Part shown: positions 1-64,000 of the stretch, one piece after another
Numbering within the stretch: position 1 is the first letter of the stretch
Layout: every line of letters starts with the position of its first letter
Position numbers and translations under genes: made by a program
Notes under the pieces: generated by a model
The model's database searches: none
What the model saw: only the letters and a program-made list of their open reading frames with translations
Told to the model about the DNA's origin: nothing
Source: Saccharomonospora piscinae
GTDB taxonomy: Bacteria; Actinomycetota; Actinomycetes; Mycobacteriales; Pseudonocardiaceae
Assembly (NCBI RefSeq): GCF_005862235.1
Contig: NZ_VCEK01000003.1
Coordinates: 511,641 to 575,640, forward strand
DNA: 64,000 nt
Direction: 5' to 3'

Positions 1-207
1 CTACCGGGGGACTAGTGGGCGATCATGGTTTCGTCCTCCGGCTATAATTCCGCGAGCGGTTCAGGAAGCAGCCGCCTCTGTCAGGCTGCCCCGAAGCCGC
101 GTCACGGTCTCGCCCACCGCGAGCGAGCTGCCGTCGGCGCTCGTCGAGCAGCCCGCCGTCCCCCTCGCCATCGTGTCGTGGTGGCGCCGCCCGGAGGAGG
201 AGACCTC
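1..207. other. Non-coding stretch upstream of the STAS gene
   Basis: I see no convincing gene here. A good -10 hexamer, TATAAT, lies at 43-48 on the plus strand, without a clear -35 at the usual distance. It may be the promoter of the STAS/GAF-ANTAR pair, which would give a leader of about 150 bases. The open frame that runs through this stretch has a composition unlike the STAS protein and is better read as untranslated. Confidence 0.4.
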
Positions 208-588
208 GTGACGCAGACCAACCCCGTACGCACCGAACGCCGTGGCGACGTGACCGTGGTGTGGCTCACCGGTGAACTCGACCTGCTGGCCGTGCAGCAG
301 TGCGAGCCCCGGCTCAGGGAACTGTGTTCCTCAGCCGGAACCGCCCTGGTGGTCGACCTGGAAGGGCTGACCTTTCTGGCGTCGAGCGGGTTGAGCATGC
401 TGGTCGGGCTCTCCGAACTGTGCCGAACGCGGGGGACGGCGCTGCGGGTGCGCGCCACGAGCAGGACGGTGCTGCGCCCGATTCAGCTCACCGGTCTGGA
501 CGCCCAGCTGGGTGTGCGGGGCGAGGGCTCCCTCGAGGATGTGGTGCGCGAGGTCGCGCCTGCCGCGGCGGCCGGGAGCGGCGAATGA
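208..588 (+). CDS. STAS-domain anti-sigma factor antagonist
   Basis: This 126-residue protein is a single STAS domain of the SpoIIAA/anti-anti-sigma type, which binds and is phosphorylated by an anti-sigma kinase. The hallmark segment LTFLASSGLSML (about residues 54-65) carries the SSG motif with the phosphorylatable serine, probably Ser59. The GTG start at 208 is chosen over upstream starts because GGAGGAGGAG lies just before it and the STAS fold begins directly after. The stop overlaps the next start in ATGA, so the gene is probably translationally coupled to the GAF-ANTAR gene. No cognate kinase or sigma factor is in view. Confidence 0.85.
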   Translation: MTQTNPVRTERRGDVTVVWLTGELDLLAVQQCEPRLRELCSSAGTALVVDLEGLTFLASSGLSMLVGLSELCRTRGTALRVRATSRTVLRPIQLTGLDAQLGVRGEGSLEDVVREVAPAAAAGSGE

Positions 589-1430
589 CGGCTAGTAGTG
601 CGGGAACGGACCGGAACGGGGCCGAGGTGACGGTGGACGGGCCGGCCGAGCGGGACGGGCAGGACAGACGGCTCGACGTCGGCGGTGAGACGTCCACGGC
701 GTGGGTTGGGCTCGCGGAACAGTCGGCGGCGCTGACGCGCAGGTTGCTCGACGCGGGCAGTGTCGAGGAGGTCCTGCGGCAGATCGTGGCGACGGCCGCG
801 GTGCTGGTGCCCGGTGTGGACGTCGCCAGCGTCACGTTGCGCGACGGCGACGGCGCGTTCCACACCCCGGTGGCCACGGATCGGGTGGCCGAGAAGCTGG
901 ACAGCGTGCAGTACGACTCCCACGAGGGCCCCTGCGTCGAGTGCGCCCGCCCCGACGGGCCGGGCTGGGTGGTCAGTCCCGAACTGCTGACCGAGCAGCG
1001 CTGGCCGAGGTTCGGGCCCGCCGCGGCGGACCTGGGCATGCGGGCGGTGCTGGCCACGGCGATCCCGATGAACCACCGGCCCCCCGAACTGTCCGGCGCG
1101 CTGAACCTGTACTCCTTCGCGCCCGCGGGCCTGTCCGACACCGACCGGGACGTGTTGTTGCTGCTCGCCAGTCATGCCTCGCTCGCGCTCGCGCACACGG
1201 CGGCGGTCACCTCGGCGGAGCTGGAGGGCCAGCAACTACGCGCGGCCGTCGACAGCCGCGACGTGATCGGGCAGGCGAAGGGCATTCTCATGCAGCGCAG
1301 GGGAATCGGGGCGGACGAGGCGTTCGCGGTGCTGCGCAGGACGTCGCAGAACCTCAACGTCAAGCTCGTCGACCTCGCCACCGAGCTGGCGCGCAGGCAC
1401 ACCGAACTCGGCCCGCCGGAGGCGGAGTAA
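585..1430 (+). CDS. GAF and ANTAR domain RNA-binding antiterminator
   Basis: The 281-residue product has a variable N-terminal 50 residues, a GAF sensor domain (about 60-205) and a C-terminal ANTAR domain (about 212-270) with the typical run DVIGQAKGILMQRRGI. ANTAR domains bind paired RNA stem-loops to prevent termination; GAF domains bind small ligands or act in signalling. The ATG overlaps the stop of the STAS gene by four bases. The STAS-GAF-ANTAR pairing suggests a stress or redox signalling unit, but neither its signal nor its target RNA can be read from the sequence. Confidence 0.85.
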   Translation: MTASSAGTDRNGAEVTVDGPAERDGQDRRLDVGGETSTAWVGLAEQSAALTRRLLDAGSVEEVLRQIVATAAVLVPGVDVASVTLRDGDGAFHTPVATDRVAEKLDSVQYDSHEGPCVECARPDGPGWVVSPELLTEQRWPRFGPAAADLGMRAVLATAIPMNHRPPELSGALNLYSFAPAGLSDTDRDVLLLLASHASLALAHTAAVTSAELEGQQLRAAVDSRDVIGQAKGILMQRRGIGADEAFAVLRRTSQNLNVKLVDLATELARRHTELGPPEAE

Positions 1431-1446
1431 CGGCGCTCAGCTCTGC

Positions 1447-1938
1447 TCAGCCCGCCTGGCGCGCCTGCTCCGCCAGCGCGGTCAGTGGCTCGTCGGCCAG
1501 CCGGTAGACGGTCCACTCGTCCATCGGCCTGGCCCCGAGCGAGGTGTAGAACTCGACGGCCGGGTTCCAGTTCAGCACCCACCATTCGAGGCGGCCGTAG
1601 CCGCGGTCGGCGCACTCCTCGGCCAACGCCGCCAGCAGTGCTCTGCCCAGCCCGGTGCCGCGCAGTTCGGGGCACACGTACAGGTCCTCGAGGTAGATGC
1701 CGTGGACCCCGCGCCAGGTGGAGAAGTTGAGAAACCACAGCGTGAACCCGACGACCTCGCCGCCCACCTCGGCGACATGTCCGTAGAGCGCGGGGCTCTC
1801 GCCGAACAGCGCGGAGCGCAGCCCCTCGGCGGTGAGGTGGCATTCCTGTGGTGCCTTCTCGTACTCGGCGAGGTCGTGGACGAGCTCCACGACGGTGTCC
1901 ACATCGGACTCACGGACACGGCGGATGCGGGAATCCAC
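1447..1938 (-). CDS. GNAT N-acetyltransferase, diamine acetyltransferase-like
   Basis: This 163-residue protein is a complete GNAT domain. The acetyl-CoA loop is seen as ELRGTGLGRALL, preceded by LEDLYVCP and followed by EWWVLNWNPAVEFYTSLGA, an arrangement typical of spermidine/diamine (SSAT-like) acetyltransferases. The GTG start at 1938 is chosen because GGAAGG sits five bases before it and the protein then begins with the usual beta strand. The polyamine-like substrate is inferred from similarity only. It is convergent with the GAF-ANTAR gene, and the phosphatase gene lies upstream on the same strand. Confidence 0.75.
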   Translation of the reverse strand: MDSRIRRVRESDVDTVVELVHDLAEYEKAPQECHLTAEGLRSALFGESPALYGHVAEVGGEVVGFTLWFLNFSTWRGVHGIYLEDLYVCPELRGTGLGRALLAALAEECADRGYGRLEWWVLNWNPAVEFYTSLGARPMDEWTVYRLADEPLTALAEQARQAG

Positions 1939-1961
1939 GGATACCTTCCGGTCGGGACGGG

Positions 1962-2537
1962 TCAGGACGGGGGGACGTTGAGGTGCAGCAGCTGCGACAG
2001 CTCGCCCCGTGACCCGAGCATGGTGAGGCTGGCGGGGTCGAGCCCGAAGCACCCTCCCGCCGTCGCGGGCAGGCCGAGCCAGCGGGCGACCAGCACCCGG
2101 CCGAAGTCTCCGTGGACCACGAGCGCCACCGGGCGCTCGGGCAGCGCGTCGCGCACCCGGTCGAGCAGCGCGTCGGCCCTGCGCTCGACGTGCTCGGCGG
2201 CTTCGCCACCGGGTACGGGATGGGACCACACGCTCCAGCCCGGTTCGCGCTCGCTGATCTCGGCGGCGGTCAGCCCTTCGAAGTTGCCGTAGTCCCACTC
2301 GACGAGGTCGTCGCTGGTGCCGGACACCGCGAGACCGGCGAGCTCGGCGGTGCGCAGGGTCGCGCGCCGGGGGCTGCTCAGTACGAGCGCGGGGGAGTCG
2401 TCGGACATCAGAGCGTAGGTGCGTCCGGCCGCGTGGGCCTGCCGCTCACCGACGGCGGTCAGCGGTGGGTCGGTCCGGCCTGCCGTGGCCCACTCGGTCA
2501 GGGCATGGCGCAGCAGGAACAGATGGTGCTGGTGCAC
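1962..2537 (-). CDS. Histidine phosphatase family protein
   Basis: The 191-residue protein starts almost at once with LFLLRHALTEW, the RHG/RHA-x-T signature whose histidine is phosphorylated during catalysis. The second conserved histidine is in ALVVHGDFGRVLVARWL, and LVEWDYGNFEG is the usual acidic segment. These features place it in the phosphoglycerate-mutase-like superfamily; the substrate is unknown. The start GTG at 2537 is inferred: a TATATT hexamer lies six bases upstream, which would put the transcript start at the GTG itself (a leaderless mRNA). Confidence 0.8.
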   Translation of the reverse strand: MHQHHLFLLRHALTEWATAGRTDPPLTAVGERQAHAAGRTYALMSDDSPALVLSSPRRATLRTAELAGLAVSGTSDDLVEWDYGNFEGLTAAEISEREPGWSVWSHPVPGGEAAEHVERRADALLDRVRDALPERPVALVVHGDFGRVLVARWLGLPATAGGCFGLDPASLTMLGSRGELSQLLHLNVPPS

Positions 2538-2635
2538 GCCTGCAATATAGTCGCTGTCCTGCGGACCGACAGGGTGGTCGGCCCGGTGGACCGGTCGGGC
2601 GCCCACCACCCGGTGGAGTGAGTGGCGCGGTCGGC

Positions 2636-3262
2636 TCAGCCCGTGGTGCTCCCGGCGCTCTCGGCCTTGCGCAACCGCTCGTAGCGGGCGACGCAGTCCC
2701 GGTAGTCCGGCAGCAGGCCGTCGGCTTCGGCCTGGGCGAGCGTCGGGGCGGCGGTGTCGCGGTCCGAGAGCACCAGTTCCATGTCCGACGGCCACGGCAG
2801 GCCCAGCTCCGGGTCGAGCGGCGTGATGCCGTGCTCAGCGGCGGGCGCGTACCCGGTGGAGCACAGGTACGTCATGACGGTGTCGTCCTCCAACGCGAGG
2901 AAGGCGTGGCCGAGGCCCTCGGCGAGGTAGACGCAGTGCAGGCTGGTGCTGTCCAGCCGGACGGCGTCCCACGTGCCGAAGGTGGGTGACCCGACGCGGA
3001 CGTCGACGACGATGTCGAGCAACGCGCCGCGCGAGCAGTAGATGTACTTGGCCTGGCCGGGCGGGGTGTCGCGGAAGTGGATTCCCCGGACGGTGCCCCG
3101 GCAGGACACGCTGTTGTTCGTCTGCGCCACGGCGAGTGGGTGGCCGATCGCCTCGACGAATGGGCCCTGCTGGTAGGGAGCGGCGAACAGCCCACGGCGA
3201 TCGGGGAAGGTCGGCGGAACGAACTCGTAGGCGTCGGGCACCGCCAGCTCGCGCACGTCCAT
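2636..3262 (-). CDS. dTDP-4-dehydrorhamnose 3,5-epimerase family protein
   Basis: This 208-residue protein has the RmlC cupin pattern: DRRGLFAAPY, the NNSVSCRGTVRGIHF block with the catalytic histidine, and a later LAEGLGHAFLALEDD segment. RmlC-type enzymes epimerise dTDP-4-keto-6-deoxyglucose in deoxysugar synthesis. No other rml/rfb genes are nearby, so its use in rhamnose, antibiotic or glycan sugar synthesis cannot be decided. The ATG at 3262 begins a good N-terminus (MDVRELAVPDAYEF); an upstream GTG would add a low-quality extension. Confidence 0.82.
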   Translation of the reverse strand: MDVRELAVPDAYEFVPPTFPDRRGLFAAPYQQGPFVEAIGHPLAVAQTNNSVSCRGTVRGIHFRDTPPGQAKYIYCSRGALLDIVVDVRVGSPTFGTWDAVRLDSTSLHCVYLAEGLGHAFLALEDDTVMTYLCSTGYAPAAEHGITPLDPELGLPWPSDMELVLSDRDTAAPTLAQAEADGLLPDYRDCVARYERLRKAESAGSTTG

Positions 3263-3602
3263 GCCCGACAGCTTAGAGAGGTGGGCTCGCCGCGCCGCCC
3301 GGGGCCACACAAGCCGGACGGACGTCTTGCTATTGGCTCGCTGACCAGCCGAAAGGACGTATTCCGCTGTGATCTCAACCGCACCCCGGCGACACGACCG
3401 GCACTCGTGCTGTCACACTGACCCCACCGCCGCGTCCACGGCTACGGGGCCATGCCGGCCACGGTGTCCTCCGACCCACCTCGCCACGGGCCCCGACGGA
3501 CGCCCCGACGGCGGGGTGCGCTACAGCGCCCGCCCCGCCGCGTGGAGGAACCCCACCTCGGGGACGGCTTGTGCGCGTCCCCGCCCTGTCAGGGAGATTG
3601 AC
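3263..3602. other. Divergent intergenic region before malic enzyme
   Basis: About 340 bases separate two divergent genes and hold no convincing gene. Close to the malic enzyme start, at 3570-3592, GGGGACG and CGTCCCC can pair across a nine-base loop. This may be a leader hairpin of the malic enzyme transcript. No clear sigma-factor boxes were found. Confidence 0.3.
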
Positions 3603-4781
3603 GTGTCCCCAGCTCATGTGAGCGACGAAGACGTTTTCCGCGGCCACGAGGGCGGCAAGCTCTCCGTGTCCGCCACCCGGCCCCTCACGCAGGCGCGTGA
3701 CCTCTCGATCGCCTACACGCCCGGTGTGGCGAAGGTCAGCCGCGCCATCGCCGACGAGCCCGCACTGGCCTCGCGCTACACGTGGGCCGACCGCCTCGTC
3801 GCCGTGGTGAGCGACGGCACGGCCGTGCTCGGCCTCGGCGACATCGGGGCGAGGGCCTCGCTGCCGGTGATGGAGGGCAAGTCGGTGCTGTTCAAAACCT
3901 TCGCGGGCCTCGACTCGATTCCGCTGGTGCTCGACACCACGGACGTCGACGAGATCGTCGAGACGCTCGTGCGGCTGCGGCCCTCGTTCGGTGCGGTGAA
4001 CCTGGAGGACGTGTCGGCGCCGCGCTGCTTCGAGCTGGAGGCCCGGCTCATCGAGGCACTGGACTGCCCCGTGATGCACGACGACCAGCACGGCACGGCG
4101 ATCGTGGTGCTGGCGGCGCTGCGCGGGGCCAACCTGGTGCTGGATCGTGCGGTGCGGGACCAGCGAATCGTCATCTCGGGTGCCGGATCGGCAGGGGTGG
4201 CCTGCGCCAAGATCCTGCGCGCGGCGGGAGCCGGTGACGTGACGGTGCTGGACTCGCGCGGCATCATCCATTCCGGTCGCGAACACCTGAACCCGGTGAA
4301 GGAGGAACTCGCCGAGATCACCAACCGGCGGGGACTGCGTGGCGGCCTGGCCGAGGCGCTGCAGGGAGCGGACGTGTTCGTGGGGCTGTCCAGCTCCACG
4401 GTGGACGGCGAACTGCTCTCACGCATGGCGCCGGACCCGGTGGTGTTCGCGTTGTCCAATCCGGACCCGGAGGTGCATCCGGACGTCGCCGCGCGGTACG
4501 CGACGGTGGTGGCCACGGGCCGCAGCGACTTCCCGAACCAGATCAACAACGTGCTGGCGTTTCCCGGGGTCTTCCGGGGCGCGCTCGACGCGGGAGCCAC
4601 CGCGATCACCGACGAGATGAAGCTCGCGGCGGCCGACGCGATCGCCTCGGTGGCGGCGGATTCACTGGCCGCCGACCGCATCGTGCCGAGTCCGCTCGAC
4701 CCCAGGGTGGCCCCCGAAGTGGCGGCCGCCGTGGCGAAGGCGGCCGAGTCCGGCGGGGTCGCCACGGTGCCCGCGAGCTGA
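3603..4781 (+). CDS. NAD(P)-dependent malic enzyme (short bacterial type)
   Basis: The 392-residue protein matches the short bacterial malic enzyme, which decarboxylates malate to pyruvate. Visible landmarks are LSIAYTPGVAKV near the N-terminus, the metal-binding block HDDQHGTAIVVLAAL, the dinucleotide fold VISGAGSAGVACAKIL, and FALSNPDPEVHPD and NQINNVLAFPGVFRGALD near the end. It lacks the phosphotransacetylase extension of MaeB-type enzymes. GTG at 3603 follows the ribosome site AGGGAG at good spacing. Confidence 0.93.
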   Translation: MSPAHVSDEDVFRGHEGGKLSVSATRPLTQARDLSIAYTPGVAKVSRAIADEPALASRYTWADRLVAVVSDGTAVLGLGDIGARASLPVMEGKSVLFKTFAGLDSIPLVLDTTDVDEIVETLVRLRPSFGAVNLEDVSAPRCFELEARLIEALDCPVMHDDQHGTAIVVLAALRGANLVLDRAVRDQRIVISGAGSAGVACAKILRAAGAGDVTVLDSRGIIHSGREHLNPVKEELAEITNRRGLRGGLAEALQGADVFVGLSSSTVDGELLSRMAPDPVVFALSNPDPEVHPDVAARYATVVATGRSDFPNQINNVLAFPGVFRGALDAGATAITDEMKLAAADAIASVAADSLAADRIVPSPLDPRVAPEVAAAVAKAAESGGVATVPAS

Positions 4782-4890
4782 GATTCCGACTCGTTCACCT
4801 ATTCGGGTACGGCGTGTCATGCCCGCGGGTTATGCTGCGGCGTCCATACGTCAGCAGCACCCCGCGTGTTGCCCGTTTCAAAGGAGAACG

Positions 4891-5397
4891 ATGTCGGTAG
4901 GCCAGAATGGTCCCGGCTTCCCGCAGGAGCCGCAGCAGCAGCCGGGCATGCCCCCCATGCCCACGGCGAACCCGCTGCCGGCGAGTCCGGCCGCGAGCGA
5001 CATCAGCGGTATGCGTCGCGAGCGGCCGGGCACTCTCACCGCTGCCGCCGTGCTCGGGTTCGTCACGTCCGGCTTCGAGATCATCGGTGGTCTGCTGTGG
5101 ATTCTCGGCGGCGCCGTCGTCGGTGACCTGGAGACCACATTCGAAACCGGGACGAACATCGGCACCATCGTGACCGTGCTCGGCCTGGTCTCGCTGGTCG
5201 TGGGCGGTGTCTACATCTGGGGTGGCGTCATGGCGCTCAAGATGAAGACCATGGTCCTGTTCGTCGCCGCCGGGGTCGGTGTCGTGCTGAACATCGTGGC
5301 GCTCGCGCTGTCGGAAGGTGAGCTCGGGCTGCTGAGCATGCTGCTCGGCGCGGTCACGCTGTTGCTCATGGCGCTGCCCGCGAGCCGCCGGTTCTGA
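4891..5397 (+). CDS. Small four-helix membrane protein, unknown function
   Basis: The 168-residue product has a proline/glutamine-rich cytosolic N-terminus of about 45 residues, followed by about four hydrophobic segments (roughly 50-75, 92-115, 120-140 and 145-163). The last two are separated only by a short polar turn. Such Pro/Gln-rich tails on small polytopic proteins are common in actinobacteria and their role is unknown. The ATG at 4891 has AAGGAG ten bases upstream. It is convergent with the BpsA-like gene. Confidence 0.75.
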   Translation: MSVGQNGPGFPQEPQQQPGMPPMPTANPLPASPAASDISGMRRERPGTLTAAAVLGFVTSGFEIIGGLLWILGGAVVGDLETTFETGTNIGTIVTVLGLVSLVVGGVYIWGGVMALKMKTMVLFVAAGVGVVLNIVALALSEGELGLLSMLLGAVTLLLMALPASRRF

Positions 5398-5408
5398 GGA
5401 ACGCGAGT

Positions 5409-6824
5409 TCAGTCCAGCAGGCGCAGCACGTCCACGATGCGGTGCCGGGGCAGATCGATCAGTCGCAGGTCCGCGAGTTCGGCGGGAGCCTGCGGCCAGA
5501 CGTTGCCCAGGCGGGCGTGCGCACGGGTCCAGACCGCGTGCGCTGCCGAGTCGCCGGCGTCCTCCCGGCGTTCGGCGAGGACCACCGCATGCGTGGCGTC
5601 GGGGGTGCTGCGCAACAGCCGTAACCGGTACTTGGGGGCCAGCAGCGCCTTCAGTGCCGACTGGGAGGCGGCGTCGCCGAGGTCGGGGTGCGCGTTGGGC
5701 AACAGCACCGCCACTCGCGCGGCGCCCGCGGCCAGCAGGACCCGAACCAGCCAGGGCCCCGGGTCCTCACCCAGGTCCAGTGCCAGCGCCGTGTCGTGCT
5801 CGGCCGTGATCGGCTTGGAGTAGTCCGGGCCCGCGGTCGTGACGTGCCGACCGCCCTGCCCGGCGAGTTCGACCAGCGCGGTCCGGGCCGCCTCCGCCGC
5901 CTTGCCCGCCGCCGACTCCACCGAGGCCGGGCCGTGCGTGTAGATCGCCCGCTCCGGTGTGCTCTTCTTCCGAGCGCGGGAGGTGGGATGGCAGACGTAG
6001 AGGTCCGCCGCGCTGCCGATGGCCTGCGCGCCGTGGTAGCGGTGGAAACCCGGCAGGATCGCCTCGAACGTCAGGCCGAGGCCCAGCAGCGCGCGCTGCG
6101 TCTGCCTGCCCAGCGTCGGGTGGCGCGCGCTGTAGCCGTAGGCCAGCACCACCCGGCCTGCCGGGGGATCGGCGAGGCATTCGATCGCGCGTGCCGCGAA
6201 CAGCGTCATGCCCTCCGGTGTGTAGGGCGGATCGCTGAACACGACGTCCGCCCGCCCGGCCACCGCGCGGGGCAGCCCGAAGCGCAGGTCCGCGTGTACG
6301 GTCAGGATGCCTCCGCCGCCGCGCCGGTCCACATGAGCCAGCACGCGGTCGTCGACGTCGACCACGGCGAGGTCGGCGTCGGGGCGCAGTTCGTGGACGG
6401 CCAGCGACGTCAGGTCGTGGTCGCCGACGAAGACGAGCCGCGCCCGGCCGAGGTCGTAGTGCTCGTCCAACCACGTCGCGCGGCGCAACACCGTGTCGGC
6501 GGTGGCCTGGACGTGGTCGAGCGCGGGCAGTGGCGGCGGGACCTCGGCGAGGTGCCGCTCGATGCGCGCGAGCACCTTGGCCGGGTCCGCCACGGAAGCC
6601 GTAGCCGGACCACTCGCCGTGCCCCGGTATCCCTCGGCGACGCCGGGTCGTAGCCGTACCGCCGAGCCCTCGCGTTCGAGGTCGTCGCCGAGTTCGGCCA
6701 GCAGTTCCTCCGCCGAGCGGCGGGGCAGCGCGGTGGCGCGCACGAGCTCGTCGAACTCCTGCCACCGCGCGGCGAGCAGCCCGATGGCCAGGCGGTACTT
6801 CTGGGCGTCGACACGGGAATCCAC
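5409..6824 (-). CDS. BpsA-like branched polyamine synthase family protein (DUF43)
   Basis: The 471-residue protein resembles bis-aminopropyl (branched-chain polyamine) synthases. It has an N-terminal winged-helix-like part (about 1-110), then a Rossmann fold with LVFVGDHDLTSLAVHEL (about residues 131-147), followed by VVDVDDRVL, HADLRFGLP and the active-site-type motif VFSDPPYTPEG. Known BpsA enzymes add aminopropyl groups to spermidine in thermophiles. Here a further C-terminal part of about 170 residues follows, whose role I cannot assign. Polyamine chemistry is inferred from the motif set; a methyltransferase function is the alternative. The GTG at 6824 gives the full N-terminal domain. 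Confidence 0.65.
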   Translation of the reverse strand: MDSRVDAQKYRLAIGLLAARWQEFDELVRATALPRRSAEELLAELGDDLEREGSAVRLRPGVAEGYRGTASGPATASVADPAKVLARIERHLAEVPPPLPALDHVQATADTVLRRATWLDEHYDLGRARLVFVGDHDLTSLAVHELRPDADLAVVDVDDRVLAHVDRRGGGGILTVHADLRFGLPRAVAGRADVVFSDPPYTPEGMTLFAARAIECLADPPAGRVVLAYGYSARHPTLGRQTQRALLGLGLTFEAILPGFHRYHGAQAIGSAADLYVCHPTSRARKKSTPERAIYTHGPASVESAAGKAAEAARTALVELAGQGGRHVTTAGPDYSKPITAEHDTALALDLGEDPGPWLVRVLLAAGAARVAVLLPNAHPDLGDAASQSALKALLAPKYRLRLLRSTPDATHAVVLAERREDAGDSAAHAVWTRAHARLGNVWPQAPAELADLRLIDLPRHRIVDVLRLLD

Positions 6825-7072
6825 GCCGACGAGCCTAGAGAATCCGCGATGCCGACCAGGGGCCAGGGCGGCCGGGCAGGGCGAACGGCCCGCGTCCGAA
6901 GTAGGGCGACGACCCTACTTTCGGCCCGGACCAAGCGGGTGGTTCGTCGGTGGTTTCACCGGTACCAGACGTCCCAGTTACCTCTTTTGTCCGGCTGAGA
7001 CAAGAGCTTTCGCGGTGCCGGTCGCGCGCTTACGTTGACCGCCACGTTCACCGGAACGTCGAGGAGGAGATC

Positions 7073-8638
7073 GTGCGAGGGTACCGTCAGTTCAACGGCA
7101 GATCACTTGCGGGAGCCGGACTCACCGCGGGGATCGCCATGGTCGCGGCGCTGGGAGCGAACCTTCCCGCGTCCGCGCAGGAAGGCACCATCCTGGGCAC
7201 CGACGCCGAGGGAGCCATCGACAACAGCTACATCGTCGTGCTGCAGAACGGTTCGTCGGTCACCGACGTCGCCGACCGGCACGGCGCGGACGTGAAACAC
7301 GTCTACGACCGGGCGCTCAATGGCTTCTCCGGGACGATGAGCGAGGCCGAGGCCAAGCGTGCCGCGGGTGATCCCGCGGTCGCCTACGTGGAGCAGAACC
7401 GCGTGTTCCACACGATGGCCGACCAGCCCAACCCGCCGTCCTGGGGCCTGGACCGGATCGACCAGCGTGACCTGCCGCTGGACGACAACTACAGCTACGC
7501 CACCACCGCGTCGAACGTGGAGGCGTACATCATCGACACCGGCATCCGGATCTCGCACGACGACTTCGACGGCCGCGCGCGGCACGGCTACGACTTCGTC
7601 GACAACGACTCCAACTCGGACGACTGCAACGGTCACGGCACGCACGTCGCCGGTACCGTCGGCGGCAGTGAGTACGGCGTCGCCAAGGGCGTCGAGCTGA
7701 TCGGCGTCCGCGTGCTCGACTGCCAGGGCTCCGGTAGCTACGACGGCGTCATCGCCGGGATCGACTGGGTCACCGAGAACGCCAGCGGCCCCGCCGTGGC
7801 GAACATGAGCCTGGGCGGGGGCGCCTCCACCGCCGTGGACGACGCCGTGCGCCGCTCGATCGACGCGGGTGTCACGTACGCGCTGGCCGCGGGCAACGAC
7901 TACGGCGCCGACGCCTGCAACACCTCGCCCGCCCGGACGGAGGAGGCGATCACGGTCGGCTCCACCACCAGCACCGACGCGCGGTCGAGCTTCTCCAACA
8001 TCGGTAGCTGTGTCGACATCTTCGCGCCCGGCAGCAACATCACCTCGGCGTGGATCGGCAGCGACAGCGACTCCAACACGATCAGCGGAACGTCGATGGC
8101 CACCCCGCACGTCGCGGGCGGGGCCGCGCTGTACCTGGCCGACAACCCGTCGGCGTCCCCGCAGCAGGTGCGGGACGCGCTCGTGGACAACGGCACGAGT
8201 GGCGCCGTGGGCAACCCGGGCAGCGGCTCGCCCAACGTGCTGCTCTACACCGGTGAGGGCGGCACCGACCCGGGTCCCGACCCCGAGCCGACCGACTGCG
8301 ACCCGGTCACCAACGGCAGCAACGTGGCGATCAACGACGGCCGGACTTCGACCAGCTCGGTGACCGTCAGCGGTTGCGACCGTGCCGCGTCGAGCACCAC
8401 GACGGTGGACGTGGACATCCGCCACACCTACCGCGGTGACCTGCAGATCGATCTGGTGGCGCCCGACGGCACCTCGCACCGGTTGAAGAACTCGGGCTGG
8501 GACTCCGCCGACAACGTCATCGAGACCTACACGGTCGACGCCTCCGGCTCGCCCGCCGACGGTGACTGGCAGCTGCGGGTGACCGACGTCTACTACGGCG
8601 ACACCGGCTACATCAACAGCTGGACGCTCACCCCGTGA
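7073..8638 (+). CDS. Secreted S8 subtilase with propeptide and P domain
   Basis: This 521-residue pre-pro-protease has a signal peptide ending near ASAQ (about residue 35) and an inhibitor I9 propeptide (about 50-115, starting SYIVVLQNG). The catalytic domain is of the proteinase K type, with Asp in AYIIDTGIRISHDDF, His in NGHGTHVAGTVGG and Ser in ISGTSMATPHVAGG. A short linker with repeated GPDPEPTD leads to a C-terminal P (proprotein convertase) domain of about 90 residues. It should be exported and self-process outside the cell. The GTG start has a strong GAGGAGGAG site at 7061-7069. Confidence 0.92.
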   Translation: MRGYRQFNGRSLAGAGLTAGIAMVAALGANLPASAQEGTILGTDAEGAIDNSYIVVLQNGSSVTDVADRHGADVKHVYDRALNGFSGTMSEAEAKRAAGDPAVAYVEQNRVFHTMADQPNPPSWGLDRIDQRDLPLDDNYSYATTASNVEAYIIDTGIRISHDDFDGRARHGYDFVDNDSNSDDCNGHGTHVAGTVGGSEYGVAKGVELIGVRVLDCQGSGSYDGVIAGIDWVTENASGPAVANMSLGGGASTAVDDAVRRSIDAGVTYALAAGNDYGADACNTSPARTEEAITVGSTTSTDARSSFSNIGSCVDIFAPGSNITSAWIGSDSDSNTISGTSMATPHVAGGAALYLADNPSASPQQVRDALVDNGTSGAVGNPGSGSPNVLLYTGEGGTDPGPDPEPTDCDPVTNGSNVAINDGRTSTSSVTVSGCDRAASSTTTVDVDIRHTYRGDLQIDLVAPDGTSHRLKNSGWDSADNVIETYTVDASGSPADGDWQLRVTDVYYGDTGYINSWTLTP

Positions 8639-8665
8639 CCGAGGGTCTAGTCCAGTAACCCGACT

Positions 8666-8705
8666 CCCGTCCGCACCGGTGCCCCTGCTGCCCGGTGCGG
8701 ACGGG
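8666..8705. terminator. Bidirectional terminator between protease and kgd
   Basis: CCCGTCCGCACCGG at 8666-8679 pairs perfectly with CCGGTGCGGACGGG at 8692-8705, across a 12-base loop. It sits between two convergent stop codons and can serve both strands. There is no long T tract, as is usual in high-GC actinobacteria. Confidence 0.75.
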
Positions 8706-8725
8706 TCATGTCGTGTCAGGGGCTC

Positions 8726-11700
8726 TTACTCGAACGCCTTCGCGATGAGTGCCTTCTGCTCGACCTCGTGGACCTTCGACGAGCCCGCCGACGGGGCGGC
8801 CATCGGCCTGCGTGCCACGACCTGAAGGTTCGAGAACGCCTCCGACAGCTTGCGGGGCAGGTTGAGCCCGAAGAACGGCCAGGCGCCCTGGTTCTCCGGC
8901 TCCTCCTGGACCCAGACGACCTCGCTGGCTCCGGTGTAGCGCTGCATCTCGTCGATGAGCTTCTTCTTGGGCAGCGGGTAGTACTGCTCGACGCGCACGA
9001 CGGCCACGTCGTCGGCCTCGCGCTTGGCCCGCTCGGCGACCAGTTCCCAGTACAGCTTGCCCGAGGTGAGCAGCACCTTGCGGACCTTGCCCGGCTCGAC
9101 CGTCGAGTCGCCGATCACCGAGAGGAACTTCGAGTCGCCGGTGAAGTCCTCCACCGCCGAGGTCGCCGCCTTGTTGCGCAGCATCGACTTCGGCGTGAAC
9201 ACGATCAGCGGCCGGTTCACACCGTCGAGAGCGTGCCTGCGCAGCAGGTGGAAGTAGTTCGCGGGCGTGGACGGCACCGCCACCGTCATCGAGTGTTCCG
9301 CGCACAGCGCGAGGAAACGCTCGATGCGGCCCGAGGTGTGGTCGGGACCCTGGCCCTCGTGGCCGTGGGGCAGGAGCAGCACCACGTCCGACAGCTGGCC
9401 CCACTTGGCCTCACCGGACGAGATGTACTCGTCGATGACCGTCTGCGCGCCGTTGACGAAATCGCCGAACTGCGCCTCCCACATGACCAGTGCCTCGGAG
9501 TTGGCCACGGAGTAGCCGTACTCGAAGCCCACCGCCGCGTACTCGGACAGCGCCGAGTCGTAGATCATCACGCGGGCCTGATCCTCGGAGAGGTGCTGTA
9601 GCGGGGAGTGCTCCTCGCCGCTGCGGCGATCGATGAGCACCGAGTGCCGCTGCGTGAACGTGCCACGCCGCGAGTCCTGTCCGGACAGCCGCACGAGCCT
9701 GCCCTCGACCGCCAGCGAGCCGAACGCCAGCAGCTCGCCGAAGGCCCAGTCGACGCCGCCCTCACGCGACATCTTGTGCCGCCGTTCCAGCACCGGCTTG
9801 ACCCTGGGGTGGGGGGCGAAGTCCTCGGGCAGGTGGAGGAACGCGTCGCCGATGCGCTCGATGACCTCGCGGGGCACGGCGGTGGGCAGCTGGGCGGGAA
9901 CCTGCTGCCGCTGCTCCACCGAGGGGCTGGGCGCGATCGGGTGCTTCTCCAGCTCCCTGACCTCGTTGAACACGTGCTCCAGCTGACTGGAGAAGTCGCG
10001 CAGCGCGGCCTCGGCCTCCTCCATCGAGATGTCGCCTCGGCCGATGAGCGCCTCGGTGTAGGTCTTCCGGACGCTGCGCTTGGCGTCGATGATGTCGTAC
10101 ATCGCCGGCTGCGTCATCGAGGGGTCGTCGCCCTCGTTGTGGCCGCGCCGCCGGTAGCAGATCATGTCGATCACGACGTCCTTGTTGAACGCCTGGCGGT
10201 ACTCCACGGCGAGGCTCGCCACCCAGTAGGCCGCCTCGGGGTCGTCGCCGTTGACGTGGATGATCGGCGCGCCGATCATCTTCGCGACGTCCGTGGCGTA
10301 CTGCGAGGAACGGGCGTGCTCCGGCGCTGTGGTGAACCCGACCTGGTTGTTGATGACCACGTGGACGGTGCCGCCGGTGCGGTACCCACGCAGCAGCGCG
10401 AGGTTCAGCGTCTCGGCCACCACGCCCTGCCCCGCGAACGCGGCGTCGCCGTGCAGCAGCACCGGCAGCACCGTGAAGCCGCCCGAGTCGCGATCGCCCT
10501 TGTCGAGCAGGTCCTGCTTGGCGCGCACGATGCCTTCCAGCACCGGGTCCACGGTCTCCAAATGCGACGGGTTCGCCGTCAGCGACACCCGCGTCTCACC
10601 GTCACCGAACATGCGGAAGTACTTGCCCTCGGCCCCGAGGTGGTACTTCACGTCGCCGGAGCCGTGTGCCTGGCCGGGGTCGAGGTTGCCCTCGAACTCC
10701 TGGAAGATCTGCGAGATCGGCTTGCCGACGATGTTGGCCAGCACGTTGAGCCTGCCCCGGTGCGGCATGCCGATGACGACCTCGTCGAGCTCGTGTTCGG
10801 CCGCCTTGTCCAGCACCGTGTCGAGCAGCGGGATCACGGTCTCGCCGCCCTCCAGCGAGAACCGCTTCTGGCCGACGTACTTCGTCTGCAGGAAGGTCTC
10901 GAACGCCTCGGCCGCGTTGAGCTTGGAGAGCACGTACTTCTGCACCGACGGCTCGGGCTTCTCGTGCGGCACCTCGACGCGCTCCTGGATCCAGCGGCGC
11001 TCGTCGGGGTCGAGGATGTGGGTGTACTCCACGCCCACCGTGCGGCAGTAGGAGTCGCGCAGCACGCCGAGCACGTCGCGCAGCTTCATGCGCTCCTTGC
11101 CCGCGAACCCGCCCACCGCGAACTCGCGGTCGAGGTCCCACAGGGTCAGGCCGTGCGAGAGGATGTCGAGGTCCTCGTGCCTGCGCTGCCGGTAGTTCAG
11201 CGGGTCGGTGTCGGCCATCAGGTGGCCGCGCATCCGGTAGGCGTCGATCAGCTCCAGCACGCGGGCGGTCTTGTCGATCTCGCCCTCGGGGATGTCCTCC
11301 ACCCAGCGCACGGGCTCGTAGGGCAGGCGCAGCGACGTGAAGATGTCGTCGTAGAAGCCCTCGCCGCCGAGCAGCAGTTCGTGGATGTGCTTGAGGAACT
11401 CGCCGGACTCCGCGCCCTGGATGATGCGGTGGTCGTAGGTCGAGGTCAACGTCATGATCTTGCTGACGCCGAGCTGGACCAGGGTGCGCTCGCTGGTGCC
11501 CTCGAAGTGCGCGGGGTACTGCATGGCGCCCACGCCGATGATCGCGCCCTGGCCCGCCTGCAACCGGGGCACCGAGTGGTTCGTGCCGATGCCGCCGGGG
11601 TTGGTCAGCGAGATGGTGGTGCCCGCGAAGTCGTCGGCGGTGAGCTTGTTGTTCCGCGCCTTGCGGACCATGTCCTCGTAGGCCTGCCAGAACTGGAGGA

Positions 11701-12511
11701 ACGTCATGTTCTCGCAGTTCTTGATGGAGGCCACGACGAGGGTTCGCTGCCCGTCCTTGCCCTTCATGTCGATGGCGAGGCCGAGGTTGACGTGCTCGGG
11801 CGTCACCGCGTTGGCCTTGCCGTCCACGAGCGCGTAGTGCCGGTTGATGTTCGGGAACTCGCGCAGCGCGCGGATCATCGCGTACCCGATGAGGTGGGTG
11901 TAGGAGATCTTGCCGCCGCGCGTGCGCTTCAGGTGGTTGTTGATGACGATGCGGTTGTCCGCCATCAGCTTGGCGGGCACCGCGCGGACGCTGGTGGCGG
12001 TGGGGACGCTCAGGGAGGCGTCCATGTTCTTGGCGATGGCCGCGGCGGCGCCGCGCAACGGTGTGCGCTCGGGCTCGCTGGGGGTCTTGGGCGGTGCGGT
12101 CCGGCCCGCCGCGGCCGAGGAGTGAGACGCCTCCGGTGCGGAGGGCTTACGCTGCGGGGCGGTGCCGGAGGCGGGGGCTGGGGCGGCCTGCTTCGGCGCC
12201 GCCTTCTCCGGCGCCCGGTCCTTCGGCGCGGGGGCGGGCCGGGTCTGCGCCGGCTTCGCGTCCTGCGAGGACGGCCCCTTCGGTGCGGTCTCAGCAGCCG
12301 GTGTCGCCGACTGGCCGTTGGGGGACGCCTGCTTGCCCTGGTCGGCCGTGCCCGGCTGGGCTGCCTTGGCTGACTGGGCGGGCGTGAAGTCGGCAAAGAA
12401 CTCATGCCAGGCGGCGTCGACTGAGGAGGGGTCGGCGAGGAACTGGTCGTACATCTCCTCGACGAGCCACTCGTTGGGGCCGAACTGTGACGCAGGGCTG
12501 CTGCTGGACAC
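8726..12511 (-). CDS. kgd: Multifunctional 2-oxoglutarate dehydrogenase E1/E2 (Kgd, OdhA type)
   Basis: The 1261-residue fusion has three parts: the Kgd N-terminal segment ([15 protein letters not shown]) followed by an Ala/Pro/Lys-rich linker to about residue 150; a succinyltransferase-like E2 core at about 155-405, ending in [15 protein letters not shown]; and a thiamine-diphosphate E1 domain to the end, with [15 protein letters not shown] and [15 protein letters not shown]. In mycobacteria and corynebacteria this protein works in a hybrid complex with pyruvate dehydrogenase subunits and is restrained by the FHA protein GarA/OdhI. It is a TCA-cycle enzyme of the cytosol. The GTG at 12511 gives the standard N-terminus. 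Its promoter region contains two palindromes. Confidence 0.96.
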
Positions 12512-12564
12512 GGCTGGGACTCGCCTCTATCCGTCTCGATCTTGGTTTGGTGAATTCGCGCCTA

Positions 12565-12666
12565 CCAGGCTAACCCCCTGGTTTGGTCGCGTGTCAGCGA
12601 ACTCGCCCACGACGTGGTGTGGAGCATGGCGGGCGTCTTCTGTATTGATTAAGAGAGGTTCCTCTC
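12565..12666. promoter_or_regulatory. Two palindromes upstream of kgd
   Basis: Upstream of kgd, at 12653-12666, GAGAGG and CCTCTC form a perfect palindrome with a TT centre. Nearer the start, around 12565-12584, ACCAGG and CCTGGT face each other across a short spacer. Both lie in the 300-base region between kgd and the ABC exporter and are candidate operators. No regulator is adjacent. Confidence 0.35.
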
Positions 12667-12812
12667 ACGAACCGGTGCGGGGCCTCGCTCGTCCACCGAC
12701 CGGCACCGCTTTCGCGGTCGGTTAACAGAGACCGGGGCCCAGGGTACGCACGGCCTGCGCGACCAGGTCGATCACGCGGTCGTCGGACACGCCGGTGCTC
12801 AGGTCGTCGCCG

Positions 12813-15800
12813 TCATTCCGAGTGCCGCCACAGGTCGGCGTAGCGCCCGCCCGCCGCCACCAGCTCGGCATGGGTTCCGCGCTCCACCACCCGGCCGTGG
12901 TCGAGGACCACGATGACGTCCGCGCGGGCGGCGGTGCCGAGCCGGTGCGCGACGACGAACGTGGTCCGAGCCGAGGCCAGCCGATCGGTCGCCCGCAGCA
13001 CGACGGACTCGGTCGCCGGATCGAGCGCCGCGGTGGCCTCGTCGAGCAGCAGGACGTCCGGGTCCACCAGCTCCGCCCTCGCCAGCGCCACGAGCTGCCG
13101 CTGCCCCGCCGACAGGGACCGGCCGCGCTCGCCGACCTGTTGCCGGAAGCCGCCGGGCAGGGCGGCGACTCCCTCCAGCGCCCCCACCGCGCGGACCGCG
13201 GCCTCCACCTCGGCGTCGGTGGCGCCGGGCCTGCCGTAGCGCACGTTGTCGGCGACGGTGCCGGAGAACAGGTGCGCCTCCTGCGGCACCACCCCGATCC
13301 GGCCGCGCAGCGCCTCCAGGTCGTACTCGCGCACGTCCACGCCGTCGAGGCACACCCGGCCGTGCGTGGCGTCGTAGAACCGGGCTAGCAGCTTGACCAC
13401 CGTCGACTTGCCCGCGCCGGTCGCGCCCACCAGCGCCACCGTGGTGCCGGGCGCGACGTGCAGGTTCACGTCGGCCAGCGCGGGCGTCTCGGTGCCCGGG
13501 TAGTGGAACCCGACGTCGTCCAACCTCACCTCGCCGCGTAACCGCGCGGGCACGGGTACCGGGTCGGCTGGCGGGGGGACCGACGTGGGGGTCCGCAGCA
13601 GGTCACCGATGCGGCGAAGCCCCACCTTCGCCTGCTGGTAGCCGTCGAACACCCCCGACAGTTGCTGCACGGGAGTGAAGAAGAGTCCCAGGTACAGCAG
13701 GAAGGCCATGAGCACACCGACGGTCAGGGTGCCCTCGGCGACCCGGGTGGCGCCGACCACGAGCACCACGGCCTCGGCGACACCCGACAGCAGCGTCACG
13801 AACGGGAAGTAGGTCGCCACGTACCGCTGGGCACGCAGCCGGGACCGCCGGTAGGCGTCGCTGCGGTCGGCGAACTGCTCGGCCGAACGCTGTTCGCGCG
13901 TGTACGCCTGGGCGACCCGCAGACCGGACACGTTCTCCTGCATGTCGGCGTTCACGGCACTCACCCGCTCCCTGGCCTCGGAGTAGGCGGCCGCGGCACG
14001 GCGCCGGAACAGTACGGTGGCCACGAGCAGCACGGGCAGGACGGCGAACACGACCAGTGCCAGCGAGACGTCGGTGACCAGCAGCGCCACGCTGATGCCC
14101 GCCAGCGTCAGCACACTGACCACCGCCGTGGCGAGCCCGGTCTGCAAGAACGTCGACAGCGCGTCGACGTCGGTGGTCATGCGGGTCATGATGCGCCCGG
14201 CCAGTTCCCGCTCGTAGTAGTCGAGCCCCAGCCGTTGCAGGTGCGCGTAGCTGCGGACACGCAGCAGGTAGAGCACCGACTCGCCGGTGCGCGCGGTCAG
14301 GCGGGTCTGCGCGAACACGGCCAGCCAGTCGAGCGCGATCACCACGGCACCCACACCGGCGGCGATCCACACGGCGGACTCCACTCCCACGCGCACGCCG
14401 TCGTCCACGCCGCGCTCGTACAGCGCCGGAACCGCGATCGCCGCGAGGGCGTCGACGCCGACGAGCGCCACCACGGCCAGCAGCAAGGTGCGCACGGGCC
14501 GCAGGAGCCCGCGCAGCCGGAAACCGGGGTCCGGGGCGGTGGGGTCCTCGTTACCGAGCTGCGGGTCGCCGGTCGCCTCCGGCAACCCGCGGACGCGCTC
14601 CAGCAGCTCCGGGGTGGGCGGCAGGTCCAGCGACGCCCGTCCGCCGGGGCCCCCGCCCGCCGCGGCCGCGCGCGCGGCACGGGCGGCGGTGTGGGTTTCG
14701 GCGTCGGTGTCGGCACCGTCGGGACCGCCGGCACCCGCGCCGGACTCCGGTATGGGCCAGAGCGCGGGCGTGACGCCGGACTCGTCCGGGACGAGGTCGT
14801 GGCGGTGGATCTCCTCCGCGTCGTCACCCGGCCCGGCCACCAGGTCACGGAACAGGGCACACCGCCCGTGCAGCTCCTCGTGGGTGCCCACGTCGACCAC
14901 CCGGCCGCCGTCGAGTACCGCGATGCGGTCGGCCAGCGCGAGGGTGGAGCGGCGGTGGGCGATGAGCAGTGTCGTGCGCGAGCGCGTCACCGCCCGCAGC
15001 GTGTCGTGGATCGCCGCCTCGGTGACCGTGTCCACCGCCGAGGTGGCATCGTCGAGCACCAGCACACGGGGATCGGTGAGCAGCGCGCGTGCCAGGCCGA
15101 GCCGCTGCCGCTGGCCGCCGGACAGCGTGAGCCCGCGCTCACCCACCTCGGTGTCGTAGCCGTCGGGCAGGTCGGTGATGAACCCGTGGGCCTCGGCGGC
15201 CCTGGCCGCGGCCACGATCTCGTCGTCGCTGGCGTCCGGCCTGCCGTAGGCGATGTTGTCGCGCACCGACGTGGAGAAGAGGAACGCCTCCTCGAACACG
15301 ACCCCGACGGTGCCGCGCAGCTCGCGCAGTGCCAGGTCACGGATGTCCACGCCCCCGAGGCGCACCGCGCCCTCGTGCGGGTCGTAGAAGCGGGGCAGCA
15401 GCAGCGACACGGTCGACTTGCCCGAACCGGCGGTGCCGACCAGCGCCAGGGTCTCGCCGGGTCTGGCCTCCAGCGACAGCCCGTCCAGCACCGGCTCGGT
15501 GCGGGTGTAGCCGAACCGGACGTCGTCGAGACGGACACCGAGAGGCCCCGACGGCACCGGCGTGGGCTGCTCCGGGTCCACCACCTCGGGTTGCGCGTCG
15601 ACCAGCTCGTTGACGCGCTCCACGCCCGCGCGCGTCAGCTGCGCCTGCACCACGAGGCTCGCCAGCATCCTGGCCGGACCCACCAGTGCCGAGACGTAGG
15701 TGGCGAAGGCCAGGAAGGTGCCGAGGCTGATCTCGCCGCGCAGTGCGAGCACACCGCCGACCGCGAGCACCGCGACCTGTCCCGCCGCGGGCAACGCCGC

Positions 15801-16583
15801 CGTGGTGGCGGTGGGCACCGCGGCGAGGCGGGCCGAGCGCAGCCGTTCCGCGTAGAGCCGGTGGGCCGTCCCGGACAGGGTGGACACCTCGCGCGCGGAC
15901 TGGCCGAAGCCCTTGACGACGCGGACGCCGGTGACCGTCTCCTCCACCTGCTGGGCGACGTCGGCCGCGCGTTGCTGCGCCGACCACGTCGCGGGAAACA
16001 GCCGCTTCCGGCTCACCGCGATCACGATGCCCACGGCGGGTGCCACCACCAGCGCGATGAGCGTGAGCAGTGGCGACATCCACAGCATCGCGCCCAGCGC
16101 CAGCAGGGCGAACACCACCGAGCCCGCCGACAGCGGTACCTGCATGAGGAAGCCGGTCACCAGCTGCAGATCGGTGATGGCGCGGGAGACGATCTGGCCC
16201 GTGCGCAGCGAGTCCTGGGTGCCGCCGTCGAGCCGGGACACGGCCGCGAAGACGTCGCGGCGCAGATCGTGCTGGACGTCGAGTGCCAGCCTGCCACCGA
16301 GGTAGCGCCGCGCGAAGGCACTGCCGAACGCCAGGACGTTCAGGCCCACCAGCGCGATCGCGATGGCGACGAGGTGGTTCGTCCTGCCCTCGACCGCGTC
16401 GTCCACGGCCGCCCGCACCAGCAGGGGTGTGGCGGCCTGCAGACCCACTCCCACGACGGCGGCGCCCAGTGCGAGCACCACCAGCGCGGGATGCCGCCAG
16501 CAGGCCGCCGCCAGCCGCCTGATCCAGCCGCGACGGCGGGCGGGGTCGTGGGTGGGTGACAGTGTCGGTGTGCTGCGCTCCAC
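12813..16583 (-). CDS. One-chain fused ABC exporter with one degenerate ATP site
   Basis: The 1256-residue protein is TMD-NBD-TMD-NBD, so both halves of a heterodimeric type IV exporter lie in one chain. NBD1 (about 345-580) has GTAGSGKST, LSGGQRQRL and VLVLDDATSAVD. NBD2 (about 1010-1245) has GATGAGKST, LSAGQRQLV and VLLLDEATAALD. The catalytic glutamate after Walker B is Asp in NBD1, and the signature of NBD2 is altered to LSAGQ. These two changes fall on the same composite site, as in TM287/288-type exporters with one dead site. The linker (about 590-690) is Ala/Gly-rich. It lies 26 bases downstream of the permease gene, probably in the same operon. The substrate is unknown. Confidence 0.9.
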   Translation of the reverse strand: MERSTPTLSPTHDPARRRGWIRRLAAACWRHPALVVLALGAAVVGVGLQAATPLLVRAAVDDAVEGRTNHLVAIAIALVGLNVLAFGSAFARRYLGGRLALDVQHDLRRDVFAAVSRLDGGTQDSLRTGQIVSRAITDLQLVTGFLMQVPLSAGSVVFALLALGAMLWMSPLLTLIALVVAPAVGIVIAVSRKRLFPATWSAQQRAADVAQQVEETVTGVRVVKGFGQSAREVSTLSGTAHRLYAERLRSARLAAVPTATTAALPAAGQVAVLAVGGVLALRGEISLGTFLAFATYVSALVGPARMLASLVVQAQLTRAGVERVNELVDAQPEVVDPEQPTPVPSGPLGVRLDDVRFGYTRTEPVLDGLSLEARPGETLALVGTAGSGKSTVSLLLPRFYDPHEGAVRLGGVDIRDLALRELRGTVGVVFEEAFLFSTSVRDNIAYGRPDASDDEIVAAARAAEAHGFITDLPDGYDTEVGERGLTLSGGQRQRLGLARALLTDPRVLVLDDATSAVDTVTEAAIHDTLRAVTRSRTTLLIAHRRSTLALADRIAVLDGGRVVDVGTHEELHGRCALFRDLVAGPGDDAEEIHRHDLVPDESGVTPALWPIPESGAGAGGPDGADTDAETHTAARAARAAAAGGGPGGRASLDLPPTPELLERVRGLPEATGDPQLGNEDPTAPDPGFRLRGLLRPVRTLLLAVVALVGVDALAAIAVPALYERGVDDGVRVGVESAVWIAAGVGAVVIALDWLAVFAQTRLTARTGESVLYLLRVRSYAHLQRLGLDYYERELAGRIMTRMTTDVDALSTFLQTGLATAVVSVLTLAGISVALLVTDVSLALVVFAVLPVLLVATVLFRRRAAAAYSEARERVSAVNADMQENVSGLRVAQAYTREQRSAEQFADRSDAYRRSRLRAQRYVATYFPFVTLLSGVAEAVVLVVGATRVAEGTLTVGVLMAFLLYLGLFFTPVQQLSGVFDGYQQAKVGLRRIGDLLRTPTSVPPPADPVPVPARLRGEVRLDDVGFHYPGTETPALADVNLHVAPGTTVALVGATGAGKSTVVKLLARFYDATHGRVCLDGVDVREYDLEALRGRIGVVPQEAHLFSGTVADNVRYGRPGATDAEVEAAVRAVGALEGVAALPGGFRQQVGERGRSLSAGQRQLVALARAELVDPDVLLLDEATAALDPATESVVLRATDRLASARTTFVVAHRLGTAARADVIVVLDHGRVVERGTHAELVAAGGRYADLWRHSE

Positions 16584-16609
16584 TCACGACCCCTCTGGTG
16601 CCATCCGTT

Positions 16610-17506
16610 TCAGGTGATGTCGCGGTTCTGGTTGGATGCCCAGCCCGCTCCGAAGAACAGCATGGTCCATGCGAAGAAGACGAGGGCAGAGGCCCACCAG
16701 GAGAACGCGCCAGGGGCCCCCGCGAAGAACTGCATACCCCACTGCAGCTCCCAGTCGATCTGGTTGAGGCCCTCGCCGAGTTCTGAGCCGACCGCGCCGA
16801 ACGCCTCAGCGCCCACCGAGCCGACGATGCCGTTGAGCGCGCCGTTGGGCAGGATCCCGCCCAGCCAGTCCAGCTCGGCCGCGAAGAATCCGACGATCAC
16901 GAGGACGTTCTCGACGAGCAGCATCCAGAGACAGAGCAGCACGGTGGGGCCCGTGACGCTGTTCCACACCGCCCCGAGCCCGATGCCGAAGAGGGTTCCG
17001 AGCACCGCGGCGAGCAGGCCGGAGCTCGCGATGCCGAGCCACTGGCCCGCCGACGGCAGGCCGTTGCTGTCCACGGTGATCACGGTGCCGATGCTCGCCG
17101 CGACCACCACGAGCAGGCCGTAGAGCAGTCCCCAGACGATGTAGGTGATCATCTTGGCGGACAGCGCCGCGCCGCGGTTGGGTGCCGTGAGGAACGTGGT
17201 GCTGATCGTCTGGCGGGTGTACTCACCGGCCAGTGCCGACACCCCGAACAGGACGGCGAAGAACACCCCGATGTTGATGCCGCGCCCCAGCGCCAGCAGA
17301 CCCACCGGCATCGAGCCCACCTCGACACCCAGCAGTGCGGCGAGGTCCGCGGCGTCACTGCTGCCGAGGAAGTCGTTGAAGTCGTTGGTCGTGTTGCCCC
17401 AGCTGAGCGCGAAAACCAGAGCGGCGATGAAGGCCGGGATCGCCAGCGCCCACCACAGGTTCAGGCTCAGTGTCTTGCGGAACTCCGCTTTGATCAGGTT
17501 GCCCAT
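16610..17506 (-). CDS. ABC-2 type transporter permease
   Basis: This 298-residue protein has about six membrane helices and begins MGNLIKAEFRKTLSLNLWW, the usual amphipathic entry helix of ABC-2 permeases. A central segment reads GVSALAGEYTRQTISTTFL, typical of the family's conserved EYxxxT stretch. It should form the membrane channel for the ATPase encoded just upstream; the stop and start share one base (TGATG). Export of a drug, lipid or peptide is inferred from family only. Confidence 0.85.
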   Translation of the reverse strand: MGNLIKAEFRKTLSLNLWWALAIPAFIAALVFALSWGNTTNDFNDFLGSSDAADLAALLGVEVGSMPVGLLALGRGINIGVFFAVLFGVSALAGEYTRQTISTTFLTAPNRGAALSAKMITYIVWGLLYGLLVVVAASIGTVITVDSNGLPSAGQWLGIASSGLLAAVLGTLFGIGLGAVWNSVTGPTVLLCLWMLLVENVLVIVGFFAAELDWLGGILPNGALNGIVGSVGAEAFGAVGSELGEGLNQIDWELQWGMQFFAGAPGAFSWWASALVFFAWTMLFFGAGWASNQNRDIT

Positions 17507-18588
17507 CACTGCTGCTGACCTCCCCAGCCCTGGTTCGGCTGCGGTTGTTGACCGGGTTGCTGGTATTGCTGCTGGTACGCCTGCTGTTGATACTGCTGCT
17601 GGTACTGCTGGCCCTGGTACGGCGACTGCTGCTGGTACTGCGCCTGCTGGCCGGCCGGGGGCTGGCCCGGAATCGGCGCACCGCTGTACTGCGGCGAGGT
17701 GAGCTGGAAGAACATCTGTTCCAGGTCGGCCTTCTGCTCCTCCATGCCGTAGACGGCGATGCCGGACTTGGCCGCGATGTCCCCGATCTGCTGCAGGCTC
17801 GCCCCGGCCACCGCGACGCGCCCGTCCTGCGTCGGCTCGACCTCGGTGATGCCGCTCTCCCGCAACGCCGTCGCCAGTGCGGCGCCGTCGGCGGGCTGCA
17901 CCAGCACCCGGGAGCGCTGGCCCTGCCGCAGATTCTCCAGCGGGCCGAAGTAGCGGGTCATCCCGGCGCTGACGATGACCACCTGGTCGATCGTCTGCTC
18001 GACCTCCGACAGCAGGTGGCTCGACACCAGCACGGTTCGGCCCTGCGCGGCGAAGGAGCGCAGGAACTGCCGCAACCACGCGATGCCCTCCGGGTCGAGG
18101 CCGTTGGCGGGTTCGTCGAGCACCAGCACCTGCGGATCGCCCAGCAGCGCGGTGGCGAGCGCGAGCCGCTGCCGCATGCCGAGCGAGAACCCGCCCGCCT
18201 TCCGGCGCGCTGCGGGAGCGAGGCCCACCAGTCCCAGCAACTCGTCGACCCGGCTGTCCGGGACGCCCACGGCCGCGGCGTAGACGCGAAGGTGGTCCCT
18301 GGCTGTCCGTTTGGGATGGAAGCTGCCGTTGTCCAGGACCGAACCGACGACCCGAGCCGGGTTCCCGAGCTCGTGGTGCTGCCTGCCGTTGACGGTCGCC
18401 GTGCCCGCGGTCGGCCTGACGAGACCGAGCAGCATGCGCAGGGTCGTCGTCTTTCCGGCGCCGTTCGGTCCCAGAAACCCCGTGACGCTGCCCGGTTCCA
18501 CCGTGAAGCTCAGGTTCTGCACCGCGGTGACGGCGCCGAACGTCTTGGTGAGGTTCTGCACCGCGATGCGGCCGCTGCCGTCGTGCAT
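17506..18588 (-). CDS. ABC-2 transporter ATPase with Gln-rich tail
   Basis: The first 300 or so residues of this 360-residue protein are a standard ATPase: GPNGAGKTTTL (Walker A), FSLGMRQRLALATALL (signature), VLVLDEPANGLD (Walker B) and a later switch histidine in VSSHLLSEVE. It energises the permease encoded immediately downstream. The last 60 residues are almost entirely Gln, Tyr, Pro and Gly, with QQQY-like steps, and form a low-complexity, probably disordered tail unlike ordinary DrrA-type ATPases. The ATG at 18588 gives the normal start of the fold. Confidence 0.9.
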   Translation of the reverse strand: MHDGSGRIAVQNLTKTFGAVTAVQNLSFTVEPGSVTGFLGPNGAGKTTTLRMLLGLVRPTAGTATVNGRQHHELGNPARVVGSVLDNGSFHPKRTARDHLRVYAAAVGVPDSRVDELLGLVGLAPAARRKAGGFSLGMRQRLALATALLGDPQVLVLDEPANGLDPEGIAWLRQFLRSFAAQGRTVLVSSHLLSEVEQTIDQVVIVSAGMTRYFGPLENLRQGQRSRVLVQPADGAALATALRESGITEVEPTQDGRVAVAGASLQQIGDIAAKSGIAVYGMEEQKADLEQMFFQLTSPQYSGAPIPGQPPAGQQAQYQQQSPYQGQQYQQQYQQQAYQQQYQQPGQQPQPNQGWGGQQQ

Positions 18589-18787
18589 GCTGCCTCGTTT
18601 CGTTGTGATCGTGCGCTGTGGCTCGGGTCATCCTGCCGTACCGGGTACTGGGACGGTCGCGGGAGGGGATCGGTTTCGTCCCGGGCATTCGGAAGCGACA
18701 CACATCACGCCGCGTGAGGTGACACCGAGGTCACGGGGCCACACGGGGCGATTCACCCGTCGGCCTGGGGTGGTGTGAAGAAGAAAC

Positions 18788-18905
18788 TTGGCCGACTTCA
18801 CCGCCCCCGGGCGGCGAAGTCCGAAGATATTGCTTAAGCTGGTTGGTGGCGGCCCGCTCCCGGTGACCCCCAGGCTGGTAGAGCGGGCCGCCCCTTCTTT
18901 CTCGT
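18788..18905 (+). ncRNA. Probable 6C-type small RNA with terminator
   Basis: Two stable hairpins follow each other. The first (18794-18821) closes with GACTTC/GAAGTC and has CCGCCC/GGGCGG inside, so its apex is C-rich. The second (18848-18892) has a perfect 12-bp stem, GGCGGCCCGCTC with GAGCGGGCCGCC, a loop containing GACCCCC, and is followed by a T-rich run (CTTCTTT), making a terminator for plus-strand transcription. Two C-rich stem-loops joined by a short linker and ending in a terminator is the layout of the actinobacterial 6C RNA family. The C runs are five long rather than six, so the family call is likely but not certain. No protein gene feeds this terminator. Confidence 0.6.
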
Positions 18906-18924
18906 CCTCGTCCGGTGCCGCCGC

Positions 18925-20031
18925 TCAGAACGGCGATGGGCCCGACGGCAGCCCGTGCGCCGCGGCCACCGCGTCGTTGGTCAACGCCCCCGCGTGCGTG
19001 TTCAGCCCGTGCGCCAGCGCGGGGTCGGCGCGAGCGGCCTCACGCCAGCCGGACCCGGCGATCCGCAGCACGTACGGCAGGGTGGCGTTGGTCAGGGCGT
19101 ACGTCGAGGTGCGCGGCACCGCCCCCGGCATGTTCGCGACGCAGTAGAACACCGACTCGCCCACGCGGTAGGTCGGATCGTCGTGGGTGGTGGGCCGGGA
19201 GTCGGCGAAACAGCCGCCCTGGTCGATCGACACGTCCACCAGGACACTGCCCGGCTTCAACCTCGGCACGAGGTCGTGGGGCACGAGCGTCGGCGCCTTC
19301 GCGCCCGGCACGAGCACTGCGCCGACCACGAGGTCGGCCTGGGTCACGGCGTGTTCCACCGACAGGGCCGTGGAGTGCAGCGTGCGTACCCGCCCGGTGA
19401 ACTCCCGGTCCACCTGCCGGAGCCGGTCGAGGTTGGTGTCGAGCAGGTCCACGTCGGCGCCCAGCCCGACGGCGATCCGGGCCGCTCCCCGGCCCGCCAC
19501 ACCCGCGCCGATGACCACCACCCGCGCGGGCGCGACGCCGGGAACACCGGCCGGAAGCACCCCGCGCCCGCCGGAGGGCCGCAGCAACGCCGCCGCTCCC
19601 ACCTGGGGTGCCAGCCTCCCCGCCACCTCCGACATGGGAGCCAGCAGGGGCAGCGTGCCGTCGTCGGCCTGCACGGTCTCGTAGGCCAGCGCCGTCGTCC
19701 CCGCTTCGAGCAACGCGGCCGTCAACGGCCGGTCGGCGGCCAGGTGCAGGTAGGTGAACAACGCGAGGTCCTTGCGCAGCTGCGGGTACTCGGCGCCGAT
19801 CGGTTCCTTCACCTTGAGCAGTAGTTCGGCCTCGCCCCACACGTCGGTGGCCTTGTCGAGCACAGTCGCCCCCGCCGCGATGTACTCGGTGTCGCTGATG
19901 GACGACCCGGTTCCGGCGCCCGCCTCCAGGAACACCTCGTGGCCGTGCCGGGCGAGTTCGTGGACCCCCGACGGGGTGATCGCCACGCGGTACTCGTGGT
20001 TCTTGATCTCTTTCGGGACGCCGATGCGCAC
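18925..20031 (-). CDS. ald: Alanine dehydrogenase
   Basis: The 368-residue protein matches alanine dehydrogenase, which interconverts alanine and pyruvate plus ammonia with NAD. It starts MRIGVPKEIKNHEYRVAITP and shows LLLKVKEPIGAEY (substrate lysine) and FTYLHLAADRPLT (catalytic histidine). The NAD-binding VVVIGAGVAGRGAARIA and the ending block STYALTNATLPYVLRIA are also clear. Length is normal for the family (about 370). The start codon is GTG at 20031. It is probably transcribed alone, with the small-RNA terminator region beyond its stop. Confidence 0.95.
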   Translation of the reverse strand: MRIGVPKEIKNHEYRVAITPSGVHELARHGHEVFLEAGAGTGSSISDTEYIAAGATVLDKATDVWGEAELLLKVKEPIGAEYPQLRKDLALFTYLHLAADRPLTAALLEAGTTALAYETVQADDGTLPLLAPMSEVAGRLAPQVGAAALLRPSGGRGVLPAGVPGVAPARVVVIGAGVAGRGAARIAVGLGADVDLLDTNLDRLRQVDREFTGRVRTLHSTALSVEHAVTQADLVVGAVLVPGAKAPTLVPHDLVPRLKPGSVLVDVSIDQGGCFADSRPTTHDDPTYRVGESVFYCVANMPGAVPRTSTYALTNATLPYVLRIAGSGWREAARADPALAHGLNTHAGALTNDAVAAAHGLPSGPSPF

Positions 20032-20130
20032 GGTCTCCTCCTTGTGGGCGGGTCAACGTGTGCGTCCATCCTGGCGTGTGACGGGGCCGCGGGCACAACC
20101 GGCGACGTGCTCCGGCGGGCTCAGTCGTAC

Positions 20131-20634
20131 TCAGTCGCCGAACGCGGACTCCACCCAGCCCGGCACCGGCAGCTCGCGGTCGAGACACTCGGTGGCCAGC
20201 CGCACCGTCCAGTGCAGTGCCGCCAGCACCAGGCTGTCCACCTCCTCCGGCGCCGCGTTCGCCAGCGCGATCTCCACCTGGTCGGCGGCGGCGGCGGTGT
20301 TGCCGTGGACCTCGGCCAACAGTGTCCGTACCGCGGTGCGCATCGGCGGGTCCGCCTGGTCGATCGAGACCTCCTCGCCGCTCTCGTCGAGCACCTGGAC
20401 GCGCACCGGCCGGGAGCCGCCGTCGCCGAGACTGGCGACCATGGCGCTGCACGCGCCGAACAGCAGGAGCATCAGCTCACGGATCTCGGAGCTGTCACCG
20501 GGGCCGCCGTCGGGACCGAGCGCGGCGAGCGCGTCCTGTTCGTCCCCGACCGCGGCCGTGACGACAGCGCGCTGGGCCTTACGCACCAGCGCGTCCCGGT
20601 CTCCGGTGTCGTCGTTGTCGTCGTCGGGCAGCAC
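20131..20634 (-). CDS. Hypothetical acidic protein
   Basis: I do not recognise this 167-residue protein. Its N-terminus is very acidic (DDDNDDTGDRD). A middle hydrophobic helix region reads ELMLLLFGACSAMVASLGD, and a second part contains QVLDESGEEVSIDQADPP. No signal peptide or clear domain is visible. The GTG at 20634 is preferred because upstream starts overlap the TetR gene and give an odd composition. It lies 55 bases downstream of the TetR gene on the same strand and could be co-transcribed with it. Confidence 0.6.
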   Translation of the reverse strand: MLPDDDNDDTGDRDALVRKAQRAVVTAAVGDEQDALAALGPDGGPGDSSEIRELMLLLFGACSAMVASLGDGGSRPVRVQVLDESGEEVSIDQADPPMRTAVRTLLAEVHGNTAAAADQVEIALANAAPEEVDSLVLAALHWTVRLATECLDRELPVPGWVESAFGD

Positions 20635-20689
20635 GGGTCCTATCCAACACGACACGGGGCGGCTTGGATGCCGCCCGCCAGGGTGATCG

Positions 20690-21277
20690 TCACCTCGCGG
20701 CGTACAGAGCACCCAGTGCGAGCGCCGACAGCAGCTCGGCGAGATCGCCGTCCGGCAGGTGGCGGCTGTGCGGAGTGGAGTTCATGAGCCCGAACACGGC
20801 ATGCGCGCTGGATCGGGCCCTGGCGTCGTCCAGTCCGGGAACGGCGGCGCGCAGCGCGCTCACCCACACCTCCACGTAGCGGCGCTGGAGAGCGCGGACC
20901 TCCCTGCGGTCGTCGTCGGAGAGATTGGCGAGATTCCGTTCCTGCACCGTGATCAGCGCGGGCTGGGACAGCGCGAAGTGGACATGGAAGCGCACCAGGC
21001 CCGCCAGGAGCTCGTCCGGCGAACCGCCCTCGCCCACTCGCGCGGTGCCGCCGTCGAGCAGGTAGCGGCTGATCGATGTCAGCATCTCGCCCAGCATGGC
21101 GTCCTTGCTGCGGAAGTGCCGGTAGAGCGCGGGGCCCGAGATTCCCACGGCCGAGCCGATCTCGTCGATGCCCACGCCGTGGAACCCGTGCCGGGCGAAC
21201 AGCTCCGCCGCGGCCGCCAGGATCTGGTCGCGGCGGGTCGCCTTCTCACCGCGCACAAGGGGAGACACCGAGGACAC
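20690..21277 (-). CDS. TetR-family regulator, likely of the acyl-CoA carboxylase operon
   Basis: The 195-residue protein has a typical TetR helix-turn-helix in residues 10-65 (RRDQILAAAAELFARHGFHG, then GISGPALYRHFRSKDAML) and a helical ligand domain. Its own promoter and the promoter of the carboxylase operon 1.1 kb away share 16-base sites with GTTA and CTAAC/TTAAC arms. This suggests it controls both. In mycobacteria a TetR regulator accompanies the accD1-accA1-fadE19 genes for branched-chain amino acid breakdown; orthology here is inferred from context. The start is GTG at 21277. Confidence 0.85.
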   Translation of the reverse strand: MSSVSPLVRGEKATRRDQILAAAAELFARHGFHGVGIDEIGSAVGISGPALYRHFRSKDAMLGEMLTSISRYLLDGGTARVGEGGSPDELLAGLVRFHVHFALSQPALITVQERNLANLSDDDRREVRALQRRYVEVWVSALRAAVPGLDDARARSSAHAVFGLMNSTPHSRHLPDGDLAELLSALALGALYAAR

Positions 21278-21297
21278 CCCGACACTGTACCGGCGGA

Positions 21298-21313
21298 GTT
21301 AGCGAATGTTAAC
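21298..21313. promoter_or_regulatory. Candidate TetR operator, tetR/SGNH divergent promoter
   Basis: GTTAGCGAATGTTAAC is an imperfect 16-base palindrome about 20 bases upstream of the TetR start. The same pattern, GTTA-purine-N8-TAAC in shape, occurs twice before the acyl-CoA carboxylase operon. Autoregulation by the TetR protein is the simplest reading. Confidence 0.55.
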
Positions 21314-21428
21314 GAAACCGGCTACTTCCGGTGTGATCCAGACGGGTTATGTCGGGTTCGCGCGCTTTCCAGTGACAACTTTACCTGGTAATCATCTGTG
21401 CGGCCATTCACTGACGAAAGGTTGCGCC

Positions 21429-22226
21429 ATGACGGTGCGGGCTCGACGGTACCTCTCTGTATTACTGGCGTTCGTTTTCGCGCTGGGGGGCGGGGCCGTC
21501 ACGGCAGTCGCCGCGCCCGCCGCCGAGAACTACGTCGCCCTCGGTGACTCCTACTCCTCCGGCGTCGGCGCCGGGTCGTACGGCAGCTCCGGCGACTGCA
21601 TGCGCAGCGCCAACGCCTATCCCGAGCTGTGGGCCAACTCCCACTCCGTGTCCAGTTTCGACTTCGTCGCCTGTTCCGGGGCCAAGACGGCCGACGTCCT
21701 CAGTCAGGCGTCCGCCGTGGACGCGAGCACCACGTTCATCACGGTCTCGGTGGGCGGCAACGACGCCGGGTTCGCCGACGTCATGGTCGACTGCACCCTC
21801 AGTACGAACAGCGGGTGTGTGTCCCGCGTCGAGGAGGCCAAGCAGTTCGCCACCAGCACGCTGCCCGGCAGGCTCGACGACGTGTACAGCACGCTGACCA
21901 GCCGCGCGCCGAACGCGCAGATCGTGGTGCTGGGCTACCCGCGCTTCTACGAGATCGGCGGTTCGTGCAGTGTCGGGCTGAGCGACACCAAGCGCTCGGC
22001 CATCAACTCGGGTGCCGACACGCTCGCGCAGGTGACCGCCGACCGGGCGGCGGCGCACGGGCTGACGTTCGTCGACATGCGTGGTCCCTTCAATAACCAC
22101 GAGATCTGCGCGAGCGGCGAGTGGTGGCTGCACAGCCTCACCTGGCCGGTCGTCGAGTCGTACCACCCGACCGCGAACGGGCAGCGCTACGGCTACCTCC
22201 CCGCGCTGGAGAGCGTCACCGGCTGA
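21429..22226 (+). CDS. Secreted SGNH-family esterase/lipase
   Basis: The 265-residue protein has a signal peptide (residues 1-33, cleavage near AVAAPA) followed by a GDSL/SGNH hydrolase domain. Block I is NYVALGDSYSSGVGAG with the catalytic serine, block III is TVSVGGNDAGF, and the late SYHPTANGQ supplies the catalytic histidine. Paired cysteines (GDC, ACSG, VDC, SGC, SC, IC) suggest three disulfides, as in Streptomyces secreted lipases. It probably hydrolyses esters outside the cell. The ATG at 21429 follows GAAAGG. Confidence 0.9.
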   Translation: MTVRARRYLSVLLAFVFALGGGAVTAVAAPAAENYVALGDSYSSGVGAGSYGSSGDCMRSANAYPELWANSHSVSSFDFVACSGAKTADVLSQASAVDASTTFITVSVGGNDAGFADVMVDCTLSTNSGCVSRVEEAKQFATSTLPGRLDDVYSTLTSRAPNAQIVVLGYPRFYEIGGSCSVGLSDTKRSAINSGADTLAQVTADRAAAHGLTFVDMRGPFNNHEICASGEWWLHSLTWPVVESYHPTANGQRYGYLPALESVTG

Positions 22227-22242
22227 CTCAACGCGAGTGTCG

Positions 22243-22274
22243 AACGGCCGCCGGCCCCAGGGTCGGCGGCCGTT
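22243..22274 (+). terminator. Terminator after the SGNH gene
   Basis: AACGGCCGCCG at 22243-22253 pairs perfectly with CGGCGGCCGTT at 22264-22274 across a ten-base loop, shortly after the stop codon of the SGNH gene. The 21-bp repeat element begins immediately after it. Confidence 0.65.
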
Positions 22275-22277
22275 GCC

Positions 22278-22366
22278 GTGTCCGCAGCCTGGGTAGCCGT
22301 GTCCGCACCGCGCGATGCGGACACGGCTACGCAACCTGCGGACACGGCTACGCAGCCTGCGGACAC
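22278..22366. repeat. 21-bp repeat element, copy A (hairpin form)
   Basis: Units of 21 bases built on GTGTCCGCAGCC plus TGCGTAGCC appear once and a half in forward orientation (22278-22307) and then two and a half times in reverse (22316-22366). The 30-base arms 22278-22307 and 22316-22345 pair with only three mismatches across the loop CCGCGCGA. Copy E at 49 kb has the same arm length and nearly the same loop. Confidence 0.9.
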
Positions 22367-22382
22367 GGCTCTGGACAGGGAG

Positions 22383-22425
22383 GTTAGTGGGCGCTAACAT
22401 TCGGGTGTTGTTAACGACTGCTAAC
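22383..22425. promoter_or_regulatory. Two candidate TetR operators before the carboxylase operon
   Basis: GTTAGTGGGCGCTAAC (22383-22398) and GTTAACGACTGCTAAC (22410-22425) are 16-base imperfect palindromes spaced 27 bases apart. The second ends 11 bases before the ATG of the carboxyltransferase gene, so binding would block transcription directly. They match the site upstream of the TetR gene. Confidence 0.6.
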
Positions 22426-22436
22426 TTGGTGGTGTG

Positions 22437-24050
22437 ATGGACACTCCTGCTCTCGCCAGTGCCGCCGACACCCGCGGTGAGTCCTACGCGCGCAATGTCG
22501 CTCACCACTCCGAGCTGGTGGAGGACCTGCGCGCGCGGCTCGCCGTCGTGCGCAGGGGCGGGCCGGAGAAGGCCCGCACCAAGCACGTCGAGCGGGGCAA
22601 GCTGCTACCCCGCGACCGCGTCGACGCGCTGCTGGACCCGGGGTCGCCGCTGCTGGAACTCTCGCCGCTGGCCGCAACCGGCCTCTACGACGACGAGGCG
22701 CCGAGCGCGGGCATCATCACCGGCATCGGCCGGGTGTCGGGTCGCGAGTGCGTCATCGTCGCGAACGACGCCACCGTCAAGGGCGGCACGTACTACCCCA
22801 TGACGGTCAAGAAGCACCTGCGCGCGCAGGAGGTCGCGCTGCACAACAACCTCCCGTGCCTCTACCTCGTGGATTCGGGCGGGGCCTTCCTGCCGCGCCA
22901 GGACGAGGTGTTCCCCGACCGTGAGCACTTCGGCCGCATCTTCTACAACCAGGCCACGATGTCGGCGCGGGGCATTCCGCAGCTCGCGGCGGTGCTGGGG
23001 TCCTGCACCGCGGGCGGCGCGTACGTCCCGGCCATGAGCGACGAGGCCGTGATCGTGCGCAACCAGGGCACGATCTTCCTCGGCGGCCCGCCGCTGGTGA
23101 AGGCCGCGACCGGCGAGGTCGTGACGGCCGAGGAACTGGGCGGCGGCGATGTCCACGCGCGGGCATCCGGGGTGACCGACCACCTCGCGGCCGACGACGC
23201 CGACGCGCTGCGCATCCTGCGTTCGATCGTCTCGACACTGGGCCCGAGGCAGCCGAGGCCGTGGGACGTGACGCCCACCGAGGAACCCGTGGTGGACCCG
23301 GACGAGCTCTACGGCGTGGTGCCCGCCGACTCGCGCACACCGTACGACGTGCGGGAGGTCATCGCCCGCATCACCGACGGCAGCCGCTTCGCCGAGTTCA
23401 AGAAGGAGTACGGCGCGACGCTGGTCACCGGCTTCGCGCGAGTTCACGGTCACCCGGTGGGGATCGTGGCGAACAACGGGGTGCTGTTCGCGGAGTCGGC
23501 CATGAAGGGCGCGCACTTCATCGAGCTGTGTGACCGCCGTTCGATACCGCTGCTGTTCCTGCAGAACATCACGGGTTTCATGGTGGGCCGCGACTACGAG
23601 GCGGGCGGGATCGCCAAGCACGGCGCGAAGATGGTCACGGCGGTGGCGTGCGCGAGGGTGCCGAAGTTCACCGTGGTCATCGGCGGTTCGTTCGGTGCGG
23701 GTAACTACTCGATGTGCGGCCGGGCGTACTCGCCGCGCTTTCTCTGGATGTGGCCGAACGCGCGGATCTCGGTGATGGGCGGTGAGCAGGCGGCCTCGGT
23801 GCTGGCGACGGTGCGCAGGGACGGTCTCGAAGCCCGGGGTCAACAGTGGTCGGACGAGGACGAGGAGTCGTTCAAGGAGCCGATCCGGGACCAGTACGAG
23901 AGTCAGGGCAATCCGTACTACTCCACGGCCCGGCTGTGGGACGACGGCGTGATCGATCCCCGGGACACGCGCACGGTGCTGGGGCTGGCGCTGTCGGCGT
24001 CGGCGAACGCGCCGCTGGAGCCGGTGAACTACGGCGTCTTCAGGATGTGA
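22437..24050 (+). CDS. accD1: Acyl-CoA carboxylase carboxyltransferase subunit (methylcrotonyl-CoA type)
   Basis: The 537-residue protein is a full crotonase-fold carboxyltransferase, with [52 protein letters not shown] and [19 protein letters not shown]. The NITGFMVG and GAGNY blocks are those of methylcrotonyl-CoA (and geranyl-CoA) carboxylases rather than propionyl-CoA ones. Together with the following biotin subunit and acyl-CoA dehydrogenase it fits leucine breakdown. The order matches mycobacterial accD1-accA1-fadE19. ATG at 22437 is chosen; a GTG three bases earlier is possible, and no strong ribosome site is visible. Confidence 0.88.
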
Positions 24051-24055
24051 GGAAC

Positions 24056-26041
24056 ATGTTCGACACCGTGCTCGTGGCCAACCGGGGCGAGATCGCCGTG
24101 CGGGTGATCCGGACCCTGCGGGCGCTGGGTATCCGGTCGGTCGCCGTCCACAGTGACGCCGACGCCGACTCGCGCCACGTCGCCGAGGCCGACGTCGCCT
24201 ACCGGCTCGGGCCCGCCGACGCGGCACGCAGCTACCTCTCCGTGCCGGACGTCGTCGCCGCCGCGGTGGCGACCGGCGCACAGGCAGTCCATCCCGGCTA
24301 CGGCTTTCTCTCGGAGAATTCCGCGTTCGCGCAGGAGTGCGAGCGGGCCGGGCTGGTGTTCGTCGGCCCGCCCGTGGCGGCCATCGAGGCGATGGGCGAC
24401 AAGATCCGGGCGAAGGAGACGGTCGCGGCGGCCGGGGTGCCGGTGGTGCCGGGGGCCAACGACGTGTCCGATGTGGATTCGGTGGCCGCCGCGGCCGAGC
24501 GGGTGGGCTACCCGGTGCTGCTGAAACCCTCCGCTGGCGGCGGCGGTAAGGGCATGCGGCTGGTACACGAGCCCGGTGAGCTGGCCCCGGCGGTGGAGTC
24601 CGCGCAGCGGGAAGCGCGGGGCGCGTTCGGCGACGACCGGCTGCTGGTCGAGCGGTTCGTGGCCGACCCGAGGCACATCGAGATCCAGGTGCTCGCCGAC
24701 GCCCACGGCACGGTCCTGCACCTCGGCGAGCGGGAGTGCAGCCTCCAGCGCAGGCACCAGAAGATCGTCGAGGAGGCGCCGTCGGTGCTGCTCGACGAGG
24801 CCACGCGGGCCAGGATGGGGGCCGCCGCGGCGGAGGCCGCACGCTCGGTGGGCTATGTCGGCGCGGGCACGGTGGAGTTCATCGTGTCCTCGGCGGCGCC
24901 AGGGGAGTTCTTCTTCCTGGAGATGAACACGCGCCTCCAGGTGGAGCATCCGGTGACCGAGCTGGTGACCGGCCTCGACCTCGTGGAGTGGCAGCTGTGG
25001 GTCGCGGCGGGCGAGCGGCTCGCGCTCGTCCAGGACGACGTGCGGCTGACCGGGCACGCCGTGGAGGCCCGCGTCTACGCGGAGGACCCGGCGCGCGACT
25101 TCGTGCCCACCGGAGGCACGGTGCTCGGCCTGCACGAGCCGACCGGTGAGCACGTGCGGGTCGATTCCGGGCTGCGGCCCGGCACCGTGGTGGCCTCGCA
25201 CTACGACCCGATGCTTTCGAAGGTGATCGCGTGGGGCCCGGACCGCGCGTCGGCGCTGCGCCGGCTCGACCGCGCGCTGGCCGACACCACCGTGCTGGGG
25301 GTACCGACCAACGTGCCGTTCCTGCGCGCGCTGGTGCGGCATCCCGACGTCGTCGCTGGGCGGCTGGACACCGGACTCGTGGAGCGGGAGCTGTCGGCGC
25401 TCGTGGCCGGGGTGCGGCCGGACGAGTTCGCCGTGGCGGCGGCGCTCGACCGCGTGCTGGAGCTGTGGCCGCGTACTCCCGTGGTGGACCCGTGGGACGT
25501 GCCGAGCGGCTGGCGCCCCGGCGGCAGCGCCGGGGTGACGATGCGGCTGCGCGTGGGAGGCGACGAGATGCTGGTCCGCGTCGACGGGCCGCCCTCCGGC
25601 GCGCGGGTCACGGTGGACGGCGGCGAGCCGCTGCCCGTGGCGGCGGCTCGGGACGCGGAGAACGCGCTGACCGTGCGTGTCGCGGGACAGTCCCTCCGCT
25701 ACCGCCGTGCGCAGGCACCCGACGGCACCGTCTGGTACGCGCGGGACGGCCGTGCCGTGCCCGTGAGTGAGCGGCCGAACCTGCTGGCCTCGCACGCCGA
25801 GTCGGTGGCCGGCGGGCCGGTCACGAGCCCGATGCCGGGCACGGTTCTGCTGGTGAAGGCCGAGGCGGGCGAGAAGGTGGCGGCGGGAACCCCGCTGCTC
25901 GTCGTCGAGGCCATGAAGATGGAGCACACGATCACGGCGCCGATCGACGGCGTCGTGAGCAGGATCGACGTGCGCGCAGGCCAACAGGTCGCGCTGGACG
26001 AACCCCTGGCACTGGTGACCCCGGAAGAAGGCACATCATGA
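24056..26041 (+). CDS. accA1: Acyl-CoA carboxylase biotin carboxylase/biotin carrier subunit
   Basis: This 661-residue alpha chain contains a biotin carboxylase (about 1-450; [21 protein letters not shown] loop [29 protein letters not shown]), a linker/BT region, and a C-terminal biotinyl domain with [10 protein letters not shown], whose lysine carries biotin. It supplies carboxybiotin to the carboxyltransferase encoded five bases upstream. The stop overlaps the next start in ATGA, so the operon is tight. The ATG at 24056 has GAGGAAC just before it. Confidence 0.92.
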
Positions 26042-27198
26042 TCGATTTCAGGCTGGACGAGGAGTACGAGGACCTGCGCACCACCGTGCGCGACTTCGCG
26101 CGCTCCGAGGTGGCACCGGTGATCGGCGAGTACTACGAGCAGGAGCGCTTCCCGTACGAGCTCGTCGCGCGCATGGGCTCGATGGGCCTGTTCGGCCTGC
26201 CGTTCCCGGAGGAGTACGGGGGCATGGGTGGGGACTACTTCGCGCTGTGCCTGGCGCTGGAGGAACTGGCGCGCGTGGACTCGTCCGTGGCGATCACGCT
26301 GGAGGCCGGGGTCTCGCTGGGTGCCATGCCGATCTTCCGGTTCGGCACCGAGGAGCAGAAACGCCGCTGGCTGCCGGAACTGTGCGAGGGCAGGGCACTC
26401 GGCGCGTTCGGTCTCACCGAGCCGGGCGGGGGCTCCGACGCGGGCGCCACGCGCACCACGGCCGCGCTCGACGGCGGCGAGTGGGTCCTCAACGGCAGCA
26501 AGTCGTTCATCACCAACTCCGGCACCGACATCACGCGGCTCGTCACCGTCACCGCCGTGACCGGGCAGAAGCCCGACGGCCGCAAGGAGATCTCCGCGAT
26601 CGTCGTCCCGTCGGGCACCGTGGGTTTCACGGTGGAACCGCAGTACTCCAAGGTCGGCTGGAACGCCTCGGACACCCACGGGCTCAGCTTCGACGGCTGC
26701 CGCGTGCCGGAGGAGAACCTGCTCGGGCAGCGCGGTCGCGGTTACGCGCAGTTCCTGTCCACTCTGGACGAGGGTCGCATCGCCATCGCCGCGCTGTCGG
26801 TGGGGCTGGCGCAGGGCTGCGTCGACGAGTGCCTGCGCTACGTCTCCGAGCGCGAGGCGTTCGGCCACCGGATCGGTGAGTACCAGACCATCCAGTTCAA
26901 GCTCGCCGACATGGAGCTGCGCACCCACACCGCGCGGCTGGCCTACTACCAGGCCGCCTCGAAGCTGCTGCGCGGCGAGCGGTTCAAGAAGGAGGCGGCC
27001 ATCGCCAAGCTCGCGGCCTCCAACGCCGCGATGGACAACGCCCGGGACGCCACGCAGATCTTCGGCGGGTACGGCTTCATGAACGAGTTCCCCGTGGGCC
27101 GCTTCTACCGGGACGCGAAGATCCTGGAGATCGGCGAGGGCACGAGCGAGGTCCAGCGCATGCTGATCGCGCGGGAACTGGGGCTGACCCCGGCGTGA
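26038..27198 (+). CDS. Acyl-CoA dehydrogenase, isovaleryl-CoA type
   Basis: The 386-residue protein is a complete flavin acyl-CoA dehydrogenase: [19 protein letters not shown] (FAD/substrate loop), [12 protein letters not shown], and the C-terminal [20 protein letters not shown] and [18 protein letters not shown]. Its position behind the carboxylase subunits suggests oxidation of a branched short-chain acyl-CoA such as isovaleryl-CoA, equivalent to mycobacterial FadE19; the exact substrate is inferred. It overlaps both neighbours by four bases. Confidence 0.9.
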
Positions 27199-27752
27199 GC
27201 GAGCCCGCGAGCGATACCGTCGCCGACGTGGACACGATCGAGATCCGGCCGGGCAGGCCGTCCGACGCCGACGCGCTGCTGGCGATGTTCGACGGCGCGG
27301 TGCGCTGGCTGGCCGAACGGGGTCGTGCCGGGCAGTGGGGCTCGACGCCCTGGTCCGAGGACGAGCAGCGAGTGGCGCGCGTGAGTGGCATGGCCGAACA
27401 CCCCGGTCTGGTGATCGCGGAGGTCGGCGGGGAGGTCGCGGGTGCGTCGATCTTCGCCGACCACCCTCCCGAGCACATTCCGCCGGTGACCGAGCCGGAG
27501 GTCTACATCGACCTGCTGATCACGTCCCGCGTCCACACGGGCCGTGGCGTGGGAGCGTGGCTGCTCCGCGAGGCGCGCGAGGAGACCCGGCGCCGGGGCC
27601 GCTCGCTGCTGCGGGTGGACTGCTGGGCGGGCGGCGACGGCAGGCTGGTCGCGTACTACCGGGGTCAGGGCTTCACGCCGACCGAGACGTTCGAGGTGAG
27701 GGGCTGGACCGGCCAGGTGTTCGAGGATCGCGAATCCTTCGTCGCCGCGTGA
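27195..27752 (+). CDS. GNAT N-acetyltransferase
   Basis: The 185-residue GNAT protein has the strand-loop pattern EVYIDLLITSRVHTGRGVGAWLL, with the acetyl-CoA loop HTGRGVG, and a late VAYYRGQGFTPTETF. Its GTG start overlaps the dehydrogenase stop (GTGA), so it is the last gene of the carboxylase operon. The substrate is unknown; a link to the branched-chain pathway is only positional. Confidence 0.78.
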   Translation: MSEPASDTVADVDTIEIRPGRPSDADALLAMFDGAVRWLAERGRAGQWGSTPWSEDEQRVARVSGMAEHPGLVIAEVGGEVAGASIFADHPPEHIPPVTEPEVYIDLLITSRVHTGRGVGAWLLREAREETRRRGRSLLRVDCWAGGDGRLVAYYRGQGFTPTETFEVRGWTGQVFEDRESFVAA

Positions 27753-27753
27753 G

Positions 27754-27791
27754 TTGACCTCCAGCGCGCTGGAGGTCGCAGGATGGCGGCA
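27754..27791 (+). promoter_or_regulatory. MerR-type promoter with 19-bp spacer and perfect palindrome
   Basis: A -35 box TTGACC (27754-27759) and a -10-like CAGGAT (27779-27784) are separated by 19 bases. A perfect 22-base palindrome with arms GACCTCCAGCG and CGCTGGAGGTC (27756-27777) spans the spacer. An over-long spacer filled by a dyad is the hallmark of promoters activated by MerR-family proteins. The ATG of the next gene begins seven bases after the -10, so the mRNA would be leaderless. No MerR gene is in the window. Confidence 0.6.
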
Positions 27792-28225
27792 TGCGGACGA
27801 CACCACCAACCATCGACCTCGCTGCCGAGGCCGGCGACGTCGAGGCCATCCGGCAGATCATCGCCGACGCCGAGACCGCCTACAACACCAACGACGCCGA
27901 GCTGCTGACCGCGCCCTTCGCCGGCAACGCCACGGTGGTGAACGCGATGGGCATGATCCTGTCGGGGCGGGAGGCCATCGTCGAGAACACCAGAGCGGGG
28001 CTGGCGGGTTTCCTGCGCGACCAGTACGCGAGCTACGACGTGCTGGACGTGCGGTTCGTCAGCCCCGGTGTCGCCCTCGCCTACAAGGGTGCGCGGGAGG
28101 CGCGGGCCGACGGCACCCCGCTCGGCCAGGAACACGTCATGATCGTGCTGTACGTCCTGGTGAAACAGGATGGTCACTGGTGGACGGTCGCGCGGCAGAA
28201 CACGCTCGTGCCGAGCCCGGTCTAG
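27791..28225 (+). CDS. SnoaL/DUF4440-type NTF2-fold protein
   Basis: The 144-residue protein has the NTF2-like pattern of SgcJ/EcaC and DUF4440 proteins: IIADAETAYNTNDAELLTAPFA (N-terminal helix with the acidic pocket), GREAIVENTRAGLAGF, and the C-terminal strand WWTVARQNTLVPSPV. Members are small-molecule hydrolases, isomerases or binding proteins; the substrate is unknown. It lies behind a MerR-like promoter and its stop overlaps the LLM gene stop, tail to tail. Confidence 0.75.
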   Translation: MRTTPPTIDLAAEAGDVEAIRQIIADAETAYNTNDAELLTAPFAGNATVVNAMGMILSGREAIVENTRAGLAGFLRDQYASYDVLDVRFVSPGVALAYKGAREARADGTPLGQEHVMIVLYVLVKQDGHWWTVARQNTLVPSPV

Positions 28226-29298
28226 GAGTTCGTCGCCGCCGCCCGCAGTGACTCGTGTGTCGGTGCGTCCGGCACGCCCGGTGCGCGGCGCGCGTCGAAC
28301 TCCTTGCGCAGCACCGGCAGAATCTCGCCGAGCAGGTCGAGCTGTTCCAGCACGGTTGCCAGCGGCAGTCCCGCGTGATCGACGAGGAACAGTTGTCGCT
28401 GGTAGTCGCCGACGTAGTCCCGAAAGCTCAGAGTGCGGTCGATGACCTGCTGCGGGCTACCGACCGTCAGCGGGGTCTGCTCGCTGAAGTCCTCCAGTGA
28501 GGGGCCGCCGCCGTAGACGGGCGCGTGGTCGAAGTAGGGCCGGAACTCGCGCACGGCGTCCTGGGAGTTCCGGCGCATGAACACCTGGCCACCGAGACCG
28601 ACGATCGCCTGGTGGGGTTCGCCGTGGCCGTGGTGCGCGAAGCGCTCGCGGTAGAGACTCACCATGCGCTCGGTGTGCTCGGGGGGCCAGAAGATGTGGT
28701 TGTGGAAGAAGCCGTCGCCGTAGAAGGCGGCCTGCTCCGCGATCTGCGGGCTGCGGATGGAGCCGTGCCAGACGAACGGCGGCACACCGTCGAGCGGCCG
28801 GGGCGTGGACGTGAACCCCTCCAGCGGGGTGCGGAACCGGCCCTGCCAGTCGACGACATCGGAGCGCCACAGCTCGTGCAGCAGCGCGTAGTTCTCCACG
28901 GCCAGCGGGATTCCCTGGCGGATGTCCTGCCCGAACCACGGATACACCGGCGGCGTGTTGCCGCGTCCGAGCATCAGGTCGACGCGGCCGTCGGCGAGGT
29001 GCTGGAGCATCGCGAAGTCCTCGGCGATCTTCACCGGGTCGTTCGTGGTGATCAGAGTCGTCGAGGTGGACAGGATCAACCGCTCCGTGCGGGCGGCGAC
29101 GTAGCCGAGCATGGTGGTCGGCGACGACGGCACGAACGGCGGGTTGTGGTGCTCGCCGGTGGCGAAGACGTCGAGGCCGATCTCCTCGGCCTTCAACGCG
29201 ATCGCCACCATCGCCTTGATGCGCTCGCGTTCGGTCGGCGTCCGCCCCGTCGTGGGGTCGGGCGTCACGTCGCCGACGGTGAAGATCCCGAACTGCAT
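28222..29298 (-). CDS. LLM-class flavin-dependent oxidoreductase
   Basis: The 358-residue luciferase-like monooxygenase opens with MQFGIFTVGDV and has LDVFATGEHHNPPF, TTMLGYVAARTERL and LMLGRGNTPPVYPWFG, the typical TIM-barrel landmarks for FMN or F420 binding. The C-terminal part (TPLTVGSPQQVIDRTLSF) is the usual family signature. The substrate is unknown. It is divergent from a quinone-reductase-like gene and shares its stop region (CTAG) with the NTF2 gene. Confidence 0.87.
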   Translation of the reverse strand: MQFGIFTVGDVTPDPTTGRTPTERERIKAMVAIALKAEEIGLDVFATGEHHNPPFVPSSPTTMLGYVAARTERLILSTSTTLITTNDPVKIAEDFAMLQHLADGRVDLMLGRGNTPPVYPWFGQDIRQGIPLAVENYALLHELWRSDVVDWQGRFRTPLEGFTSTPRPLDGVPPFVWHGSIRSPQIAEQAAFYGDGFFHNHIFWPPEHTERMVSLYRERFAHHGHGEPHQAIVGLGGQVFMRRNSQDAVREFRPYFDHAPVYGGGPSLEDFSEQTPLTVGSPQQVIDRTLSFRDYVGDYQRQLFLVDHAGLPLATVLEQLDLLGEILPVLRKEFDARRAPGVPDAPTHESLRAAATNS

Positions 29299-29317
29299 GC
29301 TGGTCACCACACTCGAA

Positions 29318-29337
29318 GTAGTTGTCCGTTCAACTAC
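29318..29337. promoter_or_regulatory. Palindromic operator candidate between LLM and MDR genes
   Basis: GTAGTTG and CAACTAC form a perfect inverted repeat with a six-base spacer, 20 bases upstream of the LLM start codon. The shape suits a TetR, MarR or HxlR repressor that senses quinone or redox stress and could control both divergent oxidoreductases. No regulator gene is adjacent. Confidence 0.5.
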
Positions 29338-29457
29338 CACTGTAACGCGTGGGCGGGCGTGGCTGTTCCCGGGACTCGGGCCGAACGCCCTCACCCACCA
29401 CGGTGCCATGTGACACCGCCCGGAATAGCGGCCGCGCGAGGTCTCGTTGCCGGGGAT

Positions 29458-30381
29458 ATGAAGGCGATCATTCAGCAGCGATACGGCGGTCCCGAGGTTC
29501 TGACGGTGGGGGAGCGGCCGGACCCGAAGGTGGCTCCCGGCGAGGTCCTCATCCGGGTCAGGGCGGCGGGCGTGAACCCGGTGGACTGGAAAATCGGCGC
29601 GGGATACCTCGACCCCCTGATGGAGGTCCAGTTCCCGATCACTCCGGGCTGGGATGTCGCGGGCGTCGTGGAAGCCGTGGGGCTGGACGTCCACGACTAC
29701 CGGGTGGGCGACGAGGTGATCGGCTACGCGCGCAAGGACTGGGTGTCGCTGGGCACCTACGCCGAGCTGGTGGCCGCGAACGTGCGGCTGATCGCCCGCA
29801 AACCCGCCTCGCTGGACTGGTCGCGGGCCGCCGGGCTGCCGCTGGCCGGGCTCACCGCGTACCAGGCACTCGACCGGGCTCGGGTCGGCGACGGCGACAC
29901 GGTCGTCGTCCATGCCGCCGCCGGCGGAGTCGGCGCGTTCGCCACCCAGCTCGCCGTCGCGCGCGGTGCGCGCGTGATCGGCACCGCGTCCGAGCGCAAT
30001 CACGACTTCCTGCGCGGGCTCGGCGCCGAGCCCGTCACCTACGGCGAGGGGCTGGTCGAGCGCGTGCGGAGCCTCGCGCCGGGTGGCGTCGACGCCGCTG
30101 TCGACGGCGTCGGAGGTGAGTCCGTGGACGCCTCCCACGAGCTGCTGCGGGAGGCGTCGCGACTGGTCTCGGTGGCCGACCCGAGGGCGGAGGAGGTCGG
30201 TGGGGTGAACATGTGGGTGCGGCCGAACGCCGCCGACCTCACGGAGCTGTCGCGGCTGGCCGACGACGGCACCCTCGCCGTGACCGTCGACCGGGCGTTC
30301 CCCCTGGAGGAAGCCGCCGAGGCGTGGCGCGTGAGCCAGGAGGGCCGCACGCGCGGCAAGATCGTCCTCACGGTGGCCTGA
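29458..30381 (+). CDS. NADP-dependent quinone oxidoreductase (MDR family)
   Basis: This 307-residue zinc-free MDR protein begins MKAIIQQRYGGPEVLTVGE. It has RAAGVNPVDWKIGAGY, PGWDVAGVVEAVG and the nucleotide-binding VVVHAAAGGVGAFATQLAVA, and ends in GKIVLTVA. It should reduce quinones or enones with NADPH in the cytosol. The ATG at 29458 is supported by the conserved N-terminus, but no strong ribosome site is present. A 21-bp repeat array starts directly after the stop codon. Confidence 0.87.
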   Translation: MKAIIQQRYGGPEVLTVGERPDPKVAPGEVLIRVRAAGVNPVDWKIGAGYLDPLMEVQFPITPGWDVAGVVEAVGLDVHDYRVGDEVIGYARKDWVSLGTYAELVAANVRLIARKPASLDWSRAAGLPLAGLTAYQALDRARVGDGDTVVVHAAAGGVGAFATQLAVARGARVIGTASERNHDFLRGLGAEPVTYGEGLVERVRSLAPGGVDAAVDGVGGESVDASHELLREASRLVSVADPRAEEVGGVNMWVRPNAADLTELSRLADDGTLAVTVDRAFPLEEAAEAWRVSQEGRTRGKIVLTVA

Positions 30382-30484
30382 GCGGACACCCGTGTCCGCA
30401 GCCTGTGTAGCCGTGTCCGCAGGCTGCGTAGCCGTGTCCGCACCTTGGGTAGACGTGTCCGCGGTTCGCGTAGCCGAGACACGG
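30382..30484. repeat. 21-bp repeat element, copy B (tandem array)
   Basis: GCGGACAC (30382-30389) immediately after the stop codon pairs with GTGTCCGC (30392-30399). Four head-to-tail 21-base units follow at 30392-30412, 30413-30433, 30434-30454 and 30455-30475, each starting GTGTCCGC and most ending GTAGCC. A degenerate start of a fifth unit follows. The units differ at three to six positions, so the array is not a fresh duplication. Confidence 0.92.
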
Positions 30485-30814
30485 TCACTCGTGCAACGGC
30501 AGCGGCGTCCAGGGCGTCGGCACGACCGGCCCCGCCTCGGCCCGCCGGGGGCAGGGTGTCCGGCCTCACCCGTACGGTCCCTGGAGCGTGCGGCCAGGTC
30601 CTCCGTCGGCTCTACCTGCGCGGTCGCCGACGCACAGTAGGCGCGGAGACCGAAATCCGGAATGAGAGAACACGGAATTGGTGATTCTGGTCACCGCACA
30701 CTGTGTGTTCTTTGTTACTAACCGGTTCCAGTTAGCTGGATAACCAACTAAAGATAATCTCCAACCGCCTCCCTTCGGGGAGGGAAAAATCGATAGAGGT
30801 CACGGAGATTTCAG
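30485..30814. other. Intergenic region and leader of the symporter
   Basis: No gene is apparent here. The second half is AT-richer than the surroundings and looks like a promoter: GATAAT at 30753-30758 is a plausible -10. Just behind it, CCTCCC and GGGAGG close a TTCG tetraloop (30768-30783), which would sit at the very 5' end of the transcript. The stretch around 30715-30750 contains several partial repeats of TAACC and GTTAG that could bind a regulator. Confidence 0.4.
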
Positions 30815-32482
30815 TTGTTTCAGCTGAGTGCGACGACGACCGTTCTCTTGCTGGTCGGATTTTATGGGTTGACGTATCTCTTGACTCGGACGATCCGAAA
30901 AAAGAAAGAGAACGTCGACGGGTTCATGGTCTCGAACAACGCGGTGGGGTTCGGGATCTCGGCTGCGAGCATGACCGCCACCTGGGTCTGGGCCGCGTCC
31001 TTCTACGCGAGTGCCAGCTCCGGCTACACCTACGGACTGTCCGGCCCCATTCATTATGGGCTCTGGGGCGCACTGATGATTCTGTGTATCTACCCTTTCG
31101 GGAGACGGTTTCGTGAGGTGGCCCCGAAGGCGCATACGCTCGCCGAGGTGATGCACGCTCGGCACGGCAGGTCGAGCCAGTTGATTCTCGCCTTCTCCAA
31201 CATCGTCGGCAGCGTGATCAGCCTGACCGCCAATTTCACCGCAGCCGGTGCGCTCGTGGCCGTGCTGACGCCGTTCGACTTTCTGCATGGGGTGCTGGCC
31301 GTCGCCGTCGGCGTGCTCACCTACACGCTGTGGTCCGGTTTCCGTGCCTCGGTGCTGACCGACTTTGCGCAGCTGGTGGCGCTGATGCTCGCCGCGGCGC
31401 TCATCATTCCGATGATCTTCTTCGCCGCCGGTGGTCCGAGCATGCTGGGTGACGGACTTCGCTCGCTGACGTCGGAGCAGGCGGACTTCTTCTCCCTGAC
31501 CGCGTTCCTGGAGCAGGGCGGCCCGTACCTCGCGGCCGTGCTCGCCTACGCCATCGGTAACCAGACCATCGCGCAGCGTCTCTTCGCCGTGCGGCAGGAC
31601 AAGATCAAGGCGACGTTCGTGACCGCGACCCTCGGCTACGGCGGCACCGTGATCGGCCTCGGCATGCTGGGGTTGCTCGCGGTCATGGTCGGCATCCGCC
31701 CGCTGGACGGCGACATGAACAACATCATCCCGCAGATGGCGTCCGAGTACCTTCCCGCCGTAATGATCGGTCTGCTGTTCATCATGGTGATCGGCTCGTT
31801 GTCGTCCACAGCGGACTCCGATCTCGCGGCACTGTCGTCGCTGGTGATGACCGACATCTACGGTCGCAACGTCGCGGGTCGCAACGTCAACCCCGCCACG
31901 ATGCTCCTCTGGGGACGGGTGACGATGGTGGGCGCCACGGCCCTCGGAGTCATGTTCGCCGTCTCGAACTTCGACATCCTGGATCTGCTCGTGTTCGTGG
32001 GAGGACTGTGGGGCGCACTGGTGTTCCCGGTCATCGTCAGCATGTACTGGAACCGGATCACCAACGTCGCGTTCACCGTCGCAGCGCTGGTCGGGACCGG
32101 CTTCTTCCTGGTGGCGCGCTTCGAATTGCTGGCGCTCACCGGCGTGGTCGCCGTGGTGCTGGAACTCGCCGCGGCGGCGGGGATCGCGGTGGTCTTCGGC
32201 CTGATGACGTTCGGCTTCCTCGGCAGGAATGCCGGCCTGGGGGTGGCGGTGGCGAGCGGACTCGGGTTCGCGCCGCTGGTACTCGGCTTCCTCCGCGACT
32301 ACCCCACGTTGCTCGGGTCGCTGGTCGCCTATGGCGCCAGCGCGGTGACCTGTGTGCTGATCAGCCTGCGGAGCACCGAGCGGTTCGACTTCGCGTTGCT
32401 GGGCCAGCGCGTGACCGCGTTCCAGCACGCGGGTGGCCGGGACACGGAGCAGGGCGACGACCCGGTCACGGCGCGCCAATGA
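30815..32482 (+). CDS. Sodium:solute symporter (SSS family)
   Basis: The 555-residue protein has about 13 membrane segments and the SSS pattern: GFMVSNNAVGFGISAASMTATW near the N-terminus (TM1-2), GSVISLTANFTAAGALVAVL, and IGSLSSTADSDLAALSSLV in TM8, whose serines bind sodium in this family. The substrate cannot be fixed; solutes such as urea, organic acids or amino acids are all possible. TTG at 30815 is used because ACGGAG precedes it and the first helix starts directly. A 43-residue partner gene follows. Confidence 0.88.
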   Translation: MFQLSATTTVLLLVGFYGLTYLLTRTIRKKKENVDGFMVSNNAVGFGISAASMTATWVWAASFYASASSGYTYGLSGPIHYGLWGALMILCIYPFGRRFREVAPKAHTLAEVMHARHGRSSQLILAFSNIVGSVISLTANFTAAGALVAVLTPFDFLHGVLAVAVGVLTYTLWSGFRASVLTDFAQLVALMLAAALIIPMIFFAAGGPSMLGDGLRSLTSEQADFFSLTAFLEQGGPYLAAVLAYAIGNQTIAQRLFAVRQDKIKATFVTATLGYGGTVIGLGMLGLLAVMVGIRPLDGDMNNIIPQMASEYLPAVMIGLLFIMVIGSLSSTADSDLAALSSLVMTDIYGRNVAGRNVNPATMLLWGRVTMVGATALGVMFAVSNFDILDLLVFVGGLWGALVFPVIVSMYWNRITNVAFTVAALVGTGFFLVARFELLALTGVVAVVLELAAAAGIAVVFGLMTFGFLGRNAGLGVAVASGLGFAPLVLGFLRDYPTLLGSLVAYGASAVTCVLISLRSTERFDFALLGQRVTAFQHAGGRDTEQGDDPVTARQ

Positions 32483-32516
32483 TCGGCAGAACGGTTCCGA
32501 CAGGAGGCAGGAAACC

Positions 32517-32648
32517 ATGGAAACCCTGATCGTGACGGCTTACATCCTGGTGTGGCCGCTGCTTACGGCGGTCGTCCTCGCCGTGCTCACCCGAGGAGTC
32601 ATCAGGGACTACGGCAAGGCGAAGGAGGGCGGGACGACGGTCGTCTGA
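32517..32648 (+). CDS. Small single-helix subunit of the symporter
   Basis: This 43-residue protein is one hydrophobic helix (about residues 4-27, VTAYILVWPLLTAVVLAVLT) with a short polar tail ending DYGKAKEGGTTVV. Short single-span proteins of this shape follow SSS transporters in many bacteria and are annotated as transporter small subunits. The ribosome site GGAGGCAGG lies ten bases before the ATG. It ends just before the convergent nuoN gene. Confidence 0.75.
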   Translation: METLIVTAYILVWPLLTAVVLAVLTRGVIRDYGKAKEGGTTVV

Positions 32649-32665
32649 GCACGCCCGCGGCGGTG

Positions 32666-34090
32666 TCAGCGGGCGAGGCCGGTGTCGAAGGCGGTGAGCA
32701 GTGGTCCCGCCAGCGGGCCGATCGCGAGCGACACCGCCGCGGCGAGGTAGGCGATGCCGAGCGGCCACCGGCTGGGCCGATCGTTGCTCGCCGGTTCGGC
32801 CCGCACCGCGGGTGTGATCCAGCGCAGGTAGTAGAACAGGCTGGCGACCGTGTTGACGACGGCCACGACGACTAGCCAGGCGAGGCCCGCGTCGAGGGCG
32901 GCGGTGAAGACGGTGAGCTTGCCCGCGAACACACCGGTGGGCGGTGTGCCGACCAGGCCGAGCAGGCAGACGACGAGGGCCAGGGCGAGCCACCGGTTCG
33001 CCCGCAGGAGCCCCCGGTAGTCGGCGAGCGTCGTGGCGCGGGGGAGCGCGGCGACCACGGCGAACGCACCGAGGTTGGTGACGGCGTAGGCGGCGAGGTA
33101 GAGCAGCAGGCCGGTGAGGGCGAGCGTGGTACGGCCCGCGGCGGCGACAGCCATCAGCAGGTAGCCGACCTGGCTGATCGTGGAGTAGGCCAGCAGCCGC
33201 CGGACGTTGTCCTGGAAGAAGGCGGCCAGGTTGCCCAGTGTCATCGTGAGCGCGGCGAGCACCGCGATGAGCAGCCGCCAGTCCACCGTCGTCGGCGCGA
33301 GGGCGGTGTCGGCGAACCGGAAGACGGCCACGACGGCGCCGATCTTGGGGATGGTGGTTAGGAGGGCGGCCACCGGGGCGCGGGCGCCTTCGGCCGCGTC
33401 GGGGATCCAGAAGTGCGTGGGGACGGCGCCCGCCTTGAACAGCGGGCCCGCCAGGAACAGGACGGCGCCGATCGCGACAGCGGCACCCGGTGCCGAGGGC
33501 AGGGTGTCGGCCAGCCCGGCGTAGGCGGTCGCGCGGCCGGTGCCGAACAGGGTCAGCAGGCCGAACAGCATCGTCACGCCGAGCAGCGCGCCCATGAGGT
33601 AGTACTTCATCGCGGCTTCGGTGCCGGGTGCGTCCTTGGCGAACGCGGTCAGCGCGTAGAGGGGAACACTGGCGAGCAGGTACGCGGCGGCGAGCAGCAG
33701 CAAATCCGCCGCTCCCGCGAGCAGGACGGCTCCGAGCGCGCCGAGCAGGAGCAACACGACGAACTCGGTTTCGCGTGGACTGCCGTCGATGTCCGCGGCG
33801 GCGAGGCCGAGCACCAGCAGTACCGAGACCAGCACGATGACCCTGGCGGCATCGGTGGCCACGTCGACGGCGTAGGCGCCCTCGAACACGGTCGTGCGCT
33901 CCTCCGGCCACCGGGCCACGGTGGCGGCGAGACCACCCGCGCACACCACGGCCGCCGCCAGGCGCACCAGCCACTGCCGGTGCCGGGGCAGGAAGGAGCC
34001 CAGCAGGAGGCCGAGCACGGCACCACCGGTGAGGAGCAGCTCGGGCAGCACCAGAGCCAGGTCCCGGGTCATCGACATCGCCGGGCTCAC
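32666..34090 (-). CDS. nuoN: NuoN-like subunit of a partial Complex I operon
   Basis: The 474-residue antiporter-like protein keeps the pump lysines, seen in GPLFKAGAVPTHFWIPDA, LLTTIPKIGAVV and GVFAGKLTVF. The helix-5 glutamate usual in ELLSLPLY is absent (YLLASVPLYAL). The gene is last in the minus-strand operon nuoA-fusion-HJKLMN. GTG at 34090 overlaps the nuoM stop by four bases; an ATG twelve bases later is an alternative. The protein sits in the membrane, and a role in proton or cation translocation is inferred. Confidence 0.88.
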   Translation of the reverse strand: MSPAMSMTRDLALVLPELLLTGGAVLGLLLGSFLPRHRQWLVRLAAAVVCAGGLAATVARWPEERTTVFEGAYAVDVATDAARVIVLVSVLLVLGLAAADIDGSPRETEFVVLLLLGALGAVLLAGAADLLLLAAAYLLASVPLYALTAFAKDAPGTEAAMKYYLMGALLGVTMLFGLLTLFGTGRATAYAGLADTLPSAPGAAVAIGAVLFLAGPLFKAGAVPTHFWIPDAAEGARAPVAALLTTIPKIGAVVAVFRFADTALAPTTVDWRLLIAVLAALTMTLGNLAAFFQDNVRRLLAYSTISQVGYLLMAVAAAGRTTLALTGLLLYLAAYAVTNLGAFAVVAALPRATTLADYRGLLRANRWLALALVVCLLGLVGTPPTGVFAGKLTVFTAALDAGLAWLVVVAVVNTVASLFYYLRWITPAVRAEPASNDRPSRWPLGIAYLAAAVSLAIGPLAGPLLTAFDTGLAR

Positions 34091-35586
34091 CGGTCCAGCA
34101 GAGTGCCGAGGGTGCGGGCGGCGGGTTCGACGAGGTCGAGCAGGAACCTCGGGAAAAGCCCGATCACCACGGCGAGCAGCAGCAGCGGCGCGATCGAGAC
34201 CGTTTCGGCGGTGGTGAGGTCGGCGACCGCGCCACGGCCCGCCGACCGCGGTGGGCCGAGAAAGATCCGCTGGTACGCGCGCAGGAACAGGGCGGCGGTG
34301 AGCAGGATCCCGAGGAAGGAAAGCGCGGTGGCGACGGGGGCGCCGGGCAGCGAGCCGGTGAAGATCTGGAACTCGGCGATGAACCCGGAGAAGCCGGGCA
34401 GCCCCAGCGAGGCGAACGCGGCGACGGCGGTGAGCCCGGCGAAGCGCGGCGTGCCCGCGGCGAGTCCACCGTAGGAGCGCATGTCGTAGGTGCGGCCCCG
34501 CTCGTACAGCACTCCGGTGAGCAGGAACAGCGCACCGGTGATCAGTCCGTGGCTGACCATCTGGGTCACCGCCCCGGCGACGGCGAGGTCCTGTGCCCGC
34601 GCGTCGGAGGTGGTGAGGAGCCCGGCCGCGCCGATCGCGAGGACGATGTAGCCCATGTGGTTGACGGAGGTGTAGGCGATCATCCGCTTGACGTCGCGTT
34701 GTGCCAGCGCGACCAGGGCACCGTAGAGCACGCTGAGCACCCCGACGACCACGATGACCACGGCGTAGTCCCGCCAGGTGCCGGGCAGGATCGGCATCGC
34801 GATCCGCACGAACCCGTAGGTGCCCAGTTTCAGCAGCACTCCGGCGAGGATCGCCGATCCGGCGGTGGGGGCCTCGGTGTGGGCGGGCGGCAGCCAGGTG
34901 TGAAACGGCACGGTGGGTGTCTTGATGGCCAGACCGACGACGATGGCCAGCAGGACGAGCACACCGAACGTCCCTCGGCCCGCGAGGGGGTTCTGCTCGG
35001 TGAGCCGCACGATGTCGAACGTGTTCGGCTCGGCGGCGACGAAGAGGCCGAGGAAACCGAGCAGCAGAGCCAACGAGCCGAGGAAGGTGTAGAGGAAGAA
35101 CCTCAGCGCCGCCCGTGCCGCGTCCCGGTGGCCCCAGCCTGCGATCACGAAGTACATGCCCACGATGGACAGGTCGAAGAAGACGAAGAAGAGGATGAGA
35201 TCCAGCGAGACGAACACGCCGAGGCACACCGTCTGCAGGAACAGGAACAGTGTCACGAACGCGCGCACCGAACGGGCCTGCCGCAGCGAGTAGATCGCAC
35301 AGGCGAGAAACAGCACGGCGGTCATCGCCACCAGCGGCAGGCTGAGCCCGTCGACCCCGAGGTGGTAGCGGGAGTCCACGATCGGGATCCAGCTCAGGTC
35401 GACCTCGTAGGCGAACCCGGACGCGCCGGGTGAGTAGGTCACCCACAGTGCGCCGACGAGTGCGAGGTCGGCGGCGGTGACCGCGACCCAGGTCCGGCGC
35501 ACGACCGTGTCGCTGACCCGGGGCACGGCGAGCAGGACCGCCGCGGCCACCAGCGGCAGGAACACCACGACGCTGAGCACGCTCAC
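34087..35586 (-). CDS. nuoM: NuoM-like subunit of a partial Complex I operon
   Basis: The 499-residue, roughly 14-helix protein has LAIKTPTVPFHTWLPPAHTE and GVLLKLGTYGFVRI, with the two conserved pump lysines, and SLGLPGFSGFIAEFQIF with the C-terminal glutamate. The glutamate normally in FWELMLVPMY is aspartate here (FFDLSIVGMY). AAGGAGG at 35591-35597 serves the GTG at 35586 or a second GTG six bases on. It is flanked by nuoL and nuoN and should form part of the proton-translocating arm. Confidence 0.9.
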   Translation of the reverse strand: MSVLSVVVFLPLVAAAVLLAVPRVSDTVVRRTWVAVTAADLALVGALWVTYSPGASGFAYEVDLSWIPIVDSRYHLGVDGLSLPLVAMTAVLFLACAIYSLRQARSVRAFVTLFLFLQTVCLGVFVSLDLILFFVFFDLSIVGMYFVIAGWGHRDAARAALRFFLYTFLGSLALLLGFLGLFVAAEPNTFDIVRLTEQNPLAGRGTFGVLVLLAIVVGLAIKTPTVPFHTWLPPAHTEAPTAGSAILAGVLLKLGTYGFVRIAMPILPGTWRDYAVVIVVVGVLSVLYGALVALAQRDVKRMIAYTSVNHMGYIVLAIGAAGLLTTSDARAQDLAVAGAVTQMVSHGLITGALFLLTGVLYERGRTYDMRSYGGLAAGTPRFAGLTAVAAFASLGLPGFSGFIAEFQIFTGSLPGAPVATALSFLGILLTAALFLRAYQRIFLGPPRSAGRGAVADLTTAETVSIAPLLLLAVVIGLFPRFLLDLVEPAARTLGTLLDR

Positions 35587-35608
35587 CTCACCTCCTTCTC
35601 GGCACGGG

Positions 35609-37453
35609 TCAGAGCACCACCAGCAGCAGTGCCAGCACCGCCAGTGCCACGACGGCCTGCGCGTAGTAGTGGTGGAGCAGGCCGGTCTGCGGGCGGAGGG
35701 CGAGCCGCCCGAGCCCGTGCGCACCGTCGGCGACGGCGCGCACGGCGGCCTCGATCGACCGTTCCCCGCGCGTGTCGGCCGTCCGGGCCAGTGACGTGCC
35801 GAGCCCTGCGGCGGCACGCACGCCACCGTCGAGAACACGGTCGTCGAAGCGCGCCAACCCCTCGGCGGCTCGCAGCGTCGGCACGGTGACGAACCTGCGC
35901 GCGACGCCTTCCAGGCCGAGCCAGTCGCCGAACAGTGGCCGCGCGGGCACGTCACCACGCAGCCGGACGATCCCGGCGGCCGCCGCCGCGGCGCCCAGCG
36001 CCAGCACCGTCGACAGCAGGTACTCCCACCACACCGGCGTCGGCTGCGGCCGGCTCGACACGATTCCCGCGAAGGCCGACCACACCCCGGGCAGGGCGAG
36101 CACGCTGAGCAGCGTGGTCCCGACCGCCAGCGGTGGCAGCGCGGCGCGTTGGCTCGGAAGCACCCGGCGAGCCCGCCGGGGTGCGGTGTGCCGGTCCGCG
36201 ACTGCCGGAGCCGACCAGACCAGCGCGACGGCCCGCGCCGAGTACCCGGCGGACAGCGCCGCGGCGGCCAACCCCACCACATACAGCGGTGGCGACTCGT
36301 GCAACGCGGTGGCGAGGATCTGGTCCTTGGTCGTCCAGAGCGCCAGCGGCGGGATACCGGCCAGCGTCACCGCGCCGACAGTGAAAGCGGTCCCGACCAG
36401 CGGATGGTCCCGGGCCACGCCCCGCAGGCCGGGCAGGCGCTGGGTGCCCGACGCGCTCAGCCACGCCCCGGCGGTTAAGAACAACAGACTCTTGGTGAGC
36501 GCGTGGGCGACGAGCTGCGCGGTCGCGGCGGCGACACCTCCGGCACCGGCACCCAGCACCATGAACCCGACCTGGGCGCAGGTCGACGCGGCCAGCAGCT
36601 GCTTGAGCTCGGACTGCGCCAGCGCGACCGCGCCGAGCACGAGCGCGGTGAACGCGCCCAGCCACGCGACCAGCACCGCCGCCCAGCCCGTAGCCGACAA
36701 CAGCGGTTGCAGGCGTAGGAGAAGGTAGGCCCCGGCCGCGACCATCGTGGCCGAGTGCAGCAGGGCCGACACCGAGCTGGGGCCGTCCATGGCCCGGGAG
36801 AGCCAGAAGCTGAACGGTAGCTGCGCCGACTTGCCGAGCGCGGCGAGAACCACCCCCGCGGCCACCACGTCGCGCCAGCCGCCCGGCAGCTCCGCGAGCC
36901 CGCCGAGGGTCAGCCCCGTGGCGCCGCCCGCCAGCGCGGCGCCCGCGGCGAGGTAGAGACCGAGATCCGCAGCCCTCGTGGTGAGAAACGCGATCGTGCC
37001 CGAACTCGCGCGGCGGGAGTCGTGCCACCAGTAGCCGATCAGCGCGTAGGACACGGCGCCCATGACTTCCCACGCCATCAGCAGTGACACCACGGTGGTC
37101 GCGGTGACGGTCACCAGCATCGCGCCCGCGAAGAGCAACACGAGGCCGAAGAATCGCGCGCGTGACTCGGTCGGGCCGATCTCGCCGACCGCGAACACCA
37201 GCACCACGAGCAGGATCGTCGCGACCGTGACGACCAGGATCGCCGAGAGCCCGTCCACGCGCAGGGCGAACGCGACACCCTCCACAAAGGGCATCGACAC
37301 GGCGGGACGGGTCACCGCCACGACGACCGACACGGCCAGTGTCAGCACGGTGGAGGCGATCGCGAGCGCCCCGGCGAGCGAGTCGGCGCGCCGGCCCGCC
37401 GCGAGCAGGACCGGGCCCACCAGCAGCGGGATCGCGACGAGCAACCAGAGCAT
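35609..37453 (-). CDS. nuoL: NuoL-like subunit of a partial Complex I operon
   Basis: The 614-residue protein retains the key residues of NuoL: Glu in LLMAWEVMGAVSYALIGYWW, Lys in ALGKSAQLPFSFWLSRAM, His in SALLHSATMVAAGAYLL, and the distal Lys in LALWTTKDQILATAL. The C-terminal third is long and amphipathic, compatible with the lateral helix that clamps the antiporter subunits. It starts ATG at 37453, four bases past the nuoK stop. It is a proton-pump subunit, but its electron donor is unclear. Confidence 0.92.
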   Translation of the reverse strand: MLWLLVAIPLLVGPVLLAAGRRADSLAGALAIASTVLTLAVSVVVAVTRPAVSMPFVEGVAFALRVDGLSAILVVTVATILLVVLVFAVGEIGPTESRARFFGLVLLFAGAMLVTVTATTVVSLLMAWEVMGAVSYALIGYWWHDSRRASSGTIAFLTTRAADLGLYLAAGAALAGGATGLTLGGLAELPGGWRDVVAAGVVLAALGKSAQLPFSFWLSRAMDGPSSVSALLHSATMVAAGAYLLLRLQPLLSATGWAAVLVAWLGAFTALVLGAVALAQSELKQLLAASTCAQVGFMVLGAGAGGVAAATAQLVAHALTKSLLFLTAGAWLSASGTQRLPGLRGVARDHPLVGTAFTVGAVTLAGIPPLALWTTKDQILATALHESPPLYVVGLAAAALSAGYSARAVALVWSAPAVADRHTAPRRARRVLPSQRAALPPLAVGTTLLSVLALPGVWSAFAGIVSSRPQPTPVWWEYLLSTVLALGAAAAAAGIVRLRGDVPARPLFGDWLGLEGVARRFVTVPTLRAAEGLARFDDRVLDGGVRAAAGLGTSLARTADTRGERSIEAAVRAVADGAHGLGRLALRPQTGLLHHYYAQAVVALAVLALLLVVL

Positions 37454-37456
37454 GGG

Positions 37457-37762
37457 CTAGCCCGACAGGTCCGCGGCCATGTCGGTCATGTCCACGTCCC
37501 TCGCACGGAACAGTGCCGTGGTGACGGCGAATCCGGCGGCCATCTCGATGGCCATCGCGGTCACCGCGAGCACCACGACCACCTGGCCGTCGGGACGGTC
37601 CGGGGAGGTGAAGTACCAGAACCCGGCAGCACCGACGATCACCGCGTTGACCATCAGCTCCAGGCCCATCATGATCATGACGATGGACTGCTGCGACAGC
37701 GCGCCGTAGAGCCCGACGCTGTACAGCGCCGCGGCCAGGAGCAGGTAGCCCTCCAGGCTCAC
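37457..37762 (-). CDS. nuoK: NuoK-like subunit of a partial Complex I operon
   Basis: The 101-residue, three-helix protein carries both intramembrane glutamates of NuoK: one in IMMGLELMVNAVIV and one in AVTAMAIEMAAGFAV. Its GTG start overlaps the nuoJ stop (GTGA). Conservation of these glutamates supports a working ion path through the membrane arm. Confidence 0.92.
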   Translation of the reverse strand: MSLEGYLLLAAALYSVGLYGALSQQSIVMIMMGLELMVNAVIVGAAGFWYFTSPDRPDGQVVVVLAVTAMAIEMAAGFAVTTALFRARDVDMTDMAADLSG

Positions 37763-38334
37763 CGACCGACACCGCCTCGCACCGGGTCGTCCGGCCGCGT
37801 GCGATCGAGCCGGTCGCCGAAGCGGTCGTAGCGCCCGCGATGGGTCGACAGCACGACGGTCGCCACGATCGTGGCGAACAGCGCCAGCCCGAGCACGATC
37901 ATCACGAGCATCTTCGGTCCCATGAGCGCCTCCGCGAGCGACCTCGTCGGGTCCGGGGGCGGCTGTTCGGTGGACGCGGGCCAGTCGATCAGAAAGATGC
38001 CGGTCGCGAGTACGGCGAAGGTTCCGGTCGCGATCGCCAGGGACGCCTTCCGGTTGTGCACCATGGTCATCGGCTGCAACCCGGCCGGGTTCATCATGTA
38101 CATGATCATGAAGACCACCATGATGAGCATCTCCATGGTCATCATGAGGATGACGAGCACACCCAGGTAGGCCAGCTCCACCAGCAACAGCGTCAGGCCG
38201 GCGAAGACGAACGACGCCAGCAGTGAGAACGTCGCTCTGGCCATGGAGTCCACCCGGAACACCAGCATCGCCGTCGCGACGGCACCCGTGGCGCACGCCC
38301 AGAACGCCACCTCGGCCTGCACGGGCGTCAGCAC
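37759..38334 (-). CDS. nuoJ: NuoJ-like subunit of a partial Complex I operon
   Basis: The 191-residue protein has five hydrophobic segments; the third is methionine-rich (VILMMTMEMLIMVVFMIMYM). Position and size identify it as NuoJ, though the usual VQVLVYVGAI stretch is replaced by VELAYLGVLVI. The GTG start is one base beyond the nuoH stop. NuoJ normally couples the quinone site to the antiporter subunits. Confidence 0.82.
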   Translation of the reverse strand: MLTPVQAEVAFWACATGAVATAMLVFRVDSMARATFSLLASFVFAGLTLLLVELAYLGVLVILMMTMEMLIMVVFMIMYMMNPAGLQPMTMVHNRKASLAIATGTFAVLATGIFLIDWPASTEQPPPDPTRSLAEALMGPKMLVMIVLGLALFATIVATVVLSTHRGRYDRFGDRLDRTRPDDPVRGGVGR

Positions 38335-38335
38335 C

Positions 38336-39259
38336 TCAGATCACCACGATCGCCACGACCAGCGCCTGCACCAGCGTCAGCGGGATGAGCAGAATCCAGG
38401 AGACCTCCGCGAACCGTTCCATGCGGATCGTCGGCACTCGCCGCCCGATGCCGACCAGCACCGCCAGCACCAGCACCGTCTTCACGACAGACCACAGCCA
38501 GGGCGGCAACAGCGGTCCGAGGCCACCGCCGAGGAACAGGGCCACCGACATCGCCGCCCCGGACACCAGCAGCAGCCAGCGGCCCGCGACGAAGATCAGC
38601 CGGTCCACACCCGACAGTTCCGCGAGCGCACCGCCCGCGATGTCGCGACCCACGGTCTGCGCGAACGGACCGAAGAACGCCATCGCCAGCACCGTGGCCA
38701 GGAACACGACGAACGCGACCGGCATCCAGACCACGAACCACAGGTCCCGCTGCGCGGCGACGATGTCGGCCACCCGCAGCGAGCCCGCCCCGATCGCCGC
38801 GGTGGTCAGGACGAACATGTGCGGGAGTTCGTAGGCGAGTCCCTGGGCGAGGAAGCGGTAGCCGCCCACCAGCCCGAACGCGGAGTCGGCTCCCCAGCCG
38901 GCCAGCCACACCGCCGCCCACGCCGCGATCTCCATAGCGTTGAACCACACGACGCCCACGGACAGATCGGCCACGGACCGATGGCCCAGCGGGGTGACCA
39001 GCGACGCCAGCACCGCGGTCACCAGCAGCACCAGGCCTCCGCCCCGCCAGAGCAGACTGTCGGCGGCGGGCGTGCGCCGCCGCTGCTGCACGAGCAGGCC
39101 CGCGACCGCGCGTGCCGGAGCGGTCGCCGCGCGGACGCCACCGGCCGCCCCCGCCGCCCGCGCCGCGAGGGCGGTGTCGAGCACGGCGGTGCCGAACGCG
39201 AACGCCGCCAGTACCAGCGGGAGCAGGAGCGCGCCCGGCCAGCCGACCGCCTCAACCAT
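38336..39259 (-). CDS. nuoH: NuoH-like subunit lacking the acidic quinone loop
   Basis: The 307-residue, about eight-helix protein is recognisable as NuoH from FLAQGLAYELPHMFVLTTAA, GSLRVADIVAAQRDLWFVVW and LPPWLWSVVKTVLVLAVLVG. The most conserved NuoH loop, normally AETNRAPFDLPEAESELVAG, is replaced by AFFGPFAQTVGRDIAGG, so almost all acidic residues at the quinone entrance and E-channel are gone. This argues against ordinary quinone chemistry. The ATG at 39259 overlaps the upstream gene by eight bases. Confidence 0.82.
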   Translation of the reverse strand: MVEAVGWPGALLLPLVLAAFAFGTAVLDTALAARAAGAAGGVRAATAPARAVAGLLVQQRRRTPAADSLLWRGGGLVLLVTAVLASLVTPLGHRSVADLSVGVVWFNAMEIAAWAAVWLAGWGADSAFGLVGGYRFLAQGLAYELPHMFVLTTAAIGAGSLRVADIVAAQRDLWFVVWMPVAFVVFLATVLAMAFFGPFAQTVGRDIAGGALAELSGVDRLIFVAGRWLLLVSGAAMSVALFLGGGLGPLLPPWLWSVVKTVLVLAVLVGIGRRVPTIRMERFAEVSWILLIPLTLVQALVVAIVVI

Positions 39260-40292
39260 GCGGCGCCTCGCGCCGCGCGAGCGTGTCCAGGTCGGGGTCG
39301 AGACTCGCCACGAGAATCCGTGCGCAGGCGAGTTCGTTGCCGTCGAGGAGCGTGGGCAGGGCCTCCAGCGCCCATCGCGTCTCCGGCGCTCTGTCCAGCC
39401 CGGCAGCGGAGCCGGGCCGATCGAACGTGCGCACGGCCGAGTCGAGCCACGAACCGAGGCGGTCCCATGCGTCTCCACCCAGCTCCGGAGGTGTGGACGG
39501 GACCGGCGGCGTGCGACCGACGCCCGCCAGCGACCAGCGAAGCGTGCGGGAGCGGCGCACCCGCCCGGCCCACCGGGCCAGGGCTGTCGCCGTGCGCGCC
39601 CGCCGGTCGCCGCGCAAAACGTCGCTGCGCAGGACGTCGTCGCGCAGGCGGCGAGCGGTGGCCGAGGCGTCGGGCCAGCCCACGACGGACAGCAGCCGGG
39701 CGCAGGAGTCGAGCCTGCGTGCGACGAATCCGGTGGGCGAATCCCAGGGCGATACCTGCCGGGCATGGCCCAAGCCGGTGGTCGTGACCGTGGCGTCCTG
39801 GATGACATCGCCCTGCAACGCCGTCCGGACGACCAGACCAGCGGGCCAGTCCGGCAGCACGGGGCCGAGCGGGACATGGAGCCGGTCGAGCATGAGGCCG
39901 TCGCGGTCCCGCGCGCGGTCGGCCATCGGCGGCTCCGCCCCGCGCCGGTCGTGGTGGGGGTGCGCTGCCCTCGGCCGACGCTGCCGGTCGGGATCCCCCA
40001 GCGCGTCCGCTGCCGCCGCAAGGCGAGCCGGTGCCGCCGACGCGGAGTCGATGTCGGCACGGGCGCACGGGCGTGGAAACAGGCTCCACACCTGCTCGAC
40101 GGCGGGCCGCAGGTCGTCACTCACCGGGCCCGCGACGACCAGGATGTTGCCCTCCGCCGGACTGGCCGCAGGCTGCCAGCCGCGCTCGCGGACGACGCGT
40201 TCGACGGCGACGCGCGCGCCGGTCCCACCCGGCGTGGCGACCACGAAGGGACGAGGCGGGGTGAGCCGCAGCAGCCAGGCGGTCAGGTCCAC
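39252..40292 (-). CDS. Degenerate NuoB/NuoD-like fusion protein
   Basis: This 346-residue protein occupies the place of nuoB-nuoC-nuoD. Residues about 45-80 (GNILVVAGPVSDDLRPAVEQ, then FPRPCA) resemble the NuoB segment that precedes an N2 cluster ligand. Residues about 140-175 (DRLHVPLGPVLPDWPAGLVV, then QGDVIQDA) resemble the NuoD start HxMGPQHPxxHG. Only three cysteines occur in the whole protein and the NuoB CC pair is missing, so no N2 iron-sulfur cluster is expected. It has no membrane helix. GTG at 40292 lies inside the end of nuoA. The homology is my reading of short motifs and is moderate. Confidence 0.6.
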   Translation of the reverse strand: MDLTAWLLRLTPPRPFVVATPGGTGARVAVERVVRERGWQPAASPAEGNILVVAGPVSDDLRPAVEQVWSLFPRPCARADIDSASAAPARLAAAADALGDPDRQRRPRAAHPHHDRRGAEPPMADRARDRDGLMLDRLHVPLGPVLPDWPAGLVVRTALQGDVIQDATVTTTGLGHARQVSPWDSPTGFVARRLDSCARLLSVVGWPDASATARRLRDDVLRSDVLRGDRRARTATALARWAGRVRRSRTLRWSLAGVGRTPPVPSTPPELGGDAWDRLGSWLDSAVRTFDRPGSAAGLDRAPETRWALEALPTLLDGNELACARILVASLDPDLDTLARREAPHG

Positions 40293-40642
40293 CGCAGCGC
40301 CCCCTCCCGCCAGGCGTAGACCACGCCCGCCACGAGGATCCCGAGGAAGACGAACATCTCGACGACGGCAGGCGTGCCCAGCTCGGCGACGACCAGTGTC
40401 CACGGGTACATGAACACCATTTCCATGTCGAACACCAGGAAGATCATCGCGATCGGGTACCAGCGGACGTGGTAACGCGAGACCGCGTGCTCTGCCGGTG
40501 CGTGGCCGGACAGGAACGGAGGTGTCCCGGTCGCGGTGTCGCCGAGGCGCACGGCGAAGGCCATGCCGTACAGCCCGGCAGCGACGAGCAGCATGAGGAC
40601 GAGCAGCACCAGCGCGCCACCGACGTTCACCGTGGACCACAC
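40283..40642 (-). CDS. nuoA: NuoA-like subunit, first gene of the partial Complex I operon
   Basis: The 119-residue, three-helix protein has the NuoA hallmark: PFLSGHAPAEHAVSRYHVRW followed by YPIAMIFLVFDMEMVFMYPW. The GTG at 40642 is preceded closely by GGCGGAGG. Ten bases of its end overlap the fusion gene. It is the 5' gene of an eight-gene unit read toward lower coordinates; its promoter should lie in the 400-base region upstream. Confidence 0.9.
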   Translation of the reverse strand: MWSTVNVGGALVLLVLMLLVAAGLYGMAFAVRLGDTATGTPPFLSGHAPAEHAVSRYHVRWYPIAMIFLVFDMEMVFMYPWTLVVAELGTPAVVEMFVFLGILVAGVVYAWREGALRWT

Positions 40643-41055
40643 CTCCGCCCGCCTCGTGGTGAGCTCTCGCGAGCCGGCGTCGCGCAGGATTCCTCGCTGA
40701 CCGTCCGTGCAAACGTCGTCACCGGATGGTGTGGGTCCGCGAAGCCTGGCAGCCGGGGCGGGGACGCTCAGCGCGCGGCCGGGTCACGCAGGCGTGTGTC
40801 CGCAGACTGTGTAGCCGTGTCCGCAGCTCCCGTCGTCCGGTAGCGCGGCCGTAGCCGCTCTCGCTCCCCGGGCCGGGCGGGCGCAAAGCCATACTGGCTG
40901 GTCGTGACGACCGCGCCAGCGTTTCCTCGGCCTGTCTCCCTGCGGTAGCGCCGTGAATCTCGCCCCTGATTCCTCCGTCGTGAACTCACTACTGTTCGCC
41001 GCGTGTTGCCCGTTTCGGTGCATCGGGGTGGCGCCGGCGAGAGTGAGGAGAAGAC
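40643..41055. other. Divergent intergenic region with repeat copy C
   Basis: No gene is apparent between nuoA and the secreted-protein gene. The region holds one and a half 21-bp repeat units near 40796-40830. I could not find convincing -35/-10 boxes for either gene. GTGAGGAG before 41056 is the ribosome site of the plus-strand gene. Confidence 0.4.
40796..40830. repeat. 21-bp repeat element, copy C (short)
   Basis: One full forward unit (40796-40816: GTGTCCGCAGAC plus TGTGTAGCC) is followed by the start of a second (GTGTCCGCAGC from 40817). It has no reverse arm, unlike copies A and E. Confidence 0.8.
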
Positions 41056-41508
41056 GTGGGACTACGCAAAGTACGACGTCTGACGGGGTTGGCCGGAGCG
41101 ACGGTGGCCGCGGCGGCGCTCACAGTGGCGGCACCGGGAACGGCGGCGGCCGACGGTGCCTATGGGTACGAAGTGGACTACGGGACGTCGGTCTCCACCC
41201 CCGGTAACGCGCTCTGCACGTTCAACGCGACGGTGCAGGTGTGCTTCCAGCCGTACGGCGACAAGATTTACCTCAAGGACAAGTTGGCGGACGGACGTTC
41301 CGCGGTGGCGGTGTGGGAGAACCAGATCGTCTCCGGGAACCTGTATCGCCACGGCGAATGCCGCAACACGCGCGGTGCGGGCACGTGGGTGGTCTGCAAC
41401 AAGAACTACTACGAGGGCAGCATCTTGCTGATCAAGGCGGGGACACGCGACCTGTCCGGTGATGGAAGTTACTCCGCCGAGATTCCCACGTACTCCGAGA
41501 TCGCGTGA
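41056..41508 (+). CDS. Secreted four-cysteine protein, unknown function
   Basis: This 150-residue protein has a clear signal peptide: positive RKVRR, a hydrophobic Ala-rich core, and cleavage near TAAADG at about residue 33. The mature part has four cysteines (ALCTF, VQVCF, GECR, VVCNK), enough for two disulfides, and several aromatic residues. I recognise no domain. A small beta-rich extracellular protein, perhaps an inhibitor or binding protein, is possible but unproven. The ribosome site is GTGAGGAG and the start is GTG. Confidence 0.75.
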   Translation: MGLRKVRRLTGLAGATVAAAALTVAAPGTAAADGAYGYEVDYGTSVSTPGNALCTFNATVQVCFQPYGDKIYLKDKLADGRSAVAVWENQIVSGNLYRHGECRNTRGAGTWVVCNKNYYEGSILLIKAGTRDLSGDGSYSAEIPTYSEIA

Positions 41509-41573
41509 GCGACCGGCGTCGCGGAACCGCAGGACGCCGCCGGGCGCGCTCGACGCGCCTCGGCGGTGTCGCT

Positions 41574-41621
41574 GGACACGGCTACGCAGGCTGCGGACAC
41601 GGCTACGCAGGCTGCGGACAC
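41574..41621. repeat. 21-bp repeat element, copy D (reverse tandem)
   Basis: Two identical reverse-orientation units (GGCTACGCAGG plus CTGCGGACAC) at 41580-41600 and 41601-41621 follow a partial unit end GGACAC. The copy lies between two convergent genes and ends five bases before the acyl-CoA dehydrogenase stop. Confidence 0.9.
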
Positions 41622-41625
41622 GGTG

Positions 41626-42831
41626 CTACTTCAGGTCCTTGCTCGTTTTGCCCAGCAGTTTCCTCGCCACGATCAACTGCTGGATCTGTTGCGTGCCTTC
41701 GAAGATGTCCAGGATCTTCGCGTCCCGGGCCCACTTCTCCAGCAGGGAGTCCTCCGTGTAGCCGAGCGTGCCCGCGAGCTCGACGCACCGGAGCGTGACG
41801 TCCACGACGGTGCGGCCCGCCTTGGCCTTCGCCATCGACGCTTCCAGCGAGTTCGGCTTGCGGTTGTCCGCCATCCACGCCGACTCCAGGGTCAGCAGGT
41901 AGGCGGCCTCGTAGTCGGCTTCGAGGCGCAGGAACGTGGCCGCGGCGGCGTGCTGGGCGTTGACGGGCTTGTCGTAGTCGACCTCGACACCCGCCTCGGC
42001 GAGCAGGCCGCGCGTTTCCTCCAGCGCCGCCCGCGCGACGCCGATGGCCATGGCGGCCACCAGCGGGCGGGTGTTGTCGAAGGTCTGCATGACCCCGGCG
42101 AAACCCTTCTTGGTGTCGATGTCCGGGGTACCGAGCAGGTTCTGGGCGGGCACGCGGCAGTTGTCGAACCGCAGCACGGCCGTGTCGGAGGCGCGGATGC
42201 CGAGCTTGTGCTCCAGCCGCACCACCTCGAAGCCCGGAGTGCCCTTCTCGACGACGAACGACTTGATGGCGGCGCGGCCCTGGGTCCGGTCGAGTGTGGC
42301 CCACACGACGACGGCGTCGGCGCGTTCACCGGAGGTCACGAAGATTTTCTCGCCGTTGAGGACGTAGTCGTCGCCGTCCTTGGTGGCGGTGGTGGTGATG
42401 GCCGCCGAGTCGGACCCGCAGTCGGGTTCCGTGATGGCCATGGCGGCCCACAGCTTGCCGAAGCGCGCGAGTTGCTCGTCGTTGGCCACCGACGCGATGG
42501 CGGCGTTGCCGAGTCCCTGCCTGGGCATGGACAGCAGCAGCGCCACGTCGCCCCAGCAGAGTTCGATGGTGCCGAGGACGGTGAGCAGGTTGCCGCCGTT
42601 GCGGTTGCCGCCCTTGTCGTCGTCACCCCGCCGCACCCCCGCCGCGCCCGCGCCGCCCTCGCCGGAGGTGTTGAGCCCGTCGAGCAGCGCCGCGAGCATG
42701 TCGAGTTCGCTGGGGTAGGCGTGTTCGGCGCGGTCGTACTTGCGCGAGATGGGCCGGAACACCTCGGTGGCGGCCTGCCGGGCCTGGTTGACGAGGGCCT
42801 TGGCCTTCTTCGGGACCTCAAGGTTGATCAT
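41626..42831 (-). CDS. Acyl-CoA dehydrogenase, second of a pair
   Basis: The 401-residue flavoprotein shows AAMAITEPDCGSDSAAITTT, VLNGEKIFVTSGERAD and the C-terminal KILDIFEGTQQIQQLIVAR, with the glutamate position usual for medium/long-chain enzymes. Its ATG overlaps the stop of the other dehydrogenase (ATGA). Adjacent acyl-CoA dehydrogenase pairs in actinobacteria can form heteromeric enzymes. With fadA-fadB nearby it should catalyse the first step of beta-oxidation of some acyl-CoA; chain length is unknown. Confidence 0.9.
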   Translation of the reverse strand: MINLEVPKKAKALVNQARQAATEVFRPISRKYDRAEHAYPSELDMLAALLDGLNTSGEGGAGAAGVRRGDDDKGGNRNGGNLLTVLGTIELCWGDVALLLSMPRQGLGNAAIASVANDEQLARFGKLWAAMAITEPDCGSDSAAITTTATKDGDDYVLNGEKIFVTSGERADAVVVWATLDRTQGRAAIKSFVVEKGTPGFEVVRLEHKLGIRASDTAVLRFDNCRVPAQNLLGTPDIDTKKGFAGVMQTFDNTRPLVAAMAIGVARAALEETRGLLAEAGVEVDYDKPVNAQHAAAATFLRLEADYEAAYLLTLESAWMADNRKPNSLEASMAKAKAGRTVVDVTLRCVELAGTLGYTEDSLLEKWARDAKILDIFEGTQQIQQLIVARKLLGKTSKDLK

Positions 42832-44156
42832 GCGCTGACGACCCCTTCCATGACGCCCACCGCGCGCAGGTCGCGGTACCAGCGTTCCACCGGGTGTTCC
42901 TTGACGAAGCCGTGCCCGCCGAGCAACTGCACCCCGGCACTGCCGATCTCCATGCCGCGTTCGGCGGCGGCCGCGCGGGCGAGGGCGACCTCCCTGGCGT
43001 GCGGCCTGCCCTGCTCGGCCCGCGACGCCGCGCGCAGGGTCAGCAGCCGCAGCCCTTCCAGCTCGATGCCGATGTCGGCGACGGTGAACGCCACGCCCTG
43101 CCGGTGGCTGACGGGCTCGCCGAACGCCTCCCGCTCGTTGACGTACGGGATCACGTAGTCGAGGACGGCTTTCGCGGTGCCGCACGCGAGCGCAGCCCAG
43201 CCCAGCCGAGACGAGCGCACCACGTCGGCGAGGACGTCCCGCTTCGCCCCGCCGAGCAGCGCGCTCGCGGGCAGCGACACGTTGTCGAGCACCAGCGTGC
43301 CCGTCGCCGCGCCCCGCAGCCCCATCGCCGGTTCGGCCTCCACCGACACGCCGCGGGTGGCGGACTCGACGACGAACAGTGCGGGTCCGCGCCCTTCCAG
43401 AGTCGCCGACACGACGAACAGTTCGGCCTGCGCCGCCCTCGGCACGAGGTGTTTCACGCCGTCGAGCCGGTAGCCGTGCGGGGTGCGGCGCGCGGTCGCC
43501 CTCGGGGCGAACACGTCGAACAGCGGCGCGCGCTCCTGCAGCGCCAGCGCCGCCGCCGGCACGTCCTCGCCCGTGAACGCGGGCAGGTAGGTGGCCTGCT
43601 GGTGCGCGTCGCCGTGCCGGACGAGCACGTTGCTCACGGCCGAGGGCGCGAGCACGGCCACGGCAAGGCCCAGATCGCCCTGTGCGAGCGCCTCCGCGAC
43701 GAGGACGTTCGTCACCGTCGAGCGTTCCGCGCCGACGCCGCCGACCTCCTCGGGAATGCCCACCGCGGTCAGGCCGAGTTCGGCGGCCCGGCCCAGCAGT
43801 CCGTCCGGCGGTGTCGCGGTCGCGTCGGCCTCGGCGGCGGCGGGCCGGAGCTGCTCGGCGGCGAACTCGGTCACCGTGTCGACGATCATCTGCTGCTCGT
43901 CGTCCGGCGTGAGGTCGAACAGGTCGCCCGCCGGCGCGGGGGACAGTCGCGCGGGCTTGCCGAGCCGGGTGGTCGCCGCGAACGTGCGTCCCGCGGCGCC
44001 CGCGGCGGCGAAGCCACGCCGCGTGGCGGTGGCGACGACCTGCTCCACGGGTTTGCGCAGTCCGGTGCGGTCGAGCAGCGTGCTTCCGGCGAGGCGGTTC
44101 AGCGCCGCGAGGCCGAAGCCCATCGCGTCGCGGCGTGTCGCTTTGTGTCGGGCCAC
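42828..44156 (-). CDS. Acyl-CoA dehydrogenase, first of a pair, C-terminally short
   Basis: The 442-residue protein has a 75-residue basic N-terminal extension before the dehydrogenase fold (starting TPDDEQQMIVDTVTEFAAEQ). It retains FGEPVSHRQGVAFTVADIGI and LLGGHGFVKEHPVERWYRDL but stops just after MEGVVSA, losing the usual EGT-x-x-IQ tail. The FAD loop normally TEPxxGSD is changed to LQERAPLFD. It may therefore be a partner subunit with altered or no independent activity. It starts GTG at 44156 and is coupled to the next gene. Confidence 0.85.
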   Translation of the reverse strand: MARHKATRRDAMGFGLAALNRLAGSTLLDRTGLRKPVEQVVATATRRGFAAAGAAGRTFAATTRLGKPARLSPAPAGDLFDLTPDDEQQMIVDTVTEFAAEQLRPAAAEADATATPPDGLLGRAAELGLTAVGIPEEVGGVGAERSTVTNVLVAEALAQGDLGLAVAVLAPSAVSNVLVRHGDAHQQATYLPAFTGEDVPAAALALQERAPLFDVFAPRATARRTPHGYRLDGVKHLVPRAAQAELFVVSATLEGRGPALFVVESATRGVSVEAEPAMGLRGAATGTLVLDNVSLPASALLGGAKRDVLADVVRSSRLGWAALACGTAKAVLDYVIPYVNEREAFGEPVSHRQGVAFTVADIGIELEGLRLLTLRAASRAEQGRPHAREVALARAAAAERGMEIGSAGVQLLGGHGFVKEHPVERWYRDLRAVGVMEGVVSA

Positions 44157-44172
44157 AGCGTTCCCTCCGTCT

Positions 44173-44190
44173 ACCTACTCGTGAGTAGGT
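44173..44190. promoter_or_regulatory. Perfect palindrome before the acyl-CoA dehydrogenase pair
   Basis: ACCTACTC and GAGTAGGT form a perfect inverted repeat around a GT centre, 17 bases upstream of the first dehydrogenase start. It lies between the tandem TetR gene and the dehydrogenases, all on the minus strand, and is the likely operator of that regulator or of another fatty-acid-responsive one. Confidence 0.6.
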
Positions 44191-44226
44191 TAGTCGGTGT
44201 GGTCCCCCTCGCGCCAGTAGGGTCGA

Positions 44227-45429
44227 TCAGGTCACGTCGAGCACCGCGTGCAGCAGCGCCGTCAGCTCGGCACCGAAATGGGGCCGGGACGCCACCCTTC
44301 GCGTGCGGGTGAGGTCGTTCGCGATGGTCAGCGCCGCGTGGGCGGTGATCCGGGCCTCGCGCGGCTCCAGCTCCGGGTGGACGGCCGTCAGCAGCCGCAC
44401 CCACTGCGCCACGTAGTCACGCTGGATGCGCAGCAGTTCGGGGCGGTCCCGCTCGTCGATGTGGACGTGGTCCACCGAGAACGCCACCAGTAGCTCCGGC
44501 GGGCCGGTCAGAGTGCGCACGTAGGAGTCGGCGAGCCTGCGCAGCGCCTCCCGCTCGTCCGGCGGGCCGCTCGCCCGCAGCGCGTGCTCGGCCGCGAGCG
44601 CGAGGCGGTCGCCCGCCCTGCGGCCGATGGCGGCAAGCAGGCTGGCCTTGCTGGGGAAGTGCCGGTAGACGCTGGGGCCCGCGATGCCGGCGGCCTTGCC
44701 GATGTCCTCCATGCTGACGTCGGTGAAGCCGCGTGCCCGGAACAGTTCGGCCGCGGCCGTGAGCACCTGCTCGCGGCGTGACGGACTGCCCAGTGCCAGT
44801 GCGGGCGGCGCCCCGGCCGCGTTGGCAGTGTTGTCGTCGGGTCGGGGCAGGTTGGCGTGCAGCACCCGCAGCGCCAGTGATGTGAGCAGTTCGGTGAACC
44901 GGCGTTTGGCGAGAGTGGCGCGATGCACGGACACACTGCCGAACACCGAGAGTGTCGCCCAGCACAGCAGCTCCGCGTCGGCGTGCGACAGTTCGGGCCG
45001 CTTGCGGCGCAGCACCTCGCTCCACGTCGTGAGCATGGCGGTGGAGCGGCGGCGGATCTCGTGCTGGCTCTCGGTGTCGAGGTGCCTGCCCTCCCAGCGC
45101 CACAGCGCCGCCACCTCCCGCCGTTCCACCGAGCGGGTGGCGAGGCCGGTGAGCAGGGCCCTGACCTCTTCCGGTGTCGTCGTCCGGTCGAGTGCGGTCT
45201 CGGTGGTCGCGGCCATGTCGTCCAGGCCGCTGAGCAGGACGTGCGCGAGGATCGCCCGCTTGTCGGTGAAGTGCCGGTACAGGGCCGGGCCCGTGACACC
45301 CGCCGCGGCGGCGATGTCGTTGACGCTCACCCCGTGGTAGCCGCGTTCGCGGAACAGCTCGGAGGCGATGGCCGCGAGCTGGTGCCTGCGGTCGCGGGGG
45401 CGCCGGGTCCTGCCGTTCGTCTCGTCCAT
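44227..45429 (-). CDS. Tandem-domain TetR regulator (two HTH repeats)
   Basis: At 400 residues this protein is twice the normal TetR size. The first HTH is near residues 15-70 (LAAIASELFRERGYHGVSVN, then GVTGPALYRHFTDKRAIL). The second is near 215-270 (VLTAAAELFRARGFTDVSME, then GIAGPSVYRHFPSKASLL). Each is followed by its own helical ligand domain. One chain could thus mimic a TetR dimer and bind non-identical half-sites. Neighbours (paired acyl-CoA dehydrogenases downstream, fadA-fadB divergent) suggest control of beta-oxidation. The ATG at 45429 is preferred to an upstream start. Confidence 0.85.
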   Translation of the reverse strand: MDETNGRTRRPRDRRHQLAAIASELFRERGYHGVSVNDIAAAAGVTGPALYRHFTDKRAILAHVLLSGLDDMAATTETALDRTTTPEEVRALLTGLATRSVERREVAALWRWEGRHLDTESQHEIRRRSTAMLTTWSEVLRRKRPELSHADAELLCWATLSVFGSVSVHRATLAKRRFTELLTSLALRVLHANLPRPDDNTANAAGAPPALALGSPSRREQVLTAAAELFRARGFTDVSMEDIGKAAGIAGPSVYRHFPSKASLLAAIGRRAGDRLALAAEHALRASGPPDEREALRRLADSYVRTLTGPPELLVAFSVDHVHIDERDRPELLRIQRDYVAQWVRLLTAVHPELEPREARITAHAALTIANDLTRTRRVASRPHFGAELTALLHAVLDVT

Positions 45430-45452
45430 AACGTGAGCACACTCTAGCGCTT

Positions 45453-45503
45453 GTTGTCCACCTGACAACCCGTTGACAGCCTCGGACGATGCGGGATTAT
45501 GTT
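45453..45503 (+). promoter_or_regulatory. fadA promoter with adjacent inverted repeat
   Basis: TTGACA at 45473-45478 and TATGTT at 45498-45503 (spacer 19; or TTATGT, spacer 18) form a good housekeeping-type promoter for fadA. Just upstream, GTTGTC and GACAAC (45453-45469) form a perfect inverted repeat with a five-base centre, placed between the divergent TetR and fadA starts. Confidence 0.5.
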
Positions 45504-45563
45504 AGTAGCGATTAGCACCACGTAACGCAATCCGCAGTGATCCCCGCAGGAAGGACCGTGGGT

Positions 45564-46775
45564 GTGAGTACAGAGGCGTTCATCTACGAGGCGCTCCGCA
45601 CGCCTCGTGGCAAGAACAAGGGTGGTTCCCTCCACGGAACCAAGCCGATCGACCTCGTGGTCGGCCTGATCGACGAGCTGAAGGCCCGCCACCCCGAGCT
45701 CGACCCCGCGCTGGTGGACGACATCATCCTGGGCGTCGTGTCGCCGGTGGGTGATCAGGGCGCCGACATCGCGCGAGGCGCCGCCATCGCCGCGGGGCTG
45801 CCCGAGACGGTCGCGGGGGTGCAGCTCAACCGTTTCTGCGCCTCGGGGCTGGAGGCCGTCAACCAGGCCGCGCAGAAGGTGCGCGCCGGGTGGGACGACC
45901 TCGTCATCGGCGGCGGCGTCGAGTCCATGTCCCGCGTGCCGATGGGCTCGGACGGCGGCGCGATGTTCACCGACCCGGCCACCAACTACGACGCCTACTT
46001 CGTGCCGCAGGGCATCGGTGCCGACCTCATCGCCACCACCGAGGGCTTCACCCGCGACGACGTCGACGCCTACGCCGTGCGCTCCCAGGAGCGTGCCGAG
46101 GCCGCGTGGGCGGGCGGGTACTTCAGCAAGTCCGTGGTGCCCGTGAAGGACGTCAACGGCGTCACCATCCTCGACCACGACGAGCATCGGCGCCCCGGCA
46201 CCACCGTGGAGTCGCTGGCCAAGCTCAAGCCCGCGTTCGCCGACATCGGCGACTTCGCCGGGTTCGACGCGGTGGCGCTGCAGAAGTACCACTGGGTCGA
46301 GAACATCGACCACGTCCACACCGGCGGCAACTCGTCGGGCATCGTCGACGGCGCCGGACTGGTGCTGGTCGGTGGCGAGGCCATCGGCAAGCGCATTGGC
46401 ATGCAGCCCCGGGCCCGCATCGTGGCCACCGCGGTCACCGGCTCCGACCCCACGATCATGCTGACTGGCCCCACACCCGCCACCGAGAAGGTGCTGGCCA
46501 AGGCCGGGCTCACGGTCGACGACATCGACCTGTTCGAGCTGAACGAGGCGTTCGCCGCCGTGGTCCTCAAGTGGATGAAGGACCTGCGGATTCCGGACGA
46601 GAAGGTCAACGTCAACGGCGGAGCCATCGCCATGGGTCACCCGCTCGGAGCCACCGGAGCCATGATCCTCGGCACGATGGTGGACGAACTGGAGCGGCGC
46701 CAGGCCCGGCGCGCGCTCGTGACGCTGTGCATCGGCGGTGGCATGGGCCTCGCCACGATCATCGAGCGCGTGTGA
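45564..46775 (+). CDS. fadA: Acetyl-CoA acyltransferase (thiolase FadA)
   Basis: The 403-residue thiolase shows the acyl-accepting cysteine in [18 protein letters not shown]. It also has the [11 protein letters not shown] block, the catalytic histidine in [17 protein letters not shown] and the second cysteine in TLCIGGGMG. It cleaves 3-ketoacyl-CoA in the last step of beta-oxidation. GTG at 45564 is used, with AGGAAGGA about eight bases upstream; a GTG six bases earlier is possible. fadB follows after 14 bases. Confidence 0.93.
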
Positions 46776-46789
46776 GGGACGAGAACACG

Positions 46790-48964
46790 ATGACTGACTC
46801 CAAGACCATCCACTGGGAGAAGGACTCCGACGGCATCGTCGTGCTCACGCTCGACGACCCGTCGCAGTCGGCGAACACCATGAACGCCGACTTCCGGGAG
46901 TCGCTGACGGCGACCGTCGACCGCCTGGAGGCCGAGCTCGACTCCCTCACCGGCGTGGTGCTGACCTCCGCGAAGAAGACCTTCTTCGCGGGCGGCGACC
47001 TCAACGACCTGATCAAGACGACGCCGGACGACGCCGAGGCCGTCACCGAGCAGAGCAACGCCATGAAGCGGGATCTGCGCAGGCTGGAGAAGCTCGGCAA
47101 GCCGGTGGTCGCCGCCATGAACGGCGCCGCGCTCGGCGGTGGCCTCGAGATCGCGCTGGCCTGCCACCACCGCATCGCCGCCGACGTCAAGGGCAGCCAG
47201 ATCGGCCTGCCCGAGGTGACGCTGGGCCTGCTGCCCGGCGGTGGCGGCATCGTGCGCACCGTGCGGCTGCTCGGCATCCAGAGCGCCGTCATGAACGTTT
47301 TGGTGCAGGGGCAGCGGCACCGGCCGGCCAAGGCACTGGAACTCGGGCTCGTGGACGAGCTCGTCGGCTCGGTGGACGAGCTGCTGCCGAAGGCCAAGGA
47401 ATGGATCAAGGCCAATCCCGAGGCGCAGCAGCCCTGGGACGTCAAGGGCCACAAGATCCCTGGCGGCTCGCCCTCGAACCCGAAGTTCGCCGCGAACCTG
47501 CCCGCCTTCCCTGCCACCCTGCGCAAGCAGTTCAAGGGCGCGCCGATGCCCGCACCGCGGGCCATCCTCGCCGCGGCGGTGGAGAGCGCGCAGGTCGACG
47601 TCGACACCGGGTTCCTCATCGAGACCCGCTACTTCGTCAGCCTCGTCACCGGCCAGGTGTCGAAGAACATGACGAAGGCGTTCTTCTTCGACCTCCAGCA
47701 CATCAACTCCGGCGGCTCCCGTCCCGACGGGTACGAGAAGTACCAGGCGCGCAAGGTCGGCGTGCTCGGCGCGGGCATGATGGGCGCCGCGATCGCGTAC
47801 GTGGCCGCGAAGGCGGGCATCGACGTCGTGCTGAAGGACGTCTCGCAGGAGAACGCGGAGAAGGGCAAGGGCTACGCGGCCAAGCTGGAGGAGAAGGCGC
47901 TCTCGCGCGGCAAGACCACGCAGGAGAAATCCGACGCGCTGCTCGGCCGGATCACCCCGACCGCCGACCCGCAGGACCTCGCGGGCGTCGACTTCGTGGT
48001 GGAGGCCGTGTTCGAGAGCACCGAACTCAAGCACAAGGTGTTCCAGGAGATCGAGGGCGTCGTCAACCCGGACGCCGTGCTCGGGTCCAACACCTCCACC
48101 CTGCCGATCACCGGTCTCGCCGAGGGCGTGAAGCGGCGGGAGGACTTCATCGGCATCCACTTCTTCTCGCCGGTGGACAAGATGCCGCTCGTGGAGATCA
48201 TCCGGGGTGAGCAGACCTCCGACGCCACCCTGGCCAAGGTCTTCGACTTCACGTTGCAGATCAAGAAGACCCCGATCGTCGTCAACGACAGCAGGGGCTT
48301 CTTCACCAGCCGCGTGATCGGGACGTTCGTCAGCGAGGCCGTGGCCGCGCTGGGTGAGGGCGTCGAGCCCGCGAGCATCGAGCAGGCGGGCCTGCAGGCG
48401 GGCTACCCCGCGCCGCCGCTGCAGCTGATGGACGAGCTGACGCTCACGTTGCCGCGCAAGATCCGCGAGGAGAGCAAGGCCGCCGTCGAGGCCGAGGGCG
48501 GCACGTGGACGCCGCACCCGTCGGAGGCGATCATCGACCGGATGATCGACGAGTTCGACCGCAAGGGCCGTTCCGCGGGTGCCGGGTTCTACGAGTACGA
48601 GGACGGCAAGCGCGCCGGCCTGTGGCCGGGACTGCGGGAGGCGTTCGGCAGCGGCACCGGCGGCACCGGCGAGGTCCCGTTCGCCGACCTGCAGGAGCGG
48701 ATGCTGTTCGCCGAGGCGCTGGAAACCGTGAAGTGCTTCGACGAGGGCGTGCTGGACACCGTGGAGGACGCCAACATCGGGTCGATCCTCGGCATCGGTT
48801 TCCCGGCGTGGACCGGCGGCGTCGTGCAGTACATGAACCAGTACGAGGGCGGGCTCAAGGGCTTCGTCGCTCGGGCGCGTGAGCTGGCCGCGCGCTACGG
48901 CAGCCACTTCGAGCCGCCGGCGTCGCTGGTGGAGAAGGCCGACAAGGGCGAGATCTTCGAGTAG
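46790..48964 (+). CDS. fadB: Fatty oxidation complex alpha subunit (FadB)
   Basis: This 724-residue bifunctional enzyme has an N-terminal enoyl-CoA hydratase (about 1-290; [47 protein letters not shown] with the catalytic glutamates). The 3-hydroxyacyl-CoA dehydrogenase follows (about 320-724; [45 protein letters not shown] with the catalytic histidine). It works with FadA as a complex in fatty acid breakdown. The ATG at 46790 has GAGGGACGAG upstream. A terminator hairpin follows the stop. Confidence 0.95.
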
Positions 48965-48985
48965 TCCCGCCCGTCCCGACCGACC

Positions 48986-49019
48986 GGAGGCCACCGACCC
49001 ACCAGGGCCGGTGGCCTCC
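48986..49019 (+). terminator. Terminator after fadB
   Basis: GGAGGCCACCG (48986-48996) pairs perfectly with CGGTGGCCTCC (49009-49019) over a 12-base loop, 21 bases after the fadB stop. Repeat copy E begins eight bases later, the same order (terminator, then repeat) as at copy A. Confidence 0.75.
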
Positions 49020-49026
49020 GTGCATC

Positions 49027-49136
49027 GTGTCCGCAGCCTGCGTAGTCGTGTCTGCACCGCACGATACGGACACGACTACCGGAACTGCGGACACGGCTAC
49101 GGGAAATGCGAACTCGGCTACCGGAGCTGCGGACAC
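49027..49136. repeat. 21-bp repeat element, copy E (hairpin form)
   Basis: A forward unit and a half (49027-49056), the eight-base loop CCGCACGA and three and a half reverse units (49065-49136) make a hairpin with 30-base arms. Loop and arm lengths equal those of copy A. It lies between the convergent fadB and ThDP-enzyme genes and ends five bases before the latter's stop codon. Confidence 0.9.
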
Positions 49137-49140
49137 GGCG

Positions 49141-50700
49141 TCAGAGCAGGGGTGGGACCATCGCCTCGATGAGGTGGGGGCCCGGCTCGGCGAGGGCACG
49201 GCGGAACTGCTCGGCGAGCTGTTCCGCCGTCCGGGCGCGCGTGGCGGGAACGCCGAAACCCTCGGCCATGCGGACGAAATCGAGGTCCGGTGTGGACAGA
49301 TCGAGCAGGCCGCCCGCCTTCGGGCCGGACGACTCCGCGCCGACGCGCTGCAGCTCCATGCGCAGGATGGCGTAGGCACGGTTGTTCAGCAGCACCGTGG
49401 TCACGTTGAGGCCCTCGCGTGCCTGCGTCCACAGTGCCGGGATCGTGTAGAGGGCGCTACCGTCCGACTCCAGGTTGACGACCGGCCGGTCCGGAGCGGC
49501 CAGCGCGGCCCCGGTGGCGACGGGCATGCCCTGCCCGATAGCGCCGCCGGTGAGCGTGAGGACGTCGTGCCGGGGCGATCCGGCAGTGGCCGACGGCACG
49601 AGCAAGCCCGAGGTGTTGGCCTCGTCCGAGACGATCGCTCCCTCGGGCAGCAGCGCACCGATCACCTGCGCCCAGTTCTGCGGTGTCAGCTCGCCGGTCG
49701 GCAGTTCGGGCCGGTGCGCCGGGACGAGTTCGGGTGCGACGTCGGCCGCCACCTCGTCGGCCAGTTCGGCCAGCGCGGCCACCACGTCGTCGCCCACCTC
49801 GGCCAGCGTGTGTACCTGGGCGCCCTCGGGGACCAGCTCGCTCGCCTTGCCCGGATAGGCGAAGAACGACACCGGCGCTCGCGTACCCGCGACGACCACG
49901 TGCCGCACGCCGTCGAGCTGGTAGGACACCTGTTCGGCGAGGTAGCCGAGGCGTTCGATGCCGGGCAGTCCGGCGCCGCGTTCGAGGCGGGCGGGAAAGG
50001 TCTCGGTGAACGTCGTGGCACCCGTGGCCCTGGCGATGCGGCTCACGGCCCGCAGGCCGGGCTCCCGGCAGGCCGCGCCCCCCACGAGCAGTGCGACGGG
50101 CTCGCCACCACGCAGCACCTTCGCGATCTCGCGGACGGTCTCCGACGGTACGGGCCGGGGCTCGCGAGGCGTGCCGGGAGCGGCGGGCGCACCACCGTCG
50201 CCCCAGGACACGTCGGCGGGCAGGATCAGCGTGGCCACCCGGCCGGGTGCGTCACGAGCGGCCGCCACCGCGGCGGCGGTGTCGGTGCCGACCTGCGCCG
50301 GGGCCACCGACCGGTGGACCCAGCCGTCCAGCGAGCCCGCCACAGCCTCGATGTCGGATTCAAGCGGTGCGTCGAGGTTTTTGTGGTAGGTGGCGTGGTC
50401 GCCGACGATGTTCACCACGGGAGTACGGGCGCGGCGGGCGTTGTGCAGGTTCGCGAGTCCGTTGCCCAGCCCGGGGCCGAGGTGCAGCAGTGTCGCCGCT
50501 GGGCGTTGCGCGACGCGGCCGTACCCGTCGGCGGCACCGGTGACCACGCCCTCGGCGAGCCCGAGAACGGCGCGCATCTGTGGCACGTCGTCCAGAGCGG
50601 CGACGAAATGCATCTCCGAGGTGCCGGGATTGGTGAAACACAGATCCACGTCCGCGTCGGCCAGCGTGCGGATCAGGGATTGTGCGCCGTTCATCGCCAT
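49141..50700 (-). CDS. Acetolactate synthase-like ThDP-dependent enzyme
   Basis: The 519-residue protein is a three-domain thiamine-diphosphate enzyme. It has FTNPGTSEMHFVAALDD near the N-terminus, the activating glutamate in AVLGLAEGVVTGAADGYGR, and the cofactor motif from about GGAIGQGMPVATGAALA through NLESDGSALYTIPALWTQ to NNRAYAIL. It resembles acetolactate synthase large subunits used in degradative or unassigned pathways (benzoylformate-decarboxylase side), and no small subunit is present. The substrate is unknown. The ATG at 50700 has GAGGAGGA seven bases upstream. Confidence 0.88.
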   Translation of the reverse strand: MAMNGAQSLIRTLADADVDLCFTNPGTSEMHFVAALDDVPQMRAVLGLAEGVVTGAADGYGRVAQRPAATLLHLGPGLGNGLANLHNARRARTPVVNIVGDHATYHKNLDAPLESDIEAVAGSLDGWVHRSVAPAQVGTDTAAAVAAARDAPGRVATLILPADVSWGDGGAPAAPGTPREPRPVPSETVREIAKVLRGGEPVALLVGGAACREPGLRAVSRIARATGATTFTETFPARLERGAGLPGIERLGYLAEQVSYQLDGVRHVVVAGTRAPVSFFAYPGKASELVPEGAQVHTLAEVGDDVVAALAELADEVAADVAPELVPAHRPELPTGELTPQNWAQVIGALLPEGAIVSDEANTSGLLVPSATAGSPRHDVLTLTGGAIGQGMPVATGAALAAPDRPVVNLESDGSALYTIPALWTQAREGLNVTTVLLNNRAYAILRMELQRVGAESSGPKAGGLLDLSTPDLDFVRMAEGFGVPATRARTAEQLAEQFRRALAEPGPHLIEAMVPPLL

Positions 50701-50847
50701 CGTGCGTCCTCCTCGGGGCGGGGTCACCCGAGAATACGCTTTCGGCGCCGAGTTCTGATGTGTCGTGTTCTACGAGTGGGGGAGGGGCAACGGGGCCGGC
50801 TCCGCGCCTGGTGCCGGCCCCGCCGGGTCAAGCCGGTCGCGACCTGA

Positions 50848-50940
50848 TCAGACGAGCCAGCCGAGCAGGTGGGCGAGATGGGCCAGCACGCCCGTGAGCA
50901 CGTCGCCGCCGGAGGTCGCGTGCATGACGAGGAACTGCAT
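50848..50940 (-). CDS. Possible 30-residue small protein
   Basis: A short frame runs from ATG at 50940 to TGA at 50848, with AAGGAG at optimal spacing. The product starts MQFLVMHATSGGDVL and ends in an amphipathic helix, LAHLAHLLGWLV. I know no family for it. The SD quality and codon choice (mostly C/G third positions) favour translation. It could be a leader peptide for the ThDP enzyme 147 bases downstream or an independent small membrane-active protein. Confidence is limited by its length. Confidence 0.4.
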   Translation of the reverse strand: MQFLVMHATSGGDVLTGVLAHLAHLLGWLV

Positions 50941-51294
50941 GAGGGGCTCCTTCACCAGAGAGATTTTCGTTGTGTGATGGGGAAGTGCGCGCACATCGCT
51001 TTCGAAAGCGAGATCGAGATTTCCAGCGCGGCGGCGTCGCTGTCAAAACCCGGAACGGACGCGGGCTCTCGGCGTGAAATCCCCTCAGGATAAACACGTA
51101 AGCCCTTCGGGTTTTACGCGGGGGCCGCGATTCCCCTGCTCTGGTGACGAGCCGTGTTCGCCCGACCGGGTCGTTCGCGTCGACAGCGTTCACGCATCGA
51201 AACAACTTCTTCGTTGTCACACCAACGAGTTAACTCATCGGCACGATCCGTGAAGATCACGACATTACCCGGTCGGGTGAACACGGCGGTGCGT
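50941..51294. other. AT-richer intergenic region with palindrome
   Basis: No gene is supported. TCGCTTTCGAAAGCGA at 50996-51011 is a perfect 16-base palindrome about 55 bases upstream of the possible small protein and is a candidate operator. Around 51098-51119, CGTAAGCCC and GGTTTTACG flank a TTCG tetraloop, a probable hairpin with one mismatch. Confidence 0.4.
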
Positions 51295-51652
51295 AGAGCG
51301 TGTCTCACTTGGCGAGTCTCTTGTAGCAGGTGATGGCTGCGGCCAGGGTGAGGAAGGCCAAGTAGTGGCTGGGTTTGCGTTCGTAGCGGCTGGTCAGGAT
51401 CCGGTAGCCGGTCAGCCGGGCGATCGTTCGTTCGATGACCCAGCGGTGTCTGCCGAGTTTGTCGCCGAATTCGATGGTCTTGCAGGCGATGCGCGGGATG
51501 ATCTGGTGCTGGCGGAGTCAGTCGGAGCGTCCTCCCCGAAGGAATGACCGGTTCAACCAGCGCCCACAACTCGTCGGGCACCAGCCGCCGCGACAACTCA
51601 TCAATCACAAGCCACCGTCGTGCCGGCGGCAAGATCAAGTGAGGCACGCTCT
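51295..51652. mobile_element. Internally deleted IS5-type element
   Basis: The 358-base element is bounded by near-perfect 17-base inverted ends: AGAGCGTGTCTCACTTG at 51295-51311 and the complement of AGAGCGTGCCTCACTTG at 51636-51652. Inside is a broken transposase on the minus strand. It sits exactly where a neighbouring thioesterase remnant begins, so its insertion probably truncated that gene. The flanks show TA on the left and TG on the right, so no exact target duplication remains. Confidence 0.8.
51305..51647 (-). pseudogene. IS5-family transposase remnant (internal deletion)
   Basis: The start encodes a typical IS5-family N-terminus (VIDELSRRLVPDELWALVEP). After a frame change, the end encodes the C-terminus: GRHRWVIERTIARLTGYRIL, then RYERKPSHYLAFLTLAAAIT. 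The catalytic middle with the DDE residues is missing, so the remnant cannot transpose on its own but might be mobilised by an intact relative. Confidence 0.8.
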
Positions 51653-52132
51653 GAGGTGGCGCCGTCGCCCAGGAGATGGCGGTCGTGCTCGAAACCCTTG
51701 GCGAGGAGGTGCCGGTTCTCAGCCTGTTCGACGCTCCTCCTGTCGAGCTCGGGAACGGAGAAACCGCGGATGAACCGCCGGAGGACGTGCTTTCGCTGAT
51801 CGAGCAATCGATCCGCGGTGCAGCCGGTGATATACTGGACGATCTGCCACGAAGACAACGTGGCCAAACTGTCGGCGATGGCCGATCACTGCGTTCGGCT
51901 TCTCGACGCCCACGAATCGCGGGAACTCAGTGGGAAAGTCGTTAGCATTGAGGCGGCGGGACCTCAAGACGTCGCAGACCGGTCGCGACCGTGGTGGGCT
52001 GACCTTGCCCAGGGAGGAGTAGAGACCTACTCGATCGACTGCGAGCACGAGGAGATGATGAACATGGATTCATTTCTGAGCATCGGAAAAAGTGTCTCTG
52101 ACGTGTTCGCGCGGTACAGCTCAGCGCGGTAA
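51653..52132 (+). pseudogene. NRPS thioesterase domain remnant, frameshifted
   Basis: Directly after the insertion element the plus strand encodes GGAVAQEMAVVLETLGEEVP followed by VLSLFDAPP, the stretch that follows the catalytic serine in type I/II thioesterases of peptide synthetases. Near 51830-51860 the reading frame changes by one. The second part ends GGVETYSIDCEHEEMM, which contains the catalytic histidine of such domains. The GxSxGG nucleophile region and everything upstream are gone. This is a decayed end of a nonribosomal peptide gene, followed by an exporter. Confidence 0.65.
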
Positions 52133-52182
52133 TCAGCGCTCGAGTCCTCTGTTTTATACGCCCAGCCGGAGGAATTCTCGAC

Positions 52183-53457
52183 GTGCCCACGAAGGAATCT
52201 GACAACGCCAAGGTGAAACTGGGCAGCCGCTTCCACCGGCTCTTTGCCGCCACGCTCGTGTCGGCCACCGGCACCGGCATGCACGCTGCCGCGTTGCCCC
52301 TGCTGGCCCTGCAGAGCACCAGCAGCGCGATGGCGTTGAGCTTCGTCGTCGCTGCCGCTGAGATTCCCTGGGTGCTGCTCTCGCTGCATGCCGGTGTCGT
52401 GGTGGACCGGCTGGACCGCCGGCGGTTGATGGTGTGGGCCGACCTGGGCCGGTTCGCCGTCTTGGTCGCTCTCGTGGTGCTGATCCTGACCGCGCAGGTG
52501 AATCTGGCGTGGCTGGTGCTCGCGGCGTTCCTGCTGGGTATCGGCCAGGTCTTCTTCGAACTTGCCGCCCAGTCGGCCATTCCCGATTTCGTGTCGCGGG
52601 ATTCGCGGAACCTGGCAACGGCGAACGGTCGGATCGCCGCGGCGGACAGCAACGGTGAGGACTTCGTGGGTCCCCCACTCGGCTCCGCCCTGTTCGGGGT
52701 GTGGAACGTCCTGCCGTTCGCCGGGAACGCTCTCTCGTTCGCCGCCAGCGGTCTGCTGGTCCTCTCGATCCGACCGGATGCCAAGACGAAGAAGACGTCC
52801 GACGCTCCGCGCCAGAGCGTGCGGAGCGAAATCGCCGAGGGCATTCGATGGTTGTTCGGCAACCGGACACTGCGGGCACTAGCCACGGCTTCCTGTCTCG
52901 GCAACGTCGTCGCCACCGCTCAGTTCGCGATGCTCGCGCTGCTGGCCAAAGAGGTCCTCGGACTTCCGGATTTCGGTTTCGGTTTGTTGCTGACGGCCAC
53001 CGCGGTCGGCGCAACGGTCGGCGGACTGTCGGCCGCCGCCGCCAGCAAGCGATTCGGCTCCGGCACCGTGCTGCTCACAGCCAAAGCCGGCGTGGGCGCG
53101 ACCGTTCTGGTTTTGGGACTTGTCACCAATTCATGGGTCGCGGCCGCGATGATGATGCTGACCGGTGCGCTGATGACCGCGGAGAAAGTCGTAGTCAGCA
53201 CCCTGCGCCAGCAGATCGTGCCTCGCCACCTCTTAGGAAGGGTGCTCTCGTCGAGCAGACTGGTAGTAATGATTGGGGGACCGGTGGGCGCGATACTCGG
53301 CGGCGTGCTCGCCACCGTGTTCACCGTCCAGACCCCATATGTCGCGTGTGGTGTTTTCCTCATCCTGGTGACGCTGATGTTCTACCCCATGCTGAACAAC
53401 CGAGCCCTGGAAAACGCTACGGACGAACCGGTTGTAGAAGAGCAGAATATTTCCTGA
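52183..53457 (+). CDS. MFS transporter, EntS/enterobactin-exporter type
   Basis: The 424-residue protein has about 12 membrane helices and the MFS loop 2-3 signature VVVDRLDRRRLMVWADLGR. It also has FFELAAQSAIPDFVSRD, GRIAAADSNGEDFVGPPLG and QQIVPRHLLGRVLSS, typical of the EntS-like drug/siderophore exporter group. GTG at 52183 follows GGAGGAAT at nine bases. It lies 50 bases after the thioesterase remnant, so it probably once exported the peptide product. The reading frame is intact. Codon use is slightly less GC-biased than the neighbours, which fits acquired DNA. Confidence 0.88.
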   Translation: MPTKESDNAKVKLGSRFHRLFAATLVSATGTGMHAAALPLLALQSTSSAMALSFVVAAAEIPWVLLSLHAGVVVDRLDRRRLMVWADLGRFAVLVALVVLILTAQVNLAWLVLAAFLLGIGQVFFELAAQSAIPDFVSRDSRNLATANGRIAAADSNGEDFVGPPLGSALFGVWNVLPFAGNALSFAASGLLVLSIRPDAKTKKTSDAPRQSVRSEIAEGIRWLFGNRTLRALATASCLGNVVATAQFAMLALLAKEVLGLPDFGFGLLLTATAVGATVGGLSAAAASKRFGSGTVLLTAKAGVGATVLVLGLVTNSWVAAAMMMLTGALMTAEKVVVSTLRQQIVPRHLLGRVLSSSRLVVMIGGPVGAILGGVLATVFTVQTPYVACGVFLILVTLMFYPMLNNRALENATDEPVVEEQNIS

Positions 53458-53538
53458 ACCAAGGCGTTGCGCTTCGGTGATGTGGAGCGATCTTGTCTTG
53501 CGAGGGGAAAAGCGATTTTCTCGTGATTGTCTGCGGAG

Positions 53539-53742
53539 TAAGAGCCCCTAACACATTGGTCTGTTCGGCTCGCTGCGGCCAGGCGGCGCTTCGCTGCGTT
53601 GGAGGAGGCGCCCACGTACTTCCAGTACGCGGACGCCCCTCCGCCTTGCGAGCCTGGGCCCCCGCCGGGGACGCTCGCCACCCCGGTAGGGGACCGCCTG
53701 GCCGCCGCTCGCTGATCGAACGCCAGTGTGTAGGAGCTCTTA
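53539..53742. mobile_element. 204-bp MITE-like element
   Basis: The ends are inverted: TAAGAGCCCCTAACACATTGG (as two parts, TAAGAGCCCC and TAACACATTGG) at 53539-53559 faces CCAGTGTGTAGGAGCTCTTA at 53723-53742. If the outermost TA is a target duplication, this matches IS5/Tc1-like insertion. Inside, GCGGCCAGGCGG (53575-53586) and CCGCCTGGCCGC (53694-53705) form a second, perfect inverted pair. There is no coding capacity. Its right end supplies the stop codon of the DUF3830 gene. Confidence 0.75.
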
Positions 53743-54237
53743 TGCCCGGGCGAACGACAGGGTTTCCCCCTCGACGCCGCGCAGCCACAGGTCCTGTGCG
53801 GCGGCGGCCATCTCGTCCAGCCCTTCGGTGATCGTGGCGAACACGTTGCCGGGAACCCAGCCCGCGTCGCCGTTGATCAGCAGGTTGTTCCGGCCGTAGA
53901 AGATGGCGAGATCGGTAGCGCCCTGTGCGCTGTGGGCCTCACTGCCGTCGTCGTAGCCGTAGGCCGGATTGCCGATCTCCCATGGCTCGAATCCGAAGTA
54001 GACGACGTCTCCGGGAATCGGGGTGATGGTCGGGTTCTCGCGTCCCGGCTTCGGGTCGGCGAACGGCGGTACCAGGGTGTAGACCTCGTTGCGCGCGTAC
54101 TTCGCGTGGTAGGCGGAGCCGCTCTGCGGCAGCGCGTCCCACACCGCCGCACACGTGCGGGGCGCCTGGTCGTCGAGCAGCTTCGCGCGGCAGGACACCC
54201 CGCGCTTGTCGAGCGTGATCGTGATGAAGCGAGCCAC
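53740..54237 (-). CDS. DUF3830 family protein (cyclophilin-like fold)
   Basis: The 165-residue protein starts MARFITITLDKRGVSCRAKL and continues DDQAPRTCAAVWDALPQSG, YHAKYARNEVYTLVPPF and PGDVVYFGFEPWE, the pattern of DUF3830. This family is found beside racemase, aminotransferase and dehydrogenase genes in catabolic clusters; its function is unknown. It is 32 bases downstream of the aminotransferase gene. The stop TAA (53740-53742) lies in the terminal repeat of the adjacent MITE-like element, so the original C-terminus may have differed. GTG start with GGAGAG upstream. Confidence 0.8.
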   Translation of the reverse strand: MARFITITLDKRGVSCRAKLLDDQAPRTCAAVWDALPQSGSAYHAKYARNEVYTLVPPFADPKPGRENPTITPIPGDVVYFGFEPWEIGNPAYGYDDGSEAHSAQGATDLAIFYGRNNLLINGDAGWVPGNVFATITEGLDEMAAAAQDLWLRGVEGETLSFARA

Positions 54238-54269
54238 TGGCTCTCCTTACCGGTGGGGAGCGGGCGGTG

Positions 54270-55529
54270 TCAGGAGCCGTTCGTGACCGAGGCGACGACG
54301 TCGGTCCAGATTTCCAGGGCCTCGTCGACCTGCTCGGAGGTGACCACCAGCGGCGGGATCATGCGCACGACGTTCATGAACGCGCCGCAGGTGAGCAGCA
54401 GCAGGCCCTTCGCGGCGGCGGCCTTCTGCACGGCCTGGGCCGTCGCGTTGTCCGGGGCGCCGTCCGCCGTGACGAACTCCGAGCCGACCAGCAGTCCGAG
54501 CCCGCGCACGTCACCGATGGCGGGCGTCTTCTCGCCGACGGCCCTCGCGCCGTCGAGCAGTTGCCTGCCCCTGGCCGCCGCGTTCTCGACCAGGTTCTCG
54601 TCCCGGATGACGTCGAGCGTGGCGAGCGCCGCCGCGCACGACACGGCGTTGCCGCCGTACGTGCCCCCCTGCGAGCCGGGCCACGCCTTGCCCATCAGGT
54701 CCTTCGACGCGGCGATGCCGGACAGCGGGAACCCGCTCGCGAGGCCCTTGGCGATCAGCACCACGTCCGGCCGGACGTCGAAGTGGTCGTGGCCCCAGAA
54801 GCGGCCGGTGCGCCCGAAACCGGTCTGGATCTCGTCCATCACCAGCAGGATGCCGTGCTCGTCGGCGCGGCGGCGCAGCCCGGCCATGAACTCGCTGTTG
54901 GCGGGCACGTAGCCGCCCTCGCCGAGCATCGGCTCGATGAAGAACGCGGCAGTCTCCTGCGGCGAGGTCTGCGTGGCGAACAGGTAGTCCAGCTCGCGCA
55001 GTGCGAAGTCCGTGGCGGTCTTCTCGTCCCAGCCGTAGTGGTAGGCGTACGGGAACGGCGCGACGTGGACGCCGCTCATCAGCGGCGAGAAGCCCGCGCC
55101 GAAGCGGGTGCCGGAGGTGGTCATCGACGCGGCGGCGACCGTGCGGCCGTGGAACCCGCCCTGGAAAACGACGATGTTGGGCCTGCCGGTGGCCTGTCGC
55201 GTGAGCCGCAGCGCCGCCTCGACGGCCTCGCTGCCCGAGTTCGAGAAGAACAGTGAGTCGAGCCCGCTGGGCAGCACCTCGCCGAGCCGCTCGCTGAGTT
55301 CGAGCAGTGGGCGGTGCATGACGGTGGTGTACTGGCCGTGGATCAGCTTGCCGACCTGCTCCTGCGCGGCGGCCACGACGCGCGGGTGGCAGTGCCCGGT
55401 GCTCGTCACGCCGATGCCTGCGGTGAAGTCGAGGTGGCGGCGCCCGCTGGTGTCGTAGAGGTAGGCGCCTTCGCCGTGCTCGACGACGACCGGTGTGGCC
55501 TGCTTGAGGATCGGGGAAAGCTGGGCCAT
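54270..55529 (-). CDS. gabT: Class III aminotransferase (GABA aminotransferase type)
   Basis: The 419-residue PLP enzyme shows HLDFTAGIGVTSTGHCHPRV, FSNSGSEAVEAALRLTRQAT, FQGGFHGRTVAA, LLVMDEIQTGFGRTG (the Asp that holds PLP) and VLIAKGLASGFPLSG with the PLP lysine. It transfers amino groups from an omega-amino acid such as GABA, leaving a semialdehyde for the divergent dehydrogenase. The ATG at 55529 has AAAGGAG nine bases upstream. DUF3830 follows in the same transcript. The exact substrate is inferred. Confidence 0.9.
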   Translation of the reverse strand: MAQLSPILKQATPVVVEHGEGAYLYDTSGRRHLDFTAGIGVTSTGHCHPRVVAAAQEQVGKLIHGQYTTVMHRPLLELSERLGEVLPSGLDSLFFSNSGSEAVEAALRLTRQATGRPNIVVFQGGFHGRTVAAASMTTSGTRFGAGFSPLMSGVHVAPFPYAYHYGWDEKTATDFALRELDYLFATQTSPQETAAFFIEPMLGEGGYVPANSEFMAGLRRRADEHGILLVMDEIQTGFGRTGRFWGHDHFDVRPDVVLIAKGLASGFPLSGIAASKDLMGKAWPGSQGGTYGGNAVSCAAALATLDVIRDENLVENAAARGRQLLDGARAVGEKTPAIGDVRGLGLLVGSEFVTADGAPDNATAQAVQKAAAAKGLLLLTCGAFMNVVRMIPPLVVTSEQVDEALEIWTDVVASVTNGS

Positions 55530-55626
55530 GACAGCGTGCTCCTTTGCGAGGCGGAACGACAACGGCGTGACGGGCGAGCGCGGCCGCGGGTGGGTCGCAC
55601 CGCACCGGCCACCACCGGGGTTGTAG

Positions 55627-55638
55627 ATTGTCAACAAT
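55627..55638. promoter_or_regulatory. GntR-type operator candidate in gabT/gabD promoter
   Basis: ATTGTCAACAAT is a 12-base palindrome (arms ATTGT/ACAAT) in the AT-rich middle of the 162-base divergent region. The TTGT-N2-ACAA form is common for FadR/FCD-type GntR proteins. The GntR/FCD gene at 62.8-63.5 kb is the obvious candidate regulator. Confidence 0.5.
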
Positions 55639-55691
55639 ATTCGTAGCATGGCACTCGCAGCGGCGCAATCAGCGACTTCAGGGAGTTCTCA

Positions 55692-57155
55692 ATGAGCGCG
55701 GTCACCGAGTCCGGTGTGGTCGAGGCTGTCAACAAGGAGTTGTTCATCGGCGGCAAGTGGACGCAGGCCACCGCTGGGGCGACGTTTCCCGTACACGACC
55801 CGGCCACCGGCGGGGTGCTGTGCGAGGTGGCCGACGCCTCGGCCGACGACGGCCGAGCGGCGCTCGACGCCGCGTGCGCGGTCCAGGCCGAGTGGGCGGC
55901 CCACGCGCCGAGGGAGCGGGGCGAGATCCTGCGCAGGGCCTACGACGGGCTGATGGCGCGGCAGGAGGAACTGGCGCTGCTGATGACCCTGGAGATGGGC
56001 AAGCCGCTGGCCGAGTCCCGGGGTGAGATCGCCTACGCCGCCGAGTTCTTCCGCTGGTTCGCCGAGGAGGCGGTCCGGATCGACGGCGGCTACGCCGTGT
56101 CGCCCAACGGTGCGGGGCGCTTCCTCGTGACGAAGCAGCCCGTGGGCCCGTCCCTGCTCATCACGCCGTGGAACTTCCCGATGGCGATGGGCACGCGCAA
56201 GATCGGGCCCGCCGTGGCCGCGGGCTGCACGATGGTCATCAAGCCGGCCGCGCAGACGCCGCTGTCGATGCTGGCGCTGGCGCAGATCCTGGCCGACGCG
56301 GGGTTGCCCGACGGCGTGCTCAACGTGGTGACGACCCGCAGCGCGGGTGCCGTGATGGAGCCGATGATCCGGGACGGCAGGGCCCGCAAGCTCTCGTTCA
56401 CCGGCTCCACCGGAGTCGGCAGGCGCCTGCTGGAGCAGTGCGCCGACAAGGTGCTGAACACCTCGATGGAGCTGGGCGGCAACGCGCCGTTTCTGGTGTT
56501 CGACGACGCCGACCTCGACGCGGCCGTGGACGGCGCGATGCAGGCGAAGATGCGCAACATCGGCGAGGCGTGCACGGCGGCCAACCGGTTCTACGTGCAG
56601 CGCGGTGTCGCCGACGAGTTCGCCCGCAGGCTCACCGAGCGCATGGAGGCCCAGCCCATCGGCCGGGGCACCGAGGACGGCGTGGTGGTCGGCCCGCTGA
56701 TCGACCCCGACGCGGTGACCAAGGTCAGCGGCCTGGTCGAGGACGCCGCACGGCGCGGCGCGGAGGTGCTCACCGGCGGCGCCACCGTGGACGGGCCGGG
56801 TAACTTCTACCAGCCCACGGTTCTCACGGGAGTGCCGCGCGACGCGCGCATGGCCAGCGAGGAGATCTTCGGCCCGGTGGCCCCGATCTCGGTGTTCGAC
56901 ACCGAGGACGAGGCGCTGGCCGCCGCCAACGACACCGAGTACGGCCTGGTCGGCTACGTCTACACCAGCGACGTGAAGCGCGCCCTGCGGGTGAGCGAGG
57001 GGCTGGAGACCGGCATGGTCGGGCTCAACCAGGGCATCGTGTCGAACCCGGCGGCACCGTTCGGTGGGGTGAAGCAGTCGGGCCTCGGCCGCGAGGGCGG
57101 CACCGTGGGGATCGAGGAGTTCCTGGAGACCAAGTACGTCGCGGTGAGCCTGTGA
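55692..57155 (+). CDS. gabD: NAD(P)-dependent succinate-semialdehyde dehydrogenase type
   Basis: The 487-residue aldehyde dehydrogenase has LLITPWNFPMAMGTRKIGPA, KLSFTGSTGVGRRLLEQ, the general-base glutamate in SMELGGNAPFLVF, and the nucleophilic cysteine in MRNIGEACTAANRFYV. This combination is usual for succinate-semialdehyde dehydrogenases, where the second cysteine of redox-regulated forms is replaced. It oxidises the semialdehyde made by the divergent aminotransferase. The next gene overlaps its stop (GTGA). Confidence 0.9.
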   Translation: MSAVTESGVVEAVNKELFIGGKWTQATAGATFPVHDPATGGVLCEVADASADDGRAALDAACAVQAEWAAHAPRERGEILRRAYDGLMARQEELALLMTLEMGKPLAESRGEIAYAAEFFRWFAEEAVRIDGGYAVSPNGAGRFLVTKQPVGPSLLITPWNFPMAMGTRKIGPAVAAGCTMVIKPAAQTPLSMLALAQILADAGLPDGVLNVVTTRSAGAVMEPMIRDGRARKLSFTGSTGVGRRLLEQCADKVLNTSMELGGNAPFLVFDDADLDAAVDGAMQAKMRNIGEACTAANRFYVQRGVADEFARRLTERMEAQPIGRGTEDGVVVGPLIDPDAVTKVSGLVEDAARRGAEVLTGGATVDGPGNFYQPTVLTGVPRDARMASEEIFGPVAPISVFDTEDEALAAANDTEYGLVGYVYTSDVKRALRVSEGLETGMVGLNQGIVSNPAAPFGGVKQSGLGREGGTVGIEEFLETKYVAVSL

Positions 57156-58219
57156 GCGCGCCGGAGCGGACCTACGAGATCGCCACCATCCCCGGCGACG
57201 GCATCGGGGTCGACGTCACCGTCGAGGCGTGCAAGGTACTGGACGCGGCGGCGAGCCGGCACGGCTTCGCGCTGCGCTGGACCGAGTTCGACTACAGCTG
57301 CGAGCGCTACAGCGAGACCGGCGCCATGATGCCCGGCGACGGGGTGGCGACGTTGTCCGCCTTCGACGCGATCCTGCTCGGCGCCGTCGGCTTCCCCGGC
57401 GTACCCGACCACGTGTCGCTGTGGGGGTTGCTGATCCCGCTCCGCCGCGCGTTCTCGCAGTACGTGAACCTGCGCCCGGTGCGGTTGCTGCCCGGGACCA
57501 CCTCCGTGCTCGCGGGCCGCGAGGCCGACGAGCTGGAGATGGTGATCGTGCGGGAGAACTCCGAAGGGGAGTACTCCACGCTCGGTGGCAGGCACAACGA
57601 GGGCCAGCCCGGCGAGTTCGCGTTGCAGGAGTCGGTGTTCACCCGGGTGGGCGTCGAACGCATCATCCGCTATGCGTTCGAGCTGGCCCGCACGCGCTCG
57701 CGGCGGGTGTGCTCGGCGACCAAGTCGAACGGCATCATCCACACCATGCCGTTCTGGGACGAGATCTTCGAGTCCGTCTCGGCCGACTACCCGGACGTGG
57801 CCGCGGAGCAGTGCCACATCGACGCGCTGGCCGCCAGGATGGTGCAGCAGCCCGACCGGCTCGACGTGGTCGTGGCGTCCAACCTGTTCGGTGACATCCT
57901 CAGCGACCTCGCCGCGGCGGTCACCGGCGGGCTCGGCATGGCCCCGTCCGGCAACATCAACCCGGAGCGCACCCGGCCGTCGATGTTCGAGGCGGTCCAC
58001 GGCAGCGCCCCGGACATCGCGGGGAAGGGCATCGCGAACCCGGTGGCGCAGATTCTGGCCTCGGCGATGATGCTGGAGCATCTCGGTGAGACCGAGGCCG
58101 CCCGGTCGGTCGACGCCGCTGTGGAGAAGGTGCTGACGGAGGGCAGGGTCGCCACGCCCGACCTGGGAGGCCGGGCCACGACGGAGCAGCTCGGTTCCGC
58201 CGTGGCCGACGCCGTGTAG
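57152..58219 (+). CDS. Tartrate/D-malate-type beta-decarboxylating dehydrogenase
   Basis: The 355-residue protein belongs to the isopropylmalate/isocitrate dehydrogenase family. It has IATIPGDGIGVDVTVEACKV, YVNLRPVRLLPG, MVIVRENSEGEYSTLGGR, SATKSNGIIHTMPFWDE and MFEAVHGSAPDIAGKGIANP. The YSTLGGR and SLWGLLIPLRR segments match tartrate dehydrogenase/DmlA (D-malate) enzymes rather than leucine biosynthesis. It is co-translated with the aldehyde dehydrogenase. The cluster's overall substrate may be a hydroxy- or amino-dicarboxylate. Confidence 0.88.
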   Translation: MSAPERTYEIATIPGDGIGVDVTVEACKVLDAAASRHGFALRWTEFDYSCERYSETGAMMPGDGVATLSAFDAILLGAVGFPGVPDHVSLWGLLIPLRRAFSQYVNLRPVRLLPGTTSVLAGREADELEMVIVRENSEGEYSTLGGRHNEGQPGEFALQESVFTRVGVERIIRYAFELARTRSRRVCSATKSNGIIHTMPFWDEIFESVSADYPDVAAEQCHIDALAARMVQQPDRLDVVVASNLFGDILSDLAAAVTGGLGMAPSGNINPERTRPSMFEAVHGSAPDIAGKGIANPVAQILASAMMLEHLGETEAARSVDAAVEKVLTEGRVATPDLGGRATTEQLGSAVADAV

Positions 58220-58266
58220 CGGCGGGAGCGGGGTGTCAGCGCTGCCGCAGTGGGCATCCCGCCTCC

Positions 58267-61200
58267 ATGAGAGTGTTGGGCGTGCCCCTGCCAGGGCCGC
58301 TGTCCGTGGTGGGAGCGGCCCTGGGCACCGCACGCGGTGTGGTGTCGCTGGTCGGGGCACCCCGGCGGGCGACCCTGACCGGCCCCGGCCGCCTCTACAT
58401 CGATGTCCACGGCATCCACGGGGAGGGCGGCGCCGGTGTCGCGCGGCGGATCGAGCGCGCGCTGGAGTCACATCCGCACGTGGACTGGGCGCGGGTGAAC
58501 GGGCCGTCGTCGCGGGTGTGTGTCGCTGTGGCTCATCCGAGGCCGAGGACGGCCGAGATCGCGGCACTGGCGAGGCGGGCGGGCCGGGCCCCCGCCTCGC
58601 TCGACGACGAGGCCGTGGAGGACGAGGCCCAGCATCCCGCCGACGGTCTGCGCGGTACCCGGCTCGTCCCCACCCTGCTGGTGGACGCGGTGGGGCTCGG
58701 CATGTCGCTGCTGGCCCGGATCGCGCCGTGGACGCCGCTGCCCCCGGAGGTGGCCGCGCTGCTGGGCGTGCCCGGCCACCATCCCGAGCTCGCGGAGCGT
58801 CTGGCACACCGCGCGCACAGTCACACCCGCGCCGACTCGATGACGTCGATGGTGGGCGCGGTCGCTCAGGGGCTCGCGCAGGGCAACGAGGGGATCGTGC
58901 TCGACGTCGCCCAGCGCCTCGGTCAGTGGCGCGAGGCCAGGGCGCTGGAGCGCGCGTGGTGGGAGGTCGAGGGCCGGGTGGTCACCGGCCCCGACGCGGT
59001 GGCGGCGGCCGTGCCGCGTGGCGAACGACCCGCCGCGCTCGCGGACGGCGCCGTGGAGCGGTACCAGCGTGCGGCGCTGCGGGCCGGTGCCGTGGCGGCG
59101 TCGGCCGCGCTGCCGGTCGCCGGTCCGCGCAAGGCGCTGGCTCTGGGGCTGTCTGCCGTGCCGAAGGCGGCCGAAACGGCCCGCTCGGCGTTCGGTAGCG
59201 CTCTCGGGCGGGTGCTCGGCCTGCGGGGAGCGGTCGTGATGGACCGGGCCGCGCTGCGCCGCGTGGACCGCATCGACGCCGTGGTGCTCGACCGCGCGGC
59301 GCTGCGCACGGGCAGGCTCGCGCTGTCGGACCTGCTCGCGTTACCGGACGCGGACCCGCACGAGGTGGCGGAGCGGGCGTGGGGGTTGTTCGACCCGGCC
59401 ACCGGGGCGGCGGGGCCCCGCCCCGGCGAGGGCGACAGTGCGGGCTGGTGGCTGGCACCGCTGGAGGGCTCGCGCGGACAGGCCGAGCGCGACCGCCTGC
59501 TGCGGCGCGGGGCCACCAGCGTGCTCGGGCTGGGCCGCGACGACCGGTTGCACGCGGTCGTGGGGTTGCGGGAGGAAACACTGCCCGGCGCGCACCTGCT
59601 GACCGTCGCCGCCCAGCACAGCAGGCTGCCCGTACACGAGACCGACGACGCGGCGGGCACGGTGCGCGCGTTGCAGGCACGGGGCCACGGCGTGCTGCTG
59701 GTCTCCGGGGACAGCGCGGCGTGTGCCGCGGCCGACCTCGGTGCCGGGGTATATGCCGACGACCATCCACCGTGGGGCGCGCACGTGCTCGTGGGCACCG
59801 ACCTGCCGACGGCCGCGCTGCTCGTCGAGTCGGTCGGCGCGATGAAGGCACTGAACGCGCAGAGCATCCGCCTCAGCCAGACCGCGACCGGGGTCGGAGT
59901 GGTGGCGGCACTGCACGGCGGGCGCGGAAACCCCACCAGCCGCGTGATGCACGCCGTCAACGCGGGCTCCGCCGTCGCGCTCGTCGCCGCGCGTCGCCAC
60001 GCGGTCCGGTTGCGGGAACCCCGCGCCGTCGAGCTGGTGGACACCGTCCCGTGGCACGCGATGCCGCTGGCCGCCGTGCTGCGGCGACTGGACTGTGGTG
60101 CGGGTGGGCTGTCCGAGAGCGAGGCGGCACGCCGGAAGTCCGAACGCGGTGTGGCCGCCCTCGCCGGCACCAGCCTGGGCAGCGCGTTTCTCGCGGAGCT
60201 GGCCAACCCGCTCACCCCGGTCCTCGCGGGCGGAGCGGCGCTGTCGGCCGCGGTGGGCTCCCCTGTGGACGCCGCGCTGGTGGCGGCCGTGGTGGGGGTG
60301 TCGGCGTTGGTCGGCAGCGTGCAGCAGTTGCGGACGGAACGCAGGCTCGCCGACCTGCTGAGCCGCTCCGCCGTCAGCGCGACCGTGGTGCGCGACGGTG
60401 ATGCGCGGGTGGTGACCTCGGACGATCTGGTGCCGGGCGACGTCGTGGCGCTGACGGCGGGTGACGTGATCCCCGCCGACTGCCGCGTGGTGGACGCGGC
60501 TGGATGCGAGGTCGACGAGTCCTCCCTGACCGGCGAATCCCTGCCCGTGCCGAAATCGTCGGCCGCCGTCGTGGCCTCCGTGGTCGCGGAGCGCTCGTCG
60601 ATGGTCTACGAGGGCACGACGGTGGCGGCGGGCGAGGCCACCGCCGTGGTGGTGGCGGTCGGCGACGACACCGAGGCGGGCCGCAGCATGGCGACGGCGA
60701 GGGAGGCGGCCCCCACCACCGGGGTCGAGTCCCGCATCACCGAGCTGACGGAGAAGAGCCTGCCGCTCGCGGTCGGCTCGGCCGCGGCCGTGGCCGGCGC
60801 GGGGCTGCTGCACGGTGTCCCGCTGCGCGACAGCCTGTCCAGCGCGGTGAACCTGGCGGTGGGCTCCGTGCCGGAGGGGCTGCCGTTCCTGGTCAACGCG
60901 GCCCAGCTCGCGGCGGCACGGCGGCTGGCGGAACTGGGTGCGCTGGTCCGCAACCCGCGCAGCATCGAGGCGATGGGCCGGGTGGACGTGCTGTGTTTCG
61001 ACAAGACGGGCACGCTCACCGAGGGCAGGCTCAGCGTGAGCGAGGTCGACGACGGCCACGTTCGGTCGCGGGTCGACACCCTCTCCACGTCGTTGCGGCC
61101 GGTTCTCGCCGCGGCGTTGCGGGCGACGCCGCATTCCGACACGCCCCGGGATCTGCCACACGCCACCGACCGCGCCGTCGCCGAGGCGGGCCTGCGCCAC

Positions 61201-62550
61201 GCGCTCACCCCGGCGTCCGGCGCGGCGGGCTGGCACGAAGTGGCGGCGGTGCCGTTCGAGCCGTCCCGGGGTTTCCACGCCACGGTGGGACGCACCCGCA
61301 AGGGCCTCGTGCTCAGCGTCAAGGGCGCACCCGAGGAGGTGCTGCCCCGGTGCCGGCTCGACGCGCGTACCCGCAAGCGGCTCGGCGGCAGGCTCCGGGT
61401 GCTGGCGCAGGCCGGCCACCGGGTGCTCGCCGTGGCCGAACGGACGTTGGATGCCGGGGTCGAACCCGGAGCGTGGACCGAGCCGGACGCGGTCGACGGG
61501 CTGACCTTCCTCGGCTTTTTGGCCATCGCCGATCCGGTGCGCGGCAGCGCCGCCCCGGCGGCGGCGCGCCTGCGGGAGGCCGGTGTCCACATCGTCATGC
61601 TGACCGGCGACCACCCCGCCACGGGCGAGGCGATCGCGTCCGCGATCAACGGCGACGACGGCGGACTGCACGTGGTCACCGGCGCGGAGCTGGACGAGCT
61701 CGACGACGCGGGCCTACGCGAACTCCTGCCGGGGGTGGACGTGATCGCCAGGTGTACCCCGGCTCACAAGACCCGCATCGTGGAGACCTATCGCGCCCTC
61801 GGCAGGACGGTGGCGATGACCGGCGACGGCGCGAACGACGCTCCGGCGATCCGCCTGGCCGACGTCGGCATCGCGCTGGGCGGCCGGGGCACACCCGCGG
61901 CCCGCGCGGCGGCCGACGTGGTCGTGGCCGACGACACGCTCGAAACGATCATCGAGGCGCTGGTGGAGGGCCGCGCGATGTGGGCGTCGGTGCGCGCAGC
62001 GCTGGGCGTCCTGCTCGGCGGCAACCTCGGTGAGATCGCCTTCAACGTCCTCGGCGCGGCGGCCACGGGCCGCTCCCCGCTCGGCGCGCGGCAACTGCTG
62101 CTCGTCAACCTGCTCACCGACCTCGCGCCCGCGATGGCCATCGCCCTGCGCCGACCGGACGGCGCCACCGTCGAGGACCTGCTGCGGGAGGGGCCGGAGT
62201 CCTCCCTCGGCACCGCGCTGCACACCGAGATCGGGGTACGGGCCGCGACGACGGCGGGGGCGGCGACGGCGGCGTGGACGCTGGCCCGGCTCACCGGGCG
62301 GCGGCGCAGAGCGGGCACCATCGCCCTCGCGACACTGGTGGGCACTCAGCTCGGCCAGACTCTGCTGGCGGGAGGGCGCAGCCCGGCGGTGCTCGCGAGC
62401 GGACTCGGTTCCGCGGCCGTGCTGGCCTCGGTGGTGCAGGTGCCGGGGGTGAGCCACTTCTTCGGCTGCACCCCGCTCGGCCCGGTGGGGTGGGGCATCG
62501 CCCTCGGCAGCGCGACGACGGCCACGGCGCTGGGCGCGCTGGTGGGCTGA
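58267..62550 (+). CDS. Giant P-type cation ATPase, CtpH/CtpI-like, with dead N-terminal half
   Basis: The 1427-residue protein has a complete catalytic half from about residue 600: ESSLTGESLPVP (actuator), AVGSVPEGLPFLVNAAQ (TM4), VLCFDKTGTLTEGRL (phosphorylation site), HIVMLTGDHPATGEAIA and MTGDGANDAPAIRLADVGIA (hinge). The first 600 residues look like a worn copy of the same layout: VVLDRAALRTGRLALSDL aligns with the DKTGT region and VLLVSGDSAACAAADL with the TGDH region. The PEGLP motif suggests Ca/Mg/Na-type ions; the ion is unknown. The ATG at 58267 has no strong ribosome site. Confidence 0.85.
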   Translation: MRVLGVPLPGPLSVVGAALGTARGVVSLVGAPRRATLTGPGRLYIDVHGIHGEGGAGVARRIERALESHPHVDWARVNGPSSRVCVAVAHPRPRTAEIAALARRAGRAPASLDDEAVEDEAQHPADGLRGTRLVPTLLVDAVGLGMSLLARIAPWTPLPPEVAALLGVPGHHPELAERLAHRAHSHTRADSMTSMVGAVAQGLAQGNEGIVLDVAQRLGQWREARALERAWWEVEGRVVTGPDAVAAAVPRGERPAALADGAVERYQRAALRAGAVAASAALPVAGPRKALALGLSAVPKAAETARSAFGSALGRVLGLRGAVVMDRAALRRVDRIDAVVLDRAALRTGRLALSDLLALPDADPHEVAERAWGLFDPATGAAGPRPGEGDSAGWWLAPLEGSRGQAERDRLLRRGATSVLGLGRDDRLHAVVGLREETLPGAHLLTVAAQHSRLPVHETDDAAGTVRALQARGHGVLLVSGDSAACAAADLGAGVYADDHPPWGAHVLVGTDLPTAALLVESVGAMKALNAQSIRLSQTATGVGVVAALHGGRGNPTSRVMHAVNAGSAVALVAARRHAVRLREPRAVELVDTVPWHAMPLAAVLRRLDCGAGGLSESEAARRKSERGVAALAGTSLGSAFLAELANPLTPVLAGGAALSAAVGSPVDAALVAAVVGVSALVGSVQQLRTERRLADLLSRSAVSATVVRDGDARVVTSDDLVPGDVVALTAGDVIPADCRVVDAAGCEVDESSLTGESLPVPKSSAAVVASVVAERSSMVYEGTTVAAGEATAVVVAVGDDTEAGRSMATAREAAPTTGVESRITELTEKSLPLAVGSAAAVAGAGLLHGVPLRDSLSSAVNLAVGSVPEGLPFLVNAAQLAAARRLAELGALVRNPRSIEAMGRVDVLCFDKTGTLTEGRLSVSEVDDGHVRSRVDTLSTSLRPVLAAALRATPHSDTPRDLPHATDRAVAEAGLRHALTPASGAAGWHEVAAVPFEPSRGFHATVGRTRKGLVLSVKGAPEEVLPRCRLDARTRKRLGGRLRVLAQAGHRVLAVAERTLDAGVEPGAWTEPDAVDGLTFLGFLAIADPVRGSAAPAAARLREAGVHIVMLTGDHPATGEAIASAINGDDGGLHVVTGAELDELDDAGLRELLPGVDVIARCTPAHKTRIVETYRALGRTVAMTGDGANDAPAIRLADVGIALGGRGTPAARAAADVVVADDTLETIIEALVEGRAMWASVRAALGVLLGGNLGEIAFNVLGAAATGRSPLGARQLLLVNLLTDLAPAMAIALRRPDGATVEDLLREGPESSLGTALHTEIGVRAATTAGAATAAWTLARLTGRRRRAGTIALATLVGTQLGQTLLAGGRSPAVLASGLGSAAVLASVVQVPGVSHFFGCTPLGPVGWGIALGSATTATALGALVG

Positions 62551-62582
62551 GGCCGACTGAGATCGACACCGCCTTTGATGCC

Positions 62583-62780
62583 ATGCTGCCGGGCATGGAG
62601 CGGGAACTGTCCGACGGACGAGAGCACGTGCGGCGTCATGTGCCGAACGTTGTCGCCCCTGAGGTACTCAGCGGCCTGCCCTACGGCTCCGAACTACCGC
62701 CCCAGGTGACCGGCAAGGACGTGACCGGCTCGGTCAGCGCGAGTGACATGGTGCTCAAACTGCGGGAGGAGCGGCTGTGA
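62583..62780 (+). CDS. Short hypothetical protein, antitoxin-like ending
   Basis: I do not recognise this 65-residue frame. It is charged, with HVPNVVAPEVLSGLPYGSEL in the middle and a C-terminal helix SASDMVLKLREERL that resembles ends of small antitoxins. No toxin gene follows: the next 60 bases contain only the end of the GntR gene on the other strand. It may be an orphan antitoxin remnant or not a gene. It starts 33 bases after the ATPase stop. Confidence 0.35.
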   Translation: MLPGMERELSDGREHVRRHVPNVVAPEVLSGLPYGSELPPQVTGKDVTGSVSASDMVLKLREERL

Positions 62781-62843
62781 CGGTGCGGCACCGCGACCGC
62801 CCAGCACGGCCCCGCGCCCGGCGCGGACCGCTGACCGGCGGGT

Positions 62844-63542
62844 TCACTCCTCCGGTCGATCCGCTCCGGTGACCAGCGTCGTTCCCGGTGCGAGTCGCTG
62901 GACGGCGTCCTCCATGTGCGCCTCCAGCAGCGTGAGCAGCAGGTCCTCGTCGCCGTCGCGCAGCGCCTCGATGATGCGGTTGTGCTCGGCGATGCGCTCG
63001 TCGACTCCCTGGTTGCCGTAGGTGCCCTGGAGCTCGGACAGACACATCCGGGTCTCGATGAGCAGGGTGCGGGCCATGCGCACCAGCCTGCCGCTGCGTG
63101 AGGCCGCGATCAGCGCCTCGTGGAACGCGAGGTCGGCCTCGCTCAGCGCGGTGGGATCGTCCTGCTCGTCGGCCTCCGCCATCGCCGTCACCGCGTCGGA
63201 GAGCACGTCGGCCACCCGTTCGCGGTCGGGACCACGCACCACGCGCTGGGCCGCCGCCCGCTCGATGGCCGAGCGCGCCCAGTAGATGTCGTGGACGTCC
63301 TCGGCCTCGAGGTCTATCACGAACAGGCCGCGATGCGGCTCACTGCGCAGCAGCCCTTCCGAGACGAGCCGCTGCATGGCCTCCCGTAGCGGCCCGCGCG
63401 AAACCTCGAACCGCGCCGCGAGGTCCGACTCCCCGAGCTGGGTGCCGGGCGGGAGCGAGCCGGTCATGATCGCTTCCCGGAGCTGCCGGGCGATGATCGA
63501 CGCGGTCGACTCCCGGTTGACCGGCTCGATGTCGGCGAGCAC
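62844..63542 (-). CDS. GntR-family regulator, FCD subgroup
   Basis: The 232-residue protein has a winged-helix domain (about 8-75; LREAIMTGSLPPGTQLGESD, then FEVSRGPLREAMQRL). An all-helical FCD ligand domain follows, with the metal-binding set Asp/His in ADLAFHEALI, His in IAEHNRIIEAL and His in LLEAHMEDAV. FCD regulators sense carboxylic acids. It lies three bases downstream of the racemase-family gene on the same strand and probably controls this catabolic cluster, including the gabT/gabD divergent promoter. The start is GTG at 63542. Confidence 0.9.
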   Translation of the reverse strand: MLADIEPVNRESTASIIARQLREAIMTGSLPPGTQLGESDLAARFEVSRGPLREAMQRLVSEGLLRSEPHRGLFVIDLEAEDVHDIYWARSAIERAAAQRVVRGPDRERVADVLSDAVTAMAEADEQDDPTALSEADLAFHEALIAASRSGRLVRMARTLLIETRMCLSELQGTYGNQGVDERIAEHNRIIEALRDGDEDLLLTLLEAHMEDAVQRLAPGTTLVTGADRPEE

Positions 63543-63545
63543 GGC

Positions 63546-64000
63546 TCAGTCGCCCTTCTCGCGGAACAGCGTCCCCAGTCCCGGCACGGCAGCGGTGACG
63601 CCCGCGAGGCGCAGACCCTCCCACACCGTCACCTGATTGGCGGTGAGGACGGGCTTGCCGAGGCGTTGCTCCAGCGGGTCGAGCAGCGCGAGCGTGCGCA
63701 TGGCCGTGTCCGGCACGAGCAGGGCGTCGGCGTCGGGCCGGTCGCGGCTGACCACCAGATCCACGACCTCGTCGGTGGACAGCCTGCCGACCTCGGCCGC
63801 GGTGACGATGTCGGCGCTCGACATGCCCACCACCTCCACCCCGCCGCGCCCCAGGAACTCGACGAACAGCTCCGCCACGTCGTCGGGGTAGCTCGCCGCG
63901 ACGGCCACGGTGCGTACGCCCAGCGCCCTGGCAGCGCGGACGAAGGCGAACGACGTGCTCGACGCCGGCAAGCCCGCCGCGGCCGCGGACAGCGACGCCA
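63546..64000 (-). CDS. Asp/Glu racemase/maleate isomerase family protein, cut by window end
   Basis: About 150 C-terminal residues are visible and the frame stays open to the window edge, so the N-terminus with the first catalytic residue is missing. GVRTVAVAASYPDDVAELF, VVGMSSADI and KPVLTANQVTVWEGLRLAG match maleate isomerase/arylmalonate decarboxylase proteins. The second catalytic cysteine, usually SCTxxRTL, reads VPDTAMRTL here, with Asp in its place. That would rule out a standard two-cysteine racemase. It is co-transcribed with the GntR gene. Confidence 0.75.
   Translation of the reverse strand, partial: ASLSAAAAGLPASSTSFAFVRAARALGVRTVAVAASYPDDVAELFVEFLGRGGVEVVGMSSADIVTAAEVGRLSTDEVVDLVVSRDRPDADALLVPDTAMRTLALLDPLEQRLGKPVLTANQVTVWEGLRLAGVTAAVPGLGTLFREKGD

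Follow-up and report, generated by a model that had tools for sequence, protein, structure and literature searches.

An eight-gene relative of the complex I membrane arm in Saccharomonospora piscinae, lacking a redox module and with a candidate role in copper handling

It has long been asked how the quinone end of respiratory complex I is coupled to proton pumps that lie far from it. A partial NDH-1 operon, nuoAHJKLMN, in which nuoA is followed by a gene for a hypothetical protein and then by nuoH to nuoN, has been reported (PMC6676996; PMC3314556), and in the passages devoted to it, among marine adaptation genes of Salinispora, Streptomyces and Kocuria, it is treated as a proton or sodium pump, the second gene being left as hypothetical in those of PMC6676996; the main text of PMC3314556 does not contain the word copper. 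By its gene order, as given in those passages, this operon is the one analysed here. In the DAB (DabA/DabB) inorganic-carbon complexes, as outlined in the relevant part of PMC13144422, a complex I antiporter-like subunit works with a soluble partner and is driven by the proton motive force. A literature search, carried out mostly at the level of listings, brought up nothing that we recognised as tying the operon, or a methionine-rich complex I, to copper.

The window, a stretch of 64,000 nucleotides from S. piscinae (contig NZ_VCEK01000003.1), carries eight tightly packed minus-strand genes, overlapping or nearly abutting, which are transcribed in the order NuoA, BD, NuoH, NuoJ, NuoK, NuoL, NuoM and NuoN (Table 1). 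The initial annotation had described them as a complex I membrane arm without an electron-input module, and this description held: the genes are real and intact, none of NuoC, NuoE, NuoF, NuoG and NuoI is encoded in the operon, and purifying selection is indicated for all eight genes by a dN/dS of 0.15-0.29 against a congener. In Pfam, A, H, J and K fall into their own families and L, M and N into PF00361, all above the cut-off; NCBIfam tells the last three apart, their best scores being to NuoL, NuoM and NuoN respectively, and the curated cut-off of the same-named family is passed only by M (TIGR01972).

Table 1. Genes of the operon, in order of transcription, with window coordinates, family matches and residues of interest
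Product	Coordinates	Strand	Length (aa)	Family match	Residues and remarks
NuoA-like	40283..40642	-	119	PF00507, E 2.1e-26	Canonical acidic pair D72/E74 kept; family-conserved H52, H58, M78 (columns compared with 21 canonical NuoA)
BD, degenerate NuoB-NuoD fusion	39252..40292	-	346		Without NuoB-type Cys ligands
NuoH-like	38336..39259	-	307	PF00146, E 7.3e-39	TM5-6 (quinone side) loop altered; M148, M179, R227 gained
NuoJ-like	37759..38334	-	191	PF00499, E 7.9e-11	Met-rich TM3: M64, M65, E68, M69, M72, M76, M78, M80; then M81 and loop M89, M91, H93; also M31, M138, M142, M145; Gln in this copy where the consensus has M87
NuoK-like	37457..37762	-	101	PF00420, E 1.7e-13	E35, E73 kept; M29, M31, M70, M74 gained
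NuoL-like antiporter subunit	35609..37453	-	614	PF00361, E 1e-50; TIGR01974, 285 bits (below cut-off of 407.5)	E129, K208, H233, K321, K376 kept
NuoM-like antiporter subunit	34087..35586	-	499	TIGR01972, E 7.1e-149 (above cut-off)	K222, K253, E405 kept; D138 in place of TM5 Glu
NuoN-like antiporter subunit	32666..34078	-	470	TIGR01770, E 2.8e-92, 310 bits (below cut-off of 332.6)	K215, K245, K387 kept; L134 in place of TM5 Glu

The order A-BD-H-J-K-L-M-N, which the initial annotation had proposed to look for in relatives, is complete in 72 of the 80 genome loci kept, with Salinispora and Streptomyces among the hosts, and it recurs on plasmids of both Actinomycetota and Pseudomonadota; Arthrobacter sp. 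FB24 (on plasmid 1), Roseivivax and Halomonas are further carriers. Left out of these counts were L030, L032, L034, L039 and L040 (same or near-identical places), L041 (a fragment), L027 (an orphan pair) and L037 (a spurious BD match), as well as proteins with X in their sequence or with less than 70% of the length of their window counterpart. The initial annotation had also suggested looking for full nuo genes, and these do co-occur, separately from the cassette: NuoD was found in 61 of 61 genomes, BD was matched in 15 of these, with G048 a spurious case, and in the window genome a normal nuo operon lies on another contig (C4, L028), where the stretch ends within nuoN. Inside the operons opened (that of the window, and plasmid and other-class examples) none of NuoC, E, F, G and I is annotated; a NuoC or NuoI in relatives, named beforehand as evidence against the redox-free reading, was not seen there, and none of the 92 BDs has the NuoB Cys ligands. 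In a BD search across the class, matches were listed for 257 of 296 genomes, most of them being canonical NuoB at about profile positions 41-92, and 19 of the 296 had matches with E < 1e-30. When members from outside the Actinomycetes are included in the trees, the cassette proteins branch as a clade of their own next to the Nuo proteins of actinobacteria and E. coli (support 0.97 for L, 0.85 for M and 1.00 for N), the Actinomycete M clade within it having a support of only 0.34; the tree without outside members disagrees, in that cassette M groups with actinobacterial NuoM with a support of 1.0.

The second gene had been read as a NuoB/D fusion, and its profile, a fold search and Pfam matches in other classes bear this out. 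No Pfam family, PF00346 (NuoD) included, is matched above the cut-off by the window BD. The BD profile matches NuoB chains (best E 6.5e-6), and the predicted model (pLDDT 88.5) retrieves chains from complex I, formate hydrogenlyase and MBH/MBS that, from their names, we take to be NuoD-type (best E 3.4e-4, probability 1.00); among the 50 matches listed, the query-normalised TM-scores are mostly 0.36-0.47, four matches have E <= 0.001 and a NuoB-type chain stands at rank 37. Since the profile-profile match of the D-half to canonical NuoD is weak (probability 20%, E 0.0011), its homology to NuoD is argued from the fold search and from the BDs of other classes, four of six of which pass the PF00346 cut-off. 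The D-half, at about 224 aa, is roughly half the length of canonical NuoD (457-461 aa, eight lengths). Cysteine is missing from the four canonical NuoB columns that hold the cluster N2 ligands in all 92 full-length BDs, none of which has CC within its first 130 residues. The linker is a short histidine remnant, HPHHD, in the window, and in relatives it is often rich in His and Met or holds heavy-metal-binding (HMBD) domains; overall the linker has a His content of 13.1%, vs 2.3% in the rest of BD; fewer than five linker histidines are found in 45 of the 92 Actinomycete BDs, and among those of other classes HMBD (PF19335) was detected in three of the six scanned and CPMHP units in 12 of 16.

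The cassette subunits were compared by column with those of 21 actinobacterial operons, with one E. coli check. The pump residues had been described as largely kept, and for NuoL (E144, K229, H254, K342 and K399) and NuoK (E36 and E72; E. coli numbering in this sentence) this stands, while the TM5 glutamate is replaced by Asp in NuoM (E144) and by Leu in NuoN (E133). L has the whole set of TM5 Glu, TM7 Lys, TM8 Lys/His and TM12 Lys/Glu, M and N keep most of it, and one pump or more may be inactive given that NuoN lacks its TM5 glutamate. The TM5-6 loop of NuoH has had the majority of its charges removed or altered.

The striking change, however, is found in the connector subunits NuoJ and NuoK and not in the pump subunits. 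If a methionine is counted as gained when present in at least 94% of cassette and at most 10% of canonical sequences, there are 14 gains in J, four in K, two in H, one each in A, L and M, and none in N. The 14 of NuoJ are near-invariant and, together with one Glu and one His, absent from canonical NuoJ (M65 aligns with Y59 of E. coli); the four of NuoK lie near its two glutamates, canonical actinobacterial NuoK being Met-rich already (6.1%). Eleven of the 14 in J (M31, M64, M65, M69, M72, M76, M80, M81, M89, M91 and M142), likewise E68 and H93, and M29, M70 and M74 of K are conserved in all 16 other-class operons (Pseudomonadota and Rubrobacter), whereas M87, M138 and M145 of J, M31 of K and M179 of H are not general outside the Actinomycetes, where E144 of H is also replaced. 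The predicted structure of NuoJ has intermediate confidence (pLDDT 77, pTM 0.51); used in a fold search, it returned NuoJ chains with TM-scores around 0.2-0.4, one with E < 0.001. To judge from their positions along TM3 of J and on into the loop, the methionines form a ladder that looks like a path and not like a single binding site.

The neighbours of the cassette were searched for a conserved ninth partner gene, as the initial annotation had advised, and no family was universal (the most frequent occurs in 27 of 92 loci). The search did return recurrent neighbours, namely copper genes; like the methionines and the separate nuo operon, they had been overlooked in the initial annotation. With no preset markers the most recurrent families are HMA/CopA, CsoR and DUF305 (names taken from annotated plasmids). 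Copper markers, whose seeds were drawn from cassette loci, lie near 38 of 92 such loci (34 of 86 once plasmid records are excluded) vs two of 40 arbitrary and none of 21 canonical nuo loci, and none was in view in 54 of the 92 or at the window locus. A P-type ATPase-like gene 18 kb from the window operon scored below the cut-off used. Outside the Actinomycetes, annotated copper or heavy-metal genes are present at 14 of 17 places, several of which are mutually close relatives. Upstream of A, the palindrome TACCC-n3-9-GGGTA, presumably a CsoR-box-like site, occurs in 17 of 90 loci vs three of 602 control regions, these being regions upstream of any called gene and not promoters alone; for seven of the 17 the region is shared with a divergently oriented csoR, to which the site may belong. 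The copper-box search gave no CsoR-like site upstream of the window operon, nor did crude CueR/CsoR patterns match upstream of the 16 other-class operons. The window copy is an intact chromosomal member of the family, without copper neighbours and without most of the His linker.

The Met, Glu and His gains, the metal-binding segments of BD and the clustering with copper genes in two phyla point to copper, and we consider it fairly probable that the operon encodes a relative of complex I that is free of redox chemistry and handles copper, moving Cu(I) probably outward and driven by proton re-entry; the metal, its transport, the direction and the membrane side we infer. Both the cytosolic J loop (MxMxH) and BD, through its HMBD or its His/Met linker, would pick up Cu(I) from the cytosol; the ion would then pass along the methionine ladder of J TM3 and K TM2/TM3 and exit on the far side. 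The ladder would substitute for the quinone-coupled E-channel, and the retained glutamates would link Cu(I) movement to protons passing through L, M and N, and this inward proton flow would drive Cu(I) out. Purifying selection, the conservation of the eight genes as a unit and the connector changes make ion movement likely, as had been supposed, the ion being most probably Cu(I); the earlier suggestion of a machine driven in reverse, with protons entering, is compatible with this explanation, and we do not favour a simple Na+/K+ antiporter. The plasmid and copper-island setting, with the row of methionines, suggests a copper pump driven by cell energy and derived from a respiratory enzyme. That it represents a new class of membrane machine, in which a Met-lined Cu(I) path replaces the quinone/Fe-S driver and the "domino" of complex I couples protons to metal export, seems to us evenly balanced; to our knowledge no member of the complex I superfamily has been described as a metal transporter before.

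The reading already in print, at least in the passages on Salinispora, Streptomyces and Kocuria, is that of an H+ or Na+ pump or antiporter serving salt or osmotic stress in marine actinomycetes, and the pump lysines retained in L, M and N, the marine isolation sources of many hosts and a convergent gene adjoining the window operon, which from its sequence we take to belong to a sodium:solute symporter-like family, agree with it. Saccharomonospora is itself known from saline habitats. However, hosts also include soil and clinical isolates, and salt would leave the NuoJ gains (14 Met, Glu and His), the BD metal-binding segments and the copper islands unexplained, which makes it fairly unlikely. 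The same residues and the same context as for copper export could belong to a copper-sensing or copper-gated proton conductor, in which Cu(I) at J/K would switch proton flow through L/M/N without crossing the membrane, for the control of pH or membrane potential under copper stress; Cu(I) binding might be sensed electrostatically by the glutamates retained in K and A and, among Actinomycetes, in H. We hold this to be quite unlikely, as the ladder, continuous along TM3 and into the loop, resembles a path more than one site.

Redox chemistry might also have been kept, with Cu(I)/Cu(II) on BD replacing cluster N2, feeding quinone and pumping protons outward. Copper sites built from Met and His can have redox activity, and multicopper oxidases are close by in several loci, such as that on plasmid 1 of Arthrobacter sp. 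FB24; nevertheless the NuoH loop charges are mostly lost or changed, the D-half is about half of NuoD, many members have little or no His linker and copper potentials are unfavourable for menaquinone reduction, so this is very unlikely. Finally, that the cassette is what remains of a complex I operon, decaying or selfish and travelling as a passenger in metal islands, could be suspected from S. saliphila (L043), in which J, K, L and the larger part of H are gone, and from the Rhodococcus plasmid copy L122, where J, K and L have neither a match in the order listing nor an annotation. Given the low dN/dS throughout, the 72 complete loci out of 80 and conservation across phyla, a passenger of this kind is most improbable; operon decay, which the initial annotation had named as counting against itself, is rejected on the strength of dN/dS and conservation.

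If copper export is the correct reading, a proton-driven copper pump is added to bacterial metal resistance, an operon so far filed as marine adaptation acquires a function, and the misannotated "NADH-quinone oxidoreductase" genes of metal-resistance plasmids are explained. It would also mean that the coupling mechanism of complex I has been naturally uncoupled from redox chemistry, in a machine that plasmids have spread in Actinomycetota and Pseudomonadota. Evolution has seemingly swapped the driver and kept most of the pump, and the methionine row would mark the coupling path with residues that can be mutated singly.

Among known systems, respiratory complex I (NDH-1, 14 Nuo subunits) shares with the cassette homologous A, H, J, K, L, M and N in the usual order, the pump residues of L and K, and the NuoB-like and NuoD-like halves of BD; the cassette differs in having no NuoC/E/F/G/I and no NuoB cluster ligands, in its altered NuoH loop and in its Met-rich J and K. 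Mrp Na+/H+ antiporters, related to the cassette through NuoL/M/N/K-like subunits, likewise do without redox subunits, but they contain none of NuoH, NuoA and the NuoB/D part, nor a NuoJ as rich in Met as that described here, and the cassette, with its NuoH, NuoA and BD and with L, M and N scoring best as NuoL, NuoM and NuoN in NCBIfam, does not correspond to the MrpA-G set. Ehr and group 4 hydrogenase-like complexes have a NuoB-like small subunit with cluster ligands, which are found in none of the 92 BDs; as for their NuoD-like large subunit, PF00346 is passed by four of six other-class BDs and not by that of the window. Where DAB pairs one antiporter-like subunit with a carbonic-anhydrase-like partner, the cassette has a whole membrane arm, a NuoB/D-derived partner and copper genes around it. 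CopA (P1B-type ATPases), powered by ATP, and CusCBA, an RND pump, are unrelated to the cassette as proteins, although they share loci with it in many of the stretches opened and probably have their task, the removal of copper, in common with it.

Seven of the eight genes of the operon are assigned by Pfam and NCBIfam to NuoA, H, J, K, L, M and N. The second gene (BD) reaches the cut-off of no Pfam family, yet its product is a NuoB-NuoD fusion, as the initial annotation had proposed: the BD profile matches NuoB subunits in solved structures (E 6.5e-6), and a search with the predicted structure (pLDDT 88.5, pTM 0.87) returns as top matches NuoD-type chains, the type being taken from chain names (best E 3.4e-4, four at E ≤0.001). 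Moreover, among six BD proteins from other bacterial classes, four score 30 to 63 bits against the Pfam NuoD family, above its cut-off of 24. In keeping with the initial description of a cofactor-less connector, none of 92 BDs carries a Cys at any of the four positions that hold the NuoB ligands. Purifying selection acts on each of the eight genes (dN/dS of 0.15-0.29 against a congener), which argues against a decaying operon.

Coordinates of the operon and of other features in the window and in its own genome
Feature	Sequence	Position	Strand	Remarks
nuo-like operon (eight overlapping genes)	window	32666-40642	minus	A-BD-H-J-K-L-M-N
Sodium:solute symporter-like gene	window	30848-32482		converges on nuoN
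P-type ATPase-like protein	window	58273-62550		1425 aa; 18 kb from the operon; marker profile E 3.1e-45
Lone BD+H pair (locus L027)	contig C3	8184-10041		about 45% identical; without A and J-N

In regards to distribution, scanning the collection for a single short pattern gave 173 confirmed places, of which 80 were kept, and the gene order A-BD-H-J-K-L-M-N is complete in 72 of them. Seven others are cut by contig ends; in the last, from Saccharomonospora saliphila (L043 / L039), M and N are intact but J, K, L and the greater part of H are gone, as if by a one-step deletion. A strong BD match was found in 19 of 296 genomes sampled evenly over the class. As to a separate complex I, canonical NuoD occurs in 61/61 genomes of a set that includes the window's own, compared to a BD match in 15 (one of these, in genome G048, spurious on inspection). 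Elsewhere in the window genome itself there is one full-length match to NuoD, within an apparently normal nuo operon whose nuoN is cut by the end of the stretch. The genes beside the lone BD+H pair of this genome resemble ACR3/ArsR/arsenate reductase and TerC. Several relatives (e.g. genomes G012, G018, G027 and G033) also carry extra NuoD-like genes, with PF00346 matched in two separate segments (about 8-171 and 196-271), which look like another complex-I-like or hydrogenase-like system.

For each membrane subunit we compared 88-91 proteins of the cassette with 21 canonical actinobacterial counterparts, counting as a gain any Met that is present in at least 94% of the former and at most 10% of the latter. 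The gains are 14 in J, 4 in K, 2 in H, one each in A, L and M, and none in N; J, with a median Met content of 10.2% against 3.5% in canonical proteins, also gains E68 and H93. Most gained J residues lie in TM3 (predicted helix 55-80) and the next loop (81-94), while the predicted structure has M31 where the second helix begins and M138, M142 and M145 within the last one. A TM3-TM4 loop on the cytosolic side, as in the usual topology of NuoJ, is compatible with the charges of the J loops. Relative to E. coli, M65 falls at Tyr59 and E68 at Ala62, Tyr59 being close to the pi-bulge that is proposed to act as a switch in coupling, and the K gains are close to two conserved glutamates (E. coli E36 and E72). 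The window proteins have 13 of the 14 gained Met in J (consensus M87 is Gln) and all four in K. The quinone-side loop of H is much altered. The pump residues, initially described as largely kept, are complete in L, but the TM5 Glu is Asp in M, and N is incomplete, with Leu at this position.

The gene context points to copper as well. Clustering of neighbouring proteins at 92 loci, with no preset markers, put HMA/CopA (27 loci), CsoR (18) and DUF305 (17) on top. Five marker profiles, whose seeds were drawn from cassette loci and thus bias towards the copper finding, detected a copper marker in 38/92 cassette loci (34/86 without plasmid records), compared to 2/40 arbitrary loci (Fisher p 1e-5) and 0/21 canonical nuo loci. 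At a number of loci the gene immediately upstream, in the same orientation, is a copper gene (for example CopA at 72 bp in L127 and at 45 bp in L048, and a multicopper oxidase at 51 bp in L123); at some others csoR is divergent from the operon. The palindrome TACCC-n3-9-GGGTA precedes A in 17/90 loci against 3/602 control regions, and in 7 of these 17 a divergent csoR shares the upstream region. Genes for a BlaI/CopY-type repressor and/or an M56 peptidase occur near the operon in L055, L068, L074, L075, L078, L114 and L126, mostly loci without CsoR. Since the window locus showed no copper marker with the marker profiles and has no such box upstream, its own role is inferred from that of the family.

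Searching plasmids with NuoJ yielded 31 records, of which 17 come from outside Actinomycetes. All 17 places were inspected, and 16 have the eight genes in the usual order, a few with a short or split annotation of BD or H; in the remaining one (L224) the genes carry hypothetical-protein annotations and give no copper call. Copper or heavy-metal genes (cueR, copper ATPase, HMA, multicopper oxidase, CopB, CopD, CusA/CzcA and others) are annotated in 14 of the 17, although two of these (L221 and L233) have a general heavy-metal efflux gene only and several places are close relatives; none is annotated in the stretches of L228 and L229. One strain of Roseivivax marinus carries similar copies of the operon and cueR island on two plasmids (L219 and L226), with several identical protein accessions. 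All 16 operons keep J M31, M64, M65, E68, M69, M72, M76, M78 (Met in canonical NuoJ as well), M80, M81, M89, M91, H93 and M142, and K M29, M70, M74 and E35, and all have lost the TM5 Glu of N. Weaker positions are J M87 and M145 (0/16), J M138 (3/16), K M31 (6/16) and H M179 (0/6 members examined); H E144, kept in Actinomycetes, is here mostly Ala, Met or Ser. CPMHP metal-binding units, one to five per BD, are found in 12/16 of these operons and in 0/92 Actinomycete BDs, of which 47 have in their place a His-rich linker (≥5 His). A long His-rich C-terminal tail extends NuoJ in some Pseudomonadota members (L219, L220 and L225). For L, M and N, tree building with few outgroups places the cassette and six members from outside Actinomycetes in a single clade next to canonical Nuo (supports of 0.97, 0.85 and 1.00, respectively); for M, an earlier tree that lacked these six members did not match this placement.

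The operon is already listed as a partial NDH-1 operon and a marine adaptation gene set (PMC3314556, PMC4018334, PMC6002675, PMC6676996), and one of these papers notes the origin of a carrier strain in copper-rich mine fluid but accounts for the operon by osmotic stress. Our literature search, which covered few subscription papers, showed no copper reading of it. The involvement of copper is supported by three lines, that is the residues, the metal-binding segments of BD and the gene context. Given the setting among resistance genes and the pump residues that are kept, Cu(I) could cross the membrane and leave the cell, and protons would drive this movement. We read the operon as a redox-free relative of complex I, in which Cu(I) takes the place of quinone as the partner of the proton pumps.
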